Notes under the pieces: model-generated
What the model saw: the letters and a program-made list of their open reading frames with translations, nothing else
Database searches by the model: none
Told to the model about the DNA's origin: nothing
Position numbers and translations under genes: made by a program
Part shown: positions 1 to 64,000 of the stretch, in pieces
Layout of the letters: each line of letters starts with the position of its first letter
Numbering within the stretch: the stretch's first letter is position 1
Origin: Alkalimarinus sediminis
GTDB lineage: Bacteria; Pseudomonadota; Gammaproteobacteria; Pseudomonadales; Oleiphilaceae
DNA length: 64,000 nt
Reading direction: 5' to 3'
NCBI RefSeq assembly: GCF_026427595.1
Contig: NZ_CP101527.1
Span: forward strand, 1,187,001-1,251,000

Positions 1-925
1 GACGAACCTTTGTCGCCATCCAGGCAATTAAATCATCAACCACCTCAGTTTTGTTGGATTCGTTTAACATTTCATGACGGCCATCTGGATAGAGCTTGCA
101 GCTTACATCTATGTGACCACTACCGATAAGTTGGTGGGCTAGACGTCTAACGCCTTTACTATACCCCCCGACTGGATCTTTGCATCCTGCAAATAGGTAG
201 ATTGGAAGCGTTGACTCGATTTTCCTTAGCTCTCTATTGGAGGATATGCTGATCAGGCCGTCTGTGAGGTCATCCCAAAGTTGATTAGTGCATAAAAAAC
301 CACAATCTTCATCTTTTATGTACTTCTCCACTTCGTTAGAGTCAGTTGAAAGCCAGTCAAACGGGGTGGCTGGATTTAATATCCCGTTATTAAAGCTGCC
401 AAAGGTTAAGTACTCTATGAAGCGGCTGGTACCTGTTTTTCCGGCTCTAAGCTTTTCGGCTTTTATGATAGGTTTTAAGGCTCGGTAGCGTATAGGATGA
501 TCAAAGTTAGACCCCGAAAGCATTACTCCAGCAAGCTTTGGGTTTGAATCCACCAGGTAGGACATAGTGATAAATGAGCCCATACTGTGGCCTAGCAAAA
601 AAATCGGTAGATTAGAGTGGTGTTCTGCTATATGGGTTTGCACGATGTCTAAGTCGCTTTTAACAAGGCTCCAGCCATTTTTTTTAGCGTAGAGCCCCGC
701 ACCGGAACTATTCTTCGAGCGACCATGGCCTCTGTGGTCATGAGCGAAGACTATAAACCCGGCTTGGCATAGCTGTTGAGCAGTGTCAGAGTAGCGAGCA
801 GAGTGTTCAGCCATCCCGTGGGCAATTTGTACGATGCCCTGTGGTGTTCTTCGGGAGGGTTTCCAGCATCTTACATAGATGTTGTGTCCATCTGTCGCAG
901 GAAGGGTAAATTCATCCAGCTTCAT
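1..925 (-). CDS. alpha/beta hydrolase, lysophospholipase/monoacylglycerol lipase type (3' end cut by window)
   Basis: An open minus-strand frame runs from ATG at 925 off the left edge of the window, giving 308 codons without a stop. The product is a serine hydrolase of the PldB/monoglyceride-lipase (Hydrolase_4) family, expected to cleave acyl esters of lysophospholipids or monoacylglycerols. The nucleophile elbow GHSMG, an acidic GCKDPVGG segment and a late DGRHEMLNE histidine segment give a complete Ser-Asp-His triad. HDHRGHGRS before the elbow is the usual family signature. ATG 925 is preferred over the in-frame ATG at 937 because GGTGA lies a suitable distance upstream of it. No signal peptide is visible, so it is probably cytoplasmic. 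It is divergent from fadD, which fits a lipid-use role, but the substrate is not known. Only the extreme C-terminus is missing. Confidence 0.88.
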   Translation of the reverse strand, partial: MKLDEFTLPATDGHNIYVRCWKPSRRTPQGIVQIAHGMAEHSARYSDTAQQLCQAGFIVFAHDHRGHGRSKNSSGAGLYAKKNGWSLVKSDLDIVQTHIAEHHSNLPIFLLGHSMGSFITMSYLVDSNPKLAGVMLSGSNFDHPIRYRALKPIIKAEKLRAGKTGTSRFIEYLTFGSFNNGILNPATPFDWLSTDSNEVEKYIKDEDCGFLCTNQLWDDLTDGLISISSNRELRKIESTLPIYLFAGCKDPVGGYSKGVRRLAHQLIGSGHIDVSCKLYPDGRHEMLNESNKTEVVDDLIAWMATKVR

Positions 926-1300
926 AAATATCACCATGATTACCGGTTAAAGTGGCTAAGTCGTATTTGTAATTAATTGTAAGCGAATGTTACTGTTCGA
1001 AAAAGAAATATAATGTACGTTTGTGAACGAATGTGCATTGTTTTCGGGCGCGAAAGTTAAATTTTGGGGGTAGATAGGGGGGCGGATAAGGCTAAAGGCG
1101 AAAAATCTTAACAATATGAAACTTAAAGGATTAATTACGCCTATATACGAAAGTCTAAAGCTGTTATTCTAGGCCGGAATTTTTTTACTCGTTTTGGCAA
1201 GAAATACTGGCATGAAACTTAACGTAATTATCGTTACTGAAAGTTCGCTGTGGTCAGAGCAGAAGAATAACCATTGAAATATTTGGATAGGAGACGTGTG
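926..1300. promoter_or_regulatory. divergent lipase/fadD intergenic region
   Basis: This 375-bp A+T-rich gap holds no gene. It must contain the promoters of both the lipase (minus) and fadD (plus). A TATAAT hexamer occurs on the plus strand at 1009-1014, with no good -35 box. An inverted repeat TAACG-N7-CGTTA at 1220-1236, about 65 bp before the fadD start, is a possible operator, but it does not match the FadR or PsrA consensus as I remember them. The fadD ribosome site AGGAG is at 1289-1293. Confidence 0.4.
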
Positions 1301-2977
1301 ATGGAATTGGAAAACTTCTTTAAGGATAAGTATCCACCAGGGGTTCCCGCCGAGATAGACCCTAATCAGTACAGCAGTGTAGTGGATGTTTTTGAACAAT
1401 CCTGTAAGAAATTTTCAGATAGGCCTGCGTTTTCAGCGATTGGTGTGACGCTTACTTATGGTGAGCTAGACAAACTAACACAAGATTTCGCCGCATTTCT
1501 TCAAAACAAAACCGGCCTAAAGCCCGGTGATCGAATAGCCATACAACTACCGAACTTAACCCAGTATCCTATAGTTGTGTTTGGTGCGATGCGTGCAGGG
1601 TTAGTGGTAGTAAATACTAATCCGCTCTATACAAAGCGCGAGCTTGAACATCAATTTAATGACTCAGGGGCCAAGGCGTTGGTTGTTCTTGCCAATATGG
1701 CGGGACTTGCGCAAGAGGTTATTCCACATACCAGTATAGAGCACGTTATTGTTACTGAAATCGCAGATATGCACTCTCCGATAAAGCGCACGGTGATGAA
1801 TGCTGCGGTTAAGTACATTAAAAAAATGGTTCCCCCTTACAATATTCCCGGTGCAACCTCTTTCAATAAAGCATTAACAACGGGGGCAAAATATACCTTT
1901 AAACCTGTTGAGGTTAAGCGGGAAGATATCGCAGTTTTACAGTACACAGGTGGTACAACAGGTGTCGCTAAAGGCGCGATGTTAACCCATCATAACCTGG
2001 TGTGTAACATGCTTCAGCTAAAGCCTTTATTGACTGCAAAGTTGGGAGAAGGTCAAGAGACAATTATCGCACCGCTTCCGCTCTACCACATATACTCGTT
2101 TACCTTAAACTGCGGCATTATGGTAATCACGGGCAATCATAGTGTACTCATTCCTAACCCACGAGATATTCCTGGTTTTGTTAAAGAGCTTAAAAACTGG
2201 AAGTTCTCTTGCTTCATGGGGTTAAATACCTTGTTTGTTGCACTCTGCAATAATGAAGAGTTCCAGGATCTTGACTTTAGTAATCTAAAAGTAACCGCAT
2301 CTGGTGGTATGGCGTTAACTAAAGATGCTGCCAAGATGTGGAAGACGGTTACAGGGTGTGAGGTAGCAGAAGGTTATGGTATGACAGAAACCTCGCCAGT
2401 TGTGACGATTAACCCGCTAAATAATATTCAAATTGGCAGTATTGGTATGCCGGTACCTTCAACGTTGGTTAAGACGGTCGATGAAGATGGCAATGATTTG
2501 CCTATCGGTGAGGTTGGAGAGCTTTGCGCTAAAGGTCCTCAGGTGATGAAGGGGTACTGGCAACGTCCAGACGAAACGGCTAAAACAATCACCGAAGATG
2601 GCTGGATCAAAACCGGTGACATCGGACTTGTTCAGGATGACGGCTATATTAAAATCGTAGATCGTAAAAAAGATATGATTTTGGTTTCTGGCTTTAACGT
2701 ATATCCAAATGAAATCGAAGACGTGATAGTTAGCCATCCAGATGTTATAGAGTGTGCGGCGGTTGGTATTCCAGACCTTAAAGCTGGTGAAGCCGTTAAA
2801 GTATTTGCGGTAAGCTCGAACTCAAACTTAAAAGAGAGTGAGCTTAAAGAGTTTTGCCGTGAACGCTTAACTGCCTACAAAGTACCAAAGGTTATTGAGT
2901 TCAGAGATGAGCTTCCAAAAACCAATGTGGGTAAGGTGCTTCGCCGAGAGTTAAGAGATGAAGAGGTGAACAAGTAA
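1301..2977 (+). CDS. fadD: long-chain-fatty-acid--CoA ligase
   Basis: Acyl-CoA synthetase of the ANL superfamily, 558 aa. It activates free fatty acids to acyl-CoA in two steps through an acyl-adenylate, feeding beta-oxidation and lipid synthesis at the inner membrane. The ATP/AMP-binding loop YTGGTTGVAKG starts at about residue 215. The YGMTET motif is at about 359, followed by the GEVGE, TGD and DRKKDMI segments and the C-terminal PKTNVGKVLRRELR lysine motif, so all core motifs are intact. A longer frame opens with TTG at 1274, but ATG 1301 has AGGAG seven bases upstream and gives the usual FadD length. Only one fadD copy is present here, whereas Pseudomonas carries fadD1 and fadD2 in tandem. 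A clear terminator follows. Confidence 0.95.
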   Translation: MELENFFKDKYPPGVPAEIDPNQYSSVVDVFEQSCKKFSDRPAFSAIGVTLTYGELDKLTQDFAAFLQNKTGLKPGDRIAIQLPNLTQYPIVVFGAMRAGLVVVNTNPLYTKRELEHQFNDSGAKALVVLANMAGLAQEVIPHTSIEHVIVTEIADMHSPIKRTVMNAAVKYIKKMVPPYNIPGATSFNKALTTGAKYTFKPVEVKREDIAVLQYTGGTTGVAKGAMLTHHNLVCNMLQLKPLLTAKLGEGQETIIAPLPLYHIYSFTLNCGIMVITGNHSVLIPNPRDIPGFVKELKNWKFSCFMGLNTLFVALCNNEEFQDLDFSNLKVTASGGMALTKDAAKMWKTVTGCEVAEGYGMTETSPVVTINPLNNIQIGSIGMPVPSTLVKTVDEDGNDLPIGEVGELCAKGPQVMKGYWQRPDETAKTITEDGWIKTGDIGLVQDDGYIKIVDRKKDMILVSGFNVYPNEIEDVIVSHPDVIECAAVGIPDLKAGEAVKVFAVSSNSNLKESELKEFCRERLTAYKVPKVIEFRDELPKTNVGKVLRRELRDEEVNK

Positions 2978-3013
2978 ACATACCCCTTGAGAATACTTAG
3001 TGTTATAACCATT

Positions 3014-3042
3014 AAACCCTGCTGGTAACAGTGGGGTTTTTT
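3014..3042 (+). terminator. rho-independent terminator of fadD
   Basis: An 11-bp stem (two G:U pairs) with a GTAA loop is followed by six T residues, 37 bp after the fadD stop. Confidence 0.85.
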
Positions 3043-3078
3043 GCTTCAATATTCAAATTAATTCCAGACTCTTTAGAT

Positions 3079-6000
3079 ATGACCGTAGAAAACCAGCAAC
3101 AGATAAAAGCGCAACTCAATGACTGCCTGCTCAAAGATCAGGTGTTTGTTCGGCGTCGTCTACGTAAAATTAGTCAGATCAAAGAAGTAGAAAAGCGGAA
3201 CAAGGCATTTGCGGAGTTGCAATCGAAAGTTGACCGCTCAAAGGTACGAGTTCAAGCTCGGGCAGATGCGTTGCCTGATATACGTTTCCCTCCTGAGCTA
3301 CCCGTTAGTCAGAAGAGTGAGGAAATTGCCAAGGCTATTCAGCAGAATCAGGTGGTGGTGATAGCGGGTGAGACGGGATCAGGAAAAACCACTCAAATTC
3401 CTAAGATATGCATGCAACTTGGTCGTGGGGTAAAAGGGCAAATTGGTCACACTCAGCCACGCCGTTTGGCAGCTCGATCAGTTTCGATGAGGATTGCAGA
3501 GGAAGTTGGCAGTGAACTGGGTGGCGTAGTCGGTTATCAAGTTCGGTTTAATGACAAGGTATCTGATAATACTTTGGTTAAGCTCATGACCGATGGTATT
3601 TTATTGGCAGAGATCCAGAGAGATCGCTTTCTTAACGCATACGATACGATAATTATCGATGAGGCTCATGAGCGAAGTCTTAATATTGACTTTTTGTTAG
3701 GCTATTTGAAGCGGTTGTTGCCAAAACGTCCAGACCTTAAAGTAATTATTACATCCGCAACGATTGATGTGGAGCGTTTTTCTAAGCACTTTGATAATGC
3801 TCCGGTTATTGAGGTAAGTGGCAGAGCCTACAGTGTAGAAACACGTTACCGACCTCTTTATGAGAGTGAAGATGGTGATGATGATCGAACCTTAAATGAA
3901 GCAGTATTACAGTCGGTTTTAGAAATCGTCGATGAAGAGAAAACCAGTAAAAAGCCTTTTGGTGATATTTTAGTATTTTTACCTGGTGAGCGGGAGATTC
4001 GCGACCTAGCTAAGTATCTCCGTGACTACGAAATAAAAGATACCGAAGTCCTACCGTTATACGCACGACTTAGTGCTGCTGATCAGTTAAGGGTGTTCAA
4101 ATCCCATAAAGGACGCAGAATCGTTTTGTCGACCAATGTCGCTGAAACCTCCATAACAGTGCCGGGCATTCGCTATGTTATTGACCCAGGCACCGCTCGA
4201 ATCAGCCGCTACAGTTACCGCTCCAAAATACAACGACTGCCTGTAGAAGCGATATCCCAAGCTAGCGCAAATCAACGCAAAGGCCGTTGTGGACGAGTTG
4301 CAGAGGGGATTTGTTATCGGCTTTATAGCGAAGAAGATTTCAATAATAGACCCGAGTTTACTGATGCAGAAATTTTGCGCACCAATCTAGCGTCTGTCAT
4401 CTTAAAAATGATTGATTTAGGCTTTGGTCAGATTGATGAATTCCCCTTTGTTGACAGCCCTGATAAACGATTGATTAACGACGGCTTTAAACTGCTGTTT
4501 GAGCTTGGAGCAGTGGACTCTAAGCGGCAGATGACAGACCAGGGTAAAGTTTTAGCGAAAATACCTGTCGACCCTAGAATAGGGCGAATGTTAATAGAGG
4601 CGAACAATCAGGGTAGTCTGACAGAGGTGCTCATAATTACCAGTGCTCTCAGTATACAAGACCCAAGGGAGCGCCCTGCAGAAAAGAAACAAGCCGCAGA
4701 CCAGGCTCATGCCGCCTACAAAGACCCCGATTCAGACTTTGTTTCATTTGTTAATTTGTGGAACCAATATGAAGAAGAGCGTCAGGCGTTGTCGAGTAAT
4801 CAACTAAAAAAGCACTGCCTCAAGAACTACCTTTCGTTTATGCGAATGCGTGAGTGGCGCGAAGTTCACCGCCAACTTCATTTGATTTGCAAAGAGTTAA
4901 AATTTACCGAAAACGCTGCTGCATCAGGCTATGAGGCTATACATCGTTCTTTGTTGTCTGGTTTGCTTAATAATATAGGCGCGAAAGAGGATAAGAAAGA
5001 GTACAAAGGCGCGCGTAACAGGCACTTTAATATCTTTCCTGGGTCGGCTTGTTATAAAAAACCACCTAAGTGGATAGTAAGCGCCGAACTGGTAGAGACC
5101 TCTCAGGTATTTGCTCGTATTAACGCAAAAATAGAGCCGCAGTGGGTAGAGCCTCTTGCAGCACATATTGTAAAGCACTCCTACTTCGAGCCACATTGGG
5201 AGCAGAAGCGAGGGCAGGTTGTCGCTTTTGAACGGATCTCTTTATATGGCTTAGATATTGTCCCTAAACGCAAGATTCACTACGGTACGATTGACTCGAA
5301 AGTATCGAGAGAGTTGTTCATTCGGCATGCACTGGTGCAAGGTGAGTTGCGTTCAAAGGCACCGTTTTTACGAGAAAACAGTCAATTAATAGAACAGGTC
5401 GACGAACTTGAAACAAGGATTCGTAAGAAAGACATCCTTATAGATGATGATACGTTGTTTGATTTTTATGAAGAGCGTATCCCGACCAATATCATCAGCG
5501 GTCGTTATTTCGAATCCTGGTGGAAGAAGTTAGGTCCAGACCAATTATCATCACTCCGGCTAACTAAAGAATTTGTGATGAAGCGTGAAGCATCAGAGGT
5601 CAATGAATCAAGTTACCCGGATACCATAAATCTTAACAATATTAACTTTAAGCTTAACTACAACTTTGCGCCTGGCCAAGAAGGGGATGGTGTATCGATA
5701 GTCGTTCCTAAAGGTGCTGTTAGGCAACTGCCTCTAAATAGGCTGGAGTGGATGGTCCCTGGTTTATTAAGAGAAAAGTGTATTCAGCTGGTTAAGTCTT
5801 TACCTCGATCTATACGTAAACAGTTCGTACCTGTACCTGACTATGTTGACCAGGCGTTGAAGAATATTAAGCCGAGTAATGAGCCAGTAACACGAGTTTT
5901 GGGGCAGCAACTAACACGTATAACCGGGGTTAAGATTCCAGAAGAGAGTTGGAATAGTGAAGCTGTTGATGAGCATTTAAAATTCAACATCCAAGTGGTA

Positions 6001-6975
6001 GATGAAGCAGGAAAGGTTGATCAAGAAAGTCGAGACGTTTTAGGCTTGATGGAGCAGTTTAAGGATGTTGAGTTTGATGTCTCGGTTGGTGGCACCGAAG
6101 AACAAAAGCAATATCAGACAGAGTTTACAGACTGGAGTTTTGGTGAGCTGCCTTTACACAAAGAGGTTGACCAAGGAGGCATTAAACTAAATTTGATGCC
6201 TACACTCGAAGATCATAAACGATTCGTAAAGCTCGCTCTATCTAACGATCGCCTGTCTGCAGATAAACACACAATCAGAGCAGTTGCCAGATTGACTTTA
6301 CTGGCACTGCCTGATCAGAAAAAATACATTCTTAGTAAGCTTCCTAAGTTTCAACAAACCAGCTTAATGTTTGCGCCATTTGTTAAGGCTGTAGATCTTT
6401 CAGACGACCTATTAATGGGGAGTCTAATCCAGCTGCTATCAGAGCGTGAGATGCCTAGAAGTGCTGAGCAATTTACATCTTGGTTAACCGAATGTAGAGC
6501 AATATGGTTTGAACACACATGCGAGTTGGCCCTATTGCTTAATGACATTGCGCTCCAGCACCATAACCTTATGAAACAGTTAAAGGGTAAAATTAACTTG
6601 GCTCTTGCTCACTCAATGACCGATTTAAAATTTCAATTAAATCATTTGGTCTATAATGGGTTTATTTCACAGACCCCAAAAGAGTGGTTAAAGCATTTTC
6701 CAAGATATTTAGAAGCAGCAAATGAACGCTTTGAAAAAATGCCGCGAGAAATGGGTAATGAACGAACGTTTTTGGCGACAATTGATGGTTGCTGGGACCA
6801 ATATGAAAGCCTAAAAGCACAGCATGAGCAGCAGGGTATTTTTGATCTTGAGTTAGAAAAATATCGTTGGATGATAGAGGAACTGAGGGTTTCGTGGTTT
6901 GCTCAAAAACTCGGTACTGCAATGACGATATCTGAAAAGCGTTTAAACAAACAATGGGATTTAGTTAGAAAGTGA
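3079..6975 (+). CDS. hrpA: ATP-dependent RNA helicase HrpA
   Basis: DEAH-box RNA helicase, 1298 aa, close to the usual length of about 1300. It aligns from memory with E. coli HrpA along its whole length. Walker A GETGSGKTT is at about 97, the DEAH box at 194-197, SATID follows, then the motif V/VI region (STNVAETSITVPG, QRKGRCGR), the HA2/OB region and a long C-terminal DUF3418-type domain ending in WMIEELRVSWFAQKLGT. HrpA unwinds mRNA and helps to resolve stalled ribosomes. A longer frame opens with GTG at 3031, but that codon lies inside the fadD terminator, and ATG 3079 matches the family N-terminus (MTVENQQQ). No strong Shine-Dalgarno site precedes it, so initiation may be weak. It is transcribed separately from fadD. 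Confidence 0.95.
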   Translation: MTVENQQQIKAQLNDCLLKDQVFVRRRLRKISQIKEVEKRNKAFAELQSKVDRSKVRVQARADALPDIRFPPELPVSQKSEEIAKAIQQNQVVVIAGETGSGKTTQIPKICMQLGRGVKGQIGHTQPRRLAARSVSMRIAEEVGSELGGVVGYQVRFNDKVSDNTLVKLMTDGILLAEIQRDRFLNAYDTIIIDEAHERSLNIDFLLGYLKRLLPKRPDLKVIITSATIDVERFSKHFDNAPVIEVSGRAYSVETRYRPLYESEDGDDDRTLNEAVLQSVLEIVDEEKTSKKPFGDILVFLPGEREIRDLAKYLRDYEIKDTEVLPLYARLSAADQLRVFKSHKGRRIVLSTNVAETSITVPGIRYVIDPGTARISRYSYRSKIQRLPVEAISQASANQRKGRCGRVAEGICYRLYSEEDFNNRPEFTDAEILRTNLASVILKMIDLGFGQIDEFPFVDSPDKRLINDGFKLLFELGAVDSKRQMTDQGKVLAKIPVDPRIGRMLIEANNQGSLTEVLIITSALSIQDPRERPAEKKQAADQAHAAYKDPDSDFVSFVNLWNQYEEERQALSSNQLKKHCLKNYLSFMRMREWREVHRQLHLICKELKFTENAAASGYEAIHRSLLSGLLNNIGAKEDKKEYKGARNRHFNIFPGSACYKKPPKWIVSAELVETSQVFARINAKIEPQWVEPLAAHIVKHSYFEPHWEQKRGQVVAFERISLYGLDIVPKRKIHYGTIDSKVSRELFIRHALVQGELRSKAPFLRENSQLIEQVDELETRIRKKDILIDDDTLFDFYEERIPTNIISGRYFESWWKKLGPDQLSSLRLTKEFVMKREASEVNESSYPDTINLNNINFKLNYNFAPGQEGDGVSIVVPKGAVRQLPLNRLEWMVPGLLREKCIQLVKSLPRSIRKQFVPVPDYVDQALKNIKPSNEPVTRVLGQQLTRITGVKIPEESWNSEAVDEHLKFNIQVVDEAGKVDQESRDVLGLMEQFKDVEFDVSVGGTEEQKQYQTEFTDWSFGELPLHKEVDQGGIKLNLMPTLEDHKRFVKLALSNDRLSADKHTIRAVARLTLLALPDQKKYILSKLPKFQQTSLMFAPFVKAVDLSDDLLMGSLIQLLSEREMPRSAEQFTSWLTECRAIWFEHTCELALLLNDIALQHHNLMKQLKGKINLALAHSMTDLKFQLNHLVYNGFISQTPKEWLKHFPRYLEAANERFEKMPREMGNERTFLATIDGCWDQYESLKAQHEQQGIFDLELEKYRWMIEELRVSWFAQKLGTAMTISEKRLNKQWDLVRK

Positions 6976-7140
6976 TAGGTTGAGATAGTCAGAAATGGGG
7001 GCTACAGTCGTTTGAGTTGATTTGCATCCCAATAGTGATCTTAGACGATCGTTTATGCTCGAACATCAATCATATTGTGTTAATATTTCGCTTTCTTTAC
7101 TAAAATCAGAATTTTATACATTTATATTGTGGGGTAAAAG

Positions 7141-8262
7141 GTGATTAAAGCAGCAATCAGTGGTACAGGACTCTACACCCCTCCAGAAAGCATTTCTAAT
7201 GACGAGTTGGTCGAAGCATTTAATCAGTATGTCGCCGACTATAATGAGGAGCATGCAGCCGATATTTCAAAAGGTGCTGTAGAACCATTGCAAGCCTCAT
7301 CTTCCGCATTTATAGAAAAAGCTTCGGGTATTAAAAATCGTCGAGTTATCAATAAGTCAGGTATTCTTGATCCTGCACGAATGACCCCTTATATAGCTGA
7401 GAGAAGTGATGAGGAACCGAGCATTCAGTGCGATATGGCGGTTATTGCAGCGAATGAGGCGCTTGAGCAAGCAGGCAAAACAGTTGCTGATATAGATGCA
7501 GTTATCATAGCCTGCTCAAATATGCCGAGAGCGTACCCAGCACTATCTGTTGAAGTACAAAGTCGTTTAGGTATAGAGGGCTTTGCTTACGATATGAATG
7601 TGGCTTGCTCATCTGCGACTTTTGGATTGCAGGCAGCCGTTAATGCTGTCGAAAATGGCAGTGCTCGTGCCGTTTTAGTCATTAGCCCAGAAATATGTAC
7701 TGCCCATCTAAATTTTCGTGATCGAGACAGCCACTTTATATTTGGTGATGCTTGTACAGCCATAGTCGTTGAGCAGATGGAGACAGCGACTAGCCAGCAT
7801 GTTTATGAAGTGGTGGGCACTAAGCTGAAAACAGTTTTTTCAAATAATATCCGAAATAATTTCGGATTTTTGAATCGTTGTGACGAATCTGGCGAAGGTA
7901 AACCGGATAAACTGTTTGTGCAACAGGGTCGTAAGGTGTTTAAAGATGTGGTGCCCATGGTTGCCAGTATTATTGGTGATCATTTGCAAGAAAACACGCT
8001 AGCACCTGAGAACCTTAAACGAATGTGGCTACACCAAGCTAACTTGAGCATGAACAAACTGATCTCTAAAAAGGTATTAGGTCGCGACCCAAGTAACCTA
8101 GAGGCTCCGGTTATTCTTGATGAGTATGCTAATACTAGTTCGGCCGGCTCAATCATTGCTTATCATAAGCATAAGGCTGATTTAGAAAAAGGTGATTTAG
8201 GGGTAATCTGCTCCTTTGGCGCTGGATATTCTGTAGGAAGCGTATTAATACGTAAATGTTAA
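7141..8262 (+). CDS. beta-ketoacyl-ACP synthase III, FabH-like (P. aeruginosa PA3286 type)
   Basis: A 373-aa thiolase-fold condensing enzyme. The Cys-His-Asn triad is visible as C156 (NVACSSATFG), H298 (WLHQAN) and N331 (YANTSSAGS). At 373 aa it is longer than housekeeping FabH (about 317 aa), and it carries the long N-terminal segment and the LDPARMTPYIAER block. From memory these match Pseudomonas PA3286, which condenses medium-chain acyl-CoA from beta-oxidation with malonyl-ACP and so shunts degradation products into synthesis. That assignment is homology-based inference, and a role in other ketone or lipid products is possible. The start codon is GTG, with GGGGTAAAAG just before it. It follows hrpA after a 165-bp A+T-rich gap that probably holds its own promoter. 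Confidence 0.85.
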   Translation: MIKAAISGTGLYTPPESISNDELVEAFNQYVADYNEEHAADISKGAVEPLQASSSAFIEKASGIKNRRVINKSGILDPARMTPYIAERSDEEPSIQCDMAVIAANEALEQAGKTVADIDAVIIACSNMPRAYPALSVEVQSRLGIEGFAYDMNVACSSATFGLQAAVNAVENGSARAVLVISPEICTAHLNFRDRDSHFIFGDACTAIVVEQMETATSQHVYEVVGTKLKTVFSNNIRNNFGFLNRCDESGEGKPDKLFVQQGRKVFKDVVPMVASIIGDHLQENTLAPENLKRMWLHQANLSMNKLISKKVLGRDPSNLEAPVILDEYANTSSAGSIIAYHKHKADLEKGDLGVICSFGAGYSVGSVLIRKC

Positions 8263-8381
8263 CCCGCTAAACTCGATATTGTTGGGTGAGTCTAACGCAG
8301 CACTGCAAGGGATAGCGCTGTCGTATTAACCGTGGCAGATAAACATGGATGTACTTAAAACTTATGAAGCATAGGAACCAC

Positions 8382-9128
8382 ATGGCAATGCCCAAAAGGC
8401 TTACGAGACACTTTTTAGTCTGCTTGCTTTGTTCTTTGGCTAGTATTACATCGGCGAAAGAATCCGCTGAGTATGGGCAAGAAGAGATTGACCCCTGGGA
8501 AGGATATAACCGTGCGGTGTTTTCATTTAATGAAACACTTGATCAGTATATGTTTCGCCCGGTCGCCGTAGGCTACAAAGCGATTATGCCCTCTATTATC
8601 GATAAAGGGATTACTAACTTTTTTGGTAATATTGCCGATGTCGTCAGTATCAGTAACTCACTGTTTCAGGCGAAAGGTGGACAAGCCATAGAGCTGACGA
8701 CACGTGTGATGTTTAATACTACCTTTGGTATTGGCGGTTTTTTCGATGTGTCCACTAGCTTTGGTTTAGAGAAGAAAAAAGAGGACTTTGGGCAAACGCT
8801 TGCGGTGTGGGGAGTAGGTTCTGGCCCTTACGTTGTTTTGCCGTTTCTTGGTCCTTCCACGATCCGCGATACGAGCGGGATAGTAGTAGATATCTTCTTA
8901 GACCCGCAGTTCTATCGTTCTGAGTCTTTGGGAGTTTTTGTGGCTAAGAAAACCATATGGTTTATCGATTTACGAGCTGATCTCCTAGCCTCTGAAAATC
9001 TCATAATGGGTGATAAATATACGTTTATCAGAAATGCCTATGTTCAGCACCGTGACTTCCTCATTAATGATGGGGTGGTAGACGACCCTTTCGCAGATGA
9101 TAGCTTCGAAGATTTTGATGATTTTTAA
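8382..9128 (+). CDS. mlaA: MlaA (VacJ) family outer-membrane lipid-asymmetry protein
   Basis: MlaA removes misplaced phospholipids from the outer leaflet of the outer membrane and passes them to MlaC. The family core is clear: DPWEGYNRAVFSFNETLD, RPVAVGYK, NFFGNIADV, an FNTTFGIGGFFDV block and GVGSGPYVVLPFLGPST. ATG 8382 has AGGAA at 8373-8377; ATG 8388 and an upstream ATG at 8349 are alternatives in the same frame. The N-terminus has a hydrophobic signal (FLVCLLCSLASITSA), but no acceptable lipobox: neither signal cysteine is preceded by small residues. Cleavage by signal peptidase I after SITSA is therefore more likely than lipidation, unlike E. coli MlaA. The C-terminus is very acidic (DDPFADDSFEDFDDF). 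Other mla genes are not in the window. Confidence 0.9.
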   Translation: MAMPKRLTRHFLVCLLCSLASITSAKESAEYGQEEIDPWEGYNRAVFSFNETLDQYMFRPVAVGYKAIMPSIIDKGITNFFGNIADVVSISNSLFQAKGGQAIELTTRVMFNTTFGIGGFFDVSTSFGLEKKKEDFGQTLAVWGVGSGPYVVLPFLGPSTIRDTSGIVVDIFLDPQFYRSESLGVFVAKKTIWFIDLRADLLASENLIMGDKYTFIRNAYVQHRDFLINDGVVDDPFADDSFEDFDDF

Positions 9129-9148
9129 TTAAAGCACTGTCGTTATTA

Positions 9149-9175
9149 AGGGGGATTACGCACTATTATCCCTCT
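9149..9175 (+). terminator. stem-loop downstream of mlaA
   Basis: An 8-bp stem (AGGGGGAT with ATCCCTCT, one G:U pair) with an 11-nt loop lies 21 bp after the mlaA stop. There is no T run, so termination is uncertain. Confidence 0.4.
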
Positions 9176-9292
9176 AACGCCTATCCGTTTTGTACTTTCG
9201 TTACATTTGTTCACAGCAAAAAATGATATTTCTGCCTATAGTTATGGTTGCATGATATTCAATCAATCCTCCGTTAGGTTGCCTAAGAACTG

Positions 9293-10759
9293 ATGATTAA
9301 TAAAGCGAAGAAATATAAAAAATTAATGGCTGAAGCCCGAGACTATGAAACTTGGAAAGATGCTGCGCTAGAGCTTGATTATCTTGACCGTAATGTAGAA
9401 TGGAAAGAGGCCTTCGCCTCTGATTTATATAATTACGAGCTAATCTATGATCGCCTGACCCAACTTAAAGAGTGCAGTCGCAATAAAAACCATGAGTTAA
9501 TGCTTCGTTGTTTGCGAGAAGGTTTGCATCATGACTTGGGTAACATGGGCAATGCTGAACTCTATAATCGAAGCAATATTGGTACTAAGCACTTAATAGA
9601 AGAGTACATTAATCAAGTTTGTGATTCACTCAACTATATCTGTAACAACGACATCCCAGAGTTAACTGATAAGCAGAAGCTCGATTTTTTTAAAGATACC
9701 CTGTTAAGTTATGGTCGTCCGGCGTTATTGCTTAGTGGCGGTGCCTCACTTGGAATGTTTCATATCGGAGTAATCAAAGCACTATGGGAGCGTGATCTAC
9801 TCCCGCAGGTGGTCGCAGGCTCAAGTGTCGGTTCTATTATGGCGGCGATGTTAGGTACCCATACTGATGCCGAATTACCTGAAATGTTAGACCCAAACCG
9901 CCATAACTTAAAAGCCTGGAAGTGGCTTGGAGTAATGAGCGGGTTAACAGGCAAAGGTTTTATGGATCAAAAACAGCTTGAGAGCTGTTTACGAGCCAAT
10001 ATAGGCGAGTACTCGTTTCAGGAGGCTTATGAAAGAACCGGTAGAAGTATTAATATTACTGTTTCACCTGTTCATGAGCACCAGAAAGAGCGATTGTTGA
10101 GTGGCTTTACCTCCCCCTATTTGTCTGTTTGGAGTGCGAGTTTGGCGTCATGTTCAGTGCCTGGTGTTTTCCCGCCTGTTAAGCTAATGAAAAAAGATGT
10201 CGACGGTAACTTGGTGCCTTATATGTCGCGGTTAAGGTGGGTTGATGGTTCAGTTGTTAGCGATCTGCCAGTTGAACGCTTGATGCACCTATATGATGTT
10301 AACTTTTCAATAGTTAGCCAGACTAACCCCCATATTGTGCCGTTTATGGAGATGAACAAAAAACTGCAGCGTAAAGGCTCACTTTCATTACCCGTCAGGA
10401 TGCTAAAATCTGAAATACAGTTTCACGGTAAAGCCGCTTTTGACTACTTGCGTAACAACGTAGATAACGAGCTGCTCAGGCAGGTGTCTGGCCATATGTA
10501 TTCAATAATGGCGCAGAATTACTATGGTGATGTTACTGTGGCACCGCAGTATTCGCTAAAACACTACCTCAATATTTTAAGAAACCCGTCACCAGAATTT
10601 GTGCAGGAGCTGATATTGCAGGGTGAGAGGGCTACTTGGCCGAAATTGGCGATGATTAGAACCCACGCAAAAATAAGCCAAACCCTAGAAAATTGCATTT
10701 CCAGGCTTAAAATAAAAGCAACGCGTTCTAAAGCTGAGCTAAGAGTTATTGCCAGTTAG
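9293..10759 (+). CDS. DUF3336-patatin phospholipase
   Basis: A 488-aa protein with an N-terminal DUF3336 region (about 1-140) and a patatin lipase domain. The oxyanion loop GGASLG is at 149-154, the nucleophile motif GSSVG at 176-180 (Ser178) and the catalytic aspartate in VDGS at 318, so the Ser-Asp dyad is complete. This architecture is shared with yeast triacylglycerol lipases Tgl3/4/5 and many marine gammaproteobacterial proteins; hydrolysis of triacylglycerol or phospholipid is the expected role. No signal peptide is seen. ATG 9293 has only a weak ribosome site. It stands alone, with gaps of 164 bp before and 349 bp after. It is one of two unrelated patatin genes in the window (the other begins at 41873). 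Confidence 0.9.
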   Translation: MINKAKKYKKLMAEARDYETWKDAALELDYLDRNVEWKEAFASDLYNYELIYDRLTQLKECSRNKNHELMLRCLREGLHHDLGNMGNAELYNRSNIGTKHLIEEYINQVCDSLNYICNNDIPELTDKQKLDFFKDTLLSYGRPALLLSGGASLGMFHIGVIKALWERDLLPQVVAGSSVGSIMAAMLGTHTDAELPEMLDPNRHNLKAWKWLGVMSGLTGKGFMDQKQLESCLRANIGEYSFQEAYERTGRSINITVSPVHEHQKERLLSGFTSPYLSVWSASLASCSVPGVFPPVKLMKKDVDGNLVPYMSRLRWVDGSVVSDLPVERLMHLYDVNFSIVSQTNPHIVPFMEMNKKLQRKGSLSLPVRMLKSEIQFHGKAAFDYLRNNVDNELLRQVSGHMYSIMAQNYYGDVTVAPQYSLKHYLNILRNPSPEFVQELILQGERATWPKLAMIRTHAKISQTLENCISRLKIKATRSKAELRVIAS

Positions 10760-11108
10760 CAGCTCTTCCGAAGAGCCTTCAGGATGCTGAAATATGAGCG
10801 CGTTATGGCTATTGCCAGATAATTAGCGCGTTCCACCAATCTTTTTCAATCACCCCATCTACTAATTCGATTAAACTCGCGAAAATGAGAGTTTTCTTTG
10901 TTGCTTGACCTCGTTATTATGAATGCCATTAAATATTAATGGACCCACCCTTTGTGTGATGATTTTGTCTTAAGGTTGAGATAATTACTATCAATTAGGG
11001 GCATGGTTGCTAAAACAGATATATAATAAGAGCTCTCTTTTTTACGCTTGTTAAGCAAAATTAAGGTCTCGATAATCCACTCTAATAAAATGGCATCTTA
11101 GATTCCCT
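10760..11108. promoter_or_regulatory. intergenic region with gspA promoter candidate
   Basis: No gene is seen in these 349 bp. Just after the patatin stop is the small palindrome GCTCTTC-C-GAAGAGC. A weak terminator-like hairpin (AAACTC/GAGTTT, followed by GTTTTCTTT) is at 10873-10900. A perfect TATAAT at 11022-11027, about 80 bp before gspA, is the best -10 candidate, but its -35 region does not match consensus. Confidence 0.45.
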
Positions 11109-12962
11109 ATGTACCGCGACTATTTCGGTCTGAAAGAGCTTCCTTTTTCGATTGCACCTGACCCTCGCTACCTCTATATGAGTGAGCGGCATAAAGAAGC
11201 ATTGGCACACTTACTTTACGGTGTGTCTGGCCAAGGTGGGTTTGTAGTGTTAACCGGCGAGGTTGGTACCGGCAAAACTACAATTTGCCGATGCTTTCTA
11301 CAGCAAGTGCCTGATAATACCGATGTGGCGTTTATCGTAAATCCGAAGCTGTCGGCTCGAGAGTTGCTCGCTAATATATGCGATGAGTTTGGTATCAAGC
11401 ACCCCAGTGGCGCCTCAATCAAAATTTATAATGACCTTATTAGCCACTATTTATTGCAGGCTCACTCTGAAGGTCGTCATACCGTACTGGTGATAGACGA
11501 AGCGCAAAACCTGAGAATTGATGTGTTAGAACAGCTTCGGCTATTAACCAACCTTGAAACATCTGAGAAAAAGCTCCTGCAGATAATACTGTTGGGGCAG
11601 CCTGAGTTACAGGAGATGCTTGCTCAGCAAGAGTTACGACAACTCGCACAGCGCATCACTGCTCGTTATCATTTGCAAGCACTTAATCGAGAGGAAGTAT
11701 TTGCCTATATCCGCTATAGATTAGCCGTTGCAGGACAAAAACAGGACCTATTTCAAACTTCGGCTATTAAAGCAATCTATCGCAGAAGCGGGGGGATTCC
11801 GAGGTTAATTAATTTGGTCTGCGATAGAGCGCTATTAGGCGCTTACTCTGAAAACGCCACGACTGTATCCTCCCGTAACATCAAACAGGCCTTTAAAGAG
11901 ATCGGGGCAGAAAGCAACACATCTATCTTCTCTAAATTGCCTAACTGGGTGTTAAAAGGTGCGGGGGTCGGCCTGTTACTGGGGGCTGTTCTAATACTAT
12001 TGGTCGCCAGTATTAAAACGTTTATGCCGACTACCGAGTCGCATAATGATGTCGCATCGATGGACGTTGAATCGGGTGCTGAAAACAGTCGTCAATCAAT
12101 TGCTGTAGAGCGAGGTGAGTCTAGTGGGGCTAATGCTGTAGCTATTGATGATAGGTCTAACAGTGCTACGGTAGGTGATACTGCAGATATCGCTAACTGC
12201 GTAGGCAGTGATTGTTCAGATCGTAAGCAGATAGAGACGCCAATTGGTGTTAACGTTGCGTCTATAGCCAACCCCGTTGACCCAAAGGAGCGTTATGGAA
12301 GCCGCTATATGGCGAGCCTCCAGTATATTGCACCGCCTTACAACAATAAATTATCTGCTTTTGAGGCCGTACTCTCTAAGTGGGGTATCACCTATACTGC
12401 GCAAAAAAATAAGCTCGTATGTGAGTTTGCAGAGACCCAAGGGCTGAGTTGCCTTCACAAGCAAGGCAACTGGAGGGGCCTATTACAGATTAACAGGCCG
12501 ACGGTAATGCGTTTAACCAATAAAAAAGGGCAAGAGTTCTTTATTGGTTTGCTTGAGGTGGATGGTGAGTTTGCCAACATCTCGCTTGGTAATAAAACAG
12601 TTTGGACAACATTAGATGCCATAGATCAGCAGTGGTATGGCGACTATTCGGTGATATGGAGTCTTCCACCCTATAAATCCAGAGTTATTAAGCCTGGTAC
12701 GGTTAATGATCCGGAAAAGTGGCTTAGTGGCCAGATTCAAACCGTAAAAGCAACTCACCTAGGCACCTCTGGCACTAAAGGGGTCATTCTACGGGGTGGC
12801 ACAACTTTAGAAGAGAAGGTTAAGTGGTTCCAGCAGTTAGTCGGTTTAACACCTGATGGAATTGCTGGTGCGTTGACACTCATTCACCTGAACAATTTTA
12901 TTAACCCTGGTACTCCTACTTTGATAAAAGAGTCTGCACAAATTGAGTCATCTGGCTCTTAG
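11109..12962 (+). CDS. gspA: GspA/ExeA-like AAA ATPase of type II secretion
   Basis: A 617-aa inner-membrane ATPase. It begins with the family signature MYRDYFGLKELPFSIAPDPR, then Walker A GEVGTGKTT from residue 50 and Walker B VIDEAQ (D130, E131). A single membrane span lies at about 284-303 (GLLLGAVLILLVAS). The periplasmic part is long and low-complexity, and it ends in a peptidoglycan-binding-like domain (KVKWFQQLVGLTPDGIAGALT). In Aeromonas ExeA works with ExeB to insert the secretin GspD through the peptidoglycan. The next gene, gspB, starts 17 bp downstream, so the two form an operon. The rest of the type II secretion machine is not in the window, which is common for gspAB pairs. In this frame ATG 11109 is preceded by an in-frame stop at 11100-11102. 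Confidence 0.9.
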   Translation: MYRDYFGLKELPFSIAPDPRYLYMSERHKEALAHLLYGVSGQGGFVVLTGEVGTGKTTICRCFLQQVPDNTDVAFIVNPKLSARELLANICDEFGIKHPSGASIKIYNDLISHYLLQAHSEGRHTVLVIDEAQNLRIDVLEQLRLLTNLETSEKKLLQIILLGQPELQEMLAQQELRQLAQRITARYHLQALNREEVFAYIRYRLAVAGQKQDLFQTSAIKAIYRRSGGIPRLINLVCDRALLGAYSENATTVSSRNIKQAFKEIGAESNTSIFSKLPNWVLKGAGVGLLLGAVLILLVASIKTFMPTTESHNDVASMDVESGAENSRQSIAVERGESSGANAVAIDDRSNSATVGDTADIANCVGSDCSDRKQIETPIGVNVASIANPVDPKERYGSRYMASLQYIAPPYNNKLSAFEAVLSKWGITYTAQKNKLVCEFAETQGLSCLHKQGNWRGLLQINRPTVMRLTNKKGQEFFIGLLEVDGEFANISLGNKTVWTTLDAIDQQWYGDYSVIWSLPPYKSRVIKPGTVNDPEKWLSGQIQTVKATHLGTSGTKGVILRGGTTLEEKVKWFQQLVGLTPDGIAGALTLIHLNNFINPGTPTLIKESAQIESSGS

Positions 12963-12979
12963 TAGAAACGAGATTATAA

Positions 12980-14014
12980 ATGTCATATATTTTAGATGCG
13001 CTGAAAAAGTCTGAAGAAGAGAGACATCAGGGTCAGCTTCCCAACTTGGGAAGTAATTCTGCGCTTATTCATAACGCCAAAAAACGTACCTCTTTGTGGC
13101 CATGGGTCATTGCTCTACTGTTGATGTTGAATGTTTCGTTTATTGGCTTCTGGGTCTTAAATAGTAGCTCTGTTTCCGAAACAGCTAGTGAGCACAACAA
13201 CACTATGCATGATAGTCGGGAGCCTAATCAGGCTCAAATACCTGCAGAGATATCCGACGTGACCCGACAGGACAGTTATACAGAAGCGGTGATGCAAGAC
13301 ATACCACAAGCTGCATTAAAACTCAGCTCTTCGAATCAGGCTAAGGTCGCAAAGATACCAGCAAACCAAACAAAAACAGTAACGGTTGGCACTAATGTAG
13401 AGCCCAAGCAGGCATCAGTGAATTTGCCAACCATCCAACAGCCACCCACTACCTCTACGGTATCGACTCGAATACCTCAGCCTACTTCAGATATCGTAGG
13501 TCGCTCTGGAAAAACAGTCGACACCTCTCAGCCAGAACTGATTGTGCCAGGTGGCGGTTATAAAGCTGACTCACTCCCTAACGAAACGACCATTGTTGAC
13601 GAGGCTCCATTACTTATTACGCCAAAAGGAAAGTCTCGACCGTATACAGGGCCAGCCTATACAGCAGAGGTTGCACCACAAGATGCCTCTCCCATTAGAC
13701 GTGAACAAGGGCAGGCTGTTGAGTCGGACGGCCAAGTAATACAGGTGGGTCGTAGCAGTAGCGCAGTGATTCCGAGGCTACTGGATAAACCCCATGAGTT
13801 TCAGGTGAAAATTCCGGATATGGCCTTTAATAGCCATATCTATACTGATGCGCCAAGCTCAAGAAGGGTGATGATTAACAATATATATTTGAGAGAAGGG
13901 CAAACTTTTTCAGGTATGCGGGTCGAACAAATTACAGAGGAGGGAATTGTTTTGTCTCTCGATAATGAATCGTTCAAAATTGGGGTACTTAGAGATTGGT
14001 ACTCTCCCAGATAG
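12980..14014 (+). CDS. gspB: GspB-like type II secretion assembly protein
   Basis: A 344-aa bitopic inner-membrane protein, partner of the GspA ATPase. It starts with the conserved MSYILDALKKSEEER motif, has one membrane segment at about 39-60 (LWPWVIALLLMLNVSFIGF), then a long Thr/Pro/Gln-rich periplasmic linker. The conserved GspB C-terminal domain follows (VKIPDMAFNSHIYTD...RRVMINNIYLREGQ...VLSLDNESFKIGVLRDW). It is thought to couple GspA to peptidoglycan remodelling and secretin placement. It lies 17 bp after gspA and is followed by a strong hairpin, so this is the end of the operon. The linker is variable in the family and carries no recognisable domain. Confidence 0.9.
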   Translation: MSYILDALKKSEEERHQGQLPNLGSNSALIHNAKKRTSLWPWVIALLLMLNVSFIGFWVLNSSSVSETASEHNNTMHDSREPNQAQIPAEISDVTRQDSYTEAVMQDIPQAALKLSSSNQAKVAKIPANQTKTVTVGTNVEPKQASVNLPTIQQPPTTSTVSTRIPQPTSDIVGRSGKTVDTSQPELIVPGGGYKADSLPNETTIVDEAPLLITPKGKSRPYTGPAYTAEVAPQDASPIRREQGQAVESDGQVIQVGRSSSAVIPRLLDKPHEFQVKIPDMAFNSHIYTDAPSSRRVMINNIYLREGQTFSGMRVEQITEEGIVLSLDNESFKIGVLRDWYSPR

Positions 14015-14032
14015 GTTCGTACTCAATACTTT

Positions 14033-14068
14033 CTCTTTAGCCGTAATCGCATAGGTACGGCTAAAGAG
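14033..14068 (+). terminator. perfect 13-bp stem-loop after gspB
   Basis: CTCTTTAGCCGTA pairs exactly with TACGGCTAAAGAG around a 10-nt loop, 18 bp after the gspB stop. The T run is poor, but the position and stability suggest an operon end. Confidence 0.6.
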
Positions 14069-14115
14069 TTACCACTCTTAACTTAATTATCTGCATCACA
14101 CTTCGTAGAGCTACA

Positions 14116-16284
14116 ATGCTAACAGATGACGTAAAAACCGAAATACAATCGGCATACTCTAAATTCTTATCTCAAAAAGATTACAAGTCCCGCTACGGTC
14201 AACGCCAGATGATCGCTGAGTTTGCACGTTATTTAGGTGGGATAGAGAGCGACTCAAAAGGAACTAGAAAGTCCAAGCATAAAGTATGTGTCGTAGAAGC
14301 TGGTACGGGTACAGGTAAGACACTAGGGTACTGCATATCAGCTATTCCATTAGCGCTTAATCATAACAAAAAATTGATAATCTCAACGGCTACTACCGCA
14401 CTACAGGAGCAGATAGTCTCTAAAGATCTCCCCGACATAGTCAAAAACAGTGGTCTAAAGTTTAAGTTTGCATTAGCAAAAGGGCGGGGCAGATACCTGT
14501 GTTTAAGTAAGCTAGAAGCCCAAATGGCTGACGATGGCTCAGAACAAGAGAGTTTACCTCTGTTTATGATGGATAATGGTCTAGGCTCTCCAGACTACAA
14601 GCCTCTCTACCAGACTATGTTTGCCGCTTATGCAAACCAGCAGTGGGATGGTGATCGGGACAAATGGCCAGATAATATTGAAACTAAAGCGTGGAGCCTG
14701 ATTACTACCGACAATCAGCAATGCTCAAACCGTAGGTGCAGCTATTTTCACAGTTGCAGTTATTATGAGTCTAGAAAATTACTAGAAGATGCCGATGTCG
14801 TGGTTGCCAATCATGACCTTATCCTTGCAGACCTATCTCTTGGTGGAGGCGTTGTATTACCTGCCCCTGATGAGTCTATTTATGTGTTTGATGAAGCGCA
14901 TCACCTAGCCGATAAAGCTCTAGGTCACTTCGCGGTCCACTCGCCCTTAAAAGGCTGCCAGACTTGGCTAAAACAAGCTGCAAAGCTATTTGCAGAGCTG
15001 TTACCTTACATTAAACCTTCGTCTCGATTACGGGCAACCGTTGAAGAAATTAGTACCATAACTCGACCAATACATACTGAGATAGATGACCTCTATCTTA
15101 GAATGGAGCAGTCACTGGATTGGGACTCAAGTGAAGATCGATATGGGCAAAGACCATCACCTACTGGTCAACAACGAGATAACCAAGTGCTCTACCGTTT
15201 CTCGGAAGGGGTGGTTCCTGATGAGTTAAAATCCATTGCATCGGAGTTGCTTAAGCTATTTATTTCGCTCTGCCGACTAGTGGATGAGGTTAATAACGAC
15301 ATTATCCGCTCTATGGATGAAAAATCTGATGCCAGTTTGAGCAAAGAAGATGGAGAACGCTGGTTCCCAGTTATTGGTTCTACCTTATCTCGAGTTCAAT
15401 CCTATCAGGATTTATGGCGTTTCTTTTCTACAGATGATGTGAAGGGACAGCCGCCTTCTGCAAGGTGGGCGCTGAAAAAGATATTTGATAACCATGAAGA
15501 TATCGAGCTTTACGGAAGTCCATTAATGGCGGATAGCCTGCTTTATTCTCGGCTATGGTCTAAATGTTATGCTGCGTTATTAACCTCAGCAACACTCACC
15601 TCGTTAGGCAATTTTAATCGTTTAACCAATAAGTCTGGTTTACCTGATGATAGCGTCTATCTATCTGTCACGAGTCCTTTTAACTATAGTGAAGTAGCCA
15701 CATTACGCCTGCCCTCCATGAAGTCTGACCCAGGTAATAGTGCGGCGCATACAGAAGAGTTGATTGAGCTGTTTCCCGATTTTATTAAAGAGCAACAAGG
15801 AACACTTGCTCTGTTTAGCTCCAGGAAGCAGATGAATGATGTATTAGCAGGTTTGCCAGAAGAACTGCGTGCTCAGACGATTACCCAGGATGATATGAGT
15901 AAACAAGAGGTGATAAAAGAGCATAAACGAAAAATAGATGATGGCGACACTAGCATCATTTTCGGCTTGGCATCCTTTGCGGAAGGAATTGATCTGCCAG
16001 GAGAGTATCTAACTAATGTTCTTATCGCAAAAATACCGTTTGCAGTACCCAATGATCCTATCGAAGCCGGGTTGAGCGAGTGGATTGAGTCAAGAGGCGG
16101 AAACCCGTTTATGGAGATAACGGTACCCGAAGCATCAACAAAGTTAATCCAAGCCTGTGGCCGTTTATTGAGGTCAGAAGGAGACTATGGACAGGTGACG
16201 CTGTTTGACAGTCGATTAGTGACTCGCCGATATGGCAAAATGATATTAGATTCGCTTCCTCCTTTTCAGCGTAAATACGAATAG
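14116..16284 (+). CDS. dinG: ATP-dependent DNA helicase DinG
   Basis: A 722-aa superfamily-2 XPD-like 5'-3' DNA helicase that unwinds R-loops, D-loops and other structures during replication and repair. Walker A EAGTGTGKT is at 61-69 and the DEAH box at 259-262. Four-cysteine [4Fe-4S] ligands are present: RYLCLSK, then CSNRRCSYFHSC. The late motifs GLASFAEGIDLPG and QACGRLLRS match DinG rather than the paralogue YoaA, and the length is close to E. coli DinG (716). The start ATG 14116 has only a modest ribosome site. No LexA box was recognised upstream. It is a single-gene unit between the gspAB operon and the convergent LuxR gene. Confidence 0.9.
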   Translation: MLTDDVKTEIQSAYSKFLSQKDYKSRYGQRQMIAEFARYLGGIESDSKGTRKSKHKVCVVEAGTGTGKTLGYCISAIPLALNHNKKLIISTATTALQEQIVSKDLPDIVKNSGLKFKFALAKGRGRYLCLSKLEAQMADDGSEQESLPLFMMDNGLGSPDYKPLYQTMFAAYANQQWDGDRDKWPDNIETKAWSLITTDNQQCSNRRCSYFHSCSYYESRKLLEDADVVVANHDLILADLSLGGGVVLPAPDESIYVFDEAHHLADKALGHFAVHSPLKGCQTWLKQAAKLFAELLPYIKPSSRLRATVEEISTITRPIHTEIDDLYLRMEQSLDWDSSEDRYGQRPSPTGQQRDNQVLYRFSEGVVPDELKSIASELLKLFISLCRLVDEVNNDIIRSMDEKSDASLSKEDGERWFPVIGSTLSRVQSYQDLWRFFSTDDVKGQPPSARWALKKIFDNHEDIELYGSPLMADSLLYSRLWSKCYAALLTSATLTSLGNFNRLTNKSGLPDDSVYLSVTSPFNYSEVATLRLPSMKSDPGNSAAHTEELIELFPDFIKEQQGTLALFSSRKQMNDVLAGLPEELRAQTITQDDMSKQEVIKEHKRKIDDGDTSIIFGLASFAEGIDLPGEYLTNVLIAKIPFAVPNDPIEAGLSEWIESRGGNPFMEITVPEASTKLIQACGRLLRSEGDYGQVTLFDSRLVTRRYGKMILDSLPPFQRKYE

Positions 16285-16449
16285 CAATACAGTGATTAGC
16301 CCTAATTAGACCCTTCAGATGCATGTCTCGCTTATGGGCTTAATGACAAGAGGGCTTAGTTGTCAGTAATAAGAGAAAAAAGGTGCTAATGCTGATTAGT
16401 AAGCAAGATGGGGTTAGGTGAGCTTTTGTCTACTGTGTAGCGGGTGGGC

Positions 16450-16483
16450 AAAAAAAACGGTAACAATCAATCGACTGCTACCG
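16450..16483 (-). terminator. minus-strand terminator (LuxR gene side)
   Basis: Read on the minus strand, an 8-bp stem (CGGTAGCA/TGTTACCG, one G:U pair) is followed directly by eight T residues. It is about 200 bp beyond the stop of the LuxR-type gene, which would then have a long 3' untranslated region. Confidence 0.65.
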
Positions 16484-16563
16484 CTTGTCATGTGAGCCTG
16501 AATATAAGGTCTCAATATATTTAGCATTTGATTAAACTGTACAAATGCTTAGCTGATAAGGAA

Positions 16564-16586
16564 AACACAAGGCCTGAATTTGTGTT
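16564..16586. terminator. hairpin between convergent genes
   Basis: AACACAA pairs with TTGTGTT. It is flanked by short T-rich tails on both strands (CTTTTC on the plus strand, TTTTCC on the minus strand), so it could act in either direction. Stem strength is modest. Confidence 0.45.
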
Positions 16587-16681
16587 CTTTTCAACTCAAT
16601 TCATCATGGTTCTATAATAGGGCGTAGGGGGGCGTAGTGTAATCGTCCAAAGGGCGTAAATTGAACATTTGTACTGACAAT

Positions 16682-19393
16682 TTATAGCAATCCATACTCC
16701 CTAGCTTTCGCAAGGGCTTCGGTACGGCTTTTAGCGCCTATTTTTCCGTAGATGTTTCGGATATGGGCTTTAACGGTTGCAGGGGCTAAGAATAACTGGC
16801 TTGCGATGACTTTGTTGGCTAAGCCTTCATTTATTAGCGTGAGTACTTCTTGTTCCCGTTGGCTAAGTGGTTCTTGCAGCGTGCTTTCACTTTTCGGAAG
16901 TTCTGGGTTGTTTTCTTTCTTAGGCTTGCTCTCTTGTGTAGTTATCTCTAGTGCTTGATTAAGCTCATTTCTAAAAGAGTCGGGTATGCTAATACTGTCT
17001 GCAAGTATTACTAAGTCTCTAACCGAGCTGCCTTCATCAGAAAAAACACGGATCACTCCCTCTTTTGAAGCAAGAACCATCGCTTCGGTAATAGCGTGTC
17101 GAGACTGCTCAATATTGTTCAGTTTTGAATAGGCTACAGCTTGTAGAATCCATACCTCAATCAAATGTTTTATATGCTGATCTTTTGTTGCCTGCTCATA
17201 AACGTTTGAGAGTAAACTAATAGCCTTTTGATATTGTGACTGAGAAATCAAAACCCGAGCCACCGTAATATCTTGCTGCTCTTTATTAATCTGAGAAACA
17301 GAATCTTCTGTGCCTTGTATAGATTGAGCCCAATGTTCGGCTTTTTGATTCTCGCCTAAAGCGAGATAGCACCTAACTTTTAATGACTCAAGAGATGGTG
17401 GCTCAAACATCAGTGAGTCTTGTTTGTGCTCATATACGTTGATAGCATCATCTAACCAAGTAATTGCAGAAGTGTAGTCGCCGATTGAAAAATCCATATG
17501 CGCACGTACATACTGGATTAGTATATGCTGACCAGGCTCTGTACCCGCTTCTAGGTGTTTTAGAAGTGGGTTGATATAAGACTCTGCAGTAGTGAATTGA
17601 TTTTTCTCACGATATATCTGGGCGAGCGCGCAGTTCTGCCAGCAAGAGATCAGTTTTGGCTGAGATGGGTCGTGATAGCTATCTATCCAAAGTTGATTGC
17701 TGGTACATAGCTCTCTTGCTAAATCTAGTTCGCCTTGATAGTACAAAATCCAACCAAGAAGACCTGCGCTTGTGAGTACGGTCGAAAAACGCTTTTCCTT
17801 TTTTCCGTACTCTATTGAGGCCTGAAGTGCAGACCTAGCAGAAGATAGGTCCCCTTGAGCGAAGCAATCCATACCCAAGCCATAGTAAGTCACGGACTTT
17901 AGGGGCATATTGGAGTGATCCAGGTCATCCAGAACTTGTTTGGTCAGGTTGGTTGCTTGCGTTAAGTCACTTTGAGAGCGGGCTAAATAAGAGCGGATAA
18001 GCGATATTTCACTGTGTAAAGCTAGCGCATCTTGTGCTTCTGGGTGTGAATCACAGACCCTCTTATCAAGAATATCTTCAAGCCGCTCAAGGAGTGGTAA
18101 TGTTGTATCGACCTTATTACCAAAGAAAAGCGCCCATACTTTTAACATAATAAGTCTTGGATGCTCGTCTAGCGTGTCGTCTGATAAAAAAGAAAGCCAC
18201 TCGAGTACGGGTAGGTGGTGCCCTTGGTGTATCAGGTTATTGCCGTGTTCTTCGAGAGCCTTAGCAAGCCAAGCCCAATCTTTTAATTGAATAAGTTGGT
18301 TGATGGCCTCGTGCAGCTGTCCTTGTTCAAGCAGCCAGTTGATAGCTCTCTCTTGGTAAACAGTTAAGTCTTTTGGGTTGTTTTGTTTCAAGCGTTGAAG
18401 AAGTGACTCTCTGAAAAGGTCGTGATAACGAAACCAGTCATTATGCGTGTCTAGTGGGATGATAAATAGGTTTATTCGATTAAGTTGCTCTAGATACTCC
18501 TGACTATCCTCACACTCTCTAACCGCATTACACAGCTCAGCATTTAACCTAATTAAACACGACGTCTGGAGCAGAAAAGATTTGATATCATCCGGTTGTG
18601 AGTCAAGAATTTCACTCAGTACATAATCACTGATTAACTTGTGCTCACCTGAATAGTGACTGAAAACATCGTTACTAGAGGCTGCTGTTGGGTTACCCTG
18701 AGTTGATATGGCGGCTAGCTGCATCGCCGCAACCCATCCCTCTGACTTTTCTCTGGCTAGGGCGATATCTTCGTCAGAAAGATTCAAGTTCATGTATTCG
18801 TTAAAAAACAACCTACTTTCATCAATCGAGAAGGCAAGGTCATGAGCGTGGATCTCATCAACAATATTCTTAACCCTCCAGCGGGCTATAGGTAAAGCAG
18901 GTTCTACCCGGCTCGTGATGATCACTTGTATGGTTTGCGGCAGATAGTCAACTAGAAACGTAAATGACTGATGAATATCATGATTTGTAATTCGGTGGTA
19001 GTCGTCAAGTATGAGGTATACGGGCGTATCGTTAGAAATTGTGCATAGTTCGTTTACGAGTGCTGTAACCACTGCCTCAATTGGAACCTCTTTGTCGCCA
19101 AGTAATTTTAGAGATTCGTTGCCTATTGAGTCGAAGGCATTATTGAACGTACCAATAATATATTGCCAAAAGCGCCGTGTATCATTATCTGGCTCATCAA
19201 GAGATAGCCAGCAGCAGCTGTTTGTGTGGCTATGCATCCATTGAGTCACGAGGGTGGTTTTGCCATAGCCTGCGGGCGCTACAATTGTTGTTAATTTGCG
19301 CCCATGACGGTCTTCTAACCGGCTAAGAAGTCGATTTCGATCAATGCTCTTTGGGTTATAAGCAGGCGCTAAGAATTTAGTCTTTAACAGCAT
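16682..19393 (-). CDS. MalT-type (LAL) LuxR family transcriptional activator
   Basis: A 903-aa large ATP-binding LuxR regulator. The N-terminus LLKTKFLAPAYNPKSIDRNRL is the family signature. Walker A APAGYGKTTLV is at about 39-49 and Walker B VYLILDDYH at about 128-136. A STAND NTPase region and a long TPR-like helical region (about 350-800) follow, and the protein ends in a GerE/LuxR helix-turn-helix (LSQREQEVLTLINEGL...ATVKAHIRNIYGKIG). Such proteins bind an inducer and ATP, oligomerise and activate transcription; MalT (maltose) and AlkS (alkanes) are known members. No catabolic operon lies next to it, so the inducer and targets cannot be deduced. The TSUP gene is 143 bp upstream on the same strand and might be co-transcribed. 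Confidence 0.88.
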   Translation of the reverse strand: MLLKTKFLAPAYNPKSIDRNRLLSRLEDRHGRKLTTIVAPAGYGKTTLVTQWMHSHTNSCCWLSLDEPDNDTRRFWQYIIGTFNNAFDSIGNESLKLLGDKEVPIEAVVTALVNELCTISNDTPVYLILDDYHRITNHDIHQSFTFLVDYLPQTIQVIITSRVEPALPIARWRVKNIVDEIHAHDLAFSIDESRLFFNEYMNLNLSDEDIALAREKSEGWVAAMQLAAISTQGNPTAASSNDVFSHYSGEHKLISDYVLSEILDSQPDDIKSFLLQTSCLIRLNAELCNAVRECEDSQEYLEQLNRINLFIIPLDTHNDWFRYHDLFRESLLQRLKQNNPKDLTVYQERAINWLLEQGQLHEAINQLIQLKDWAWLAKALEEHGNNLIHQGHHLPVLEWLSFLSDDTLDEHPRLIMLKVWALFFGNKVDTTLPLLERLEDILDKRVCDSHPEAQDALALHSEISLIRSYLARSQSDLTQATNLTKQVLDDLDHSNMPLKSVTYYGLGMDCFAQGDLSSARSALQASIEYGKKEKRFSTVLTSAGLLGWILYYQGELDLARELCTSNQLWIDSYHDPSQPKLISCWQNCALAQIYREKNQFTTAESYINPLLKHLEAGTEPGQHILIQYVRAHMDFSIGDYTSAITWLDDAINVYEHKQDSLMFEPPSLESLKVRCYLALGENQKAEHWAQSIQGTEDSVSQINKEQQDITVARVLISQSQYQKAISLLSNVYEQATKDQHIKHLIEVWILQAVAYSKLNNIEQSRHAITEAMVLASKEGVIRVFSDEGSSVRDLVILADSISIPDSFRNELNQALEITTQESKPKKENNPELPKSESTLQEPLSQREQEVLTLINEGLANKVIASQLFLAPATVKAHIRNIYGKIGAKSRTEALAKAREYGLL

Positions 19394-19536
19394 TAAATGG
19401 GTTTATGTCCATATAAAATGAATCGGCAAAAGTAAAATTCTCCAATAATCCGCTCGGTTGTCAAGATAATAAACCGCTTGAGCCATCAACCCCTCTCTGA
19501 GTTTGATCGCAACGGGGCTAAAGCCGACCTAAATTA

Positions 19537-20334
19537 TTAAAAGAAAGCGTATTTTACACCAATTATTAATAAAATACTGGCAAGAGCAGGCTGTAGTACC
19601 TTATCTGGCAGTCTTTTGCCTAACATAGTGCCGATATGGATTGCTGGGAGCGAGCCAATCAATAGGCTAAATAGCAGCACGAAGTCGACATTCCCAAGGG
19701 ATAAGTGGCCAAGACCTGCGATGAGAGTAAGAGGCACTGCGTGAGCTATGTCGGTGCCAATAACTTTAATAGGGCTAAGGTGAGGGTAAAGCACTAACAA
19801 GATAGCCGCACCAAATGCCCCTGCACCAACTGATGAAAGTGTCACGCAGACTCCTAGTAGCACGCCCATTACAGTCGTTAGGGAATTTCGATGCTTAGCC
19901 ATAAATGAATCACCTTCATGTTTGGTATGGCTCAGTGCCTGCAATCGTTTCTTAAATAATAAAACCACAGATGTGAGAATGAGCATGGCGCCAAGCGTTG
20001 TTACCAATACATGGGAGTAGCTATCAGCGTCCTCGAAGAAAACGTTTAATAAAATGACGGTGATGATGGATGCCGGGATACTCCCTCTCGCGAGTCTAAA
20101 GACTACATCCCATTGAATAGTTGATTGACGTTGATGGGAAAATACGCCGCCGGCTTTGGTTATTGCGGCGTAGAATAGATCTGTGCCGATGGCTATATGA
20201 GTTGGAAAGCCAAATAGCAATAAAAGAGGCGTCATCAAAGACCCGCCCCCAACACCGGTAATGCCGACAGCCAAGCCAACGCCTGCACCGGCTAAAATGT
20301 ACATTATTGTATGAATTTCGAACAGTGTTTCCAT
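19537..20334 (-). CDS. TSUP family (TauE/SafE) sulfite/sulfur-anion permease
   Basis: A 265-aa polytopic membrane protein with about eight hydrophobic segments in two repeated halves. Each half carries the glycine-rich family signature: GAGVGLAVGITGVGGGSLMTPLLL near the N-terminus, and a second copy (GVCVTLSSVGAGAFGAAILLVLYPH) at mid-protein. TSUP proteins move sulfite, sulfonates, sulfate or related anions across the inner membrane. It is divergent from cysB with 150 bp between the starts, and cysH is close by. This supports a sulfur role, as uptake or export, under CysB control. The exact substrate and direction cannot be read from the sequence. Confidence 0.85.
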   Translation of the reverse strand: METLFEIHTIMYILAGAGVGLAVGITGVGGGSLMTPLLLLFGFPTHIAIGTDLFYAAITKAGGVFSHQRQSTIQWDVVFRLARGSIPASIITVILLNVFFEDADSYSHVLVTTLGAMLILTSVVLLFKKRLQALSHTKHEGDSFMAKHRNSLTTVMGVLLGVCVTLSSVGAGAFGAAILLVLYPHLSPIKVIGTDIAHAVPLTLIAGLGHLSLGNVDFVLLFSLLIGSLPAIHIGTMLGKRLPDKVLQPALASILLIIGVKYAFF

Positions 20335-20415
20335 AAAATTGGTCTACACTACCTTTATTAAAGGAACAAACAATCAGAATTAGCCAATTTATAGAGTTTG
20401 ATCTATTCTGAAAAG

Positions 20416-20441
20416 GAATATTTGTTTATATTTTTATTCCA
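20416..20441. promoter_or_regulatory. inverted repeat in the TSUP-cysB divergent region
   Basis: GGAATA-N14-TATTCC is a perfect 6-bp inverted repeat in a very A+T-rich stretch, 47-72 bp before the cysB start and about 80 bp before the TSUP start. Its position suggests a LysR-family (CysB) operator shared by both genes. Binding by CysB is inference. Confidence 0.4.
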
Positions 20442-20451
20442 ATTTGTTTAG

Positions 20452-21465
<1,014 letters not shown>

Positions 21466-21489
21466 GTGTTCTTCGAATAAATATAGGAT

Positions 21490-21560
21490 GCGCTTGCGCA
21501 CCGAAGCTTTAAATACCCAATTGTGTTCTTGATCGTAGAAGTTTTATGGTGCGCAGCGAA
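21490..21560. repeat. inverted TGCGCACC repeat between cysB and cysH
   Basis: The 8-bp word TGCGCACC near 21498 is repeated inverted as GGTGCGCA near 21549. A smaller GCGC-TT-GCGC hairpin lies inside the first arm. The arrangement resembles a long-loop stem or a small REP-like element, but only one copy was noticed. Confidence 0.35.
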
Positions 21561-21565
21561 CTCAA

Positions 21566-21597
21566 TAGTAAGATGAGCTCAATCACTCATCTTACTA
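21566..21597. terminator. bidirectional-type hairpin between cysB and cysH
   Basis: TAGTAAGATGAG pairs perfectly with CTCATCTTACTA (12 bp) around an 8-nt loop. It lies between convergent genes, 100 bp after the cysB stop and 28 bp from the cysH stop. An AATTTGTT tail follows on the plus strand. Confidence 0.7.
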
Positions 21598-21625
21598 ATT
21601 TGTTAGTGAAGTCAGGGGTAGATAC

Positions 21626-22354
21626 CTACTTTTCAATATTCCCCACATGCAAACCACACTCTTTTTGAGTTGCTTCTTCCCACCACCAACGACCTTCTCG
21701 CTCATGTTGGTTTGGTAAAACAGGGCGGGTACATGGCTCGCAGCCAATACTGATGTAACCTTGTTCATGGAGCTCATTGTACGGTACTTCAGACATTCTG
21801 ATATAGTTCCAGACTTCTTCAGATGTCCAGTTTGCAAGTGGGTTGAACTTAATCAAGCGTTTGTCTTCTGTTGAGAAGGCCTCATCCACTTCAACCACCG
21901 CAACATTTGAGCGGGTTCCTGGGCTTTGGTCTTTACGCTGACCTGTTATCCACGCGTCTACCGTTGCCAGTTTTCTTCTTAATGGTTCAATTTTTCTTAT
22001 GCCACAGCACTCAGCATGACCGTCTTCATAAAAACTAAAGAGCCCTTTTTCTTTGGTGAGTTCTTGTAGTTTATCAGGCTGAGGAGACATGGTTTCGATA
22101 TCTATTTTATAGTGCTTCCGAACTTTGTCGATGAAGCGATAGGTCTCAGGGTGCAGTCTGCCAGTATCTAATGAAAACACTTGTAGTGGGTTTGCTAGTT
22201 TATGGGCTAACTCTATTAATACAACGTCCTCAGAGCCGCTAAACGATATAGCAATATTGTTGAAGTTAGATAGTGCGAACTTAAGTATCTCTCTCGGGGA
22301 CTTGGTGCTTAGCTCTGCATTAAGTGCTTCAATGTCGTGATTAAATTGGGTCAT
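21626..22354 (-). CDS. cysH: assimilatory adenylyl-sulfate (APS) reductase, Fe-S type CysH
   Basis: A 242-aa enzyme of the PAPS/APS reductase family that reduces activated sulfate to sulfite with thioredoxin. The PP-loop substrate site is seen as SFSGSEDVV, then [11 protein letters not shown] and the [13 protein letters not shown] arginine loop. It has the paired cysteines CC (ECCGIRK) and CxxC (GCEPCTRP), which bind a [4Fe-4S] cluster, plus the C-terminal catalytic ECGLH. The cluster cysteines are typical of APS reductases such as that of Pseudomonas, and are absent from the PAPS-specific E. coli enzyme. Sulfate assimilation here therefore probably bypasses APS kinase. The gene is convergent with cysB and shares a spacer hairpin with it. 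Confidence 0.93.
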
Positions 22355-22618
22355 TTTGGCTCTCGGTGTTGTAAATTAATTATCTGATAGAGGTAGCTGT
22401 GTACCCCCATCGTTGTCGCGTTGTTTATTATGAATAATTAAGAGCTTAGCAGATAGTTTGTTAGTAAAAAAAAGAATAAAAAAGCATAAATTAATACCCT
22501 AAAGCAATGTTGGACTATTGTCTGTTGTTAATGAAGGCTTGCCACTCAACATAATTTCTATATTATTGTCGCTTTAAAACGCACTTAAATTATCTACAAG
22601 TAACAATTGGAGTCTATC

Positions 22619-23230
22619 GTGGAACTGGCTTGCCTTGATTTAGAAGGGGTGTTGATCCCTGAGATTTGGATCGCTTTTGCAGAAAAAACCGGTATTGAAG
22701 AGTTAAAGGCAACAACTCGCGATATTCCAGATTATGATGTGTTGATGAAACAGCGTCTTAGAATTCTAGATGAGCATGGCTATGGTTTGCCTGCTATTCA
22801 AGAAGTGATTGGTGAGCTAGACCCAATTCCTGGCGCAAAAGAATTTTTAGACTGGTTACGCACTAAGTATCAGGTTGTGATTCTGTCTGATACGTTCTAC
22901 GAGTTTGCAATGCCGCTAATGGCAAAGCTTGGTTTTCCTGCATTGCTCTGCCACAAGCTAGAAGTAAATGAAGAGGGTAGAATTACTAATTACCTATTAA
23001 GGCAGCGTGACCCTAAGCGTCAATCAGTAAGAGCATTTCAGCTGCTTAATTATCGTGTAGTAGCCGCAGGTGACTCTTATAATGACACCACTATGCTAAA
23101 ACAGGCTGAAGCAGGCATTTTGTTTAAATCTCCGCAAAATGTAATCGATGAATTTCCGCAGTTCCCAGCTGTTCACGAGTACGAAGAGTTAAAAGCAGAA
23201 TTCATTAAGGCAAGTCTGGTTCATAACTAG
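22619..23230 (+). CDS. thrH: bifunctional phosphoserine phosphatase/homoserine phosphotransferase ThrH
   Basis: A 203-aa HAD-superfamily enzyme. The aspartate nucleophile motif is at the N-terminus (ACLDLEGVL), with LSDTFYEFA and the late GDSYNDTTML motif completing the active site. It agrees closely, from memory, with Pseudomonas ThrH, which dephosphorylates phosphoserine and can transfer the phosphate to homoserine. The frame extends to a TTG at 22607, but GTG 22619 gives the family start (M-ELACLDLEG) and has GGAG six bases upstream. It is convergent with pabB, with a 14-bp hairpin between them. The 264-bp gap before it is A+T-rich and should contain the promoters of both thrH and cysH. 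Confidence 0.92.
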   Translation: MELACLDLEGVLIPEIWIAFAEKTGIEELKATTRDIPDYDVLMKQRLRILDEHGYGLPAIQEVIGELDPIPGAKEFLDWLRTKYQVVILSDTFYEFAMPLMAKLGFPALLCHKLEVNEEGRITNYLLRQRDPKRQSVRAFQLLNYRVVAAGDSYNDTTMLKQAEAGILFKSPQNVIDEFPQFPAVHEYEELKAEFIKASLVHN

Positions 23231-23243
23231 AACATACGCTTAG

Positions 23244-23272
23244 TTGAATAGGTTGCTCAGCAACCTATTCAA
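23244..23272. terminator. bidirectional hairpin between thrH and pabB
   Basis: A perfect 14-bp inverted repeat (TTGAATAGGTTGCT and its complement) is separated by a single base, 13 bp after the thrH stop. It serves the convergent thrH and pabB ends. The T tract is short. Confidence 0.65.
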
Positions 23273-23280
23273 TCTATTCT

Positions 23281-23310
23281 TTACCACTTACCACTTACCA
23301 CTTACCACTT
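23281..23310. repeat. TTACCAC heptamer repeated four times
   Basis: Four perfect copies of the 7-bp unit TTACCAC, plus two further bases, span the pabB stop codon. The last unit supplies the pabB stop (TTA on the plus strand) and its final two codons (Lys-Trp). Confidence 0.9.
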
Positions 23311-24708
23311 CAACCCACTCATTTTCTCTAGTTCATCCATCAAGTTTTTAACTTTGGTAATGGATTCTTGATATTCATCTTCGCAGTTAGAGTCTGCAAC
23401 AATTCCACCGCCTCCCCAGCAATAGATTTTACTATCTTTGCACAGTAATGTTCGTATGCAAATGTTGCTATCCATATTTCCGTCATAGCCTGCATAGAAT
23501 ATAGAACCGCAATAAACTCCTCTTCGTGTTTTCTCTAGTTGCTCGATGATTTCCATTGCTCGGATTTTAGGGGCTCCGGTAATTGAACCTCCGGGAAACG
23601 CCTGCCTAAAAACATCTATAGAGGTTGTTTGCTCTGTTTTTTCGCCTGTTATGGTGCTAACTAGATGGTGGACGTTGGGGTAGGTCTCAACTTCAAATAT
23701 CTTCGGTACTTTTACACTGCCTGGGGTGCAACTCTTATTTAAGTCATTCCTCAACAAGTCAACAATCATTAAATTTTCAGCTCTATCCTTCTTGCTTTTA
23801 TTCAGTGTGGAGATAAGGCCTTTATCATCCTCGTCAGAAGCGCCCCTTTTTATGGTGCCTTTGATGGGTTTTGTTTCTATTTTGTTGCCATCTACGCTTA
23901 TAAACTGCTCTGGTGATAACGAGATAACTTGATGGTCAATAAATTCCAAATAACCTGAATAGGGGGTGTTTAACTTGTTCTTTAAATGTGAAAAAGCCAA
24001 ATGACTCTCACCGTGATACTGAGCTTGATGTCTATGAGTTAAGTTTATCTGATAGCAATCTCCCTCTTCTATATAGCCTCTAACCCGGTTAAATGCAGCG
24101 TGATAGTTATTTTTTGTAGTGTCTGATGAAAAAGAAGCGGTTAGTTGAAAGTCTTGTTGTTTAGTGCAGGAAGAGTGTAAGGCTGACAACGCTTTAGTTC
24201 TTTGCTCCTCTGTGCAATATGGGCCAAAAGCTAAATAGCTTATCTCGTTTTGGTTATCATTTATTAGATTCCAGTGATAAAGACCTCCACATAGATCAGG
24301 CAACTCCATATCATCTATCGTGTTATTGGGGAGTCTCTCCAGTTGTTTGCTGTAGTCGTAACTAGCGTAACCAATAAAGCCAAACACAAACGGTAGGGCG
24401 GGGGTGTTCAAATTAGCTGAGTCAACTGTGTAATCAACCCTTGTCTCTTTAAGATGACTATTAAGCCATTCAAGGGCATCTTGATGAGCTGACAATGGTC
24501 TTTTGTTGGGGGTCGAAATTACTAACTTACCTCGTTGCTCGGTCAGAATGGCCGAAGGTGACGCTGAGAGAATGTCATAATTAAACTGTTCACTTGAAGC
24601 CCCCCATTTTCCGGAGAGGCAGACGGGATTTCCTAGGCTTGAAATGCGCTCTAGTGCCGTCTTGGTGGTAATAAACTTATTCAGCTGTACAAGGTTTATA
24701 TTAGGCAT
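23302..24708 (-). CDS. pabB: aminodeoxychorismate synthase component I
   Basis: A 468-aa chorismate-binding enzyme making 4-amino-4-deoxychorismate for folate, together with a PabA/TrpG glutaminase not found in this window. The C-terminal chorismate domain is clear: GDCYQINLTHR, ETKPIKGTIKRG, DLLRNDLNK, the PGGSITGAPKIRAMEIIE signature and YCGSIFYAGYDG. The replacement of the anthranilate-synthase PIAGT-type lysine region by PIKGTIKRG, which contains the PabB lysine, separates it from TrpE. The N-terminal half is weakly conserved, as is usual. The last residues, Leu-Lys-Trp-stop, lie inside a 7-bp tandem repeat, so the C-terminus may vary between strains. Confidence 0.92.
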   Translation of the reverse strand: MPNINLVQLNKFITTKTALERISSLGNPVCLSGKWGASSEQFNYDILSASPSAILTEQRGKLVISTPNKRPLSAHQDALEWLNSHLKETRVDYTVDSANLNTPALPFVFGFIGYASYDYSKQLERLPNNTIDDMELPDLCGGLYHWNLINDNQNEISYLAFGPYCTEEQRTKALSALHSSCTKQQDFQLTASFSSDTTKNNYHAAFNRVRGYIEEGDCYQINLTHRHQAQYHGESHLAFSHLKNKLNTPYSGYLEFIDHQVISLSPEQFISVDGNKIETKPIKGTIKRGASDEDDKGLISTLNKSKKDRAENLMIVDLLRNDLNKSCTPGSVKVPKIFEVETYPNVHHLVSTITGEKTEQTTSIDVFRQAFPGGSITGAPKIRAMEIIEQLEKTRRGVYCGSIFYAGYDGNMDSNICIRTLLCKDSKIYCWGGGGIVADSNCEDEYQESITKVKNLMDELEKMSGLKW

Positions 24709-24910
24709 GTTAAATAGACATAAGTCGATTTTAAGTAGGGCGGGTATTTTATATGACTAGAACTGATTCTTATACCCAAAGTTATGTTACTCAAAACCGC
24801 TTTCGCGTCGACCTATACACAAAATTGAAGTTAAGCCCTTTAAGTCATTGATTAAATGTTTCAGAATATGGATATCCACTCATAATAATTTTTAGAAAGA
24901 GGTTGAAAAT

Positions 24911-25456
24911 ATGAAGGCAAAGACGGGTATTTTTGCTGTGGCACTCTTGGTTTTAGGGAGTTTTTTGTCTCAGGTTTCGTCTGCTGCGGATACAGGGAAG
25001 AGTAACCTTGATGCGTTTTCACATAAAAAAGCAAAAGATCAGCTTATGTATTTGATGGCTGTCTCTGCTGACAGAGCTCAAGATAGAATTAAAGACGGGA
25101 TTGTTTTTACCCCTTATGCAGCTGTATTTAAGCCCAACGGTGAAATTAAGTATATAGAATTAGGTGAGAAGCGGTTTGACCAGTCAGTTGCTATTGCGAT
25201 ACTGCACCGTTCATTAAGGGCGTTGGCAGAGGCTAAAAAAATTGCAACGAGTGCCGTGTATTACACTATAGAGGCACAGGCTGAAGATGGGACCAGTAAT
25301 AGGGTGCTGATAGCAGAGTTGGAGCATGCTATGGGGCTTTCTTTAATCAATGCTACACCGTATAAAAATGTTGATGGTAAAGTTTTATTTGGCCAAAGTG
25401 TTGAGCGCAGCCATGAACCAAAAGTTATGTATGATGAGCCACCGAAGGCGGAGTAG
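24911..25456 (+). CDS. small exported protein of unknown function
   Basis: The family is not recognised. The 181-aa product starts with a signal peptide (MKAKTGIFAVALLVLGSFL, cleavage probably after VSSA). The mature part (about 155 aa) has mixed alpha/beta character: helical KKAKDQLMYLMAVSADRAQDRIKDG, a strand region FTPYAAVFKPNGEIKYIELG, helix AIAILHRSLRALAEAKKI, and strands AVYYTIEAQAEDGTSNRVLIAEL. Two strands end in short polar turns, much like small periplasmic alpha/beta-barrel folds, but that is speculative. No cysteine is present in the mature protein. ATG 24911 has AGAGG upstream. It is the first gene of the envelope-protein island and lies 207 bp before the first tandem copy; no shared motif links it to those copies. 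Confidence 0.75.
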   Translation: MKAKTGIFAVALLVLGSFLSQVSSAADTGKSNLDAFSHKKAKDQLMYLMAVSADRAQDRIKDGIVFTPYAAVFKPNGEIKYIELGEKRFDQSVAIAILHRSLRALAEAKKIATSAVYYTIEAQAEDGTSNRVLIAELEHAMGLSLINATPYKNVDGKVLFGQSVERSHEPKVMYDEPPKAE

Positions 25457-25518
25457 GCCAGTTAATACAATTGTTAAATGTGACAAGGTGTAAAATCTTA
25501 TTTTGGCGTGTAAATCGA

Positions 25519-25561
25519 TGTGAAATAGGTCACGGAAAATTACTATCTGTCATCTTAGACT
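25519..25561 (+). promoter_or_regulatory. CRP/Vfr-type site with class II promoter, tandem copy 1
   Basis: TGTGA-AATAGG-TCACG (25519-25534) is an almost perfect CRP-family palindrome. A -10 element TAGACT begins at 25556. With transcription assumed to start 7 bp after the -10 box, at about 25568, the site is centred at -41.5, the class II activation position. The same spacing is found before copies 2 and 3. Confidence 0.72.
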
Positions 25562-25567
25562 GATCTC

Positions 25568-25618
25568 ACTAGCGAGTTGGTTCGCAAAAAAAAATGTTCT
25601 TCCGAAGAGCTTGCTAGT
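25568..25618 (+). promoter_or_regulatory. 5'-leader stem-loop of tandem copy 1
   Basis: ACTAGCGAG (25568-25576) pairs with CTTGCTAGT (25610-25618), 9 bp with one G:U. The enclosed region carries a run of nine A residues and a GTTCTTCCGAAGAGC palindrome. The inferred +1 falls on the first base of the stem, so the mRNA would begin with a hairpin that may stabilise it. Confidence 0.5.
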
Positions 25619-25663
25619 TAATAGCAACACAAAACAATAATACCTCAAGGAGACAACAATAAA

Positions 25664-26560
25664 ATGAAAGGCTTGAATAAAATTGCTTTAGTAACCGCTA
25701 TATCTGCTGCATCTTTCGGTGCAAACGCTGAGCTTAAATCACTAGACGACAGCGCAATGGGTGAGCTAACGGGTCAAGCGGGTATCACTATCGAGCTTGA
25801 AACCAAAGTAGACATCGGTTCTGTTGTATACACTGATACTGCAAGTGCTGCAGGTTCAACTAACATGATCGGTGGCGGTAGCTTGGCAATGAACGGTATC
25901 TCTATCGGTGGTAGAGGTGGTAGTAAGTTAGACGATCTTCAGATCGATATCGATCTTGCAGACGACGGTGATGCAATCATCGACGTACACTCTCAGTCTG
26001 GTGTTCCGATCGATTTCGGAATTACTATGGCTTCTGCTAGCTTGCAGGGTTCAGGTACTGTTACTGCTGCTAACTCTACTTTGCTTGCATCTAACATCAA
26101 CATCGAAGGTGACCTATACAAGTTAGGAATCCAGGTTGATACAGCAACTGACGTATTGGGTATTACTGCAGCATTTACTGTAACTGACTTTGATGTTGAC
26201 GTTGACTTCTTGTCTTTGGGTATCCAGAACTTAACAATCTCTAGCGATAACTCAAACACTTGTGGTGCGGGTGACGTAGCTTGTCAAACAGCTCAAGGTA
26301 TTTCAGCAGGTATCAACAGCGCGATTGCTACTGGTCCTCTAGCGGGTTCAAGCTACGGAAACGCAGCAGTTGCAATCATGACTGTTGGTAAAGGTGTTTC
26401 AGGTGTAACTGGAAGCACTCAAGAAGGTTTGGCAATGGGCATCGAGTACTTCGAAGCTGATATCGACATGGGCGTTACTTTAGGTGGCGTTTCAATCGGT
26501 ACTGTTGCGATCAACGACCTTGTGATCACGGGTACTGAAATGTTGGTATACGGTCACTAA
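25664..26560 (+). CDS. FilA/DUF6160-like exported protein, tandem copy 1
   Basis: A 298-aa exported protein. Its signal peptide is MKGLNKIALVTAISAASFGANA and the mature N-terminus reads AELKSLDDSAMGELTGQAGI. The TGQAGI block is the hallmark I associate with FilA-type/DUF6160 secreted proteins of gammaproteobacteria; this family call is from memory and function is not established. The rest is Gly/Ala/Ser/Thr-rich with repeated short hydrophobic strands (LDDLQIDIDLADDGDAIIDV, FDVDVDFLSLGIQNLTIS), as expected for a beta-rich surface or filament protein. It has one cysteine pair (CGAGDVAC). Codons are of the high-expression type (ATC, GAC, AAC, GGT). AAGGAG is 11 bp before the ATG, 5 bp farther than in copies 2 and 3. 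The terminator follows at once. Confidence 0.85.
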   Translation: MKGLNKIALVTAISAASFGANAELKSLDDSAMGELTGQAGITIELETKVDIGSVVYTDTASAAGSTNMIGGGSLAMNGISIGGRGGSKLDDLQIDIDLADDGDAIIDVHSQSGVPIDFGITMASASLQGSGTVTAANSTLLASNINIEGDLYKLGIQVDTATDVLGITAAFTVTDFDVDVDFLSLGIQNLTISSDNSNTCGAGDVACQTAQGISAGINSAIATGPLAGSSYGNAAVAIMTVGKGVSGVTGSTQEGLAMGIEYFEADIDMGVTLGGVSIGTVAINDLVITGTEMLVYGH

Positions 26561-26600
26561 GATCGAGTCAACATTTAAGAGCTCACGCTCTTCTAAGAAG

Positions 26601-26626
26601 CCACCCTTTATGGGTGGTTTTTTTTT
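26601..26626 (+). terminator. terminator of tandem copy 1
   Basis: CCACCC/GGGTGG stem with a 5-nt loop and nine T residues. The same element follows copies 2 and 3. Confidence 0.92.
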
Positions 26627-26679
26627 GCCAGCTCATATTTTTTTAAGGCAGTTGGTAGTTCTAAAGTTGTTATTGGCGG

Positions 26680-26763
26680 ATGGTGTAATGGTGTAATGGT
26701 GTAATGGTGTAATGGTGCAGTGATGTAATGGTGCAGTGATGTAATGGTGCAGTGGTGCAGTGT
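26680..26763. repeat. 8-bp minisatellite (TGGTGTAA/TGGTGCAG) after copy 1
   Basis: About ten tandem units of 8-9 bp, with variants TGGTGTAA, TGGTGCAG and TGATGTAA, fill the centre of the 414-bp spacer between copies 1 and 2. The rest of that spacer is the copy-1 terminator and the copy-2 promoter. Minus-strand frames through it give only His/Thr/Pro repeats and are not genes. Confidence 0.9.
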
Positions 26764-26838
26764 TGGGTTAGGGGGGGTAACGTCCATGTTACTGCCAATA
26801 AATATAAAGTATTTGCTTGTTGTGAAAGTGTAACAAGT

Positions 26839-26881
26839 TGTGACTGCATTCACGGAATAATAAAACTGGCCGACCTAGAAT
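26839..26881 (+). promoter_or_regulatory. CRP/Vfr-type site with class II promoter, tandem copy 2
   Basis: TGTGA-CTGCAT-TCACG (26839-26854) is followed 37 bp from its first base by the -10 element TAGAAT (26876-26881). The palindrome and spacing match copy 1 although the six central bases differ, which supports a functional site. A small hairpin CGATAA/TTATCG follows in the leader. Confidence 0.72.
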
Positions 26882-26974
26882 GAACTCACTGATTAGTTAT
26901 GTCGATAAAGCAAATCTGTTATCGCCTGACTCATTAGAAAATAACAAAACAAAAAATCTCTCAAGGAGAATAAA

Positions 26975-27871
26975 ATGAAAGGCCTGAATAAAATTGCTTT
27001 AGTAACCGCTATATCTGCTGCATCTTTCGGTGCAAACGCTGAGCTTAAATCACTAGACGACAGCGCAATGGGTGAGCTAACGGGTCAAGCGGGTATCACT
27101 ATCGAGCTTGAAACCAAAGTAGACATCGGTTCTGTTGTATACACTGATACTGCAAGTGCTGCAGGTTCAACTAACATGATCGGTGGCGGTAGCTTGGCAA
27201 TGAACGGTATCTCTATCGGTGGTAGAGGTGGTAGTAAGTTAGACGATCTTCAGATCGATATCGATCTTGCAGACGACGGTGATGCAATCATCGACGTACA
27301 CTCTCAGTCTGGTGTTCCGATCGATTTCGGAATTACTATGGCTTCTGCTAGCTTGCAGGGTTCAGGTACTGTTACTGCTGCTAACTCTACTTTGCTTGCA
27401 TCTAACATCAACATCGAAGGTGACCTATACAAGTTAGGAATCCAGGTTGATACAGCAACTGACGTATTGGGTATTACTGCAGCATTTACTGTAACTGACT
27501 TTGATGTTGACGTTGACTTCTTGTCTTTGGGTATCCAGAACTTAACAATCTCTAGCGATAACTCAAACACTTGTGGTGCGGGTGACGTAGCTTGTCAAAC
27601 AGCTCAAGGTATTTCAGCAGGTATCAACAGCGAGATTGCTACTGGTCCTCTAGCGGGTTCAAGCTACGGAAACGCAGCAGTTGCAATCATGACTGTTGGT
27701 AAAGGTGTTTCAGGTGTAACTGGAAGCACTCAAGAAGGTTTGGCAATGGGCATCGAGTACTTCGAAGCTGATATCGACATGGGCGTTACTTTAGGTGGCG
27801 TTTCAATCGGTACTGTTGCGATCAACGACCTTGTGATCACGGGTACTGAAATGTTGGTATACGGTCACTAA
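26975..27871 (+). CDS. FilA/DUF6160-like exported protein, tandem copy 2
   Basis: This 298-aa paralogue differs from copy 1 by one residue (INSEIATG instead of INSAIATG). Only about two nucleotide differences were seen over the coding region, so the duplication is very recent or the copies are kept alike by gene conversion. Signal peptide, TGQAGI block, beta-rich body and the single cysteine pair are as in copy 1. AAGGAG lies six bases before the ATG, a better spacing than in copy 1, so translation may be stronger. It has its own activator site, -10 element and terminator, and is therefore an independent transcription unit rather than part of an operon. Function is unknown; a major exported or surface structural protein is the best guess. 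Confidence 0.85.
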   Translation: MKGLNKIALVTAISAASFGANAELKSLDDSAMGELTGQAGITIELETKVDIGSVVYTDTASAAGSTNMIGGGSLAMNGISIGGRGGSKLDDLQIDIDLADDGDAIIDVHSQSGVPIDFGITMASASLQGSGTVTAANSTLLASNINIEGDLYKLGIQVDTATDVLGITAAFTVTDFDVDVDFLSLGIQNLTISSDNSNTCGAGDVACQTAQGISAGINSEIATGPLAGSSYGNAAVAIMTVGKGVSGVTGSTQEGLAMGIEYFEADIDMGVTLGGVSIGTVAINDLVITGTEMLVYGH

Positions 27872-27911
27872 GATCGAGTCAACATTTAAGAGCTCACGCT
27901 CTTCTAAGAAG

Positions 27912-27937
27912 CCACCCTTTATGGGTGGTTTTTTTTT
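27912..27937 (+). terminator. terminator of tandem copy 2
   Basis: Stem and loop identical to the copy 1 terminator (CCACCC/GGGTGG), followed by nine T residues. Confidence 0.92.
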
Positions 27938-28000
27938 GCCATCTCATATTGTTTTTTAAAGCTGTTGGTAGTTCTAAAGTTGTTATTGGCGGATGGGGGC

Positions 28001-28092
28001 GTGGTGTAGTGATGTAGTGGTGTAGTGGTGTAATGGTGTAGTGGTGTAATGGTGTAATGGTGTAATGGTGTAATGGTGTAGTGGTGCAGTGT
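28001..28092. repeat. 8-bp minisatellite (TGGTGTAG/TGGTGTAA) after copy 2
   Basis: About eleven units of the same satellite as after copy 1, but in a different order and slightly longer. The two spacers are otherwise nearly identical, so the satellite is the variable part of the duplicated unit (1311 bp versus 1336 bp from start to start). Confidence 0.9.
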
Positions 28093-28174
28093 TGGGTTAG
28101 GGGGTGAGGAGTGTAACGTCCATGTTACTGCCAATAAATATAAAGTATTTGCTTGTTGTGAAAGTGTAACAAGT

Positions 28175-28217
28175 TGTGACTGCATTCACGGAATAATAAA
28201 ACTGGCCGACCTAGAAT
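28175..28217 (+). promoter_or_regulatory. CRP/Vfr-type site with class II promoter, tandem copy 3
   Basis: TGTGA-CTGCAT-TCACG (28175-28190) and TAGAAT (28212-28217), identical to copy 2 in sequence and spacing. Confidence 0.72.
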
Positions 28218-28310
28218 GAACTCACTGATTAGTTATGTCGATAAAGCAAACCTGCAATCGTCTGACTCATTAGAAAATAACAAAACAAAAAATCTCTCAA
28301 GGAGAATAAA

Positions 28311-29207
28311 ATGAAAGGCCTGAATAAAATTGCTTTAGTAACCGCTATCTCTGCTGCATCTTTCGGTGCAAACGCTGAGCTTAAATCACTAGACGACAGC
28401 GCAATGGGTGAGCTAACGGGTCAAGCGGGTATCACTATCGAGCTTGAAACCAAAGTAGACATCGGTTCTGTTGTATACACTGATACTGCAAGTGCTGCAG
28501 GTTCAACTAACATGATCGGTGGCGGTAGCTTGGCAATGAACGGTATCTCTATCGGTGGTAGAGGTGGTAGTAAGTTAGACGATCTTCAGATCGATATCGA
28601 TCTTGCAGACGACGGTGATGCAATCATCGACGTACACTCTCAGTCTGGTGTTCCGATCGATTTCGGAATTACTATGGCTTCTGCTAGCTTGCAGGGTTCA
28701 GGTACTGTTACTGCTGCTAACTCTACTTTGCTTGCATCTAACATCAACATCGAAGGTGACCTATACAAGTTAGGAATTCAGGTTGATACAGCAACTGACG
28801 TATTGGGTATTACTGCAGCATTTACTGTAACTGACTTTGATGTTGACGTTGACTTCTTGTCTTTGGGTATCCAGAACTTAACAATCTCTAGCGATAACTC
28901 AAACACTTGTGGTGCGGGTGACGCAGCTTGTCAAACAGCTCAAGGTGTTTCAGCAGGTATCAACAGCGCGATTGCTAATGGTCCTCTAGCGGGTTCAAGC
29001 TACGGAAACGCAGCAGTTGCAATCATGACTGTTGGTAAAGGTGTTTCAGGTGTAACTGGAAGCACTCAAGAAGGTTTAGCAATGGGCATCGAGTACTTCG
29101 AAGCTGATATCGACATGGGCGTTACTTTAGGTGGCGTTTCAATCGGTACTGTTGCGATCAACGACCTTGTGATCACGGGTACTGAAATGTTGGTATACGG
29201 TCACTAA
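28311..29207 (+). CDS. FilA/DUF6160-like exported protein, tandem copy 3
   Basis: The third 298-aa copy differs from copy 1 by three residues in one stretch (GDAAC for GDVAC, GVSAG for GISAG, ANGP for ATGP) and by a few silent changes. All variation among copies 1-3 is thus confined to the segment around residues 202-225, next to the only cysteine pair. Signal peptide and the rest of the mature protein are the same. It has its own promoter, AAGGAG at optimal spacing, and a terminator whose stem is extended by two A:T pairs. No minisatellite follows; the downstream sequence is unrelated to the other spacers, so this copy marks the end of the duplicated array. Confidence 0.85.
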   Translation: MKGLNKIALVTAISAASFGANAELKSLDDSAMGELTGQAGITIELETKVDIGSVVYTDTASAAGSTNMIGGGSLAMNGISIGGRGGSKLDDLQIDIDLADDGDAIIDVHSQSGVPIDFGITMASASLQGSGTVTAANSTLLASNINIEGDLYKLGIQVDTATDVLGITAAFTVTDFDVDVDFLSLGIQNLTISSDNSNTCGAGDAACQTAQGVSAGINSAIANGPLAGSSYGNAAVAIMTVGKGVSGVTGSTQEGLAMGIEYFEADIDMGVTLGGVSIGTVAINDLVITGTEMLVYGH

Positions 29208-29245
29208 GATCGAGTCAACAGCTAAGAGCTCACGCTCTTCTGAGA

Positions 29246-29273
29246 AACCACCCTTTATGGGTGGTTTTTTTTT
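29246..29273 (+). terminator. terminator of tandem copy 3
   Basis: AACCACCC/GGGTGGTT stem with a 5-nt loop followed by a run of T residues. Confidence 0.92.
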
Positions 29274-29443
29274 GCCGGCCTATTTAATTGTACTCTTTTT
29301 AAGGTGTTTAAGAGCAGTAGTTCACATAACTATAGTGGGTGGGGCCGTATACTGTTAGTGGGTCAGTAGTCTGTAGGGTTTTAACGTGCTGGCTCCGTAG
29401 TGATAACAATTAAAAATAGAATAATTGAAAAAGGAATAGTGAA

Positions 29444-30289
29444 ATGAACGGTCTGAATAAGAAGACCATGGTTGCTCTGAGCATGATGTTGCCAGTAGCG
29501 GCTATGGCTGAGATTCGTCCTATTGATGATCTTGAGTTAGGAGAGGTTACGGGTCAGGCAGGTATCAGCATTGAGCTTGAAACTAAGGTAGATATTGGTG
29601 AAGTGTTGTATACCGATACACCTAGTGTCGCTGGTTCGGCTAATATGATCGGTGGTGGTAGTTTGTCCATGAAAAATGTATCAATCGGAGGGGCTAACAA
29701 AAATAGCTTCCTTGGTATTACTTCATGGGGCGTCACACCTTCCGATAAATTAGACAATATACTCATTAATATTGATTTAGCCTCAGATGGTGATGCAGTT
29801 ATTAATTTGGGTCCTCAAAACTTTGGCGTTATCGACTTTGCTGTTGGTATTGGTTCAGTAGAATTGCAGGGTACGGGTGGAACAACATCATTAATGTCTA
29901 ACTTCAATATGGTTGGCTTGATGGGTGCTGCTTCTTTAATTGTTGATACAGCTGATGATTCGTTAAATGTAGTTGCTTCTTTAGCGATAGATGATCTTGA
30001 TTTTGACTCGGAGTTTTTATCGTTAGGTGTGCGTGATTTGCAGGTTACTGGCACTACCTTTAACCCACTAGCTCCTCAGCAGTTGCGTGCGTTTTTTGAC
30101 GTAGATTTTAAAGTTTATAGCAAGGCGAATACGCGCTCAGCGGGTGGTGAGGCTCTTGCAGTTGACTTTAACCCTATCGAGATGGATGTAAGAATTGGCT
30201 CTATAGAATTAGGTGGAGCATCCATTGGTTCTGTGTTTGTTGATGACTTGGTCATATCGCAAACTCGCATGGAAGTATATGGTCACTAA
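29444..30289 (+). CDS. diverged fourth FilA/DUF6160-like exported protein
   Basis: A 281-aa protein homologous to the three tandem copies but clearly older. It has a signal peptide (MVALSMMLPVAAMA), the mature start AEIRPIDDLELGEVTGQAGI, and conserved blocks SIELETKVDIG, SANMIGGGSL, DGDAVI and the C-terminal RMEVYGH (LVYGH in the others). It has an insertion (about residues 85-100, NKNSFLGITSWGVTP) and lacks the cysteine pair. Codon use is ordinary (GAT, ATT, TTA), unlike the tandem copies, and no TGTGA-N6-TCACG site is found in its 236-bp upstream gap, so it is probably expressed at a lower level under other control. It might be a minor subunit or a chaperone-like partner of the major protein; this is speculation. 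Confidence 0.82.
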   Translation: MNGLNKKTMVALSMMLPVAAMAEIRPIDDLELGEVTGQAGISIELETKVDIGEVLYTDTPSVAGSANMIGGGSLSMKNVSIGGANKNSFLGITSWGVTPSDKLDNILINIDLASDGDAVINLGPQNFGVIDFAVGIGSVELQGTGGTTSLMSNFNMVGLMGAASLIVDTADDSLNVVASLAIDDLDFDSEFLSLGVRDLQVTGTTFNPLAPQQLRAFFDVDFKVYSKANTRSAGGEALAVDFNPIEMDVRIGSIELGGASIGSVFVDDLVISQTRMEVYGH

Positions 30290-30327
30290 TTGGTGATCTA
30301 CGTAATCTACAGTTGATGTGGGTTAAA

Positions 30328-30360
30328 AAAAAGGAATCGCCATTTGTGCGGTTCCTTTTT
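30328..30360 (+). terminator. terminator of the fourth FilA-like gene
   Basis: A 10-bp stem AAGGAATCGC/GCGGTTCCTT (one G:U), extended by A:T pairs, ends in five T residues. Confidence 0.88.
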
Positions 30361-30550
30361 CATTTTGGGTAGCTTAATTTCTTATTAAAGTTGAACTAAT
30401 AGATATATTCATATCTGTTCTGTTCATAACTGTGACCCATTTTTGGTTTCTATTCTCTCTATCTGGCTTAATGTAATTGAATTAATTATTCTTTACAAAT
30501 AGTTACGTTAACCCCTGTTTTTACGTTTGAAAGATCAATCGGAACCGTTC

Positions 30551-33061
30551 ATGGAATTTATTTCAAGGCTTAAAATACTCCTAATATTTATCTGTGTCTT
30601 AGTATTTCTACAAGGTTGTAGTGAGACAAAAAGTGCTAAGGCTCCTGAGATTCTGGGCACACCTTCTGGGTATGCATTGATAGATGTTTTATATGAATAT
30701 GAGTTTGGTGCTGATGGGGGAGATGGCATACTTAGCTACTCTATTACATCTGGCCCTGATTGGTTAAAAATTGAAAACCTAAATGGCGCTAAGCCTGCCT
30801 TTAGGGTGTATGGTGTGCCGACCGTCGCTGACAGGGACGAATTTAATAATTTCGTTCCCGCTGCTTTTGACTATGACATTACCGTTACAGACGGTACTCT
30901 ATCAACAACGCAAACTTTTACAGTGCAGTTAAGTAAGAACCTATTGGGTTTTCAGGATGGTGGGCTTGTAGCGACAGAGGGTAAGGTGTTTGAAGAGCTT
31001 AACCCTGAAGAGTTTAGTGATGGCTGTGAGCTTCCCAGTATGGCTCCTCGTGAGATTAATGGAAAAACAGCTTATCCCCATCCAGTCATTATGCAGTTGG
31101 GAGCTCCTGCTGAAACAGCTATTAAATTGCATTATGTATTTGAGTCTCAATATGATGAGAACAAAAAAGAACGTGATCCAAGTAACCTAATTAAAGCGAG
31201 GCCAAATGTCGATTTTGATGATCGCGCGGGTGTTTATACAGTGGAGCCCGGAGTCACTCGATGTGCTTTTGCTATCCACTTCTTTGATGACGACATTATC
31301 GAAGGCGAAGAAACCTACAGAATAGTATTTGACGAAATTCTAAGTGGGTGGACAACATACACGGAGCAGGAATTCATACAGATCGAAGATGATGAGCCCG
31401 CGGTAGAGTTTCTGAGTGAAACAACCGTTATGAGCTTTGATGATGAGAGAGAGTACAAGCTTACCTTGTCAGAGCCGGTAGATTACCCACTGAATATCAA
31501 GTTGTTTGTGGACAATGAAAATGCATCAAATATTACAAGTGCTGATTATGATATTACGATAGGCTCGCAGGTATGTGATGCAAATATGGATATTGACTTA
31601 AACGACTGCGTAATTACATTCCCTCCAAATTCTACAGAAGCGTTTTTCAAGTTAAAAGTCAAAGATGACCTCACCGCCACAGATAAAGATGAGATCGTCA
31701 TTGTTAAAACTTATATAGCGCCGATTTTCAATCATCAGCCCGTAAGCGTTACCATTAATGAGTGGGAGAGTGATGTCACCATCGCAGGCACAGGTACGAC
31801 TAACATAGCAGGCGAGATTGCTGTTCAGTCTGACCTAAGTATTATTACAATGCTGCAAAGTACAGGGGCTGATAGCGATGTATCCATTACACTAAGTGGT
31901 CGTGATGGTGCCAGCGGATCATTTTTGAGTGGCGGAGACGCGCTTATTGCGTCGAACGATGCCAAACCTGACTATATAGGTGGTCTTGAATATCGTATTT
32001 TGGGTGACCAATATGTAATTGCAGCCTTAACAACCGAAGGTACGTTCACAGGAGCCGTTAATGCCAATAACAACAATACAAAAGACGTGTTCTTAAGAAT
32101 GTTTACTAGGCCCGAATTTGTTGCGCCTGGAACAGGGTATACCTCGCCGTGGAGTTACCAGTTTGGTACTGACAAAGATGATGTCGTGAATGGAGTCCAC
32201 TTTGATTCTGGTGGAAACGTGTATGTGTTTGGATATACCTACGGGACTTTCCCAACTTCAGGGCATGTTAACCCTAATGGCAAAAAAGATGGCTTTATCG
32301 CAAAAGTGGGTGCTGCAGGTGATTTTCAGTGGGTTCGCTCGATTGGGTCAGCAGGTGATGATGAGATAGTCGACATAGCTATTGTTTCTAGTGTTGTTTA
32401 TGCTGTTGGTACTACCGATGGTGTCTTGAGTGGCTCATCGCAAGGGCTGACGGATGGTTTTATCGTTAAGTACGATAGTTTGGGAACAAAGCAGGATTCT
32501 GTACAGTTTGGCACCGATGAGCATGACAATATTACCGGTGTGTCTGCTTCGTTAAGCGAGTTATGGATTTCTGGCCACAGTAGGGGGGGGGTTAAGGTCT
32601 TAGAGGGGGAGGCAGGTTTTGACAGCTCGGTAACTCCAGCGACTGTGGACCCGTTTCTTCTTAAAACGAACTTAGATGGCCGATTAACCGCTGCTGTTCA
32701 GTTTGGAGATCCTTTGCTTGATGATGTTTCGGTGACGATTGGTGACCTAACTTCTTCGGTTATGATGGGGTCCACTACACCAGGGGAGTTTGAAGTTGGA
32801 AAAAATCTTGGTGGTAGTGACGCAGTCTTAACAAGCGTTAAGACTATCAATGTTGATAGTGCTGACTTATGGCATAAGCAGTTTGGTACTTCAGCTGATG
32901 ATGAGTTTATCGATGTGTCATTATTTGGCAACCGTAAGAGAATGGTTCTATGGAAAACGACCGCTTTGGGCTCTGGACAAGAGACGTATAAGTTAACACC
33001 TTTCTCTAACGAAGGGGCGCAACTTACAATTCCGAATGACTTGCCCGCAGAATCTCCGTAG
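30551..33061 (+). CDS. large outer-membrane lipoprotein with Calx-beta-like and SBBP-type repeats
   Basis: An 836-aa secreted lipoprotein. The signal ends in a good lipobox (FLQGC, Cys23) with Ser at +2, so outer-membrane sorting is expected. An Ig-like/putative He-PIG domain follows at about 35-130 (GILSYSITSGPDWLKI). Calx-beta-like segments follow (TRCAFAIHFFDDDIIEGEETYRIVF and EYKLTLSEPVDYPLNI). The C-terminal half (about 533-805) has beta-propeller repeats of the SBBP kind with the recurring core QFGT..DD. The frame opens with TTG at 30527, but ATG 30551 has GGAA upstream and starts the signal peptide. A run of nine G residues lies in the coding sequence near codon 678. A role in adhesion or matrix binding is plausible; function is unknown. 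Confidence 0.8.
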   Translation: MEFISRLKILLIFICVLVFLQGCSETKSAKAPEILGTPSGYALIDVLYEYEFGADGGDGILSYSITSGPDWLKIENLNGAKPAFRVYGVPTVADRDEFNNFVPAAFDYDITVTDGTLSTTQTFTVQLSKNLLGFQDGGLVATEGKVFEELNPEEFSDGCELPSMAPREINGKTAYPHPVIMQLGAPAETAIKLHYVFESQYDENKKERDPSNLIKARPNVDFDDRAGVYTVEPGVTRCAFAIHFFDDDIIEGEETYRIVFDEILSGWTTYTEQEFIQIEDDEPAVEFLSETTVMSFDDEREYKLTLSEPVDYPLNIKLFVDNENASNITSADYDITIGSQVCDANMDIDLNDCVITFPPNSTEAFFKLKVKDDLTATDKDEIVIVKTYIAPIFNHQPVSVTINEWESDVTIAGTGTTNIAGEIAVQSDLSIITMLQSTGADSDVSITLSGRDGASGSFLSGGDALIASNDAKPDYIGGLEYRILGDQYVIAALTTEGTFTGAVNANNNNTKDVFLRMFTRPEFVAPGTGYTSPWSYQFGTDKDDVVNGVHFDSGGNVYVFGYTYGTFPTSGHVNPNGKKDGFIAKVGAAGDFQWVRSIGSAGDDEIVDIAIVSSVVYAVGTTDGVLSGSSQGLTDGFIVKYDSLGTKQDSVQFGTDEHDNITGVSASLSELWISGHSRGGVKVLEGEAGFDSSVTPATVDPFLLKTNLDGRLTAAVQFGDPLLDDVSVTIGDLTSSVMMGSTTPGEFEVGKNLGGSDAVLTSVKTINVDSADLWHKQFGTSADDEFIDVSLFGNRKRMVLWKTTALGSGQETYKLTPFSNEGAQLTIPNDLPAESP

Positions 33062-33075
33062 AAAGGCTAACCGCA

Positions 33076-33097
33076 GGAGCTACTCACCGGTAGCTCC
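33076..33097 (+). terminator. stem-loop after the lipoprotein gene
   Basis: GGAGCTAC pairs with GTAGCTCC (8 bp, 6-nt loop) 15 bp after the stop. There is no T run. Confidence 0.5.
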
Positions 33098-33243
33098 AGT
33101 ATTAAAATACAGCTGTACTGGGTTAGATACTTCCGTTAAGAGTATTAGCGTATTTAAACGGGTTGTTCGGCTGTAATGATAGGGCTTCTATCTATCAGTC
33201 TGGTTTTGACTCACCGATCTGAAACATCATGCATGATGGTTAA

Positions 33244-33363
33244 ACTCATCCATACTGGGAGGAGTTAGAACAACTTCATAACTTTTCTAGAGATAGACTA
33301 TATTCGCTACTGTCTGAATATGGATTTGAGTCTTGCTATTATGGTGTTAGCGACATGTATTGA
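33244..33363 (+). pseudogene. fragment of a SAM-dependent methyltransferase C-terminus
   Basis: A 39-codon open stretch reads PYWEELEQLHNFSRD, then RLYSLLSEYGFE and YYGVSDMY before a TGA. This resembles the C-terminal end of class I SAM-dependent methyltransferases found with glycosyltransferases, where a HNFSR...LL...HGF...YGVS pattern is common. Upstream in the same frame there are stops (TAA at 33241-33243 and earlier), and no start or methyltransferase core is present. It looks like the decayed 3' end of a deleted gene. The rest of this 395-bp gap between convergent genes holds two hairpins, listed separately, and no intact gene. The family call rests on memory of the motif. Confidence 0.5.
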
Positions 33364-33409
33364 GTTCACGCGGGAACAATCGCTAGGAAAAAATAACTTA
33401 CTTACGGGT

Positions 33410-33436
33410 CATAAAGGGGGGCAATACCCCTCTATG
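33410..33436 (-). terminator. terminator-like hairpin of the exported-protein gene
   Basis: On the minus strand CATA-N-AGGGG/CCCC-type arms form a hairpin 21 bp after the stop of the gene ending at 33457. A T-rich stretch (TTATTTTTT) follows about 12 bp later. Confidence 0.5.
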
Positions 33437-33456
33437 ACTCGACTTACAAGTGGTGT

Positions 33457-34119
33457 TTAATTCTTCGGTATATCAATCGTCAAATCAAAACCACCACCTT
33501 GTCTTGGAACTAATAATACAGGCCCTTCGTTAATCCCCTGCGGCATATTGATAGTGTTGACACCGGGTAAGTTACCGAAAGAGAAGGTAAGTTGGTCTTC
33601 TGTTCTGCTTAGCCCTAAATCGTTTCCGACAGGGGCATAAACAAAGTTATTATTGATATCTATAAAATCTATTTCTGGTGCTGTTCCATAAGGTACATCT
33701 ACATCAGGTACTTTGGGTCTAAGTGCGTCAATTTCAGGCCCAGTTGTTGAGAATGCCAACTCTCTCAGCTGCTCTTCAACATTTAGGATTGCGCCTTGTG
33801 TTTGTGCATCAGTCTCCTCGACAGATTGAGCAAACTCAAGATGCTCTTCCTCTTCTGTTTTGACTGGCTCAGCGGGCGAGATGGTAATGCTACCTAGCTT
33901 TTTCTTTTGTGCTTCTTCTTTCTTTTTCTTAGGGGTTACTATAATGGTAGAGTCTTTTATATATGTTTCGGTGAGCTCTGAGCTGGTAAGGGATTTTACA
34001 TCTGCAGATACACTGGAAGATAATAAAGCGGCTAGAACTGAAGCACCCAAAACAGCACTGCCTCCAACAAAAGCACTTGGTGTTGCTTGAGTAATGGTTG
34101 ATGTTGTTTTGTTTTTCAT
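33457..34119 (-). CDS. exported protein with FilA-like mature N-terminus, otherwise unknown
   Basis: A 220-aa protein whose family is not recognised. The signal region is long (GGSAVLGASVLAALLSSSVSA), with cleavage predicted before ADVKSL. The first mature residues, ADVKSLTSSELTETYI, echo the AELKSLDDSAMGELTG start of the neighbouring tandem proteins, but the TGQAGI block is replaced by a Lys-rich stretch (PKKKKEEAQKKK). A Glu-rich segment follows (EEEEHLEFAQSVEE), then a Pro/Asp-rich part and a beta-like C-terminus (FDLTIDIPKN). No cysteine is present. It faces the lipoprotein gene. By position and N-terminus it probably belongs to the same envelope system, perhaps as an accessory or processing partner. 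This is inference from the motif and location only. Confidence 0.7.
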   Translation of the reverse strand: MKNKTTSTITQATPSAFVGGSAVLGASVLAALLSSSVSADVKSLTSSELTETYIKDSTIIVTPKKKKEEAQKKKLGSITISPAEPVKTEEEEHLEFAQSVEETDAQTQGAILNVEEQLRELAFSTTGPEIDALRPKVPDVDVPYGTAPEIDFIDINNNFVYAPVGNDLGLSRTEDQLTFSFGNLPGVNTINMPQGINEGPVLLVPRQGGGFDLTIDIPKN

Positions 34120-34421
34120 GATTGTTCTCTTTTGTGGTTTGAGTCGCTTGAGATGTTTTATTGGTTAGAGGCATTCTGATTCATCATTATTTTGCTAGAT
34201 CTCGCTACACTAAACCTAGCGGTTCTGTTTCTAGCTATAATGAACTTTAATGAATCAAGAATACTCAGGTACAACTCTACTTACTAGCATCTCTTATACT
34301 CCCAGTATTCGGCTTATTTCGAGGTTTTTCAAGTGTCTGTTTATCATATTTTGTTATTAATCGTAAAGAATCGAGGTATAACGTATAGCAGTCTGATAAC
34401 TTGTGTTTTTTGAGTAGAAAT
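34120..34421. other. divergent intergenic region before the DUF58 gene
   Basis: No gene is seen in these 302 bp, which separate the divergent exported-protein and DUF58 genes and should hold both promoters. No convincing promoter pair was identified. A MoxR-type ATPase gene, usual at this position in DUF58-tgpA operons, is absent. Confidence 0.5.
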
Positions 34422-35384
34422 ATGGAAACTATAAATAAAATAAAAGAACGGCTTAGAGTGTTTTTCTTTAATTGGGTAAAGCGACGCAACCCACCGTCAG
34501 ATAAAAAGACACTCACTCAAAAAAATGTGTATATATTTCCGACGAAAGAGGGAGGGCTATTCGCCGGTTTGCTATTGCTGCTTTTGCTTACTGCCATAAA
34601 TTATCAAAGTAGCTTGATATACCTGTTTACCTTTCTTTTAGGTGCCGTTTTTGTGTTCTCAATAATTTTTTGTTTTAAAAACCTTTCCGGGCTTAGTGTA
34701 TCGCTAGTGGCAACAAACGAGTGCTTTGTAGGAGAAGAAGCGATTTATTCTTTTGCGATTAAAAGTGGGCCCAATCAATATTGCGAGTCCCTAGTCTTTG
34801 CGGTGCCTCAGGAGCCTAAGAAGAGAATTGATCTGGCGGCATCTGAGGTCGTGTCTCTTGATCTTAGTAAGTCTGCAAAAAAACGGGGAGCTACCACATT
34901 GGGGCGAGTGCGTATCGAAACGGTCTACCCTGTTGGACTTATTCGTGCATGGACGTGGCTAGAATTTGAAAAAGCGGCGTTGGTTTTTCCTGAGCCCATA
35001 AAAGGTGAGCGCTTGGTTGTAGATGGTAGACTCGGAGATGAGTCAGATGAGGGTGTCGCCGTGAAAGGGGAAGAGGAACTTACGGGCCTAAGAGACTACG
35101 CTCTTGGAGACTCTCCCAATAGAATTGCCTGGAAGCATTACGCATCGAAAGGGGAGTTGTATGTTAAAGAGTTCGATGGAGTGTCGTCATCTACTTCTTG
35201 GCTCCGTTATTTTGACTATGGCAGTGGTAATAAAGAGCAGCGATTAAGTTATTTATGTCATGATGTGCTTAATTATAGTGATAAAGGGCTGCGTTTTGGC
35301 TTGGAGCTTCCGGGCGTGGTTATTGAACCTTCTCAGGGTGAGCCTCATAAATTAGAGTGTTTACGAGCACTTGCATTAGCGTAG
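34422..35384 (+). CDS. DUF58 domain protein
   Basis: A 320-aa membrane-anchored protein of the family usually encoded between a MoxR AAA ATPase and a transglutaminase-like TgpA. Two adjacent membrane segments lie near residues 45-95 (GGLFAGLLLLLLLTAINYQ and FTFLLGAVFVFSIIFC). The DUF58 core is GLRDYALGDSPNRIAWKHYA and GELYVKEFDG. The frame extends to TTG at 34401; ATG 34422 is preferred, although its ribosome site is weak. It is 16 bp before tgpA and certainly co-transcribed with it. Members are thought to be part of a MoxR-linked assembly or chaperone pathway, and the precise biochemical role is not known. Confidence 0.88.
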   Translation: METINKIKERLRVFFFNWVKRRNPPSDKKTLTQKNVYIFPTKEGGLFAGLLLLLLLTAINYQSSLIYLFTFLLGAVFVFSIIFCFKNLSGLSVSLVATNECFVGEEAIYSFAIKSGPNQYCESLVFAVPQEPKKRIDLAASEVVSLDLSKSAKKRGATTLGRVRIETVYPVGLIRAWTWLEFEKAALVFPEPIKGERLVVDGRLGDESDEGVAVKGEEELTGLRDYALGDSPNRIAWKHYASKGELYVKEFDGVSSSTSWLRYFDYGSGNKEQRLSYLCHDVLNYSDKGLRFGLELPGVVIEPSQGEPHKLECLRALALA

Positions 35385-35400
35385 ACATGGAGCTGTGCGA

Positions 35401-37482
35401 ATGAAACGACAACCAGACAAACTGATACCGCAAAGCTCGCTATTTACTCTGTTATCTGCATTTATTGTAGTGATGTTACCTCACTATGCTAACGTTTCAA
35501 GTTGGTTGGTGATTTTGTCGGTACTATTGCTTTTATGGCGAAGTAGTATTGTTAAAGGCTGGCTTGATTACCCAGGCAGAAGCGTTAAGACTCTGTTGGT
35601 TGTTGCTTCTGTTGTCGGATTTTATCTCTCTTACCGACATCAGTTTTCAGTAGAGAGTGCGGTTGCTTTTTTTGTTTTGTCTGTGTCACTCAAGTTGATC
35701 GAAGTGCGGTTTATTAAAGACTGCTACCTATTTGTTTTTATACTACTTTATCTTTGTGCATGTCAGTTCTTGTTCTCCCAAACGTTTTTAACGGCTATTT
35801 ATCAGATAACGGCTTCATTTGTTACGCTTGCGGTTTTATTCTCGCTCCATAAGGGGCGGTTAGATATACCCTCTAAAATTAGAGCGTTGGAGTTTGCTAA
35901 GTTGGTATTCATTGCCATTCCTTTAGTGATCATAATTTTTATGTTTTTTCCCAGGATTGCGCCGTTATGGAGTATTCCCCTATCGACAGGTAAAGCTTAC
36001 ACAGGCATAAGTGACTCAATGTCACCAGGACAGATCGCTGAGTTAACGCAGTCCTCTGAGCGTGCATTTAGAGTCTCATTCTCGGGAGACATTCCACCAC
36101 AAAACCAATTATATTGGCGTGGTTTAGAGCTGGATACACTAGAAGGAGAGACTTGGCGCTCCAGTGAAACGCCAGCCCAAATCTTATTAGGGCGTTTGGA
36201 TGAAGTCCGTACATTTAATACCGATGATAAAGATAGCTACAGTGTCTTAATCGAACCTACCAACAACAGGTGGGCCTATGCGTTAGCTAATTCGAGTCTT
36301 GCATCTACTAATCTAATGCTGAGTGATAGAGGTTACATACGCTTCAAAAGCAACGTTATTCAACCTACGCGCTACAAGCTTACTTATGAGATAGAAAAGC
36401 TAACTGGTCCGCTATCTGTTGTTAATGGCAAAACGGTACGGGTACCTTCTGTGCTTAGTCCAGTTGAAGTTAGACGATATACACAGCTGCCTTCATCTGG
36501 GAATCCTATCACCAGACAGTTTGTCTCTAAGTGGTTAGAAAAAGGTCTGACTGCCGAAGAGCTTACCTTGCAAATGATGCGCTACTTTAGAGAACAACCA
36601 TTCTACTATACACTTCGCCCGCCTCGGACCCGCGAATCCTTGTTTGATGAATTTCTGTTTGATACCCGTAGAGGGTTCTGCGCCCATTATGCTGGGGCAT
36701 TGGTTTATATGTTGAGATTGGCGGGGGTACCTTCCCGTGTGATAGTAGGTTATCAAGGTGGTGAGCTTAATCAGCAAGAAGGCTATCTTATGGTGCATCA
36801 ATATGATGCCCACGCGTGGGTCGAAGTGTGGCTCGATGGCGTTGGATGGCAACGGTATGACCCGACCGCTATGGTGGCACTAGATCGAGTTGAAAAAGGG
36901 CTGCGAGAAGCCGTTAAAGAAGAGGGTAGCTTCTTATCAGATAATGCCTTTGCAAGCGCACGTTATAACAATATTGCCTTTGTGCGTTGGATGCGTTTGA
37001 GGCTTGATGCGTTGAGCTATAACTGGCAAAAGTGGGTGGTGGGGTATGATGGCCAAACGCAATACGATTTTCTTAGTCGTTGGCTTGGGGCTGTTTCGTT
37101 TAAATCATTAGCATTGATCATGGCAACGATTGGCGGTGTAATCGTAGTGATTGCATTTCTGCTGCTGGGGTACAGCAAAAAACGGGGGGCTGTTGACGAA
37201 GTCGTGTTAGAATTCGAACGCTTCTGTAAATCGCTTGAGAAAACCGGAATGAAGCGAGTTATTGGTGAAACGCCCTCACAATATACTCAGCGACTAGCAG
37301 TAAAATTTCCGCTACATCAAAAAGCATTAGAAGGATTGTCACGAATTTTTAATGACCTGCAATATGGTGAGAGTCGTGATCAAGATGATAAGGCTAGGTT
37401 GCTAGATAACATGAAACAACAAGCAAGAGTGCTTGCCAGAGAGATTAAGCGCTGGAACAAAAGACACGATAAATCAGAGTAA
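35401..37482 (+). CDS. tgpA: TgpA-like membrane transglutaminase/protease homologue
   Basis: A 693-aa polytopic protein. The N-terminus carries about six membrane segments (DUF3488), then a periplasmic transglutaminase core whose triad is Cys427 (RRGFCAHYAG), His471 (YDAHAWVEVW) and Asp487 (WQRYDPTA), all intact. A further membrane helix (about 570-590, LIMATIGGVIVVIAFLLLGY) and a cytoplasmic DUF4129 tail follow. The Pseudomonas homologue TgpA is essential for growth. The frame opens at GTG 35395, but ATG 35401 has GGAG eight bases upstream. It follows the DUF58 gene by 16 bp and is followed by holB seven bases after its stop, so a DUF58-tgpA-holB transcript is likely. Confidence 0.92.
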   Translation: MKRQPDKLIPQSSLFTLLSAFIVVMLPHYANVSSWLVILSVLLLLWRSSIVKGWLDYPGRSVKTLLVVASVVGFYLSYRHQFSVESAVAFFVLSVSLKLIEVRFIKDCYLFVFILLYLCACQFLFSQTFLTAIYQITASFVTLAVLFSLHKGRLDIPSKIRALEFAKLVFIAIPLVIIIFMFFPRIAPLWSIPLSTGKAYTGISDSMSPGQIAELTQSSERAFRVSFSGDIPPQNQLYWRGLELDTLEGETWRSSETPAQILLGRLDEVRTFNTDDKDSYSVLIEPTNNRWAYALANSSLASTNLMLSDRGYIRFKSNVIQPTRYKLTYEIEKLTGPLSVVNGKTVRVPSVLSPVEVRRYTQLPSSGNPITRQFVSKWLEKGLTAEELTLQMMRYFREQPFYYTLRPPRTRESLFDEFLFDTRRGFCAHYAGALVYMLRLAGVPSRVIVGYQGGELNQQEGYLMVHQYDAHAWVEVWLDGVGWQRYDPTAMVALDRVEKGLREAVKEEGSFLSDNAFASARYNNIAFVRWMRLRLDALSYNWQKWVVGYDGQTQYDFLSRWLGAVSFKSLALIMATIGGVIVVIAFLLLGYSKKRGAVDEVVLEFERFCKSLEKTGMKRVIGETPSQYTQRLAVKFPLHQKALEGLSRIFNDLQYGESRDQDDKARLLDNMKQQARVLAREIKRWNKRHDKSE

Positions 37483-37489
37483 ACCGTTT

Positions 37490-38542
37490 ATGAATGATAG
37501 CTCCCATCAAGCACCTGCTGCTATACCAAACCTGTATTACCCTTGGCAGGAGTTGCAGTGGCAAAAGCTAACCGAAGTATTCTCATCGGGCCGTTTACCC
37601 CATGCTATTATGCTTAGCGGCACCTCTGGTACAGGAAAAACACGGTTTGCCGACTCACTTGCAAATCTGGTGTTATGTGAGCAGCCGTTTAACGGTGGAA
37701 TAGAGCAAAAAGGGCCTTCACCCTGTGGTGACTGTAAGAATTGTAAGTTAGTAGAAGCTGAAGCTCACCCTGATATCCGCTACTTTTCGCCTGAAGAGAA
37801 GTCTACTGTTGTAAAGGTGGATCAGATCAGATTGCTAAATGAGTATATATCGAAATCAAGCCAGCAGGGCGGGTATAAGGTGGCGATTATATATCCTGCG
37901 GAGGCGATGAATCATAATGCCGCAAACGCACTGCTAAAGTCGCTTGAAGAGCCCTCTCAGAAGAGCTTAATTATACTGGTGGTTGATCAACCTGGGCGAA
38001 TGTTAGCTACTATTCGGTCGCGCTGTCAGGTAATAGATTTTCCAATGCCTAGCTATCGCCACTCGTTAGAGTGGTTACAATTAGCATTGCCGGAAAGCAC
38101 TCTTCATGAGGACTTACTTGAACTGGCAGCAGGCAGCCCAATAAAGGCATACCAAATGGCAGAAAGCGAAGCTGTGGCTCAAAAGCAGTCGATGATTGCA
38201 GACTTGGCTAAGGTATTAAAGCGGGAGGTTACTGTCGTATCGGTCGCTGGCAAGTGGCAAAAGTATGAGTTGCAGATTGTTCTGGCCTGGAATGTTACTT
38301 GGGTTCAGCAGTTGATACGTTACGCTATGACGAAAGATACGCAGTTGATAAAAGATGATACACTGTTGAAAGTTATTCAATACTTGGCCGGCAAACATCC
38401 TGCGGCTCGCTTCTATGAATTGCTTGATAAAGTTCAGATTGCCTGTGACCTGGTCGCACGAAAAACAAACCCTAATAACCAGATATTGATCGAAAATTTA
38501 TTAGTGGGTTGGTGTGAATTGATGCAGAAGAGAGCGGTTTAG
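37490..38542 (+). CDS. holB: DNA polymerase III delta' subunit
   Basis: A 350-aa clamp-loader subunit. Walker A-like GTSGTGKT is at 44-51, the zinc-binding cysteines appear as CGDCKNC, and the AAA+ signatures ANALLKSLEEPS and TIRSRCQ (SRC motif) are present. Delta' helps gamma/tau load the beta clamp on primed DNA. The open frame starts farther upstream, inside tgpA (37433), but ATG 37490 gives a sensible N-terminus and lies just after the tgpA stop. pilZ and tatD follow, the same order as holB-pilZ-tatD in Pseudomonas. A tandem 17-bp repeat occupies the holB-pilZ gap. Confidence 0.9.
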   Translation: MNDSSHQAPAAIPNLYYPWQELQWQKLTEVFSSGRLPHAIMLSGTSGTGKTRFADSLANLVLCEQPFNGGIEQKGPSPCGDCKNCKLVEAEAHPDIRYFSPEEKSTVVKVDQIRLLNEYISKSSQQGGYKVAIIYPAEAMNHNAANALLKSLEEPSQKSLIILVVDQPGRMLATIRSRCQVIDFPMPSYRHSLEWLQLALPESTLHEDLLELAAGSPIKAYQMAESEAVAQKQSMIADLAKVLKREVTVVSVAGKWQKYELQIVLAWNVTWVQQLIRYAMTKDTQLIKDDTLLKVIQYLAGKHPAARFYELLDKVQIACDLVARKTNPNNQILIENLLVGWCELMQKRAV

Positions 38543-38583
38543 CGGGTATCGTGTTGATGGCTCTGGATTATATTTTATATTTA

Positions 38584-38634
38584 TCTACAATAAACAGACA
38601 TCTACAATAAACAGATATCTAAAATAAAACTACA
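38584..38634. repeat. 17-bp tandem repeat between holB and pilZ
   Basis: Two near-perfect units of TCTACAATAAACAGA(C/T)A and a third degenerate one end right at the pilZ ribosome site (AGGAAGA). Confidence 0.85.
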
Positions 38635-38647
38635 GGAAGAATGTGTA

Positions 38648-38998
38648 ATGCCACCTGGCTTTGGTGCTCGTAGCGGTATACTTACCCTAACGATTAAAGA
38701 TAAAGCAGTCCTTTATGCTGCGTACATGCCTTTTATCAAAAATGGTGGGTTGTTTATTCCCACGTCGAAGAGTTATAACCTTGGGGATGAGGTTTTTCTT
38801 CTGTTAAACCTAATGGATGAGCCTGAGAAAATTCCGGTGGCCGGTAAGGTTATCTGGGTTACGCCTAAAGGGGCCCAGGGTAATAGGGCTGCAGGCATTG
38901 GCGTGCAATTTAACGGTGAAGATGAAACCGCCAAGAATAAAATCGAAACCTATCTGGCGGGGTCTCTAAACTCTGACCGTCCAACGCATACCATGTAG
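38648..38998 (+). CDS. pilZ: type IV pilus PilZ-domain protein
   Basis: A 116-aa single-domain PilZ protein (founder type, needed for type IV pilus biogenesis in Pseudomonas). It starts MPPGFGARSGILTLTIKDKAVLYAAYMPFIKNGG, and the PilZ barrel follows (YNLGDEVFLLLNLMDEPEKIPVAGKVIWVTPKG, GIGVQF). The RxxxR and D/NxSxxG c-di-GMP ligands of other PilZ domains are not visible, as in P. aeruginosa PilZ, which does not bind c-di-GMP but contacts PilB and FimX. It sits in the conserved holB-pilZ-tatD order and is followed by a terminator. fimV, elsewhere in the window, is another pilus-related gene. Confidence 0.92.
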   Translation: MPPGFGARSGILTLTIKDKAVLYAAYMPFIKNGGLFIPTSKSYNLGDEVFLLLNLMDEPEKIPVAGKVIWVTPKGAQGNRAAGIGVQFNGEDETAKNKIETYLAGSLNSDRPTHTM

Positions 38999-39061
38999 CT
39001 AGAGGTTAGACCTCAATTTAATAGTTAAAGGCTAAGAGTCCTTAATGTAAAACGATATGAC

Positions 39062-39096
39062 AAAGGCTGGTAGACGGGTGTTACTGGCCTTTTTTT
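39062..39096 (+). terminator. terminator between pilZ and tatD
   Basis: An 11-bp stem (two G:U pairs) with a 9-nt loop runs into seven T residues, ending 12 bp before the tatD ATG. The tatD ribosome site GGAG lies just beyond the T run, so tatD needs readthrough or a promoter inside the spacer. Confidence 0.75.
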
Positions 39097-39108
39097 ATGG
39101 AGTAGTAA

Positions 39109-39885
39109 ATGTTTGTTGATTCTCACTGCCACCTTGATCGCTTAAAACTTGATAAATATGAAACAGGTCTTGATGGCGCTATTGATGCTGCTTTGGAAGC
39201 CGGTGTCAGCGAAATGCTTTGTGTTGCAATTGACCTAGAGAATATTGATAAAGTAATAGCCTCGGCAGACCGTTACCCCAGCGTGTTCGCATCTGTTGGC
39301 GTGCATCCAGGAACTGATGTAGGTGAAGAGCCAACCCTAGAGAGGTTGTTATCTCTGGCAAAGCACCCTAAAGTGGTTGCTATCGGAGAGACCGGGCTTG
39401 ATTATTACTATAGCGAAGATCGTAAGGCAGAGCAGCAGGATCGATTTGCAGTCCACTTGAATGCTTCTAAAGTCTGCAAAAAGCCAGTTATCGTGCATAC
39501 GCGTGATGCAAGAGAAGATACATTAGATATTATAGCCCGTGAAGGTGATATCGAGGTCGGTGGAGTGCTGCACTGTTTCACTGAAAGTTGGGATATGGCA
39601 AAAAGAGCGTTAGACCTTAATTATTATATTTCGTTTTCAGGTATTGTGACGTTTAAAAATGCCGAAGAGTTGCGCTCTGTAGTGCAAAATGTACCGCTCG
39701 ATAGAATACTCATCGAAACAGATTCTCCCTACCTTGCGCCGGTTCCGTACCGGGGTAAACCCAACGAGCCTAAATATGTGCCAGAGGTGGCGAAATGTAT
39801 TGCAGAGCTAAAAGGCGTAACTGTTGAAGAGATAGCAGAGATTACCACAGCCAACTACCGCAACTTATTCAATCGGCATGTTTAG
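39109..39885 (+). CDS. tatD: TatD family metal-dependent deoxyribonuclease
   Basis: A 258-aa TIM-barrel hydrolase. Metal ligands are visible: HCHLD near the N-terminus, ETGLDYYY, VHTRDA, HCFTES and ETDSPYLAPVPYRGKPNEP. TatD enzymes are Mg-dependent 3'-5' DNases linked to DNA repair and apoptosis-like DNA degradation. The usual NxP motif is PNEPKYVPEVA. It follows pilZ after the terminator described separately, with a good ribosome site (GGAG). A separate promoter may exist because of the terminator. Assignment to TatD rather than YcfH is by general similarity; either gives the same activity class. Confidence 0.9.
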   Translation: MFVDSHCHLDRLKLDKYETGLDGAIDAALEAGVSEMLCVAIDLENIDKVIASADRYPSVFASVGVHPGTDVGEEPTLERLLSLAKHPKVVAIGETGLDYYYSEDRKAEQQDRFAVHLNASKVCKKPVIVHTRDAREDTLDIIAREGDIEVGGVLHCFTESWDMAKRALDLNYYISFSGIVTFKNAEELRSVVQNVPLDRILIETDSPYLAPVPYRGKPNEPKYVPEVAKCIAELKGVTVEEIAEITTANYRNLFNRHV

Positions 39886-40015
39886 TGTTGGTGATTTCAA
39901 TGCCTACTGTTTTTTACTTGGTCTCACTGTCTTTTTATGAGTGGACGGCCGCTATCAAACTAAACGATCAATTGACTAATAATGTTATTTAGCGACTTAG
40001 GTAAGCGAAATAGCC

Positions 40016-40870
40016 ATGAAACACATTAACAAGACGATAGATACAGGCCGCATTAAGCTTGCATATATAGAGCGGGGCAATGCTGACGGTATACCAGTCT
40101 TGGCCATTCATGGTTGGCTAGATAATGCGGCTTCATTTGAATGCTTGGCAGACAAAATGGAGTTAGCTAATGTGCGTTTGATAGCGGTAGACTTGCCAGG
40201 ACATGGGCTGAGTGACCATCGAAATAGTGGGCAAATCTATCATCTTATGGATTATGTGGTGGATGTAGTCGGTGCGATTAAAGCACTCGGCCTTGAGCAA
40301 GTCGTTATTTTGGGGCATTCGCTAGGCGGAATAGTTGGCTTGCTGACAGCTTCAGCAATACCGAGCATGGTGTCACGCTTGATATTACTAGACTCATTTG
40401 GTCCGATGGTTGATAGAGATGACCAGGTGGCAGAGCAGCTTAGAAAATCCGTCAGCAAAATCTGCTTATCAAGACCTCGTCCCGCCAGGGTTTACTCATC
40501 TATCGATGAAGCCGTATCTGCAAGACTTGGAGGGTTTGGCAAAATCAAACCATCTGCAGCGCGAATATTGCTTGATAGAGGCTTGGTTAAAGTAGAGGGT
40601 GGATATACTTGGGCAACTGACCCCCGATTAAGGGAGCCGTCACTTGTAAGGTTGTCAGAATCACAGGTTAAAGGGTTTATGGCTGCTATTGAGTGTCCGG
40701 TCTGTTTGATAGCGGCATCAGAGGGCTATGTTTCGTTAGAGTCAAAATTGAATCCAAGATTATCGTATCTATCGAACCTTGAAGCCCATCAGGTTTCAGG
40801 TCACCATCACTTTCATTTAGATGGTGATGTAGCGGCAACGGCTCGAATTATTAACCAGTTTTTAGCGTAA
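40016..40870 (+). CDS. alpha/beta hydrolase
   Basis: A 284-aa alpha/beta-fold hydrolase. The oxyanion region LAIHGWLDNAASF, the nucleophile elbow GHSLGG and a late HHHFHLDGD histidine segment are present, with a probable aspartate strand nearby. No signal peptide is seen, so it is cytoplasmic. It starts the trio alpha/beta hydrolase, DUF4892-OmpA protein and patatin, an arrangement I recall from Pseudomonas; the joint role of these genes is not known. The next gene starts 40 bp downstream. Substrate unknown, and serine hydrolases of this type accept many esters or amides. Confidence 0.85.
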   Translation: MKHINKTIDTGRIKLAYIERGNADGIPVLAIHGWLDNAASFECLADKMELANVRLIAVDLPGHGLSDHRNSGQIYHLMDYVVDVVGAIKALGLEQVVILGHSLGGIVGLLTASAIPSMVSRLILLDSFGPMVDRDDQVAEQLRKSVSKICLSRPRPARVYSSIDEAVSARLGGFGKIKPSAARILLDRGLVKVEGGYTWATDPRLREPSLVRLSESQVKGFMAAIECPVCLIAASEGYVSLESKLNPRLSYLSNLEAHQVSGHHHFHLDGDVAATARIINQFLA

Positions 40871-40910
40871 GGTTTAAGCAATGCTTCATCAAAATGGAAG
40901 GAGTTTAAAT

Positions 40911-41834
40911 ATGGTTGTTGAAACGCGTACTACTAGCGCATGGGCAAGACCACAGAGACTGATAGCGTTAGTGAGTCTCTTTTTTGCCATAGCTATCCAG
41001 CCTGTGTCTGCACAAGCGTTATCCATTGCGCCCTATGCGCATTCAACGCTTTCATCTTCAGAGACGTTTAGTAACGAAGATTATCTTGTTCCTAACTCTG
41101 TCCCTAAGCGGATCAACAACCAACTGAGAATCGAAAAAGAGTTAAGAGTTAATGTTACGGGGCTGAAAGAAACGTATCGAGTTAATGATGGGCACACAAC
41201 AGATCAAGCGTTTGGGCATTACCTGTCTAAATTAAAAGCGTTAAATGCGAATATTCTCTATCAGTGTGCTAGTCGAGATTGTGGCAGAAGTAGTAGTTGG
41301 GCTCAGAATATATTCAATAACTCTAAATTATATGGTGAAGATGCGTCCCAGTTTTATCTATCTGCGTGGCTCGAAAAAGAAGGTCAGCAATGGTTAGTGA
41401 GTGTCTATGCCATCGAAAGAGGTAATAGACGCGTATACGCCCACGTTGAAACATTAAAACTAAACTCGCCTTTGAATTCTGATCTTGCAGCATCGCCGTC
41501 AGCGGATAAACCCACTACATTTGTGTTTAGCTATGACCTAAATGGTGTAGTGTCTGTTAACCCAACGTTAGCCGATATCAATCAAATTATTGAACTTACA
41601 CGAAGCGTGGATAACGCGAATGTCTATATCCTAGGGCATCAACAAGAAGGGTATAGCAGTGCTAATGAAGCTTTGGCTCGTTCCAAAGAAGCGGCTGATC
41701 AGGTAGCTTCGCTGCTGAGAAAACGCGGAGTTGATAGCGCAAGAATCACGACTTTAGGGCTTGGCCCTCTCGTAACTTATGGATCCGGTGCTCACATAGG
41801 TAACCGTGTAGAGGTGTTGGTTCTTAGTCGATAA
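40911..41834 (+). CDS. DUF4892/OmpA-like periplasmic or outer-membrane protein
   Basis: A 307-aa exported protein. The signal peptide is RLIALVSLFFAIAIQPVSA, cleaved before QALSI. The N-terminal part fits DUF4892 (FYLSAWLEKEGQQWLVSVYAIERGN). The C-terminus (about residues 200-307) is OmpA-like, with NVYILGHQQEG, ALARSKEAADQVASLLRKRGV and IGNRVEVLVL, the usual peptidoglycan-binding fold, although the canonical NxxLSxxRA pattern appears as ANEALARSKEA. ATG 40911 follows a strong GGAAGGAG and gives a proper signal peptide; an upstream ATG at 40881 lacks a site. The gene is flanked by the alpha/beta hydrolase and the patatin and is probably co-transcribed with them. Confidence 0.82.
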   Translation: MVVETRTTSAWARPQRLIALVSLFFAIAIQPVSAQALSIAPYAHSTLSSSETFSNEDYLVPNSVPKRINNQLRIEKELRVNVTGLKETYRVNDGHTTDQAFGHYLSKLKALNANILYQCASRDCGRSSSWAQNIFNNSKLYGEDASQFYLSAWLEKEGQQWLVSVYAIERGNRRVYAHVETLKLNSPLNSDLAASPSADKPTTFVFSYDLNGVVSVNPTLADINQIIELTRSVDNANVYILGHQQEGYSSANEALARSKEAADQVASLLRKRGVDSARITTLGLGPLVTYGSGAHIGNRVEVLVLSR

Positions 41835-41872
41835 GACTTAGATAATCGCTTGATAGTTTGTAGAGTGGTGTG

Positions 41873-42946
41873 ATGGCTGCTATGAATGGAAACGGAAAAA
41901 CTGTTGCGCTTGTTTTAGGTAGCGGAGGTGCAAGAGGCTATGCCCATATCGGTGCAATTGAAATTCTCCAAGAGCGCGGATACGAAATAATTGCTGTAGC
42001 AGGTTGCTCTGTCGGGGCAATGGTTGGGGGTGTTTATTCCGCCAACAAATTGACCGAGTTTAAAGATTGGGCCACTGGGCTAGATCAGTTTGATGTACTT
42101 AAACTGGTAGACCTATCGCTTTCATCTCCTGGCGCTATCAGAGGAAATCGAGTATTTGCATTTGTTCGTGAGTTGATTGGCGATATCAAAATTGAAGACC
42201 TGCCTATACCTTATACTGCTGTGGCGACTGACTTATTGGCTCACAAGGAAATATGGTTTCAAGAGGGGCCTTTGCATCAGGCTGTAAGAGCTTCTGTTGC
42301 TATTCCTAGCTTAATGACGCCTGTGATATTGGGTGAACGTTTGCTGGTTGATGGTGGATTATTAAACCCTTTACCGATTTTTCCTACAATTTCATCTCAT
42401 GCAGACCTGATAGTCGCAGTTAACCTAGGCTGGGAGAACGGCTCACAAATACGGCTAAGAGATGTATATACCCCCCAGGAAGAGTCAAAAATCGAGCAAT
42501 GGATGGATCGGGTAAAAGTTAAGGCGTCTACTTTGTTTGACAAGCCACCTTCAGGTAATCAGGCAAACACCTTAGACCCTTCAGTTAATAAATTAGACCC
42601 TACAATTAACGAATTAGACACTTCATTCAAAGAAAATGCCTCCCCAGAAGCGTTGACTGTTTCGAATGGTTCTGTGGAGTCTGAGTCGCGTGATTTTGAA
42701 ATTGTTCAAGCCTCTCATAAACTACCGTTTGGTATGATTGATATTATGAACCTCTCTTTCGAAGCGATGCAGAGTGCTCTCACGCAATACAAATTGGCTG
42801 GATACCCGCCTGATGTATTGGTCAATATCCCTAAGGAGTCATGCAAAACATTCGACTATCACAAAGCACCTGAGCTAATCAGGCTGGGCAGAGAGTTGAC
42901 TGAAAAAGCATTATTGAAGCATGAGAGTCAATTTAGAGCGCCATAA
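41873..42946 (+). CDS. patatin-like phospholipase, RssA type
   Basis: A 357-aa patatin. The oxyanion loop is GSGGARG, the nucleophile motif GCSVG (AVAGCSVGAMVGG) and the catalytic aspartate LLVDGGLLNPLP. Length and motifs match the RssA/YchK branch. Unusually, a low-complexity insertion of about 60 residues (roughly 215-270) lies in the C-terminal half and includes three similar short stretches: NTLDPSVNKLD, PTINELD and TSFKENA. The frame could begin at GTG 41870, one codon earlier. It closes the hydrolase-OmpA-patatin trio. A phospholipase or acyl-hydrolase role is expected. It is not closely related to the DUF3336 patatin at 9293. Confidence 0.88.
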   Translation: MAAMNGNGKTVALVLGSGGARGYAHIGAIEILQERGYEIIAVAGCSVGAMVGGVYSANKLTEFKDWATGLDQFDVLKLVDLSLSSPGAIRGNRVFAFVRELIGDIKIEDLPIPYTAVATDLLAHKEIWFQEGPLHQAVRASVAIPSLMTPVILGERLLVDGGLLNPLPIFPTISSHADLIVAVNLGWENGSQIRLRDVYTPQEESKIEQWMDRVKVKASTLFDKPPSGNQANTLDPSVNKLDPTINELDTSFKENASPEALTVSNGSVESESRDFEIVQASHKLPFGMIDIMNLSFEAMQSALTQYKLAGYPPDVLVNIPKESCKTFDYHKAPELIRLGRELTEKALLKHESQFRAP

Positions 42947-43031
42947 ATTACAATACTCGCACTCATGAGGACAGCATCAAGCATAAACGTTATAATGAGC
43001 CTCTTTATGTTTTTTATATCTGGATTAGTCC

Positions 43032-44042
43032 ATGTCAGTTGAAAATTTAGTGCAGCAATCAAATAATCATGACTCAAGAGGAGTGTTGACTGCCGGCACT
43101 TACGACAAACAAACTATAGATACAGAAGCACTGTTTTCTGATGAGGTGACAGGAGCTCTTTCAACGATCAGGGATTATATCCGGTATGCCATCTCCTGCT
43201 TTAACCAAGCTGACGTTTTCTATGGTCATGGCACTGATAACTCATGGGATGAAGCGGTTCAATTAGTGCTTAACACTGTTCATTTGCCTTGGGATATGTC
43301 AGATGTGGTGATGGATAGTCACCTAACACAAGCAGAAAGAGCGCTGATTTTAGCCAAGCTCAGAAGTCGCGTAGTTGATCGTGTACCCTCGGCTTACTTA
43401 ATGCGAGAGGCGTGGTTTATGGGCTTGCCATTTTACGTTGATGAGCGAGTGTTAGTGCCACGGTCACCTATAGCTGAATTAATTGAGAATGGCTTTCAGC
43501 CTTGGTTGAATGCCGGACCTATAACCGACATTCTGGACCTCTGCACGGGAAGTGGTTGCATTGGTATTGCCTCTGCGCTTGTGTTTCCTGATGCTGATGT
43601 AGATTTGGTTGATCTCTCTAAAGATGCACTTGACGTGGCGGCCATTAATATCAAAAAACATGACCTTAGCGATCGGGTTAAGCTGATTCAATCAGATGTT
43701 TTTGAGCATGTAACCAAACGATATCAGGTGATTGTTTCTAATCCTCCCTATGTAGACGCTAAAGATATCTCAGAGATGCCACAGGAGTTTCATAACGAAC
43801 CTCAAATGGGCTTGGCGGCAGGCCCTGATGGACTTGATATCGTTCGTAAAATATTAGCTCGGGCACGACAACACTTAACTAACGACGGTATTCTTATTGT
43901 AGAAACCGGTAACAGCTGGGCGGCATTAGAGCTTGCTTACCCTGACGTTCCGTTTACCTGGATTGAGTTTGAGCATGGCGGTCATGGGGTATTTATCATT
44001 ACAGCTGAAGAGTTAGATCAATACCAAGCACAACTATCTTAA
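43032..44042 (+). CDS. prmB: 50S ribosomal protein L3 glutamine methyltransferase
   Basis: A 336-aa class I SAM-dependent methyltransferase that modifies a glutamine in ribosomal protein L3. The SAM site DLCTGSGCIGIASA precedes the catalytic NPPY (237-240). The helical N-terminal domain (SDEVTGALSTIRDYIRYAIS) and the strong VPRSPIAELI stretch are typical of PrmB rather than PrmC. aroC follows 64 bp later, as in Pseudomonas and Vibrio, where prmB-aroC are co-transcribed. The extended first 30 residues (QQSNNHDSRGVLTAGTYD) are longer than in most relatives, and a later start cannot be excluded. Confidence 0.92.
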   Translation: MSVENLVQQSNNHDSRGVLTAGTYDKQTIDTEALFSDEVTGALSTIRDYIRYAISCFNQADVFYGHGTDNSWDEAVQLVLNTVHLPWDMSDVVMDSHLTQAERALILAKLRSRVVDRVPSAYLMREAWFMGLPFYVDERVLVPRSPIAELIENGFQPWLNAGPITDILDLCTGSGCIGIASALVFPDADVDLVDLSKDALDVAAINIKKHDLSDRVKLIQSDVFEHVTKRYQVIVSNPPYVDAKDISEMPQEFHNEPQMGLAAGPDGLDIVRKILARARQHLTNDGILIVETGNSWAALELAYPDVPFTWIEFEHGGHGVFIITAEELDQYQAQLS

Positions 44043-44106
44043 TTAACAATTAAAATCTTATCTGGCACTTAATTGAGCTAGATTACTACTGAAAGAACAA
44101 AATACT

Positions 44107-45210
44107 ATGTCTGGGAATACATTTGGCAAACTGTTTAACGTAACCACTTTCGGCGAGAGTCATGGCTTGGCTTTAGGGTGCATTGTGGATGGCTGTCCTC
44201 CAGGGCTTGAATTATCTGAAGAGGATTTGCAGCAAGACCTTGATCGAAGAAAACCAGGTACTTCTCGCTATACCACGCAGCGGCGTGAAGCTGATCAGGT
44301 GAGAATACTCTCAGGTGTTTTTGAAGGTAAAACGACCGGTACACCCATAGGGTTAACGATTGAAAATACTGATCAGCGTTCGAAAGACTACTCCAATATA
44401 AAAGATACCTTTAGACCTGCTCATGCCGATTATAGCTACATGCACAAGTATGGTACTCGAGATTATCGTGGTGGTGGGCGCTCATCAGCTCGTGAAACTG
44501 CCATGCGTGTAGCAGCGGGGGGGATTGCTAAAAAGTATCTTAAAGAGCGTTTAGGTGTTGAGATCAAAGGTTATCTCTCCCAGCTTGGCCCTATTACCAT
44601 CGATAAAGTCGACTGGGATGAAGTGGGTAACAACCCTTTCTTCTGTCCTGATGTTGATAAGGTGGCAGAGATGGAAGACTACATGAAGGCGCTGAATAAA
44701 GAGGGTAACTCTGTTGGCGCTAAAATAGTGGTTGTTGCCAAGAATGTTCCACCAGGTTTAGGGGAGCCAATCTTTGACCGACTGGATGCCGAACTAGCTC
44801 ATGCATTGATGAGTATTAACGCGGTTAAAGGTATCGAAATTGGCGCAGGCTTCGACTCAGTTGCCCAAAAGGGAACAGAGCACCGCGATGAAATTACTCC
44901 GGAAGGTTTCTTGTCTAACCACGCAGGGGGCATTCTAGGGGGCATCAGTACCGGTCAGGAGATCGTCGCAAGTATCGCGTTAAAGCCCACATCAAGTTTG
45001 CATTTGCCTGGTAGAAGTGTCGACATTCATGGCAACTCAATAGAAGTATCCACACGCGGTCGCCATGATCCTTGTGTAGGTATTCGTGCAACCCCAATTG
45101 CAGAGGCTATGATGGCATTGGTGATTATGGATCACTTCTTGCGAAACAGAGGTCAAAATGCAGATGTTGAGCCTATAACACCCGTTATTCCGGCATCTCC
45201 AGCCAGTTAA
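44107..45210 (+). CDS. aroC: chorismate synthase
   Basis: A 367-aa enzyme making chorismate from 5-enolpyruvylshikimate-3-phosphate with reduced FMN, the common precursor for folate and aromatic amino acids. Signatures are [18 protein letters not shown] (first family signature), [41 protein letters not shown] and [17 protein letters not shown]. Length matches the family. It follows prmB and precedes an MFS transporter, a conserved Pseudomonas order. Two pathways using chorismate, pabB (folate) and trpFBA (tryptophan), are also in this window but not adjacent. Confidence 0.96.
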
Positions 45211-45300
45211 CGTTGACGGTTAATAAGGCTGTGTTTGATCGCTTCATCTAAAATGAGTGATGGCCGGTAGTAATAGTCGTAACTATTTAAAGGTAAATTA

Positions 45301-46494
45301 ATGTCCTCAACAAGTAGAGACACATATCAACAAGGTAGTGGTGATATGGGTCTCTATTTTAAACTCTCCTCTTTCTACTTTTTCTATTTTGCCCTGTTAG
45401 GAGGGCTTGCTCCTTACTGGGGGTTATTCCTCGAAGATGCGGGTTTCAGTTCGTTAGAGATAGCACAAATTACTTCGGTGCTGATGGTTACCAAGGTTGT
45501 TGCTCCTAATGTCTGGGGGTGGGTCGGAGACCACACCGGGAAGAGCCTACAGCTGGTACGTTACGGTTCCTTTTTAACGGCGCTTTGCTTTCTTGCTTTC
45601 TATTTGGATGATCGGTTTTGGTGGTATGTAACCGCCATGGCGATGTTTAGTTTTTTTTGGAATGCTGTACTGCCACAATTTGAAGTTATTACCTTGCATA
45701 GCTTGGGGGTTCATCGCGACCGTTATAGTCGGGTTAGGCTTTGGGGTTCTTTGGGGTTCGTTGTTTCGGTGGTTATATTAGGGATAGTGTTTGATTACCT
45801 CGCCATTTCGTTGCTACCTGATTTTTTACTGGCAATCATACTGTTAATTGCGCTTTGTAGCCTGTTTCAGTTTAAGCAACCAGACCATGGTCATCATCGT
45901 GTAAAAGGAGTCTTTCTCCGTTCACTCAAGTCACCTCTGGTTATTTCGTTTCTGGTAATAAATTTCTTACTGCAACTCTCACATGGGCCTTACTACACGT
46001 TTTATAGTATTTACATGGAAGACCTCGGTTACAGTCGCTCTACCATTGGTGTTTTATGGGCCTTGGGGGTAGTGGCTGAAGTACTGTTGTTTATAGTGAT
46101 GCACCGTTTGCTTCGGGCGTTCAGGTTAAGAACCATTATTCTAGTTTCGCTTGTATTAACCACGTTGCGTTGGTTAATGGTAGGGGCGCTGTCTGATGTG
46201 TTACTGGTGGTTATTCTTGCGCAGTGCTTTCACGCCGCATCATTCGGCGCCATGCATGCCGTTGCCATACAATTTGTTCATGATTACTTTCCTGCAGGTA
46301 CACAAGGGCAAGGGCAGGCCATATATAATAGTGTAAGTTTTGGCGCTGGAGGCGCATTAGGAGCCATAGTTAGCGGTATTATTGTTGCCAACTACGGTAG
46401 TGCGGCTGCTTTTAATTTGGCGGCCGCTGCTTCAGGGTTAGCCTTATTAGTCGGCTATTTTAGTTTTAAAGAGAGTGTAAAAAAATCTCGCTGA
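45301..46494 (+). CDS. MFS transporter, HcaT/nucleoside-symporter-like
   Basis: A 397-aa, twelve-segment membrane protein of the MFS_1-like group. It starts with the LSSFYFFYFALLGGLAPYWGLFLEDAGFS signature shared with E. coli HcaT (3-phenylpropionate permease) and Pseudomonas PA1682, including the early VGDHTGKS loop. Substrate unknown. It lies after aroC in the prmB-aroC-MFS order. The final residues (FKESVKKSR) give a short cytoplasmic tail. Function cannot be narrowed from the sequence. Confidence 0.88.
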   Translation: MSSTSRDTYQQGSGDMGLYFKLSSFYFFYFALLGGLAPYWGLFLEDAGFSSLEIAQITSVLMVTKVVAPNVWGWVGDHTGKSLQLVRYGSFLTALCFLAFYLDDRFWWYVTAMAMFSFFWNAVLPQFEVITLHSLGVHRDRYSRVRLWGSLGFVVSVVILGIVFDYLAISLLPDFLLAIILLIALCSLFQFKQPDHGHHRVKGVFLRSLKSPLVISFLVINFLLQLSHGPYYTFYSIYMEDLGYSRSTIGVLWALGVVAEVLLFIVMHRLLRAFRLRTIILVSLVLTTLRWLMVGALSDVLLVVILAQCFHAASFGAMHAVAIQFVHDYFPAGTQGQGQAIYNSVSFGAGGALGAIVSGIIVANYGSAAAFNLAAAASGLALLVGYFSFKESVKKSR

Positions 46495-46745
46495 TTGACT
46501 GTTATCAATACCTCAAAGGTGATATTTTGTTTTCTCAAGGTGTATTTTTGATGCCTGTCAACTACAAATTACACACAAGGTGTTGTAATAAATGTGCAGT
46601 AAAAGGTAAGTAGTATTTCGGAGATGCGGTTATCTTTATTGCTAGTAATATTGATGGTTACTAGTTTTTGAAATGAAGGCTTGAAGAATATATCGAGTAT
46701 TCAGGTCAAGGGAAAACACAATTACAAAATAAACAGGTGGATGTT

Positions 46746-47150
46746 ATGAATGATAATTTAATCGAGAACTTAACAGCTCAAGCGACCTCTTTTTATGGAC
46801 CTATGGGGAAAATAAACGCACTTATGGTCTCGAACATTGAAAAGGTAGCTGAGTTTCAGCTAGGCGCTGTTAAGTCGTATGCAGAGCTTGCAATGAAACA
46901 GTGGAAGCAAGTTGCTGAGATTAGAGATATTGATGGCCTTAAAGACTTTGGTGCTAGCCAGAGCGATGTAGCGAGTGAGCTTAGCCAGAAAATCGTTGAA
47001 GATATGAAGGCGTTAGGTGAGATGGGGATGGAGTTTAAGTCTCAGGTTGAAGAGATAGTAGCCGAGGCTAAGAACCCAAAAGAAGAAACTAAAGAAGCTC
47101 CTAAGGCTAAAGCAAAACCAGCTGCTGCCAAAGCTGACGCTAAAGCATAA
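46746..47150 (+). CDS. phaP: phasin (PHA granule-associated protein)
   Basis: A 134-aa amphipathic helical protein of the phasin_2 type (MNDNLIENLTAQATSFYGPMGKINALMVSNIEKV, then a heptad-rich region) ending in a Lys/Ala-rich tail (KAKAKPAAAKADAKA). Phasins coat polyhydroxyalkanoate granules and control their size and number. ATG 46746 has AGGTGG upstream; a GTG at 46737 is a less likely start. It is directly upstream of phaC, as in many PHA producers. It is not the PhaF/PhaI type. The 251-bp gap before it (46495-46745) is A+T-rich and should hold its promoter. Confidence 0.85.
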   Translation: MNDNLIENLTAQATSFYGPMGKINALMVSNIEKVAEFQLGAVKSYAELAMKQWKQVAEIRDIDGLKDFGASQSDVASELSQKIVEDMKALGEMGMEFKSQVEEIVAEAKNPKEETKEAPKAKAKPAAAKADAKA

Positions 47151-47174
47151 GCGTTAAATGATCTAGCCGTAAAA

Positions 47175-47206
47175 TTTAGCGTCCTTGTGGATGCAGGGAC
47201 GTTAAA
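47175..47206 (+). promoter_or_regulatory. stem-loop in the phaP-phaC spacer
   Basis: TTTAGCGTCCTTG pairs with CAGGGACGTTAAA (13 bp, two G:U, 6-nt loop) 24 bp after the phasin stop, with no T run. It may stabilise phasin mRNA or reduce readthrough into phaC. Confidence 0.55.
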
Positions 47207-47311
47207 TGTGCGCTTAAAACGGCACCGATTGCAATATTTCAGATTGCCATTGCAGTGTTTAGAGACATTCGTTGCTTCCTATAATAACAAACATAAACAC
47301 CAGGAGGGTGT

Positions 47312-49120
47312 ATGCCTAATACCGGTAGTAATATGGCACAAAGCGCCATAAAAAAAGTATTTTCGAGCTTTGATAATGTTGCAAACCAATATCGCAAGGC
47401 GTTAGACAGCTACCTTCAGAAAAACCCCAATGTAGACGATTCTCAAATAAATACAGTCATAGATATGATGGGGTCGTTCAGAGATATCGCAGAACAGCTT
47501 GCTCTTCACCCCTTTAGAGTCGCTCATACAGATGTTGAGCTGATTAAGAATCACGCAAAGTTGATAGGTGCGACTGCGAACCGGTTGGTTGGCAAGATGG
47601 CGGACCCTATTGTAGTGCCAGAAAAGGGGGACCACCGCTTTGGAGACGAAGACTGGTCCGATAACATGGTGTTTGATTATATTAAGCAGGCCTATTTGCT
47701 TAATTCAAATGCGTTAATGGAGTTGGTAGATTCACTTGAGGACTCTAATACCCATACGCATGATCAATTTATGTTTTACTCTCGCCAGATTGTAAATGCA
47801 CTTTCTCCTAGTAATTTCCCACTCACTAACCCTGAAGTGCTCAAGAAAACACTCTCCTCGGGCGGTGTTAACCTAATTGATGGCTTTAAGCAGTTTGTAG
47901 ATGACTACAAAAAGAATCCTGGCATGTTTAATGTTTCGATGACTGACTTTACAGCGTTTTCAGTAGGTAAGAATGTAGCGACCACGCCGGGCAAAGTGGT
48001 GTTTCAAAATGAGATGATGCAGCTGATTCAGTATCAGCCAACGACTGAGAAAGTTAATAAAACACCACTGTTGATCATTCCACCTTGGATAAACAAATAC
48101 TACATCCTTGATCTAAAGGAGAAAAACTCCCTAATTAAGTGGCTAGTTGATCAGGGGAATACGGTATTTATTATATCTTGGGTTAATCCTGGTCCGTCCT
48201 ATCGAGATACTGGCTTTGAAGATTATATGACTCAAGGACCTCTCGCTGCTCTCGATGCTATCGAGAAGGCGACTGGCGAAAGTGAAGTTAACGCCATTGG
48301 TTATTGCGTTGGTGGTACATTGTTGGCTAGTACACTGGCATGGTTAACCGCCAAGCGTAAAAAGCGCATAAAGTCAGCGACTTACCTGACCACGCTAATA
48401 GACTTCTCCGACCCAGGTGGGATTGGCGTGTTTATAAATGATAACTCAATAACGAACATAGAGAAGCGTCTCGACAAAGTGGGTTATTATGACGGTCGAG
48501 CGATGGCGTTCAGCTTTAACATGTTAAGAGAGAATGACCTTTTCTGGTCGTTTGTTATAAAAAATTATCTAAAGGGTGAAAAGCCCGCGCCGTTTGATCT
48601 TTTGTATTGGAACTCTGATGGCACCAATTTACCCGCTAAAATGCACGGTTATTACCTGAGAAATATGTATCTGGAAAACAACCTGGTTAAGCCCGGTGGT
48701 ATAGAGCTTGAAGGCGTTAAAATTGACATTAGCAAGATCAAAACCCCCGCTTACTTCTTGTCAACTGTACAAGATCATATCGCTAAATGGAAAACAACCT
48801 ACAAGGGGGCATTGCTGCACTCTGGGGATGTGAAGTTCGTTCTTTCTGGTTCTGGCCATATTGCCGGGGTGGTTAACCCACCTGCGCAAGAAAAGTATGG
48901 GTACTGGACAAATAGTGACCTGCCTGAAGAGTCTGATCTGTGGTTTAAGGCTGCTCAGAAGCATAGCGGGTCATGGTGGAATGATTGGAAAGAGTGGTCT
49001 GAGCAGTTCGCTGGTGAAAAGGTTGAGCCAAGAATCCCGGGTGATAGAGAGCTTAACGTCATTGAAGATGCTCCTGGCTCCTATGTAAAACTGCGAATAG
49101 CTGATGCTATTAAAAACTAA
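47312..49120 (+). CDS. phaC: class I poly(3-hydroxyalkanoate) synthase
   Basis: A 602-aa enzyme that polymerises 3-hydroxyacyl-CoA into PHA granules. The lipase-like nucleophile motif GYCVGGT places the catalytic Cys at 332; Asp488 (VQDHIAKW) and His516 (SGSGHIAGV) complete the triad. PhaC_N sequence is seen in PLLIIPPWINKYYILDLKEKNSLIKW and the W-containing C-terminus SGSWWNDWKEWSE. The length suits class I (short-chain monomers) rather than the Pseudomonas medium-chain class II type. A strong AGGAGG precedes ATG 47312. The phasin is upstream; phaA and phaB are not in the window. A bidirectional terminator follows. Confidence 0.95.
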   Translation: MPNTGSNMAQSAIKKVFSSFDNVANQYRKALDSYLQKNPNVDDSQINTVIDMMGSFRDIAEQLALHPFRVAHTDVELIKNHAKLIGATANRLVGKMADPIVVPEKGDHRFGDEDWSDNMVFDYIKQAYLLNSNALMELVDSLEDSNTHTHDQFMFYSRQIVNALSPSNFPLTNPEVLKKTLSSGGVNLIDGFKQFVDDYKKNPGMFNVSMTDFTAFSVGKNVATTPGKVVFQNEMMQLIQYQPTTEKVNKTPLLIIPPWINKYYILDLKEKNSLIKWLVDQGNTVFIISWVNPGPSYRDTGFEDYMTQGPLAALDAIEKATGESEVNAIGYCVGGTLLASTLAWLTAKRKKRIKSATYLTTLIDFSDPGGIGVFINDNSITNIEKRLDKVGYYDGRAMAFSFNMLRENDLFWSFVIKNYLKGEKPAPFDLLYWNSDGTNLPAKMHGYYLRNMYLENNLVKPGGIELEGVKIDISKIKTPAYFLSTVQDHIAKWKTTYKGALLHSGDVKFVLSGSGHIAGVVNPPAQEKYGYWTNSDLPEESDLWFKAAQKHSGSWWNDWKEWSEQFAGEKVEPRIPGDRELNVIEDAPGSYVKLRIADAIKN

Positions 49121-49179
49121 TGGCATCTCTTTTAGCTGCAAGAAGCTAAGGGCTTGGTGGTTAACAGGGTAATAAAAAA

Positions 49180-49211
49180 ACAAAAGGCGCTAACGAGTTA
49201 GCGCCTTTTGT
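49180..49211. terminator. bidirectional terminator between phaC and the LysR gene
   Basis: ACAAAAGGCGCTAAC and its exact complement form a 15-bp stem. On the minus strand the stem ends in TTTTTTT, and on the plus strand in CTTTTGT, so it can serve both convergent genes. Confidence 0.92.
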
Positions 49212-49270
49212 CTATTAAGCGGGATTCAATTGTGTTTTACCCTTATTGTTGATCTATCTTCGTGATAATC

Positions 49271-50152
49271 TCAGCTATTATCACCCCAAACCCTATGGGC
49301 TTGCTCTATTAGGGCTTTTGCCGCATTGCTGACTGTTTTTCGTTTATGTGTAACTGTTCCCAGAGTTCTTGAAGGGTTGTATTCTGGCGTAGAAAGTACC
49401 GTTAGATGCTCATCAACCATTGTGTTGGGTAGAACGCTCCATCCCAGCCCAACCGATACCATCATTTTAATGGTCTCCAGGTAGTTGGTGGGAATCGTCG
49501 CATTAAGTTTTAATTGCTTGCGCGCAAAAAGTTCTTCGATTATCTGGTAAGTGAGTGTTGTTTTAGATGGTAGAATTGCGTTTGACTTAGATAGCTTTTC
49601 GATAGAGGTGTTTGGGTTGCTAGCTAGTTCGTGGTCAGGGGAGCAGACGATGCTCATTGGGTCATCCCAAATCAAGTGTTCTATATAGTTGGGCGAAGCA
49701 CCTGGAGTAACTGTAATAAAACCAATGTCTGCATGGTTGTGATCAAGCGCTTCGAACGCTTTTTCAGACTCCATAAATAGTAGTTTTAGGTCAACATCAG
49801 GGTGAGTTTGTAAAAATGGCTTTATGACGAATGGAAGTCGATGCAGCCCGATGTGATGACTAGCGACTACCGTAAGTTGGCCAGAAATACTGCTCGAAAT
49901 ATTTAAGATCGATTGCTTGGCATTTTGAACCTCTCTTAAAATAGATGTTGCACGAGGAAGAAGCTCTTCGCCTTCTTTAGTTAATCTGATGTCCCGTTGT
50001 CCACGCTCAAATAACTTGCACCCTAATGTATCTTCCAGTGTGCTGATTCGTTTACTGATTGCGGGCTGGGTTAAAGATATAGCCTCTGCTGCCTTGGAAA
50101 AAGAGCCGGCCTCGACAACATTTACAAAAGCGTTAAGTGAGTCGATATCCAT
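49271..50152 (-). CDS. LysR family transcriptional regulator
   Basis: A 293-aa LysR regulator. The helix-turn-helix is in the first 60 residues (MDIDSLNAFVNVVEAGSFSKAAEAISLTQPAISKRISTLE), and a type 2 periplasmic-binding-like effector domain follows (TVVASHHIGLHRLPFV, HADIGFITVTPG, MMVSVGLGWSVLP). It is divergent from leuC, as is a LysR gene in Pseudomonas (PA3122). Control of leuCDB or autoregulation is plausible; the effector is not known. The start at 50152 fits the family. A T-N11-A operator candidate lies 17-32 bp upstream of the start. Confidence 0.9.
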   Translation of the reverse strand: MDIDSLNAFVNVVEAGSFSKAAEAISLTQPAISKRISTLEDTLGCKLFERGQRDIRLTKEGEELLPRATSILREVQNAKQSILNISSSISGQLTVVASHHIGLHRLPFVIKPFLQTHPDVDLKLLFMESEKAFEALDHNHADIGFITVTPGASPNYIEHLIWDDPMSIVCSPDHELASNPNTSIEKLSKSNAILPSKTTLTYQIIEELFARKQLKLNATIPTNYLETIKMMVSVGLGWSVLPNTMVDEHLTVLSTPEYNPSRTLGTVTHKRKTVSNAAKALIEQAHRVWGDNS

Positions 50153-50169
50153 TACAGTATTCCAATAGG

Positions 50170-50184
50170 TTATGATATGTATAA
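50170..50184. promoter_or_regulatory. LysR-type T-N11-A box between the LysR gene and leuC
   Basis: TTATGATATGTATAA has complementary TTAT/ATAA ends and fits the LysR box. It lies in the divergent control region, near the LysR gene's own start, so autoregulation is the simplest reading. Confidence 0.45.
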
Positions 50185-50297
50185 AAAATATGAATTTGTT
50201 TTATCTTAGCATGAAGATTAGAATTCACCCAATAAGTAAACATCAGGCCGTTTAGCAGGCTTGATAAACTAATAATAGTTAGTACCGGAGAGAGATC

Positions 50298-51716
50298 ATG
50301 GCTGGAAAAACGCTTTATGATAAGTTGTGGGATGCCCACATGGTTAAACAGCGAGAAGACGGGTCCGCGCTGATATATATCGACCGCCAGTTGCTACATG
50401 AAGTAACGTCCCCTCAAGCATTTGAAGGTTTAAGAATTGCTGGGCGTAAGCCTTGGCGTATTGATGCAAATCTCGCTACTCCTGACCATAACGTACCTAC
50501 CACAGAGCGCTCTAGCGGTGTAGAAGGGATTGCCGACCCGGTTTCAAGGATTCAAGTTAAAACCCTTGATGAAAATTGCGATGAGTTTGGTATTACTGAA
50601 TTCAAAATGTTGGATGAACGTCAAGGTATCGTTCATGTTGTTGGTCCAGAGCAAGGGGCAACTCTACCCGGTATGACCGTTGTTTGTGGGGACTCTCACA
50701 CTTCAACTCATGGCGCTTTTGGCGCATTGGCCCATGGTATCGGTACGTCAGAAGTTGAGCATGTATTAGCAACACAGTGTTTAATTCAGAAAAAAATGAA
50801 GAACATGCTGGTGAAGGTAAATGGCAAGGTTGGAGAAGGTATCTCGGGCAAAGATATTGTTCTAGCCATAATTGGTAAGATCGGGACCGCGGGCGGCACG
50901 GGCTACGCAGTTGAGTTTGGTGGTCAGGCTATTAGAGATTTGTCTATGGATGGTCGTATGACTGTCTGTAATATGGCCATAGAGGCAGGTGCTCGAGTTG
51001 GTATGATTGCGGTTGACGAAACGACAATAGAGTATGTAAAAGGTCGTACTTACGCTCCTAAAGGCTCAGATTGGGATAGAGCTGTAGAAGCCTGGGCTGA
51101 CTTGCATAGTGATGATGATGCGGTATTCGATAAGATTGTTGAAATCGACGCTGCTGAGATCAAACCGCAGGTTACATGGGGTACTTCACCTGAAATGGTT
51201 GTGGCCATAGATGACAATGTTCCTAATCCAGATGATCAGAATGACCCAGTAGAGAAAGAAGGTATTCAAAGAGCTCTGGATTATATGGGGTTACAGGCAG
51301 GTGCCGCGATTACCAGTATTAAGTTAGACCGCGTCTTTATAGGGTCTTGCACGAACTCTCGTATAGAAGATTTAAGAGTGGCGGCGAAAGTGGTTAAGGG
51401 GCGTAAAGTCGCCGATTCGCTTATTCAGGCGCTAGTTGTACCTGGGTCTGGCCTTATTAAGAAGCAGGCGGAAGAAGAAGGGCTTGATGTTGTCTTCAAA
51501 GAGGCTGGCCTTGAGTGGCGAGAGCCAGGTTGTTCAATGTGTCTTGCTATGAATGCCGACAAGCTAGGGCAGGGTGAGCATTGTGCATCAACATCAAACC
51601 GAAACTTTGAAGGGCGACAAGGGTTTGGTGGTAGAACTCACTTGGTAAGTCCAGCTATGGCTGCCGCAGCTGCAATTGCTGGTCACTTTGTTGATGTTAG
51701 AGACTACTTAAATTAA
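50298..51716 (+). CDS. leuC: 3-isopropylmalate dehydratase large subunit
   Basis: A 472-aa aconitase-family protein of leucine synthesis, isomerising 2- to 3-isopropylmalate with LeuD. The [4Fe-4S] cysteines are visible as [12 protein letters not shown] and [11 protein letters not shown] (three ligands), with the [32 protein letters not shown] signature upstream. ATG 50298 follows GGAGAGA. It is the first gene of leuC-leuD-leuB. It faces a divergent LysR regulator whose gene is 145 bp away. Confidence 0.96.
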
Positions 51717-51747
51717 ACGCTACCGAGCACTGTAAGAGGACAAAGAT

Positions 51748-52395
51748 ATGAAAAAGTTTACTCAGGTTACCGGTATCGTTGCGCCAATGGATCGCGCAAA
51801 TGTCGATACTGACATGATTATTCCGAAGCAATTTTTAAAGTCGATCAAGCGAACAGGTTTTGGTAAAAATTTGTTTGATGAGTTGCGCTATTTAGATGAA
51901 GGGCAGCCAGATCAGAGCTGTGAAGGTCGTCCACTAAACAAAGAGTTTATGCTTAATCAGCCTCGCTATGCAGGTTCAACCGTACTCTTGGCTAGACAAA
52001 ACTTTGGGTGTGGCTCAAGCCGGGAGCACGCTCCTTGGGCTTTGGATGATTATGGCTTTCGCTGTGTAATAGCTCCTAGTTTTGCCGATATTTTCTATAA
52101 CAACTGCTTTAAGAACGGTATTTTGCCTGTCACCCTAGATGAAGAGGTGGTTGATAGACTATTTGCAGAGACTTTTGCTAACGAAGGTTATGAGATAACG
52201 ATTGATCTAGAAAATCAAACAATCAAAACACCTAGCGGTGAGATTATTTCGTTTGAAGTTGATGCATTTCGCAAACATTGTTTGATCAATGGGTTGGATG
52301 ATATTGGCGTAACGCTTGAAGATGCTGATGCTATCAAAGCTTTTGAAGCGAAAAGTCGTAAAGAGTCCCCATGGTTGTTTGACGCGATCGGTTAA
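51748..52395 (+). CDS. leuD: 3-isopropylmalate dehydratase small subunit
   Basis: A 215-aa swivelling subunit that pairs with LeuC. The family signature [19 protein letters not shown] and the [17 protein letters not shown] segment are present, and the length agrees with the family. It starts 31 bp after leuC with an AGAGGA ribosome site, so the two are co-transcribed and made in similar amounts. leuB follows after 74 bp; in Pseudomonas a methyltransferase gene lies between leuD and leuB, and none is seen here. Confidence 0.96.
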
Positions 52396-52469
52396 TGGGT
52401 ACTGCTGCTTTATTTGAAGATATACTAATAGTTATAAATTAGATTAATAAAATCTCCTAAAGGACTAAA

Positions 52470-53555
52470 ATGAATAGAAATGTACTGTTGTTGCCAGGCG
52501 ATGGCATCGGCCCTGAGATCGTTTCAGAGGCTGAGAAGGTTCTTCGTCTTTTAAATGATTCACTTAACCTAGAGTTATCGATTGATAGTGCTTTAGTAGG
52601 CGGTTCAGCAATTGATGAGTTCGGTGTGCCGCTCCCTGATGTGACCCTCGAAAAGGCTAAAGCCTCAGATGCTATTCTACTAGGCGCGGTTGGTGGGCCT
52701 AAGTGGGATGATCTGGATATGGCGATCAGACCCGAAAAGGGGTTGCTAGGGTTGCGCTCTAACCTCGAGCTGTTTGGTAATCTTCGCCCTGCCATTCTTT
52801 ACCCTCAGTTGGCTGATGCCTCTACGCTAAAGCCTGAGGTAGTATCGGGTCTTGATATTCTGATTGTTCGTGAGTTAACCGGTGGAATCTATTTTGGTCA
52901 GCCTCGTGGTGTTCGTGTTCTAGAAAACGGCGACCGTGAAGGCTACAACACCTACGTTTACAACGAAACTGAGATCAAGCGTATTGGTCGAGTTGCATTT
53001 GAAGCTGCTCAAAAGCGTGGCGGTAAGCTTTGCTCTGTTGATAAGGCGAATGTACTCGAAGTAACGGTATTGTGGCGTGAAATTATGGATGACCTTGCAA
53101 AGGAGTATCCAGATGTAGAGCTTAGTCATATGTACGTCGATAATGCCGCTATGCAGCTAGTGCGTGCGCCGAAACAGTTCGATGTCGTGGTAACGGGGAA
53201 TATGTTTGGTGATATTCTGTCTGATGCAGCAGCGATGTTGACCGGATCGATCGGTATGCTGCCTTCAGCTTCTCTTGATGAGGCAGGTAAAGGTATGTAC
53301 GAGCCATGTCATGGTTCTGCGCCAGATATTGCGGGACAAGGTATTGCAAACCCATTAGCGACCATCTTGTCGGTGGCGATGATGTTGCGTTACAGCTTGG
53401 CAGAAAATAAGGCTGCTGACCTGATTGAAACAGCTGTTAGTAATGTGCTTGATCAAGGCCTAAGAACCGCCGATATCTACTCAGAAGGTACTACAAAAGT
53501 GAGTACTGTCGAGATGGGTGATGCTGTTATTAGTGCGCTTGGTAAATTAGTGTAA
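52470..53555 (+). CDS. leuB: 3-isopropylmalate dehydrogenase
   Basis: A 361-aa NAD-dependent enzyme that oxidises and decarboxylates 3-isopropylmalate, the third step of leucine synthesis. Family motifs are [37 protein letters not shown], the [10 protein letters not shown] catalytic region and [25 protein letters not shown]. The nucleotide-binding helix [15 protein letters not shown] follows. It starts with a good AAGGA site after the leuD spacer. A hairpin 15 bp after its stop marks the end of the leuCDB unit before asd. Confidence 0.97.
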
Positions 53556-53569
53556 TAAATTGCGCAGTA

Positions 53570-53598
53570 AAGGTGCTACATCATTGATGTGGCGCCTT
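53570..53598 (+). terminator. hairpin after leuB
   Basis: A 13-bp stem (AAGGTGCTACATC/GATGTGGCGCCTT, two G:U) with a 3-nt loop lies 14 bp after the leuB stop. The T tract is poor. Confidence 0.65.
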
Positions 53599-53656
53599 AA
53601 TCTTGATAGCTTTAAGCACAGTTGTTTAATGTTCAAATGGGTCGCTGAGATTAGTC

Positions 53657-54772
53657 ATGAAAAAAGTAGGTTTGGTGGGTTGGCGTGGCATGGTTGGTTC
53701 CGTGCTAATGCAAAGAATGCGAGAAGAGAACGACTTCGATTTAATCGATCCGGTATTTTTCTCTACATCCCAAGCAGGGCAGGCTGCGCCTGATGTGGGT
53801 AAGAGTGTTTCGGTGCTTCAAGATGCAAATAGCATTGAAGCGCTTAAAGCGATGGATGTCATTATTACCTGCCAAGGTGGGGACTATACCAAGTCTGTTT
53901 ACTCTGAGCTTCGTGCAACGGGTTGGAACGGTTACTGGATCGATGCAGCGTCGTCTTTAAGGATGGATGAAGACGCGGTTATTGTGTTGGACCCCGTTAA
54001 TAGCAAGGTTATCGATAACGCTTTAGAGCAGGGTGTAAAAACCTATGTCGGTGGTAACTGTACCGTTAGTCTAATGTTAATGGCATTAGGTGGATTGTTT
54101 GAAAAGAACCTGGTTGAATGGGTTAGTCCAATGACCTATCAGGCTGCATCTGGTGGGGGCGCTCGCCATATGCGTGAGCTTATTAGCCAGATGGGTGTTA
54201 TTCACTCCTCTGTAGCAGAGTTGTTGGATGATCCTGCTTCAGCAATACTAGAAATAGACAAAACCGTTGCAGAAACCATTCGGTCAGATGCAATGCCAAC
54301 CGACAACTTTGGTGTGCCGCTCGGTGGAAGTCTGATTCCTTGGATTGACTCTCAGTTGGAGAACGGCCAAAGTCGAGAAGAGTGGAAAGCTGAAGCTGAG
54401 ACCAACAAAATACTCGGTTTGTCAGAAGCGCCTATTCCTGTCGATGGACTTTGTGTTCGCGTAGGTGCGATGCGTTGCCATAGTCAGGCAATGACCATTA
54501 AGTTGAAGCAAGACTTATCTGTTGCAGAGATTGAATCAATCTTAGCTGGTTCAAATGATTGGGTTAAAGTTATCCCCAATGATAGAGAGTTGACAGTTAA
54601 AGAGCTTACTCCTGCAAAAGTAACTGGGACGCTAAGTGTACCAGTGGGTAGAATTCGTAAGTTAAATATGGGGCCAGAATATATCTCGGCCTTTACTGTT
54701 GGTGACCAACTGCTTTGGGGAGCCGCAGAGCCTTTACGAAGAATGTTGCGAATATTGCTGCAGAATAAATAG
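53657..54772 (+). CDS. asd: aspartate-semialdehyde dehydrogenase
   Basis: A 371-aa NADPH-dependent enzyme converting aspartyl phosphate to aspartate semialdehyde, the branch point for lysine, threonine, methionine and diaminopimelate. The Rossmann motif is [14 protein letters not shown] and the active-site Cys135 lies in [16 protein letters not shown], the same number as in E. coli. The length is the proteobacterial type (about 370). It sits in the leu-asd-fimV-truA order of Pseudomonas. No usg-like asd homologue is present next to it, unlike in Pseudomonas. A strong hairpin follows. Confidence 0.96.
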
Positions 54773-55164
54773 CCTGTCTCTAAACCTGTTAAGGAGGAAG
54801 AGTTCCTCTTTCTCCTTAACGCTTGGGTCTACTAATCCGCAGTTCCTATTGTTTTTCCTCTTTTTATTTAAAACGACATAGTTATTTTACTGCTCAAATC
54901 GGTTTTTTGAGGTCGGTGCCGCTTGTTTGAAGCGTAGACTCTGGTGTCGTTAACAATTAGAAACACAAAGAATTATTGAAAAATCGCTGTTTATAAACAA
55001 TACTTGTTACCTAGTTGTGTCAAATCAGAAATTATTGAATAAAAGCAACTGTCTGGAATAGTTTTTTAAACTGGAAAGTACATTAGATGTTCTAACATCG
55101 AATGAACTCTGGTTTAAATGCTCTTAAATTAGTGCGAAGTGTAAAACAAGAAAGGAAAGAAGAG
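54773..55164. promoter_or_regulatory. asd-fimV spacer
   Basis: No gene is seen in this 392-bp A+T-rich stretch. It opens with a stable hairpin at 54788-54820 (listed separately). A second small hairpin, CTCAAA/TTTGAG, lies near 54900. The fimV promoter must be here, but no convincing -35/-10 pair was identified. Confidence 0.45.
54788..54820 (+). terminator. strong hairpin after asd
   Basis: GTTAAGGAG/CTCCTTAAC plus a second AAGAG/CTCTT step (one G:T between) form a 15-bp stem with a 3-nt loop, 15 bp after the asd stop. No T run follows. Confidence 0.6.
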
Positions 55165-58100
55165 ATGATGCGCAAGCTTGCGGTTGCTCTATCACTAGCC
55201 AGTGTTTTAGGTGCTGGTGTTGTTCAGGCTTTAGGACTGGGAGAGGCTTCGGTAGAATCCACCCTTAATCAACCGCTCAAAGCTGAAATTGAATTGGTTA
55301 ATATTCGAGACCTTGAAGATAATGAAATTCTTCCGGGTTTAGCATCAAGAGAAGAGTTTTTAAAAGCGGGCGTTGAAAGAATTTACTTTCTTTCAGATGT
55401 TCGGTTTGAGGTTAAACGTAACGAAAGTGGAAAAATGGTCGTTGAATTAACGACTAATAAACCTGTTCGCGAGCCATTCCTTAATTTTCTTGTTGAAGTC
55501 ATTTGGCCAAGTGGTCGATTGTTAAGAGAGTATGCGCTTCTAATCGACCCACCTATTTACGCACAAGAGCCAGTCGCTCCAGTTAGGCAAGTTGAATCTA
55601 CCCCAACTACAACGTTCAGCCAGTTACCAGAAATTGATGTTATTGACGAGACGCCTGCATCTCAGACTGTTTCCGCTCCTGCTGCTCAGCAAGCACCTGT
55701 AGCAGAGAATACACAGCAACAAGGGGATGTTTATGGCCCCACTAACAACAGCGACACAATGTGGGCGATTGCGTTAAAGGTAAGACCAGATAGTTCTGTG
55801 ACAGCACAGCAGACTATGCTGGCTATTCAAGATTTGAATCCAAACTCCTTCATAGATGGCAATATCAATAGCCTTAAAAAAGGTCAAATTCTCCGTCTAC
55901 CTAGTCTTAACGATATTAGGCAGCGCTCAAAGCGAGAGGCCGTTCGTGGTGTAATCGCTCAAAATAGGGACTTTGAAAAGCGCGCATTGAGTAAAAATGT
56001 AGTGGACGCGACCCCTGCTATTGAAGAGTCCGGGTCAGCACCAGTTTCTGCTCCTGTTAAGACAGGTGACGAGCTGAAATTAGTAGTAGCTGAAAATACA
56101 GCATCTGATAATGAAGCTGGAGCTCACGCAGGTGAGGCGGCTAGTGATGGCTCTGCTGACGCACTTAAAAATAATCTGGCGATTACGCTAGAGAAGTTAG
56201 ACCAGACCAACCTAGAGAAAGAAGAGCTCAATAGTCGCGTTAAGGATCTTGAAGAGCAGTTAGAAACATTGCAGCGACTGTTGACGTTAAAAGATGATCA
56301 GTTAGCCAATTTGCAAACTCAAATGGGGCAAGAAGAGGCGCCTGCTCAAGACGAGTTGGCTCAGGCGGCCATGGAGGGAGCAGCAACAACAGAACAAGCG
56401 CCAACTGATGCAATGGCTGCTGAAGAAGGTATGACGGATTCAGAAACTGTATCAGCAGAATCAGACTTAGCTGTACAAGATTCAGAAGTGGCCACTGATG
56501 AGATGGTCGCGACTGAAGCGGACGGTGTAGAAGAGGTAGCGCAAGCGTCTGATATGTCTGCAAGCGAAACAGCTGTTAAGTCCACAGATACTGCTAAGCC
56601 TGTAGATACTGCCAAACCCGCAGATGCAGCAACTGAGACAAAAGCTAAGTCCGCACCAATAGCCGCTACTGAGCCTGCTAAAGAGGATCTGTCAGTACAA
56701 TCTATTGTTGATATGATTATGAAGAACCCTATGTATCAACTGGTAGCAGGCGGTGTTGTTATACTGCTTCTCTTGATTGTATGGGGACTATCTCGTCGAA
56801 ATGCTCAAAAAGAGCAGGAGTTTTTCGAGACTAGAAATGAAGATGGTGAAGAGCCTGGTGATATTTTTGATGTAGAGCAGGCAGAAGGTGGTGAAGCTTC
56901 TGATGATACTATCGTTGCAGCTGAAGACCACGCTACTGAAGACGATACTGAGCTAACTTCTCAGCCTGAAACAGAAGATGTAATTGCTGAAGCCGATATC
57001 TACATTGCTTACGGTCGTTTGGATCAAGCGGCTCAGTTGCTAGAAAATGCTATTTCGTCTGAGCCTCAACGTACTGATACCCGGTTGAAGCTGCTTGAAG
57101 TCTATGCTGAATCAAATGAAATTGAGTCATTTGATAAGCAGTATAATGAAGTTCAGGCGTTAAATGATGATTATGCCTTAGAGCAAGCAAATGAGATAAA
57201 GAGCCGTTTATCTGAATCAGATGATATGGTCTCTATCGATGATCTTGAGAGTCAGCTTTTGGCAGGCGACTCGGAGCCAGCATTGGGCGAACCTGAGCCG
57301 ATATTAGACGAATCTGAGCAGGTAGCGGAAGAGCCAGAAGACAAAAAAGATGAAATTATTACCATAGACTATGAGCCAACAACAGTTCCTACTAGCCAGG
57401 CAGAAGAGTCTAATGTTGATGATTTAAATATAGATGAAGAGCTAAGCAGTCTTGAGTCGGACCTTGCCGCTGACGGTGTTGATCAGAGCGCCATCGAAGC
57501 AGAGGACGATAATCTGGATATCGACTTTGATATTAATGAAATTGACCTCGAGTTGGATGAGTCAGCGACAGATGAGCCAGAATCTATTGAGTTCAATCTT
57601 GAGTCAGAAACAGTTGATACACTAGAGGCTGCTGATTCAGCTCTCGAAGACGAAATGGATTTAGATTTAGGTATCGATGAACCAGAACAAGATACAACTG
57701 AGAAAGAGAGTGATGCTGGTGAAGCAGATCTTGAGTTAGATGATCTCGCGCTAAGCGAGGAGTTTGCAAATCTTGATGCTGATGAAGCAGGCTCTGACCT
57801 AACAGACATTGATGCAGAGTTGACAGATATTGATAGTGATCTGGCTGATATTGATAGCGAACTTTCTGATCTTGATAGTGAGTTAGATGAAATCGCTTTA
57901 GATCTTGATGCTAAGTCTGAAGAAACTGAGGCGAGCCAGATAAGTGAAGAGTTGTCAGGTGATGAATTAGAAGGCGAATTAAATCTTGATGACCTGGATC
58001 TTGAGTTAGATAAGATTGACTCAGAATTAGATGGTAACTTTGATCTTGATGACAGTTTAGAGTTAGGTGAATCTCTACCTGAAGAAGACAGCAGTGAGCT

Positions 58101-58596
58101 TTTAAGCTCAGATGCGGCGGTTGAGGAACTAGAAGAGATTGCTGAAACGTTATCAGCAGATGTTGTTGAGCCAACTGAAAACGCTGATGAGCCTGCGTTT
58201 GAGACAGATGAATTGTCAGTGGCAGAAGATTTAGACGATCAGTCGGGAGAGAGCTTAGAGCTTGATGAAAATCTCGAAGCAGAGCTCGATGGGGCAGTAG
58301 AGACAGAAAGTACTTCTAATGAGATCGAAGATGATGGCTTGGACATTGATGACAGCATACTTGACCTAAAAGAAAGCGTTGCTGATGAGAGTGGCTTTGA
58401 ATCTGACATCTCTGATGATGACGACTTTGATTTCCTCGAAGGCACTGATGAGGCCGCCACTAAGCTTGATTTAGCACGTGCCTATATTGATATGGGTGAT
58501 GGTGATGGTGCTAAGGATATATTAGAAGAAGTCGCGTTGGAGGGGAGTGAAGCGCAAAAACAAGAAGCTCAAGATCTTCTTAAAACGTTGGACTAA
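55165..58596 (+). CDS. fimV: FimV pilus-assembly/polarity hub protein
   Basis: An 1143-aa protein that helps to place type IV pilus and chemosensory proteins at the cell pole. Signal peptide MMRKLAVALSLASVLGAGVVQA is followed by the FimV N-terminal domain (LGLGEASVESTLNQPLKAEIELV). A LysM-like region is at about 190-250 (DTMWAIALKVRP, LKKGQILRLPS). A coiled coil is at about 335-385 and a transmembrane helix at about 525-543. The cytoplasmic part is extremely acidic, carries a TPR-like segment (YIAYGRLDQAAQLLENAIS) and ends in the conserved FimV C-terminal domain (KLDLARAYIDMGDGDGAKDILEEV). ATG 55165 is preferred over ATG 55102 because AGGAA lies seven bases upstream and gives the signal peptide. 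Heptad repeats are described in the findings. Confidence 0.93.
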   Translation: MMRKLAVALSLASVLGAGVVQALGLGEASVESTLNQPLKAEIELVNIRDLEDNEILPGLASREEFLKAGVERIYFLSDVRFEVKRNESGKMVVELTTNKPVREPFLNFLVEVIWPSGRLLREYALLIDPPIYAQEPVAPVRQVESTPTTTFSQLPEIDVIDETPASQTVSAPAAQQAPVAENTQQQGDVYGPTNNSDTMWAIALKVRPDSSVTAQQTMLAIQDLNPNSFIDGNINSLKKGQILRLPSLNDIRQRSKREAVRGVIAQNRDFEKRALSKNVVDATPAIEESGSAPVSAPVKTGDELKLVVAENTASDNEAGAHAGEAASDGSADALKNNLAITLEKLDQTNLEKEELNSRVKDLEEQLETLQRLLTLKDDQLANLQTQMGQEEAPAQDELAQAAMEGAATTEQAPTDAMAAEEGMTDSETVSAESDLAVQDSEVATDEMVATEADGVEEVAQASDMSASETAVKSTDTAKPVDTAKPADAATETKAKSAPIAATEPAKEDLSVQSIVDMIMKNPMYQLVAGGVVILLLLIVWGLSRRNAQKEQEFFETRNEDGEEPGDIFDVEQAEGGEASDDTIVAAEDHATEDDTELTSQPETEDVIAEADIYIAYGRLDQAAQLLENAISSEPQRTDTRLKLLEVYAESNEIESFDKQYNEVQALNDDYALEQANEIKSRLSESDDMVSIDDLESQLLAGDSEPALGEPEPILDESEQVAEEPEDKKDEIITIDYEPTTVPTSQAEESNVDDLNIDEELSSLESDLAADGVDQSAIEAEDDNLDIDFDINEIDLELDESATDEPESIEFNLESETVDTLEAADSALEDEMDLDLGIDEPEQDTTEKESDAGEADLELDDLALSEEFANLDADEAGSDLTDIDAELTDIDSDLADIDSELSDLDSELDEIALDLDAKSEETEASQISEELSGDELEGELNLDDLDLELDKIDSELDGNFDLDDSLELGESLPEEDSSELLSSDAAVEELEEIAETLSADVVEPTENADEPAFETDELSVAEDLDDQSGESLELDENLEAELDGAVETESTSNEIEDDGLDIDDSILDLKESVADESGFESDISDDDDFDFLEGTDEAATKLDLARAYIDMGDGDGAKDILEEVALEGSEAQKQEAQDLLKTLD

Positions 58597-58610
58597 TATT
58601 TCAAAAAAGG

Positions 58611-58657
58611 TAATCTATACCGACTAGGGTAAACCTACCATAATAAGGTATAGATTA
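58611..58657 (+). promoter_or_regulatory. nested inverted repeat upstream of truA
   Basis: TAATCTATACC pairs exactly with GGTATAGATTA (11 bp). The 25-nt loop contains a second small hairpin, TAGG/CCTA. The outer arm ends five bases before the truA ATG, where the ribosome binds, and no T run is present, so a translation effect is more likely than termination. Confidence 0.5.
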
Positions 58658-58662
58658 ACTTC

Positions 58663-59520
58663 ATGAGTTCAGTAAAATCAGACACGCCCGGAACCTTAAT
58701 TGGCTCTGGGCGTGTTGCGTTAGTGCTTGAGTATAATGGCGGCCGTTATCACGGTTGGCAATCGCAGAAGTCAGGCCTCCCCACCGTTCAACAAAATCTA
58801 GAAATAGCGCTATCAAAAGTTGCCAATCATCCTGTTGAGGTTGTTTGTGCAGGCCGCACTGATGCTGGAGTACATGCGTCCCATCAGGTGATTCATTTTG
58901 AAACATCGGCGTTGCGTTCCCAGCGGTCATGGGTGATGGGTGCAAATGCTAATCTACCAAGTGACATTTCCGTACATTGGGTTGGTAATGTAGACGAGTC
59001 CTTTCATGCTCGGTTTTCAGCAAAAAATCGTCGCTATCGATATGTAATTTATAATAACCCCATAAGGCCTGCACTCTATAACAAAGAAGTTACCTGGAAC
59101 TACCGGCCGCTAGACGAAAAGAAGATGGCTTTTGCAGCACAATGCTTGATTGGAGAGCATGATTTCTCATCTTTTCGTGCAGCAGGTTGCCAAGCGAAGT
59201 CTCCTGTGCGTACAGTACAGTTTCTGGAGGTTAAACGTTTTAGTGACTTTATCATTATTGATATTCAGGCAAATGCGTTTCTTCACCATATGGTCAGAAA
59301 TATTGCGGGTGTTCTAATGGCTATAGGCAGTGGCACCATGCCTGAAACTTGGGCAGAAGAAGTGTTGCATGCCAAAGATAGGTCGCTAGGCGGTGTAACA
59401 GCGCCACCATTCGGGCTTTATTTCATTCATGTCGGTTATGAAAGTGGCGAGATCCCAATGGTTGAGCTAGGGCCGTCATTTATCAAGCCTTACTATGTTT
59501 TATCAAACTCTTCAGTGTAA
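58663..59520 (+). CDS. truA: tRNA pseudouridine synthase A
   Basis: A 285-aa enzyme that makes pseudouridine at positions 38-40 of the anticodon arm of many tRNAs. The active-site aspartate is Asp67 in CAGRTDAGVHA. Other motifs are EYNGGRYHGWQ, RFSAKNRRYRYVI, DFSSFRAAGCQAKSP and FLHHMVRNIAGVLM. Length agrees with the family. It follows fimV by 66 bp, as in Pseudomonas. It lacks a strong Shine-Dalgarno site near ATG 58663, and the preceding inverted repeat may influence initiation. Confidence 0.95.
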   Translation: MSSVKSDTPGTLIGSGRVALVLEYNGGRYHGWQSQKSGLPTVQQNLEIALSKVANHPVEVVCAGRTDAGVHASHQVIHFETSALRSQRSWVMGANANLPSDISVHWVGNVDESFHARFSAKNRRYRYVIYNNPIRPALYNKEVTWNYRPLDEKKMAFAAQCLIGEHDFSSFRAAGCQAKSPVRTVQFLEVKRFSDFIIIDIQANAFLHHMVRNIAGVLMAIGSGTMPETWAEEVLHAKDRSLGGVTAPPFGLYFIHVGYESGEIPMVELGPSFIKPYYVLSNSSV

Positions 59521-59630
59521 TAAAGCAGGGTGTGCGCGGATTAACAGTCGATTTCATTGCGCTGTAGAGCGATAGTGTGGCGGGGTGTTGTTGAATTGCA
59601 GTGTAGAAATATTGAATAGACATGTTGTTT

Positions 59631-59682
59631 GAAATTAGAGCTTGAAATTAGAGCTAGGAATTAGAATTAGGAATTAGAGTTT
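59631..59682. repeat. 13-bp tandem repeat before trpF
   Basis: Four contiguous units of a 13-bp sequence (GAAATTAGAGCTT and three variants, such as GGAATTAGAATTA) lie just before the trpF ribosome site GGGAAG. Confidence 0.88.
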
Positions 59683-59693
59683 GGAAAGGGAAG

Positions 59694-60326
59694 ATGATAC
59701 GAACACGGGTTAAAATTTGTGGTATTACACGGCTTGGTGATGGTATTGCCGCCGCAGAAGCTGGAGCAGATGCGTTAGGCTTTGTTTTTTTCGAGAAAAG
59801 CGCTAGGTATGTTAGCATAGAAAAGGCTGCTGAAATCTGCCGACAAATACCGCCTTTTGTCACTAAAGTTGCCCTCTTTGTAGATGCGAGTGAAGAGGAG
59901 GTAAGGAAGGTTGTCGATCGTGTTGATATCGATCTATTGCAGTTTCACGGAGATGAAAGCCCTGATTTTTGCCAGAACTTTAACCTACCTTATATAAAAG
60001 CGATTCGTGCCAAGAATAGAGAAAGTATCATCGAGGCAATTGATGCTCACTCTTCTGCGATAGGGGTGCTAATAGACAGCTATGTACCGGGTGTGCCAGG
60101 TGGAACAGGCAGTACTTTTGACTGGTCGTTAGTGCCTGTTGAACACAGATCAAAAATTATATTGGCAGGTGGATTAGATTCAGACAACGTAGCGGATGCA
60201 ATTGTAAATATCAGGCCATACGCAGTTGATATTAGTGGCGGGGTTGAATGCCGTAAAGGCATTAAAGATAGTGATAAGATTTATAAATTTATGAAAGAGG
60301 TGGCAAGTGCCGACAAAATATACTGA
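59694..60326 (+). CDS. trpF: phosphoribosylanthranilate isomerase
   Basis: A 210-aa TIM-barrel enzyme of tryptophan synthesis. Family motifs are [11 protein letters not shown] (catalytic Cys), [32 protein letters not shown] and [11 protein letters not shown], with DISGGVE at the end. Length agrees with the family. It overlaps the start of trpB by 20 bp, indicating translational coupling. It begins the trpF-trpB-trpA unit, which continues with accD and folC. No leader peptide or attenuator was recognised upstream; instead the gap holds the 13-bp tandem repeat. Confidence 0.95.
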
Positions 60327-61527
60327 TGATATGCTCCAAAATATACCGGATGCTACGGGTCATTTTGGAGAGTTTGGTGGGCGGTTTGTATCAGAAACGT
60401 TAATGCCTTCTCTACTTCAGCTCGAAGAGCAATACAATAATTTAAAGAATGATCCCGAATTTCAAGAAGAGTTTTACCGTGACTTGGCTGACTATGTTGG
60501 CCGACCATCACCGCTATATTTTGCCAAAAGGCTGACTGATCATGCTGGTGGTGCCAAAATCTATCTCAAGCGTGAAGATTTGAATCATACTGGTGCTCAC
60601 AAGGTTAATAACACAATCGGTCAGGCATTGTTGGCTAAACACTTGGGTAAGCCACGAATAATTGCAGAAACCGGCGCAGGACAGCACGGAGTTGCTACGG
60701 CGACTGTGGCAGCGAGACTAGGCCTGGAATGTACCGTTTTTATGGGGGCAGAGGATGTTCAGCGTCAAGCTCAGAACGTCTATCGTATGAAATTGTTGGG
60801 TGCAACCGTGGTACCTGTAGAGAGTGGAACTCGCACCCTGAAAGACGCTATGAACGAGGCGATGCGTGACTGGGTTACTAATGTAGATAATACCTTTTAT
60901 ATTATCGGTACCGTTGCTGGGCCGCACCCATACCCTATGTTAGTGAGGGATTTTCAAACCGTCATCGGCAAAGAAGCCAAGCAGCAGTGCATGGATAAAG
61001 AAGGTCGCCTGCCTGATGCCTTGGTGGCATGTGTTGGTGGCGGCTCTAACGCCATTGGCTTGTTCTACCCATTTATTGGTGATGAGTCAGTCAAAATGTA
61101 CGGTGTAGAGGCGGCAGGTCATGGTCTTGAGACAGGTGAGCATGCTGCGCCACTATGTGCGGGTGAGCCTGGTGTACTTCATGGCAATCGAACCTATCTG
61201 ATGTCTGATAAGAGTGGTCAAATTAGTGCTACTCACTCTGTATCTGCTGGTCTTGATTATCCTGGCGTTGGCCCAGAGCACAGTTGGTTAAAAGACGAGG
61301 GGCGTGCAGAGTACGTTGCGGTCACTGATGATGAAGCGCTAGACGCATTTCGTACTCTGACCAGAGTAGAGGGTATCATACCGGCGCTAGAGTCCAGTCA
61401 TGCCATTGCATACGCAATAAAACTTGCTAAGCAGATGGACAAAGATCAGATCATCGTTGTAAACCTTTCGGGTCGTGGTGATAAAGATATGCATACGATT
61501 GCTGGTATCGACGGCATAACCGTATAG
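60307..61527 (+). CDS. trpB: tryptophan synthase beta chain
   Basis: A 406-aa PLP enzyme that makes tryptophan from indole and serine. The Schiff-base lysine is Lys99 in GAHKVNN. Other motifs are [35 protein letters not shown], the tetraglycine GGGSNAIG phosphate loop and GRGDKDMHT at the C-terminus. GTG 60307 has GAGGTGG just before it and overlaps trpF; ATG 60331 is a possible shorter start. trpA follows 21 bp later. It forms the alpha2-beta2 complex with TrpA. Confidence 0.96.
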
Positions 61528-61548
61528 TTAGTATTGAGGATTTATTAA

Positions 61549-62352
61549 ATGAGTCGCATTAAAGCGGTTATGTCACAGCTAAAAAGTGACAGTAAAAGTG
61601 CACTAATACCCTACATTACTGGAGGCGATCCAGAGCCAGGCCTAACGGTTGAGTTGATGCATGAGCTAGTCTCAGCAGGTGCCGATATTATTGAATTGGG
61701 TATTCCGTTCTCTGACCCCATGGCAGATGGACCCGTAATTCAATTGGCCTGCGAAAGGGCGCTCGAACACAATGTATCTCTGGAAGATGTTCTATCAATG
61801 GTATCTACTTTCCGCCAGACAGATAGCAATACTCCTGTGGTGTTGATGGGTTACTTGAACCCTGTTGTAACAATGGGTTATAGCCAGTTTGCCAGCAAGG
61901 CTGCAGAGGCGGGCGTTGATGGCGTTTTGGTGGTCGACCTGCCACCAGAGGAAGGTGGAAAGCTATTGGCTGAGATGAAAAAACATGACCTTGACTCAGT
62001 CTATCTGATTGCCCCAACGACCACAGAAGATCGAATTGAAGCGATCTGTGAGGCGAGCTCAGGCTACGTCTACTATGTTTCGGTAAAAGGTGTAACAGGT
62101 TCTGCTAGCCTTGATGTGGATAGTGTTGCAGAAAAACTGGCTGTCATACGTGGTAAAAGCGATATTCCAGTGGGTGTTGGTTTTGGTATTAAAGACGCTG
62201 AGTCTGCAGCCGCTGTTGCAAAAGTTGCGGATGGCGTAATTGTGGGGAGTGTCTTAGTGAACACAATTGCTGCCAATATTAATGACCATGAGGCTATTAA
62301 GTCCAAAATTTACCAAATAATGTCATCGATGCGCCAGGCGATGGATGCTTAA
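61549..62352 (+). CDS. trpA: tryptophan synthase alpha chain
   Basis: A 267-aa TIM-barrel protein that cleaves indole-3-glycerol phosphate and channels indole to TrpB. Catalytic Glu and Asp are in [19 protein letters not shown]. Further motifs are [36 protein letters not shown] and [11 protein letters not shown]. Length agrees with the family. It starts 21 bp after trpB with a GAGGA site. accD follows 56 bp later, an order also known from other gammaproteobacteria. trpEGDC are not in the window. Confidence 0.97.
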
Positions 62353-62408
62353 ACAATCGCTATTTGCAATAGTGAGAACGGTAGACGGTCTTGAAAAAGG
62401 AGTAGGTG

Positions 62409-63293
62409 GTGAGCAGTTGGCTTGATAAAATTGTACCTAGTGTTATTCGGTCTGAGCCCTCACAAAAAAGCACTGTGCCCGAGGGGTTGTGGAAAAAATG
62501 TCCCAAATGCGAAAGTGTTTTATATAGGCCAGAACTAGAGAAAAATCTTGAGGTCTGCCCTAAGTGTCAGCATCACATGCGCTTAACTGCTCGCAAAAGA
62601 ATCGACATATTTCTTGATCCTGAAGACCGTGAAGAGATTGCTCCAGACCTTGCGCCAAACGACCGACTTAAGTTTAAAGATAGTAAAAAATATAAAGATC
62701 GACTGTTAGCAAATCAGAAAGCAACGGGCGAGAAGGATGCTTTGGTCTGTTTTAAAGGTAAAGTATCGCAGATCCCAATGGTGGTGGTTGCCTTTGAGTT
62801 TAAATTTTTGGGTGGCTCGATGGGCGCAGTGGTGGGTGAGAAATTTACCAGAGCCGCTAATATCGCCATGGCGCAAGGTATTCCACTTGTCTGTTTTAGT
62901 GCGAGTGGTGGTGCGAGAATGCAGGAAGCACTCACGTCATTAATGCAAATGGCCAAAACTTCTGCAGTTTTAGAAAGAATGAAAACAAAGGGCATACCCT
63001 TTATTTCAGTCATGACCGACCCAGTATTTGGTGGCGTATCTGCAAGTCTTGCTATGTTGGGGGATGTAAATGTTTCTGAACCTAATGCACTCATCGGCTT
63101 CGCCGGGCCTAGGGTTATAGAGCAAACAGTAAGAGAGAAGCTTCCGGAAGGTTTTCAGCGAAGTGAGTTTTTATTAGAGCATGGGGTGATTGATATGATC
63201 GTATCCCGCCACCAGATGAGAGCTCGCCTTGCTTCAGTACTGGCCAAGTTAACCGGACGAGCACACCCAGAAGATAGTGATGATAATGAGTAA
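62409..63293 (+). CDS. accD: acetyl-CoA carboxylase carboxyltransferase subunit beta
   Basis: A 294-aa subunit that, with AccA, transfers the carboxyl group to acetyl-CoA to give malonyl-CoA, the first committed step of fatty-acid synthesis. The N-terminal zinc ribbon CPKC...CPKC is present, then the crotonase-fold carboxyltransferase domain with [28 protein letters not shown] and [11 protein letters not shown]. The start is GTG; GTG 62409 has GGAG six bases upstream and gives the usual MSxWLDKI beginning, while GTG 62406 adds one residue. The last eight bases overlap folC, as ATG-AGTAA, so translational coupling is likely. Confidence 0.96.
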
Positions 63294-64000
63294 TCAATAT
63301 CAGACAGAGCTTGACTCATGGCTTAACCGAATAGAGCAAAATCACCCCTCTGAGATTGAGATGGGGCTAGATAGAACGCTCACCGTCTACTCTAAACTCA
63401 GAAAAAAACGATTGGCAAAACGCATTGTTGTAGTCGCAGGTACCAATGGCAAAGGCTCGACTATTGCAGCGATGGAGCGATTGTTGTTAGATGCAGGTCA
63501 GCGGGTGGGTGTTTATACCTCCCCCCATATTAAGGCATATAACGAGCGTGTACGCATTGATGGTGAGCTTATTGATAATAAGCGCCTCGTTGATAGCTTT
63601 AATGAAGTAGAGCAGGCTCGAGGTGGTACGCCTTTGACCTATTTCGAATTCGGAACCCTTAGTGCTCTCTGCTGTTTTCAAAAAGAAGATCTCGATGTTG
63701 TGCTCCTTGAGGTAGGGCTAGGAGGGCGACTCGATGCCGTTAATATCGTCGACGCAGACCTATCGATCATCACCTCAGTCGATATTGATCATATTGAGTG
63801 GCTTGGTGATAATCGAGAAAGCATCGGCTTTGAAAAAGCGGGTATTTTCCGCCAAGGTGTGCCTGCTATCTATGGTGAGGGCAACCCACCCCACAGTGTT
63901 ATTCAACAAGCTAACGCCCAACAGATCAATCTGCTCACCTATCAGCAGCATTTTGGCATGGGGGCGCAAGAGAACAATAGCAGTAACCAATATGACTGGC
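63286..64000 (+). CDS. folC: dihydrofolate/folylpolyglutamate synthase (3' end cut by window)
   Basis: The open frame starts at ATG 63286, inside the last codons of accD, and runs off the right edge with 238 codons. It adds glutamate to dihydropteroate and tetrahydrofolates. The ATP loop VAGTNGKGS, the [16 protein letters not shown] stretch, the [13 protein letters not shown] motif and the [11 protein letters not shown] motif are intact. The 8-bp overlap with accD suggests translational coupling. It ends the trpFBA-accD-folC run seen here; in Pseudomonas the order continues to dedD, cvpA and purF, outside this window. pabB elsewhere in the window serves the same folate pathway. Confidence 0.95.

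Follow-up and report, generated by a model that had tools for sequence, protein, structure and literature searches.

Double-glycine leaders carry hydrophobic residues at positions -12, -7 and -4 and a Gly at -2, and the substrates of C39 peptidases usually have Gly, Ala or Ser at -1. In the Fap system of Pseudomonas, a C39 peptidase (FapD) and an outer-membrane pore (FapF) export the subunit; two Fap studies call the target of the periplasmic FapD unclear (PMC5557850, PMC6173800). The Fil system of Acinetobacter (FilA-FilF) has a DUF6160/FilA-type subunit. FilA is reported as a pilus subunit in one study (PMC11784438), and in another, mass spectrometry of curved A. baumannii filaments led to the annotated FilA (PMC10980823). 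Finally, the Nap island of Neisseria combines GG peptides with the C39 peptidase NapP and the FapF-like channel NapF (PMC11798529).

The window analysed here, a stretch of 64,000 nucleotides from Alkalimarinus sediminis (contig NZ_CP101527.1), carries on its forward strand three tandem DUF6160/FilA-like genes, A1 (25664..26560), A2 (26975..27871) and A3 (28311..29207). The original prediction had placed three tandem genes for 298-aa proteins at these starts, and the list of open reading frames (ORFs) agrees. It had also put the difference between copies at 1-3 residues; the near-identity stands, and the range was slightly off. Thus, A1 and A2 differ at 2 of 897 nt and 1 residue, A1 and A3 at 7 nt and 3 residues, and A2 and A3 at 7 nt and 4 residues. 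Repeats as similar as these are a well-known cause of assembly error, but an artefact is extremely improbable here: the genome is one contig of 4,226,946 bp, tandem arrays occupy the same locus in two further single-contig genomes, and the copies differ in sequence and the spacers in length, which argues against a simple artefact. The triplication is real.

Downstream of the array, and on the same strand, lie a divergent fourth DUF6160 gene, B (29444..30289, 281 aa), and an 844-aa lipoprotein-like ORF (30527..33061) with weak SBBP/Calx-beta matches, which adjoins the A/B array in all four genus genomes displayed and could, speculatively, be the anchor or tip of a fibre. Note that gene B, the divergence upstream of A1, the leader motif, the distant filBCD operon, the Vfr-type promoters and the family-wide pattern, all described below, were absent from the original prediction.

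The HMM search bore out the proposed DUF6160 membership (PF19657): A1 and A3 scored 98.8 bits and B 86.2, compared to a Pfam gathering score of 27. That the proteins are exported was also supported. The NCBIfam FilA model (NF050077) covers A1 end to end, as expected of a FilA-like protein, but with 35.6 bits (B, 51.1) the score is far under the cut-off of 220, which just 1 of the 293 genomes of the order passes. On sequence grounds, the A proteins are therefore distant relatives of FilA and not FilA by NF050077. No type IV or chaperone-usher pilin matched in Pfam or NCBIfam, a scan of viral contigs gave no relative that would point to a phage origin, and the three proteins tried against PADLOC had no match to a defence system; these identities were rejected. 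We consider it fairly likely that A is the major and B a minor subunit of a Fil-type surface fibre, with leader processing by FilB, export by FilC and Vfr/CRP class II promoters driving A.

All four genes encode a 16-residue leader of the pattern [AE]-L-x-x-L-x-D-x-x-[LM]-x-x-V-x-G-Q. In A1 the leader (ELKSLDDSAMGELTGQ, 25730..25777, forward strand) lies directly behind the predicted Sec signal (residues 1-22), and the body starts at 25778; the leaders of A2 (27041..27088, +) and A3 (28377..28424, +) have the same sequence, and that of B is EIRPIDDLELGEVTGQ (29510..29557, +). The core of the leader is a 12-residue motif in the register of a double-glycine leader, ending in GQ. GQ is present in 57 of 58 DUF6160 ORFs, the remaining one being a truncated fragment, and ends 11 of the 12 distinct leaders found in the host genome (the other ends in GA). 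The hydrophobic residues at -12, -7 and -4 and the Gly at -2 occur in the 57 ORFs and the 12 own-genome leaders, as in double-glycine leaders, and a C39 peptidase is linked to them in the genome. The expected Gly, Ala or Ser at -1 is replaced by Gln in 57/57 ORFs and in 11 of the 12 own-genome leaders, with Ala in one. Also unlike the double-glycine class, the cargo is a large protein and the leader comes after a Sec signal, which would place its reading in the periplasm.

The leader is not confined to A-like proteins. Several leader-bearing proteins of the host genome match DUF6160 over the leader only, and the motif also precedes bodies with no detectable similarity to A. Among FilA-type genes, 17 ORF records drawn from eight further loci carry it. 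A leader model gave 19, 16, 9 and 3 matches in four other FilB-positive genomes and none in five FilB-negative genomes; its 14 matches in the host genome are by construction, since it was built from that genome. The leader probably marks a protein for a separate cutting and export machine. We give even chances to the broader proposal that the element L-x-D-x-x-[LM]-x-x-V-x-G-[Q/A] serves as a portable sorting leader that FilB-type C39 peptidases read in the periplasm, and that it is the counterpart of the FapD recognition sequence of Fap. It would then define a secretion class of about 3-19 clients per genome whose bodies look unrelated, and the amplified pilus subunit would just be the most abundant among them.

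A candidate machine is encoded 0.48 Mb from the A/B array in the same genome. Three adjacent genes there have as their best NCBIfam matches FilB (270.6 bits, cut-off 475), FilC (344.8, cut-off 630) and FilD (488.3, cut-off 970), all below cut-off, and adjacent matches to the three occur in all 12 genomes searched, a set picked for being DUF6160-positive. FilB is a C39 peptidase resembling double-glycine C39 proteases (E 5.5e-7), and FilC resembles the amyloid exporter FapF (5o67, E 6.6e-14). As in Fap, a subunit would thus be served by a C39 peptidase together with an outer-membrane pore related to FapF; the Fap models come second to the Fil models on the same genes and miss their cut-offs (FapD 120.5 of 330 bits, FapF 70.1 of 700). 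Unlike Fap, the locus has an extra FadL-type protein, FilD, and subunit bodies without FapC-type NQQ repeats (none in A, none in B). The likeness to Fil extends to the subunit type, the leader and the FilB, FilC and FilD homologues. In contrast to Acinetobacter, the subunit genes here are tandemly amplified, stand apart from filBCD and have their own Vfr/CRP-type promoters; the scores fall below the cut-offs, and no FilF was found in any of 8 genomes of the host's family (E 0.01), with weak matches in 2 of 3 outgroup genomes. The Nap island differs in its products, which are described as small cationic peptides tied to autolysis and not fibre-type subunits (PMC11798529).

Does the leader belong with FilB, and the subunit with a fibre? 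Among the matches listed for 293 genomes, 37 had both DUF6160 and FilB, 254 had neither and 1 + 1 were discordant. This co-occurrence spans 8 families (Fisher 1e-44, a value that overstates certainty because members of one family do not count as independent). FilB was called at 160 bits or more, a threshold chosen after seeing the gap between 161 and 126 bits, and 15 further genomes at 80-126 bits, one of them (G177) a fragment, were counted as FapD-like. filB has a DUF6160 match no more than 3 kb away in at least 21 of the 37 co-occurrence genomes and, among the matches listed, in 0 of 11 of the host's family. Both genes are absent from G015 and G178, close relatives of positive genomes. This joint absence and the near-perfect pairing across families argue against the view that DUF6160 proteins are envelope proteins that form no fibre, linked to FilB by shared ancestry only. 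Such a view draws on the leader-bearing bodies that have no detectable similarity to A, and on the fact that in this genus the proteins are known from sequence alone. We regard it as quite unlikely, because DUF6160 relatives include a pilus structure and the FilA of the curved A. baumannii filaments (PMC10980823).

The structure is 9xfv_A, deposited as a pilus with 25 chains and the only PDB match of our profile (E 5.8e-7). Its residue 2 aligns to the G after GQA, and its C-terminal end reaches the end of the profile. The start behind GQ may simply reflect unresolved residues missing from the deposit. 9xfv did not come up when the PDB was searched with single sequences of two FilA relatives, and in the literature searched, a scope that did not extend to subscription journals and preprints, no paper names 9XFV and one names DUF6160. 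AlphaFold gave a pLDDT of 39.5 for A1 (from 9 sequences) and 53.0 for the B body without leader, and Foldseek found no PDB match at E 0.001; we therefore claim no fold.

In the Fil-type model that we favour, the A precursor would cross the inner membrane by Sec, and the 16-residue leader would remain once the signal peptide is removed. FilB would then recognise the leader, probably cutting after GQ, and the remaining body would exit through the FapF-like pore FilC, with FilD helping, and polymerise. Alternatively, FilB might serve as a chaperone or gate that docks on the leader without cutting it, or another protease might remove the leader, the fibre model otherwise holding. The Gln at -1 in nearly all members would suit a non-cutting FilB, and some C39 domains are purely chaperones, according to PMC6173800. 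Weighing against this, all 12 aligned C39 proteins retain Gln, Cys, His and Asp, the homologous FapD needs its catalytic Cys for secretion in the Fap system (PMC5557850), and the 9xfv chain begins at the predicted cut. We consider this alternative rather doubtful, and cleavage by FilB remains our preferred reading.

Each A copy was predicted to have its own promoter and terminator. A terminator-like hairpin does follow each copy (cores at 26601..26617, 27912..27928 and 29248..29264, forward strand; folding z about -6). As to promoters, a generic sigma-70 scan listed none ahead of the A copies; what each copy does have is a CRP/Vfr-type site followed, at a distance of exactly 21 nt, by a -10-like hexamer. 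On the forward strand, these are TGTGAAATAGGTCACG before A1 (25519..25534; TAGACT at 25556-25561) and TGTGACTGCATTCACG before A2 (26839..26854; TAGAAT at 26876-26881) and before A3 (28175..28190; TAGAAT at 28212-28217). The predicted sites have the layout of Vfr/CRP class II promoters, a TGTGA-N6-TCACA-like site centred at -41.5 (the last base here being G, not A), and the genome encodes a 213-aa Vfr homologue (E 1.5e-108 to 7ff8) that may bind them. CRP-type sites precede 18 of 41 DUF6160 genes compared to 7 of 534 other genes, in a count that left out ORFs overlapping a longer ORF, including the A gene of locus L066; shuffles in the site scan were mononucleotide. B-type genes have no CRP-type site, and the filB upstreams of 9 family genomes (G029 left out) have no good one, the best matching 8 of 10 positions; coregulation of filB with A through such a site was therefore rejected. 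The A genes would be driven by their own class II promoters, apart from filBCD. Their codon usage ranks 6, 9 and 10 among 161 ORFs (B, 32), in a set that counts a few genes twice where stretches overlap, and makes the high expression proposed originally plausible.

The predicted near-identity of the two spacers was also confirmed: of 414 aligned positions, A1-A2 and A2-A3 share 396, and a further 25 are gapped. Many of the differences fall within or close to an 8-bp tandem repeat upstream of the A2 and A3 promoters (ATGGTGTA, 26680..26757, in the A1-A2 spacer; GTGGTGTA, 28001..28091, in the A2-A3 spacer; both on the forward strand). Recent unequal crossing-over or gene conversion had been proposed. 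A simple tandem duplication of recent date, produced by unequal crossing-over with no gene conversion, would fit the A2 and A3 units, which are 95-99% identical with their spacers. It fits poorly with A1, whose coding sequence is only 2 of 897 nt from A2, yet whose upstream region shares 119 of 197 aligned positions with the A1-A2 spacer (about 60% against the A2/A3 spacers). Moreover, two related single-contig genomes of other species, G001 and G002, have an A-B-A-B order at the same locus. Within each, the two A genes are identical (1104 nt in G001, 1101 nt in G002), whereas between the two genomes they share 83.5% identity; the upstreams of the two A genes match at 161/187 (G001) and 134/169 positions (G002), a divergence about as large as that between the species. 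Homogenised coding sequences with diverged upstreams, also seen in these two species, argue that unequal crossing-over alone is not sufficient, and we judge plain duplication improbable. Recent recombination stands, and the pattern of identical genes within genomes and divergence between them indicates gene conversion plus unequal crossing-over. Gene conversion would keep the array uniform, and unequal crossing-over would alter its copy number; more copies would raise the dosage of an abundant subunit, on which selection may act.

All amino-acid variation among A1-A3 had been placed beside the only cysteine pair, and this is correct: only residues 205, 213, 220 and 223 differ, and the cysteines are residues 200 and 207. 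The chance of 4 specified sites falling within 55 nt is P = 0.0007, and that of any 4 of 8 variable sites doing so is P = 0.042. In the family-wide comparison, of 17 relatives, this stretch (A1 codons 191-230, 26234..26353, +), which holds all four residues, is the most variable and indel-rich part of the protein. The suggestion of an antigenic loop is not supported; by all appearances this is a marine bacterium that lives free of a host.

With these results DUF6160 gains a proposed function. The A array neatly illustrates concerted evolution in bacteria, in which coding sequences are uniform within a genome while promoters and sister species diverge. FilB, which is related to FapD, co-occurs almost 1:1 with proteins sharing a double-glycine-spaced leader, and the 9xfv pilus chain begins immediately after such a leader; together this reduces the question of what the C39 peptidase recognises to a one-peptide experiment. 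The leader also serves as a marker for listing the putative clients in a genome.

The window carries three near-identical DUF6160 genes on the forward strand, A1 (25664-26560), A2 (26975-27871) and A3 (28311-29207), each an ORF of 298 aa, followed 3' of A3 by B, a divergent ORF with a DUF6160 match (from 29444, forward strand). The genome is a single contig of 4,226,946 bp. The A genes have 8 variable nucleotide sites overall, the pairs being 2, 7 and 7 nt apart, and their proteins differ pairwise by 1, 3 and 4 residues. These residues (205, 213, 220 and 223) all lie inside the least conserved stretch in an alignment of 17 relatives, where residues 191-230 show 6-14% identity per ten-residue block and residues 201-230 face a gap in about 0.55-0.62 of the relatives. 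Among the sequences aligned, the cysteine pair 200 and 207 is common only to the nearest relative, G003.

Right behind the Sec signal, all 12 distinct members in this genome carry a leader of the pattern [LIM]-x-x-x-x-[LM]-x-x-x-x-G-[QA], located four residues past the predicted signal peptide and ending in GQ (11/12) or GA (1/12). Double-glycine leaders have hydrophobic residues at -12, -7 and -4 and Gly at -2. The DUF6160 leader has the same spacing, but is unusual in its Gln at -1. When ten further proteins were scanned, 8 matched DUF6160, 7 of those over little beyond the leader; an 807-aa and a 313-aa protein match it further than the leader, and one protein has no match. By BLAST, the bodies that follow the leaders form several groups without detectable mutual similarity. 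A model of the 12 leaders gave 19, 16, 9 and 3 matches in four other genomes positive for the C39 peptidase FilB, and none in five FilB-lacking genomes, four of them with FapD-like peptidases. The leader recurs at the equivalent position in FilA-type genes from other families (17 ORF records, some being one gene fetched twice). Two clusters of leader-bearing exported proteins, mostly unlike A and B outside the leader, were also observed in this genome (four at L051:7863-13340 and three at L052:8842-11592).

The export genes filB, filC and filD are adjacent in locus L132, 0.48 Mb from the subunit genes. Their best NCBIfam matches are FilB (270.6 bits), FilC (344.8) and FilD (488.3), all under the curated cut-offs, with FapD (120.5 bits) as runner-up for FilB and FapF (70.1) for FilC. 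FilC matches the solved FapF (E 6.6e-14) and FilB the C39 double-glycine proteases (E 5.5e-7), its Gln, Cys, His and Asp being kept in 12/12 aligned C39 proteins. A fourth gene adjoining filBCD has only Pfam matches, to MalM and DUF4124, and none in NCBIfam; FilF was found in 0 of the 8 genomes of the family searched. This genome also has a separate Fap-like locus (L133:7641-12117, about 1415.6-1420.1 kb), which encodes FapF-like (151 bits) and FapD-like (145 bits) proteins, a repeat protein of 394 aa with many Asp, Asn and Ser residues, and a pair of small exported proteins bearing the leader-like motifs LTRSQLDQQRGG and LVSDQELESHRGR.

We then surveyed 293 genomes of the order for DUF6160 (E 1e-5) and FilB (at least 160 bits). 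Among the matches listed, each occurs in 38 genomes; 37, spanning 8 families, have both and 254 have neither. The discordant genomes are G038 (75% complete), with DUF6160 alone, and G093 (89% complete), with FilB alone; two Oleiphilaceae, G015 and G178, have neither. A DUF6160 match is found no more than 3 kb from filB in 21 of the 37 genomes and in 0/11 in Oleiphilaceae, again among the matches listed.

A profile of 9 DUF6160 proteins found one match in the PDB, 9xfv_A (E 0.0021), again the sole match with a profile of 43 proteins (E 5.8e-7). This 173-residue chain comes from a 25-chain entry titled 'bacteria pilus (like)'. In the alignment, residue 2 of the chain falls on the Gly of G-Q-A-G (position 40) and the final residue on the C-terminal His, so that the chain seems to start directly after GQ, at the cut predicted by the leader register. 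Published work describes curved filaments of A. baumannii, which mass spectrometry identified as the annotated FilA (PMC10980823), and FilA as the Fil pilus subunit (PMC11784438). Published work on FapD, the Fap counterpart of FilB, places it in the periplasm, reports that its catalytic cysteine is required for secretion and terms its target unclear (PMC5557850). In the mechanism that we propose, Sec would take the precursor out of the cytoplasm, FilB would recognise and probably cut the leader, and the body would pass through FilC, with FilD, to assemble into a fibre in Alkalimarinus sediminis, in which A would be the major subunit and B a minor one.

Codon usage in A1-A3 is ribosomal-protein-like (0.715-0.717; ranks 6, 9 and 10 among 161 ORFs, a few counted twice through overlapping fetches), compared to 0.645 for B, 0.59-0.61 for FilB/C/D and a median of 0.58. 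This order suggests that A is the abundant subunit and that B and the machinery are scarcer. Each A copy is preceded by TGTGA-N6-TCACG, which is followed after exactly 21 nt by a -10-like hexamer, a spacing that centres the CRP-type site at -41.5, as in class II CRP promoters. The exact pattern TGTGA-N6-TCAC occurs close to the start of 18/41 DUF6160 genes, compared to 7/534 other ORFs of the same loci (Fisher 1.3e-17), and TAnnnT follows 20-22 nt past 15 of the 18 DUF6160 sites (4.3% expected). No such site was found at B-type genes, and nine filB upstreams of the family never matched better than 8/10 positions. A 213-aa protein of this genome has Vfr as its best PDB match (E 1.5e-108), and Vfr may act at the A promoters. 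The A2 and A3 promoters are each preceded by 8-bp tandem repeats (26680-26757 and 28001-28091) that differ in length and composition and could vary in copy number.

Homologues of four flanking proteins of the window, a 220-aa ORF and three provisionally named pabB-like, DUF58-like and transglutaminase-like, occur in 13/13 fetched relative loci with an A-type gene, and therefore the locus is conserved. G003 is of the same genus, and further relatives are Marinobacter. The 220-aa exported ORF (33457-34119, reverse strand; family unassigned) has homologues in all 13, Marinobacter included. An 844-aa lipoprotein-like ORF adjoining the array (30527-33061), with weak SBBP and Calx-beta matches, is also present in G001, G002 and G003, and could be the anchor or tip of the fibre. 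A 181-aa exported ORF 5' of A1 (24911-25456) has no family match; G001, G002 and G003 have a similar-sized ORF at its place, but the ORF listing for the Marinobacter locus L047 shows none at that position.

The gene order is A-A-A-B here, A-B-A-B at the same locus in the single-contig genomes G001 and G002, A-B in the draft G003 and A alone in a Marinobacter. Within G001 and G002, the A pairs differ at 0/1104 and 0/1101 nt and the B pairs at 1/816 and 3/819, while identity between these two species is 83.5% for A and about 78.6% for B. The regions upstream of their two A genes match at 161/187 (G001) and 134/169 (G002) positions. In this genome, A1 and A2 differ at just 2/897 coding nt, although the A1 upstream matches the A1-A2 spacer at 119/197 aligned positions. 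The upstream of the single A gene of G003 is nearer those of A2 and A3 (107/155 and 108/155) than that of A1 (92/164). Judged from these comparisons, near-identical coding sequences with diverged upstreams point to gene conversion, homogenising the former while promoters diverge, and to an additional unequal crossing-over that involved the A2/A3 units. Diverged DUF6160-type genes also form tandem arrays in G014 (L058, L059), G013 (L060) and G070 (L089), and therefore tandem duplication is recurrent in the family.

The Fil pilus, DUF6160 and the C39 peptidases are already known, and among the open-access papers searched we found none linking the DUF6160 leader to FilB. What is new here is the reading of the leader as a signal that defines a class and is linked to FilB, the location of the subunit genes apart from filBCD in Oleiphilaceae, and an array apparently maintained by conversion.
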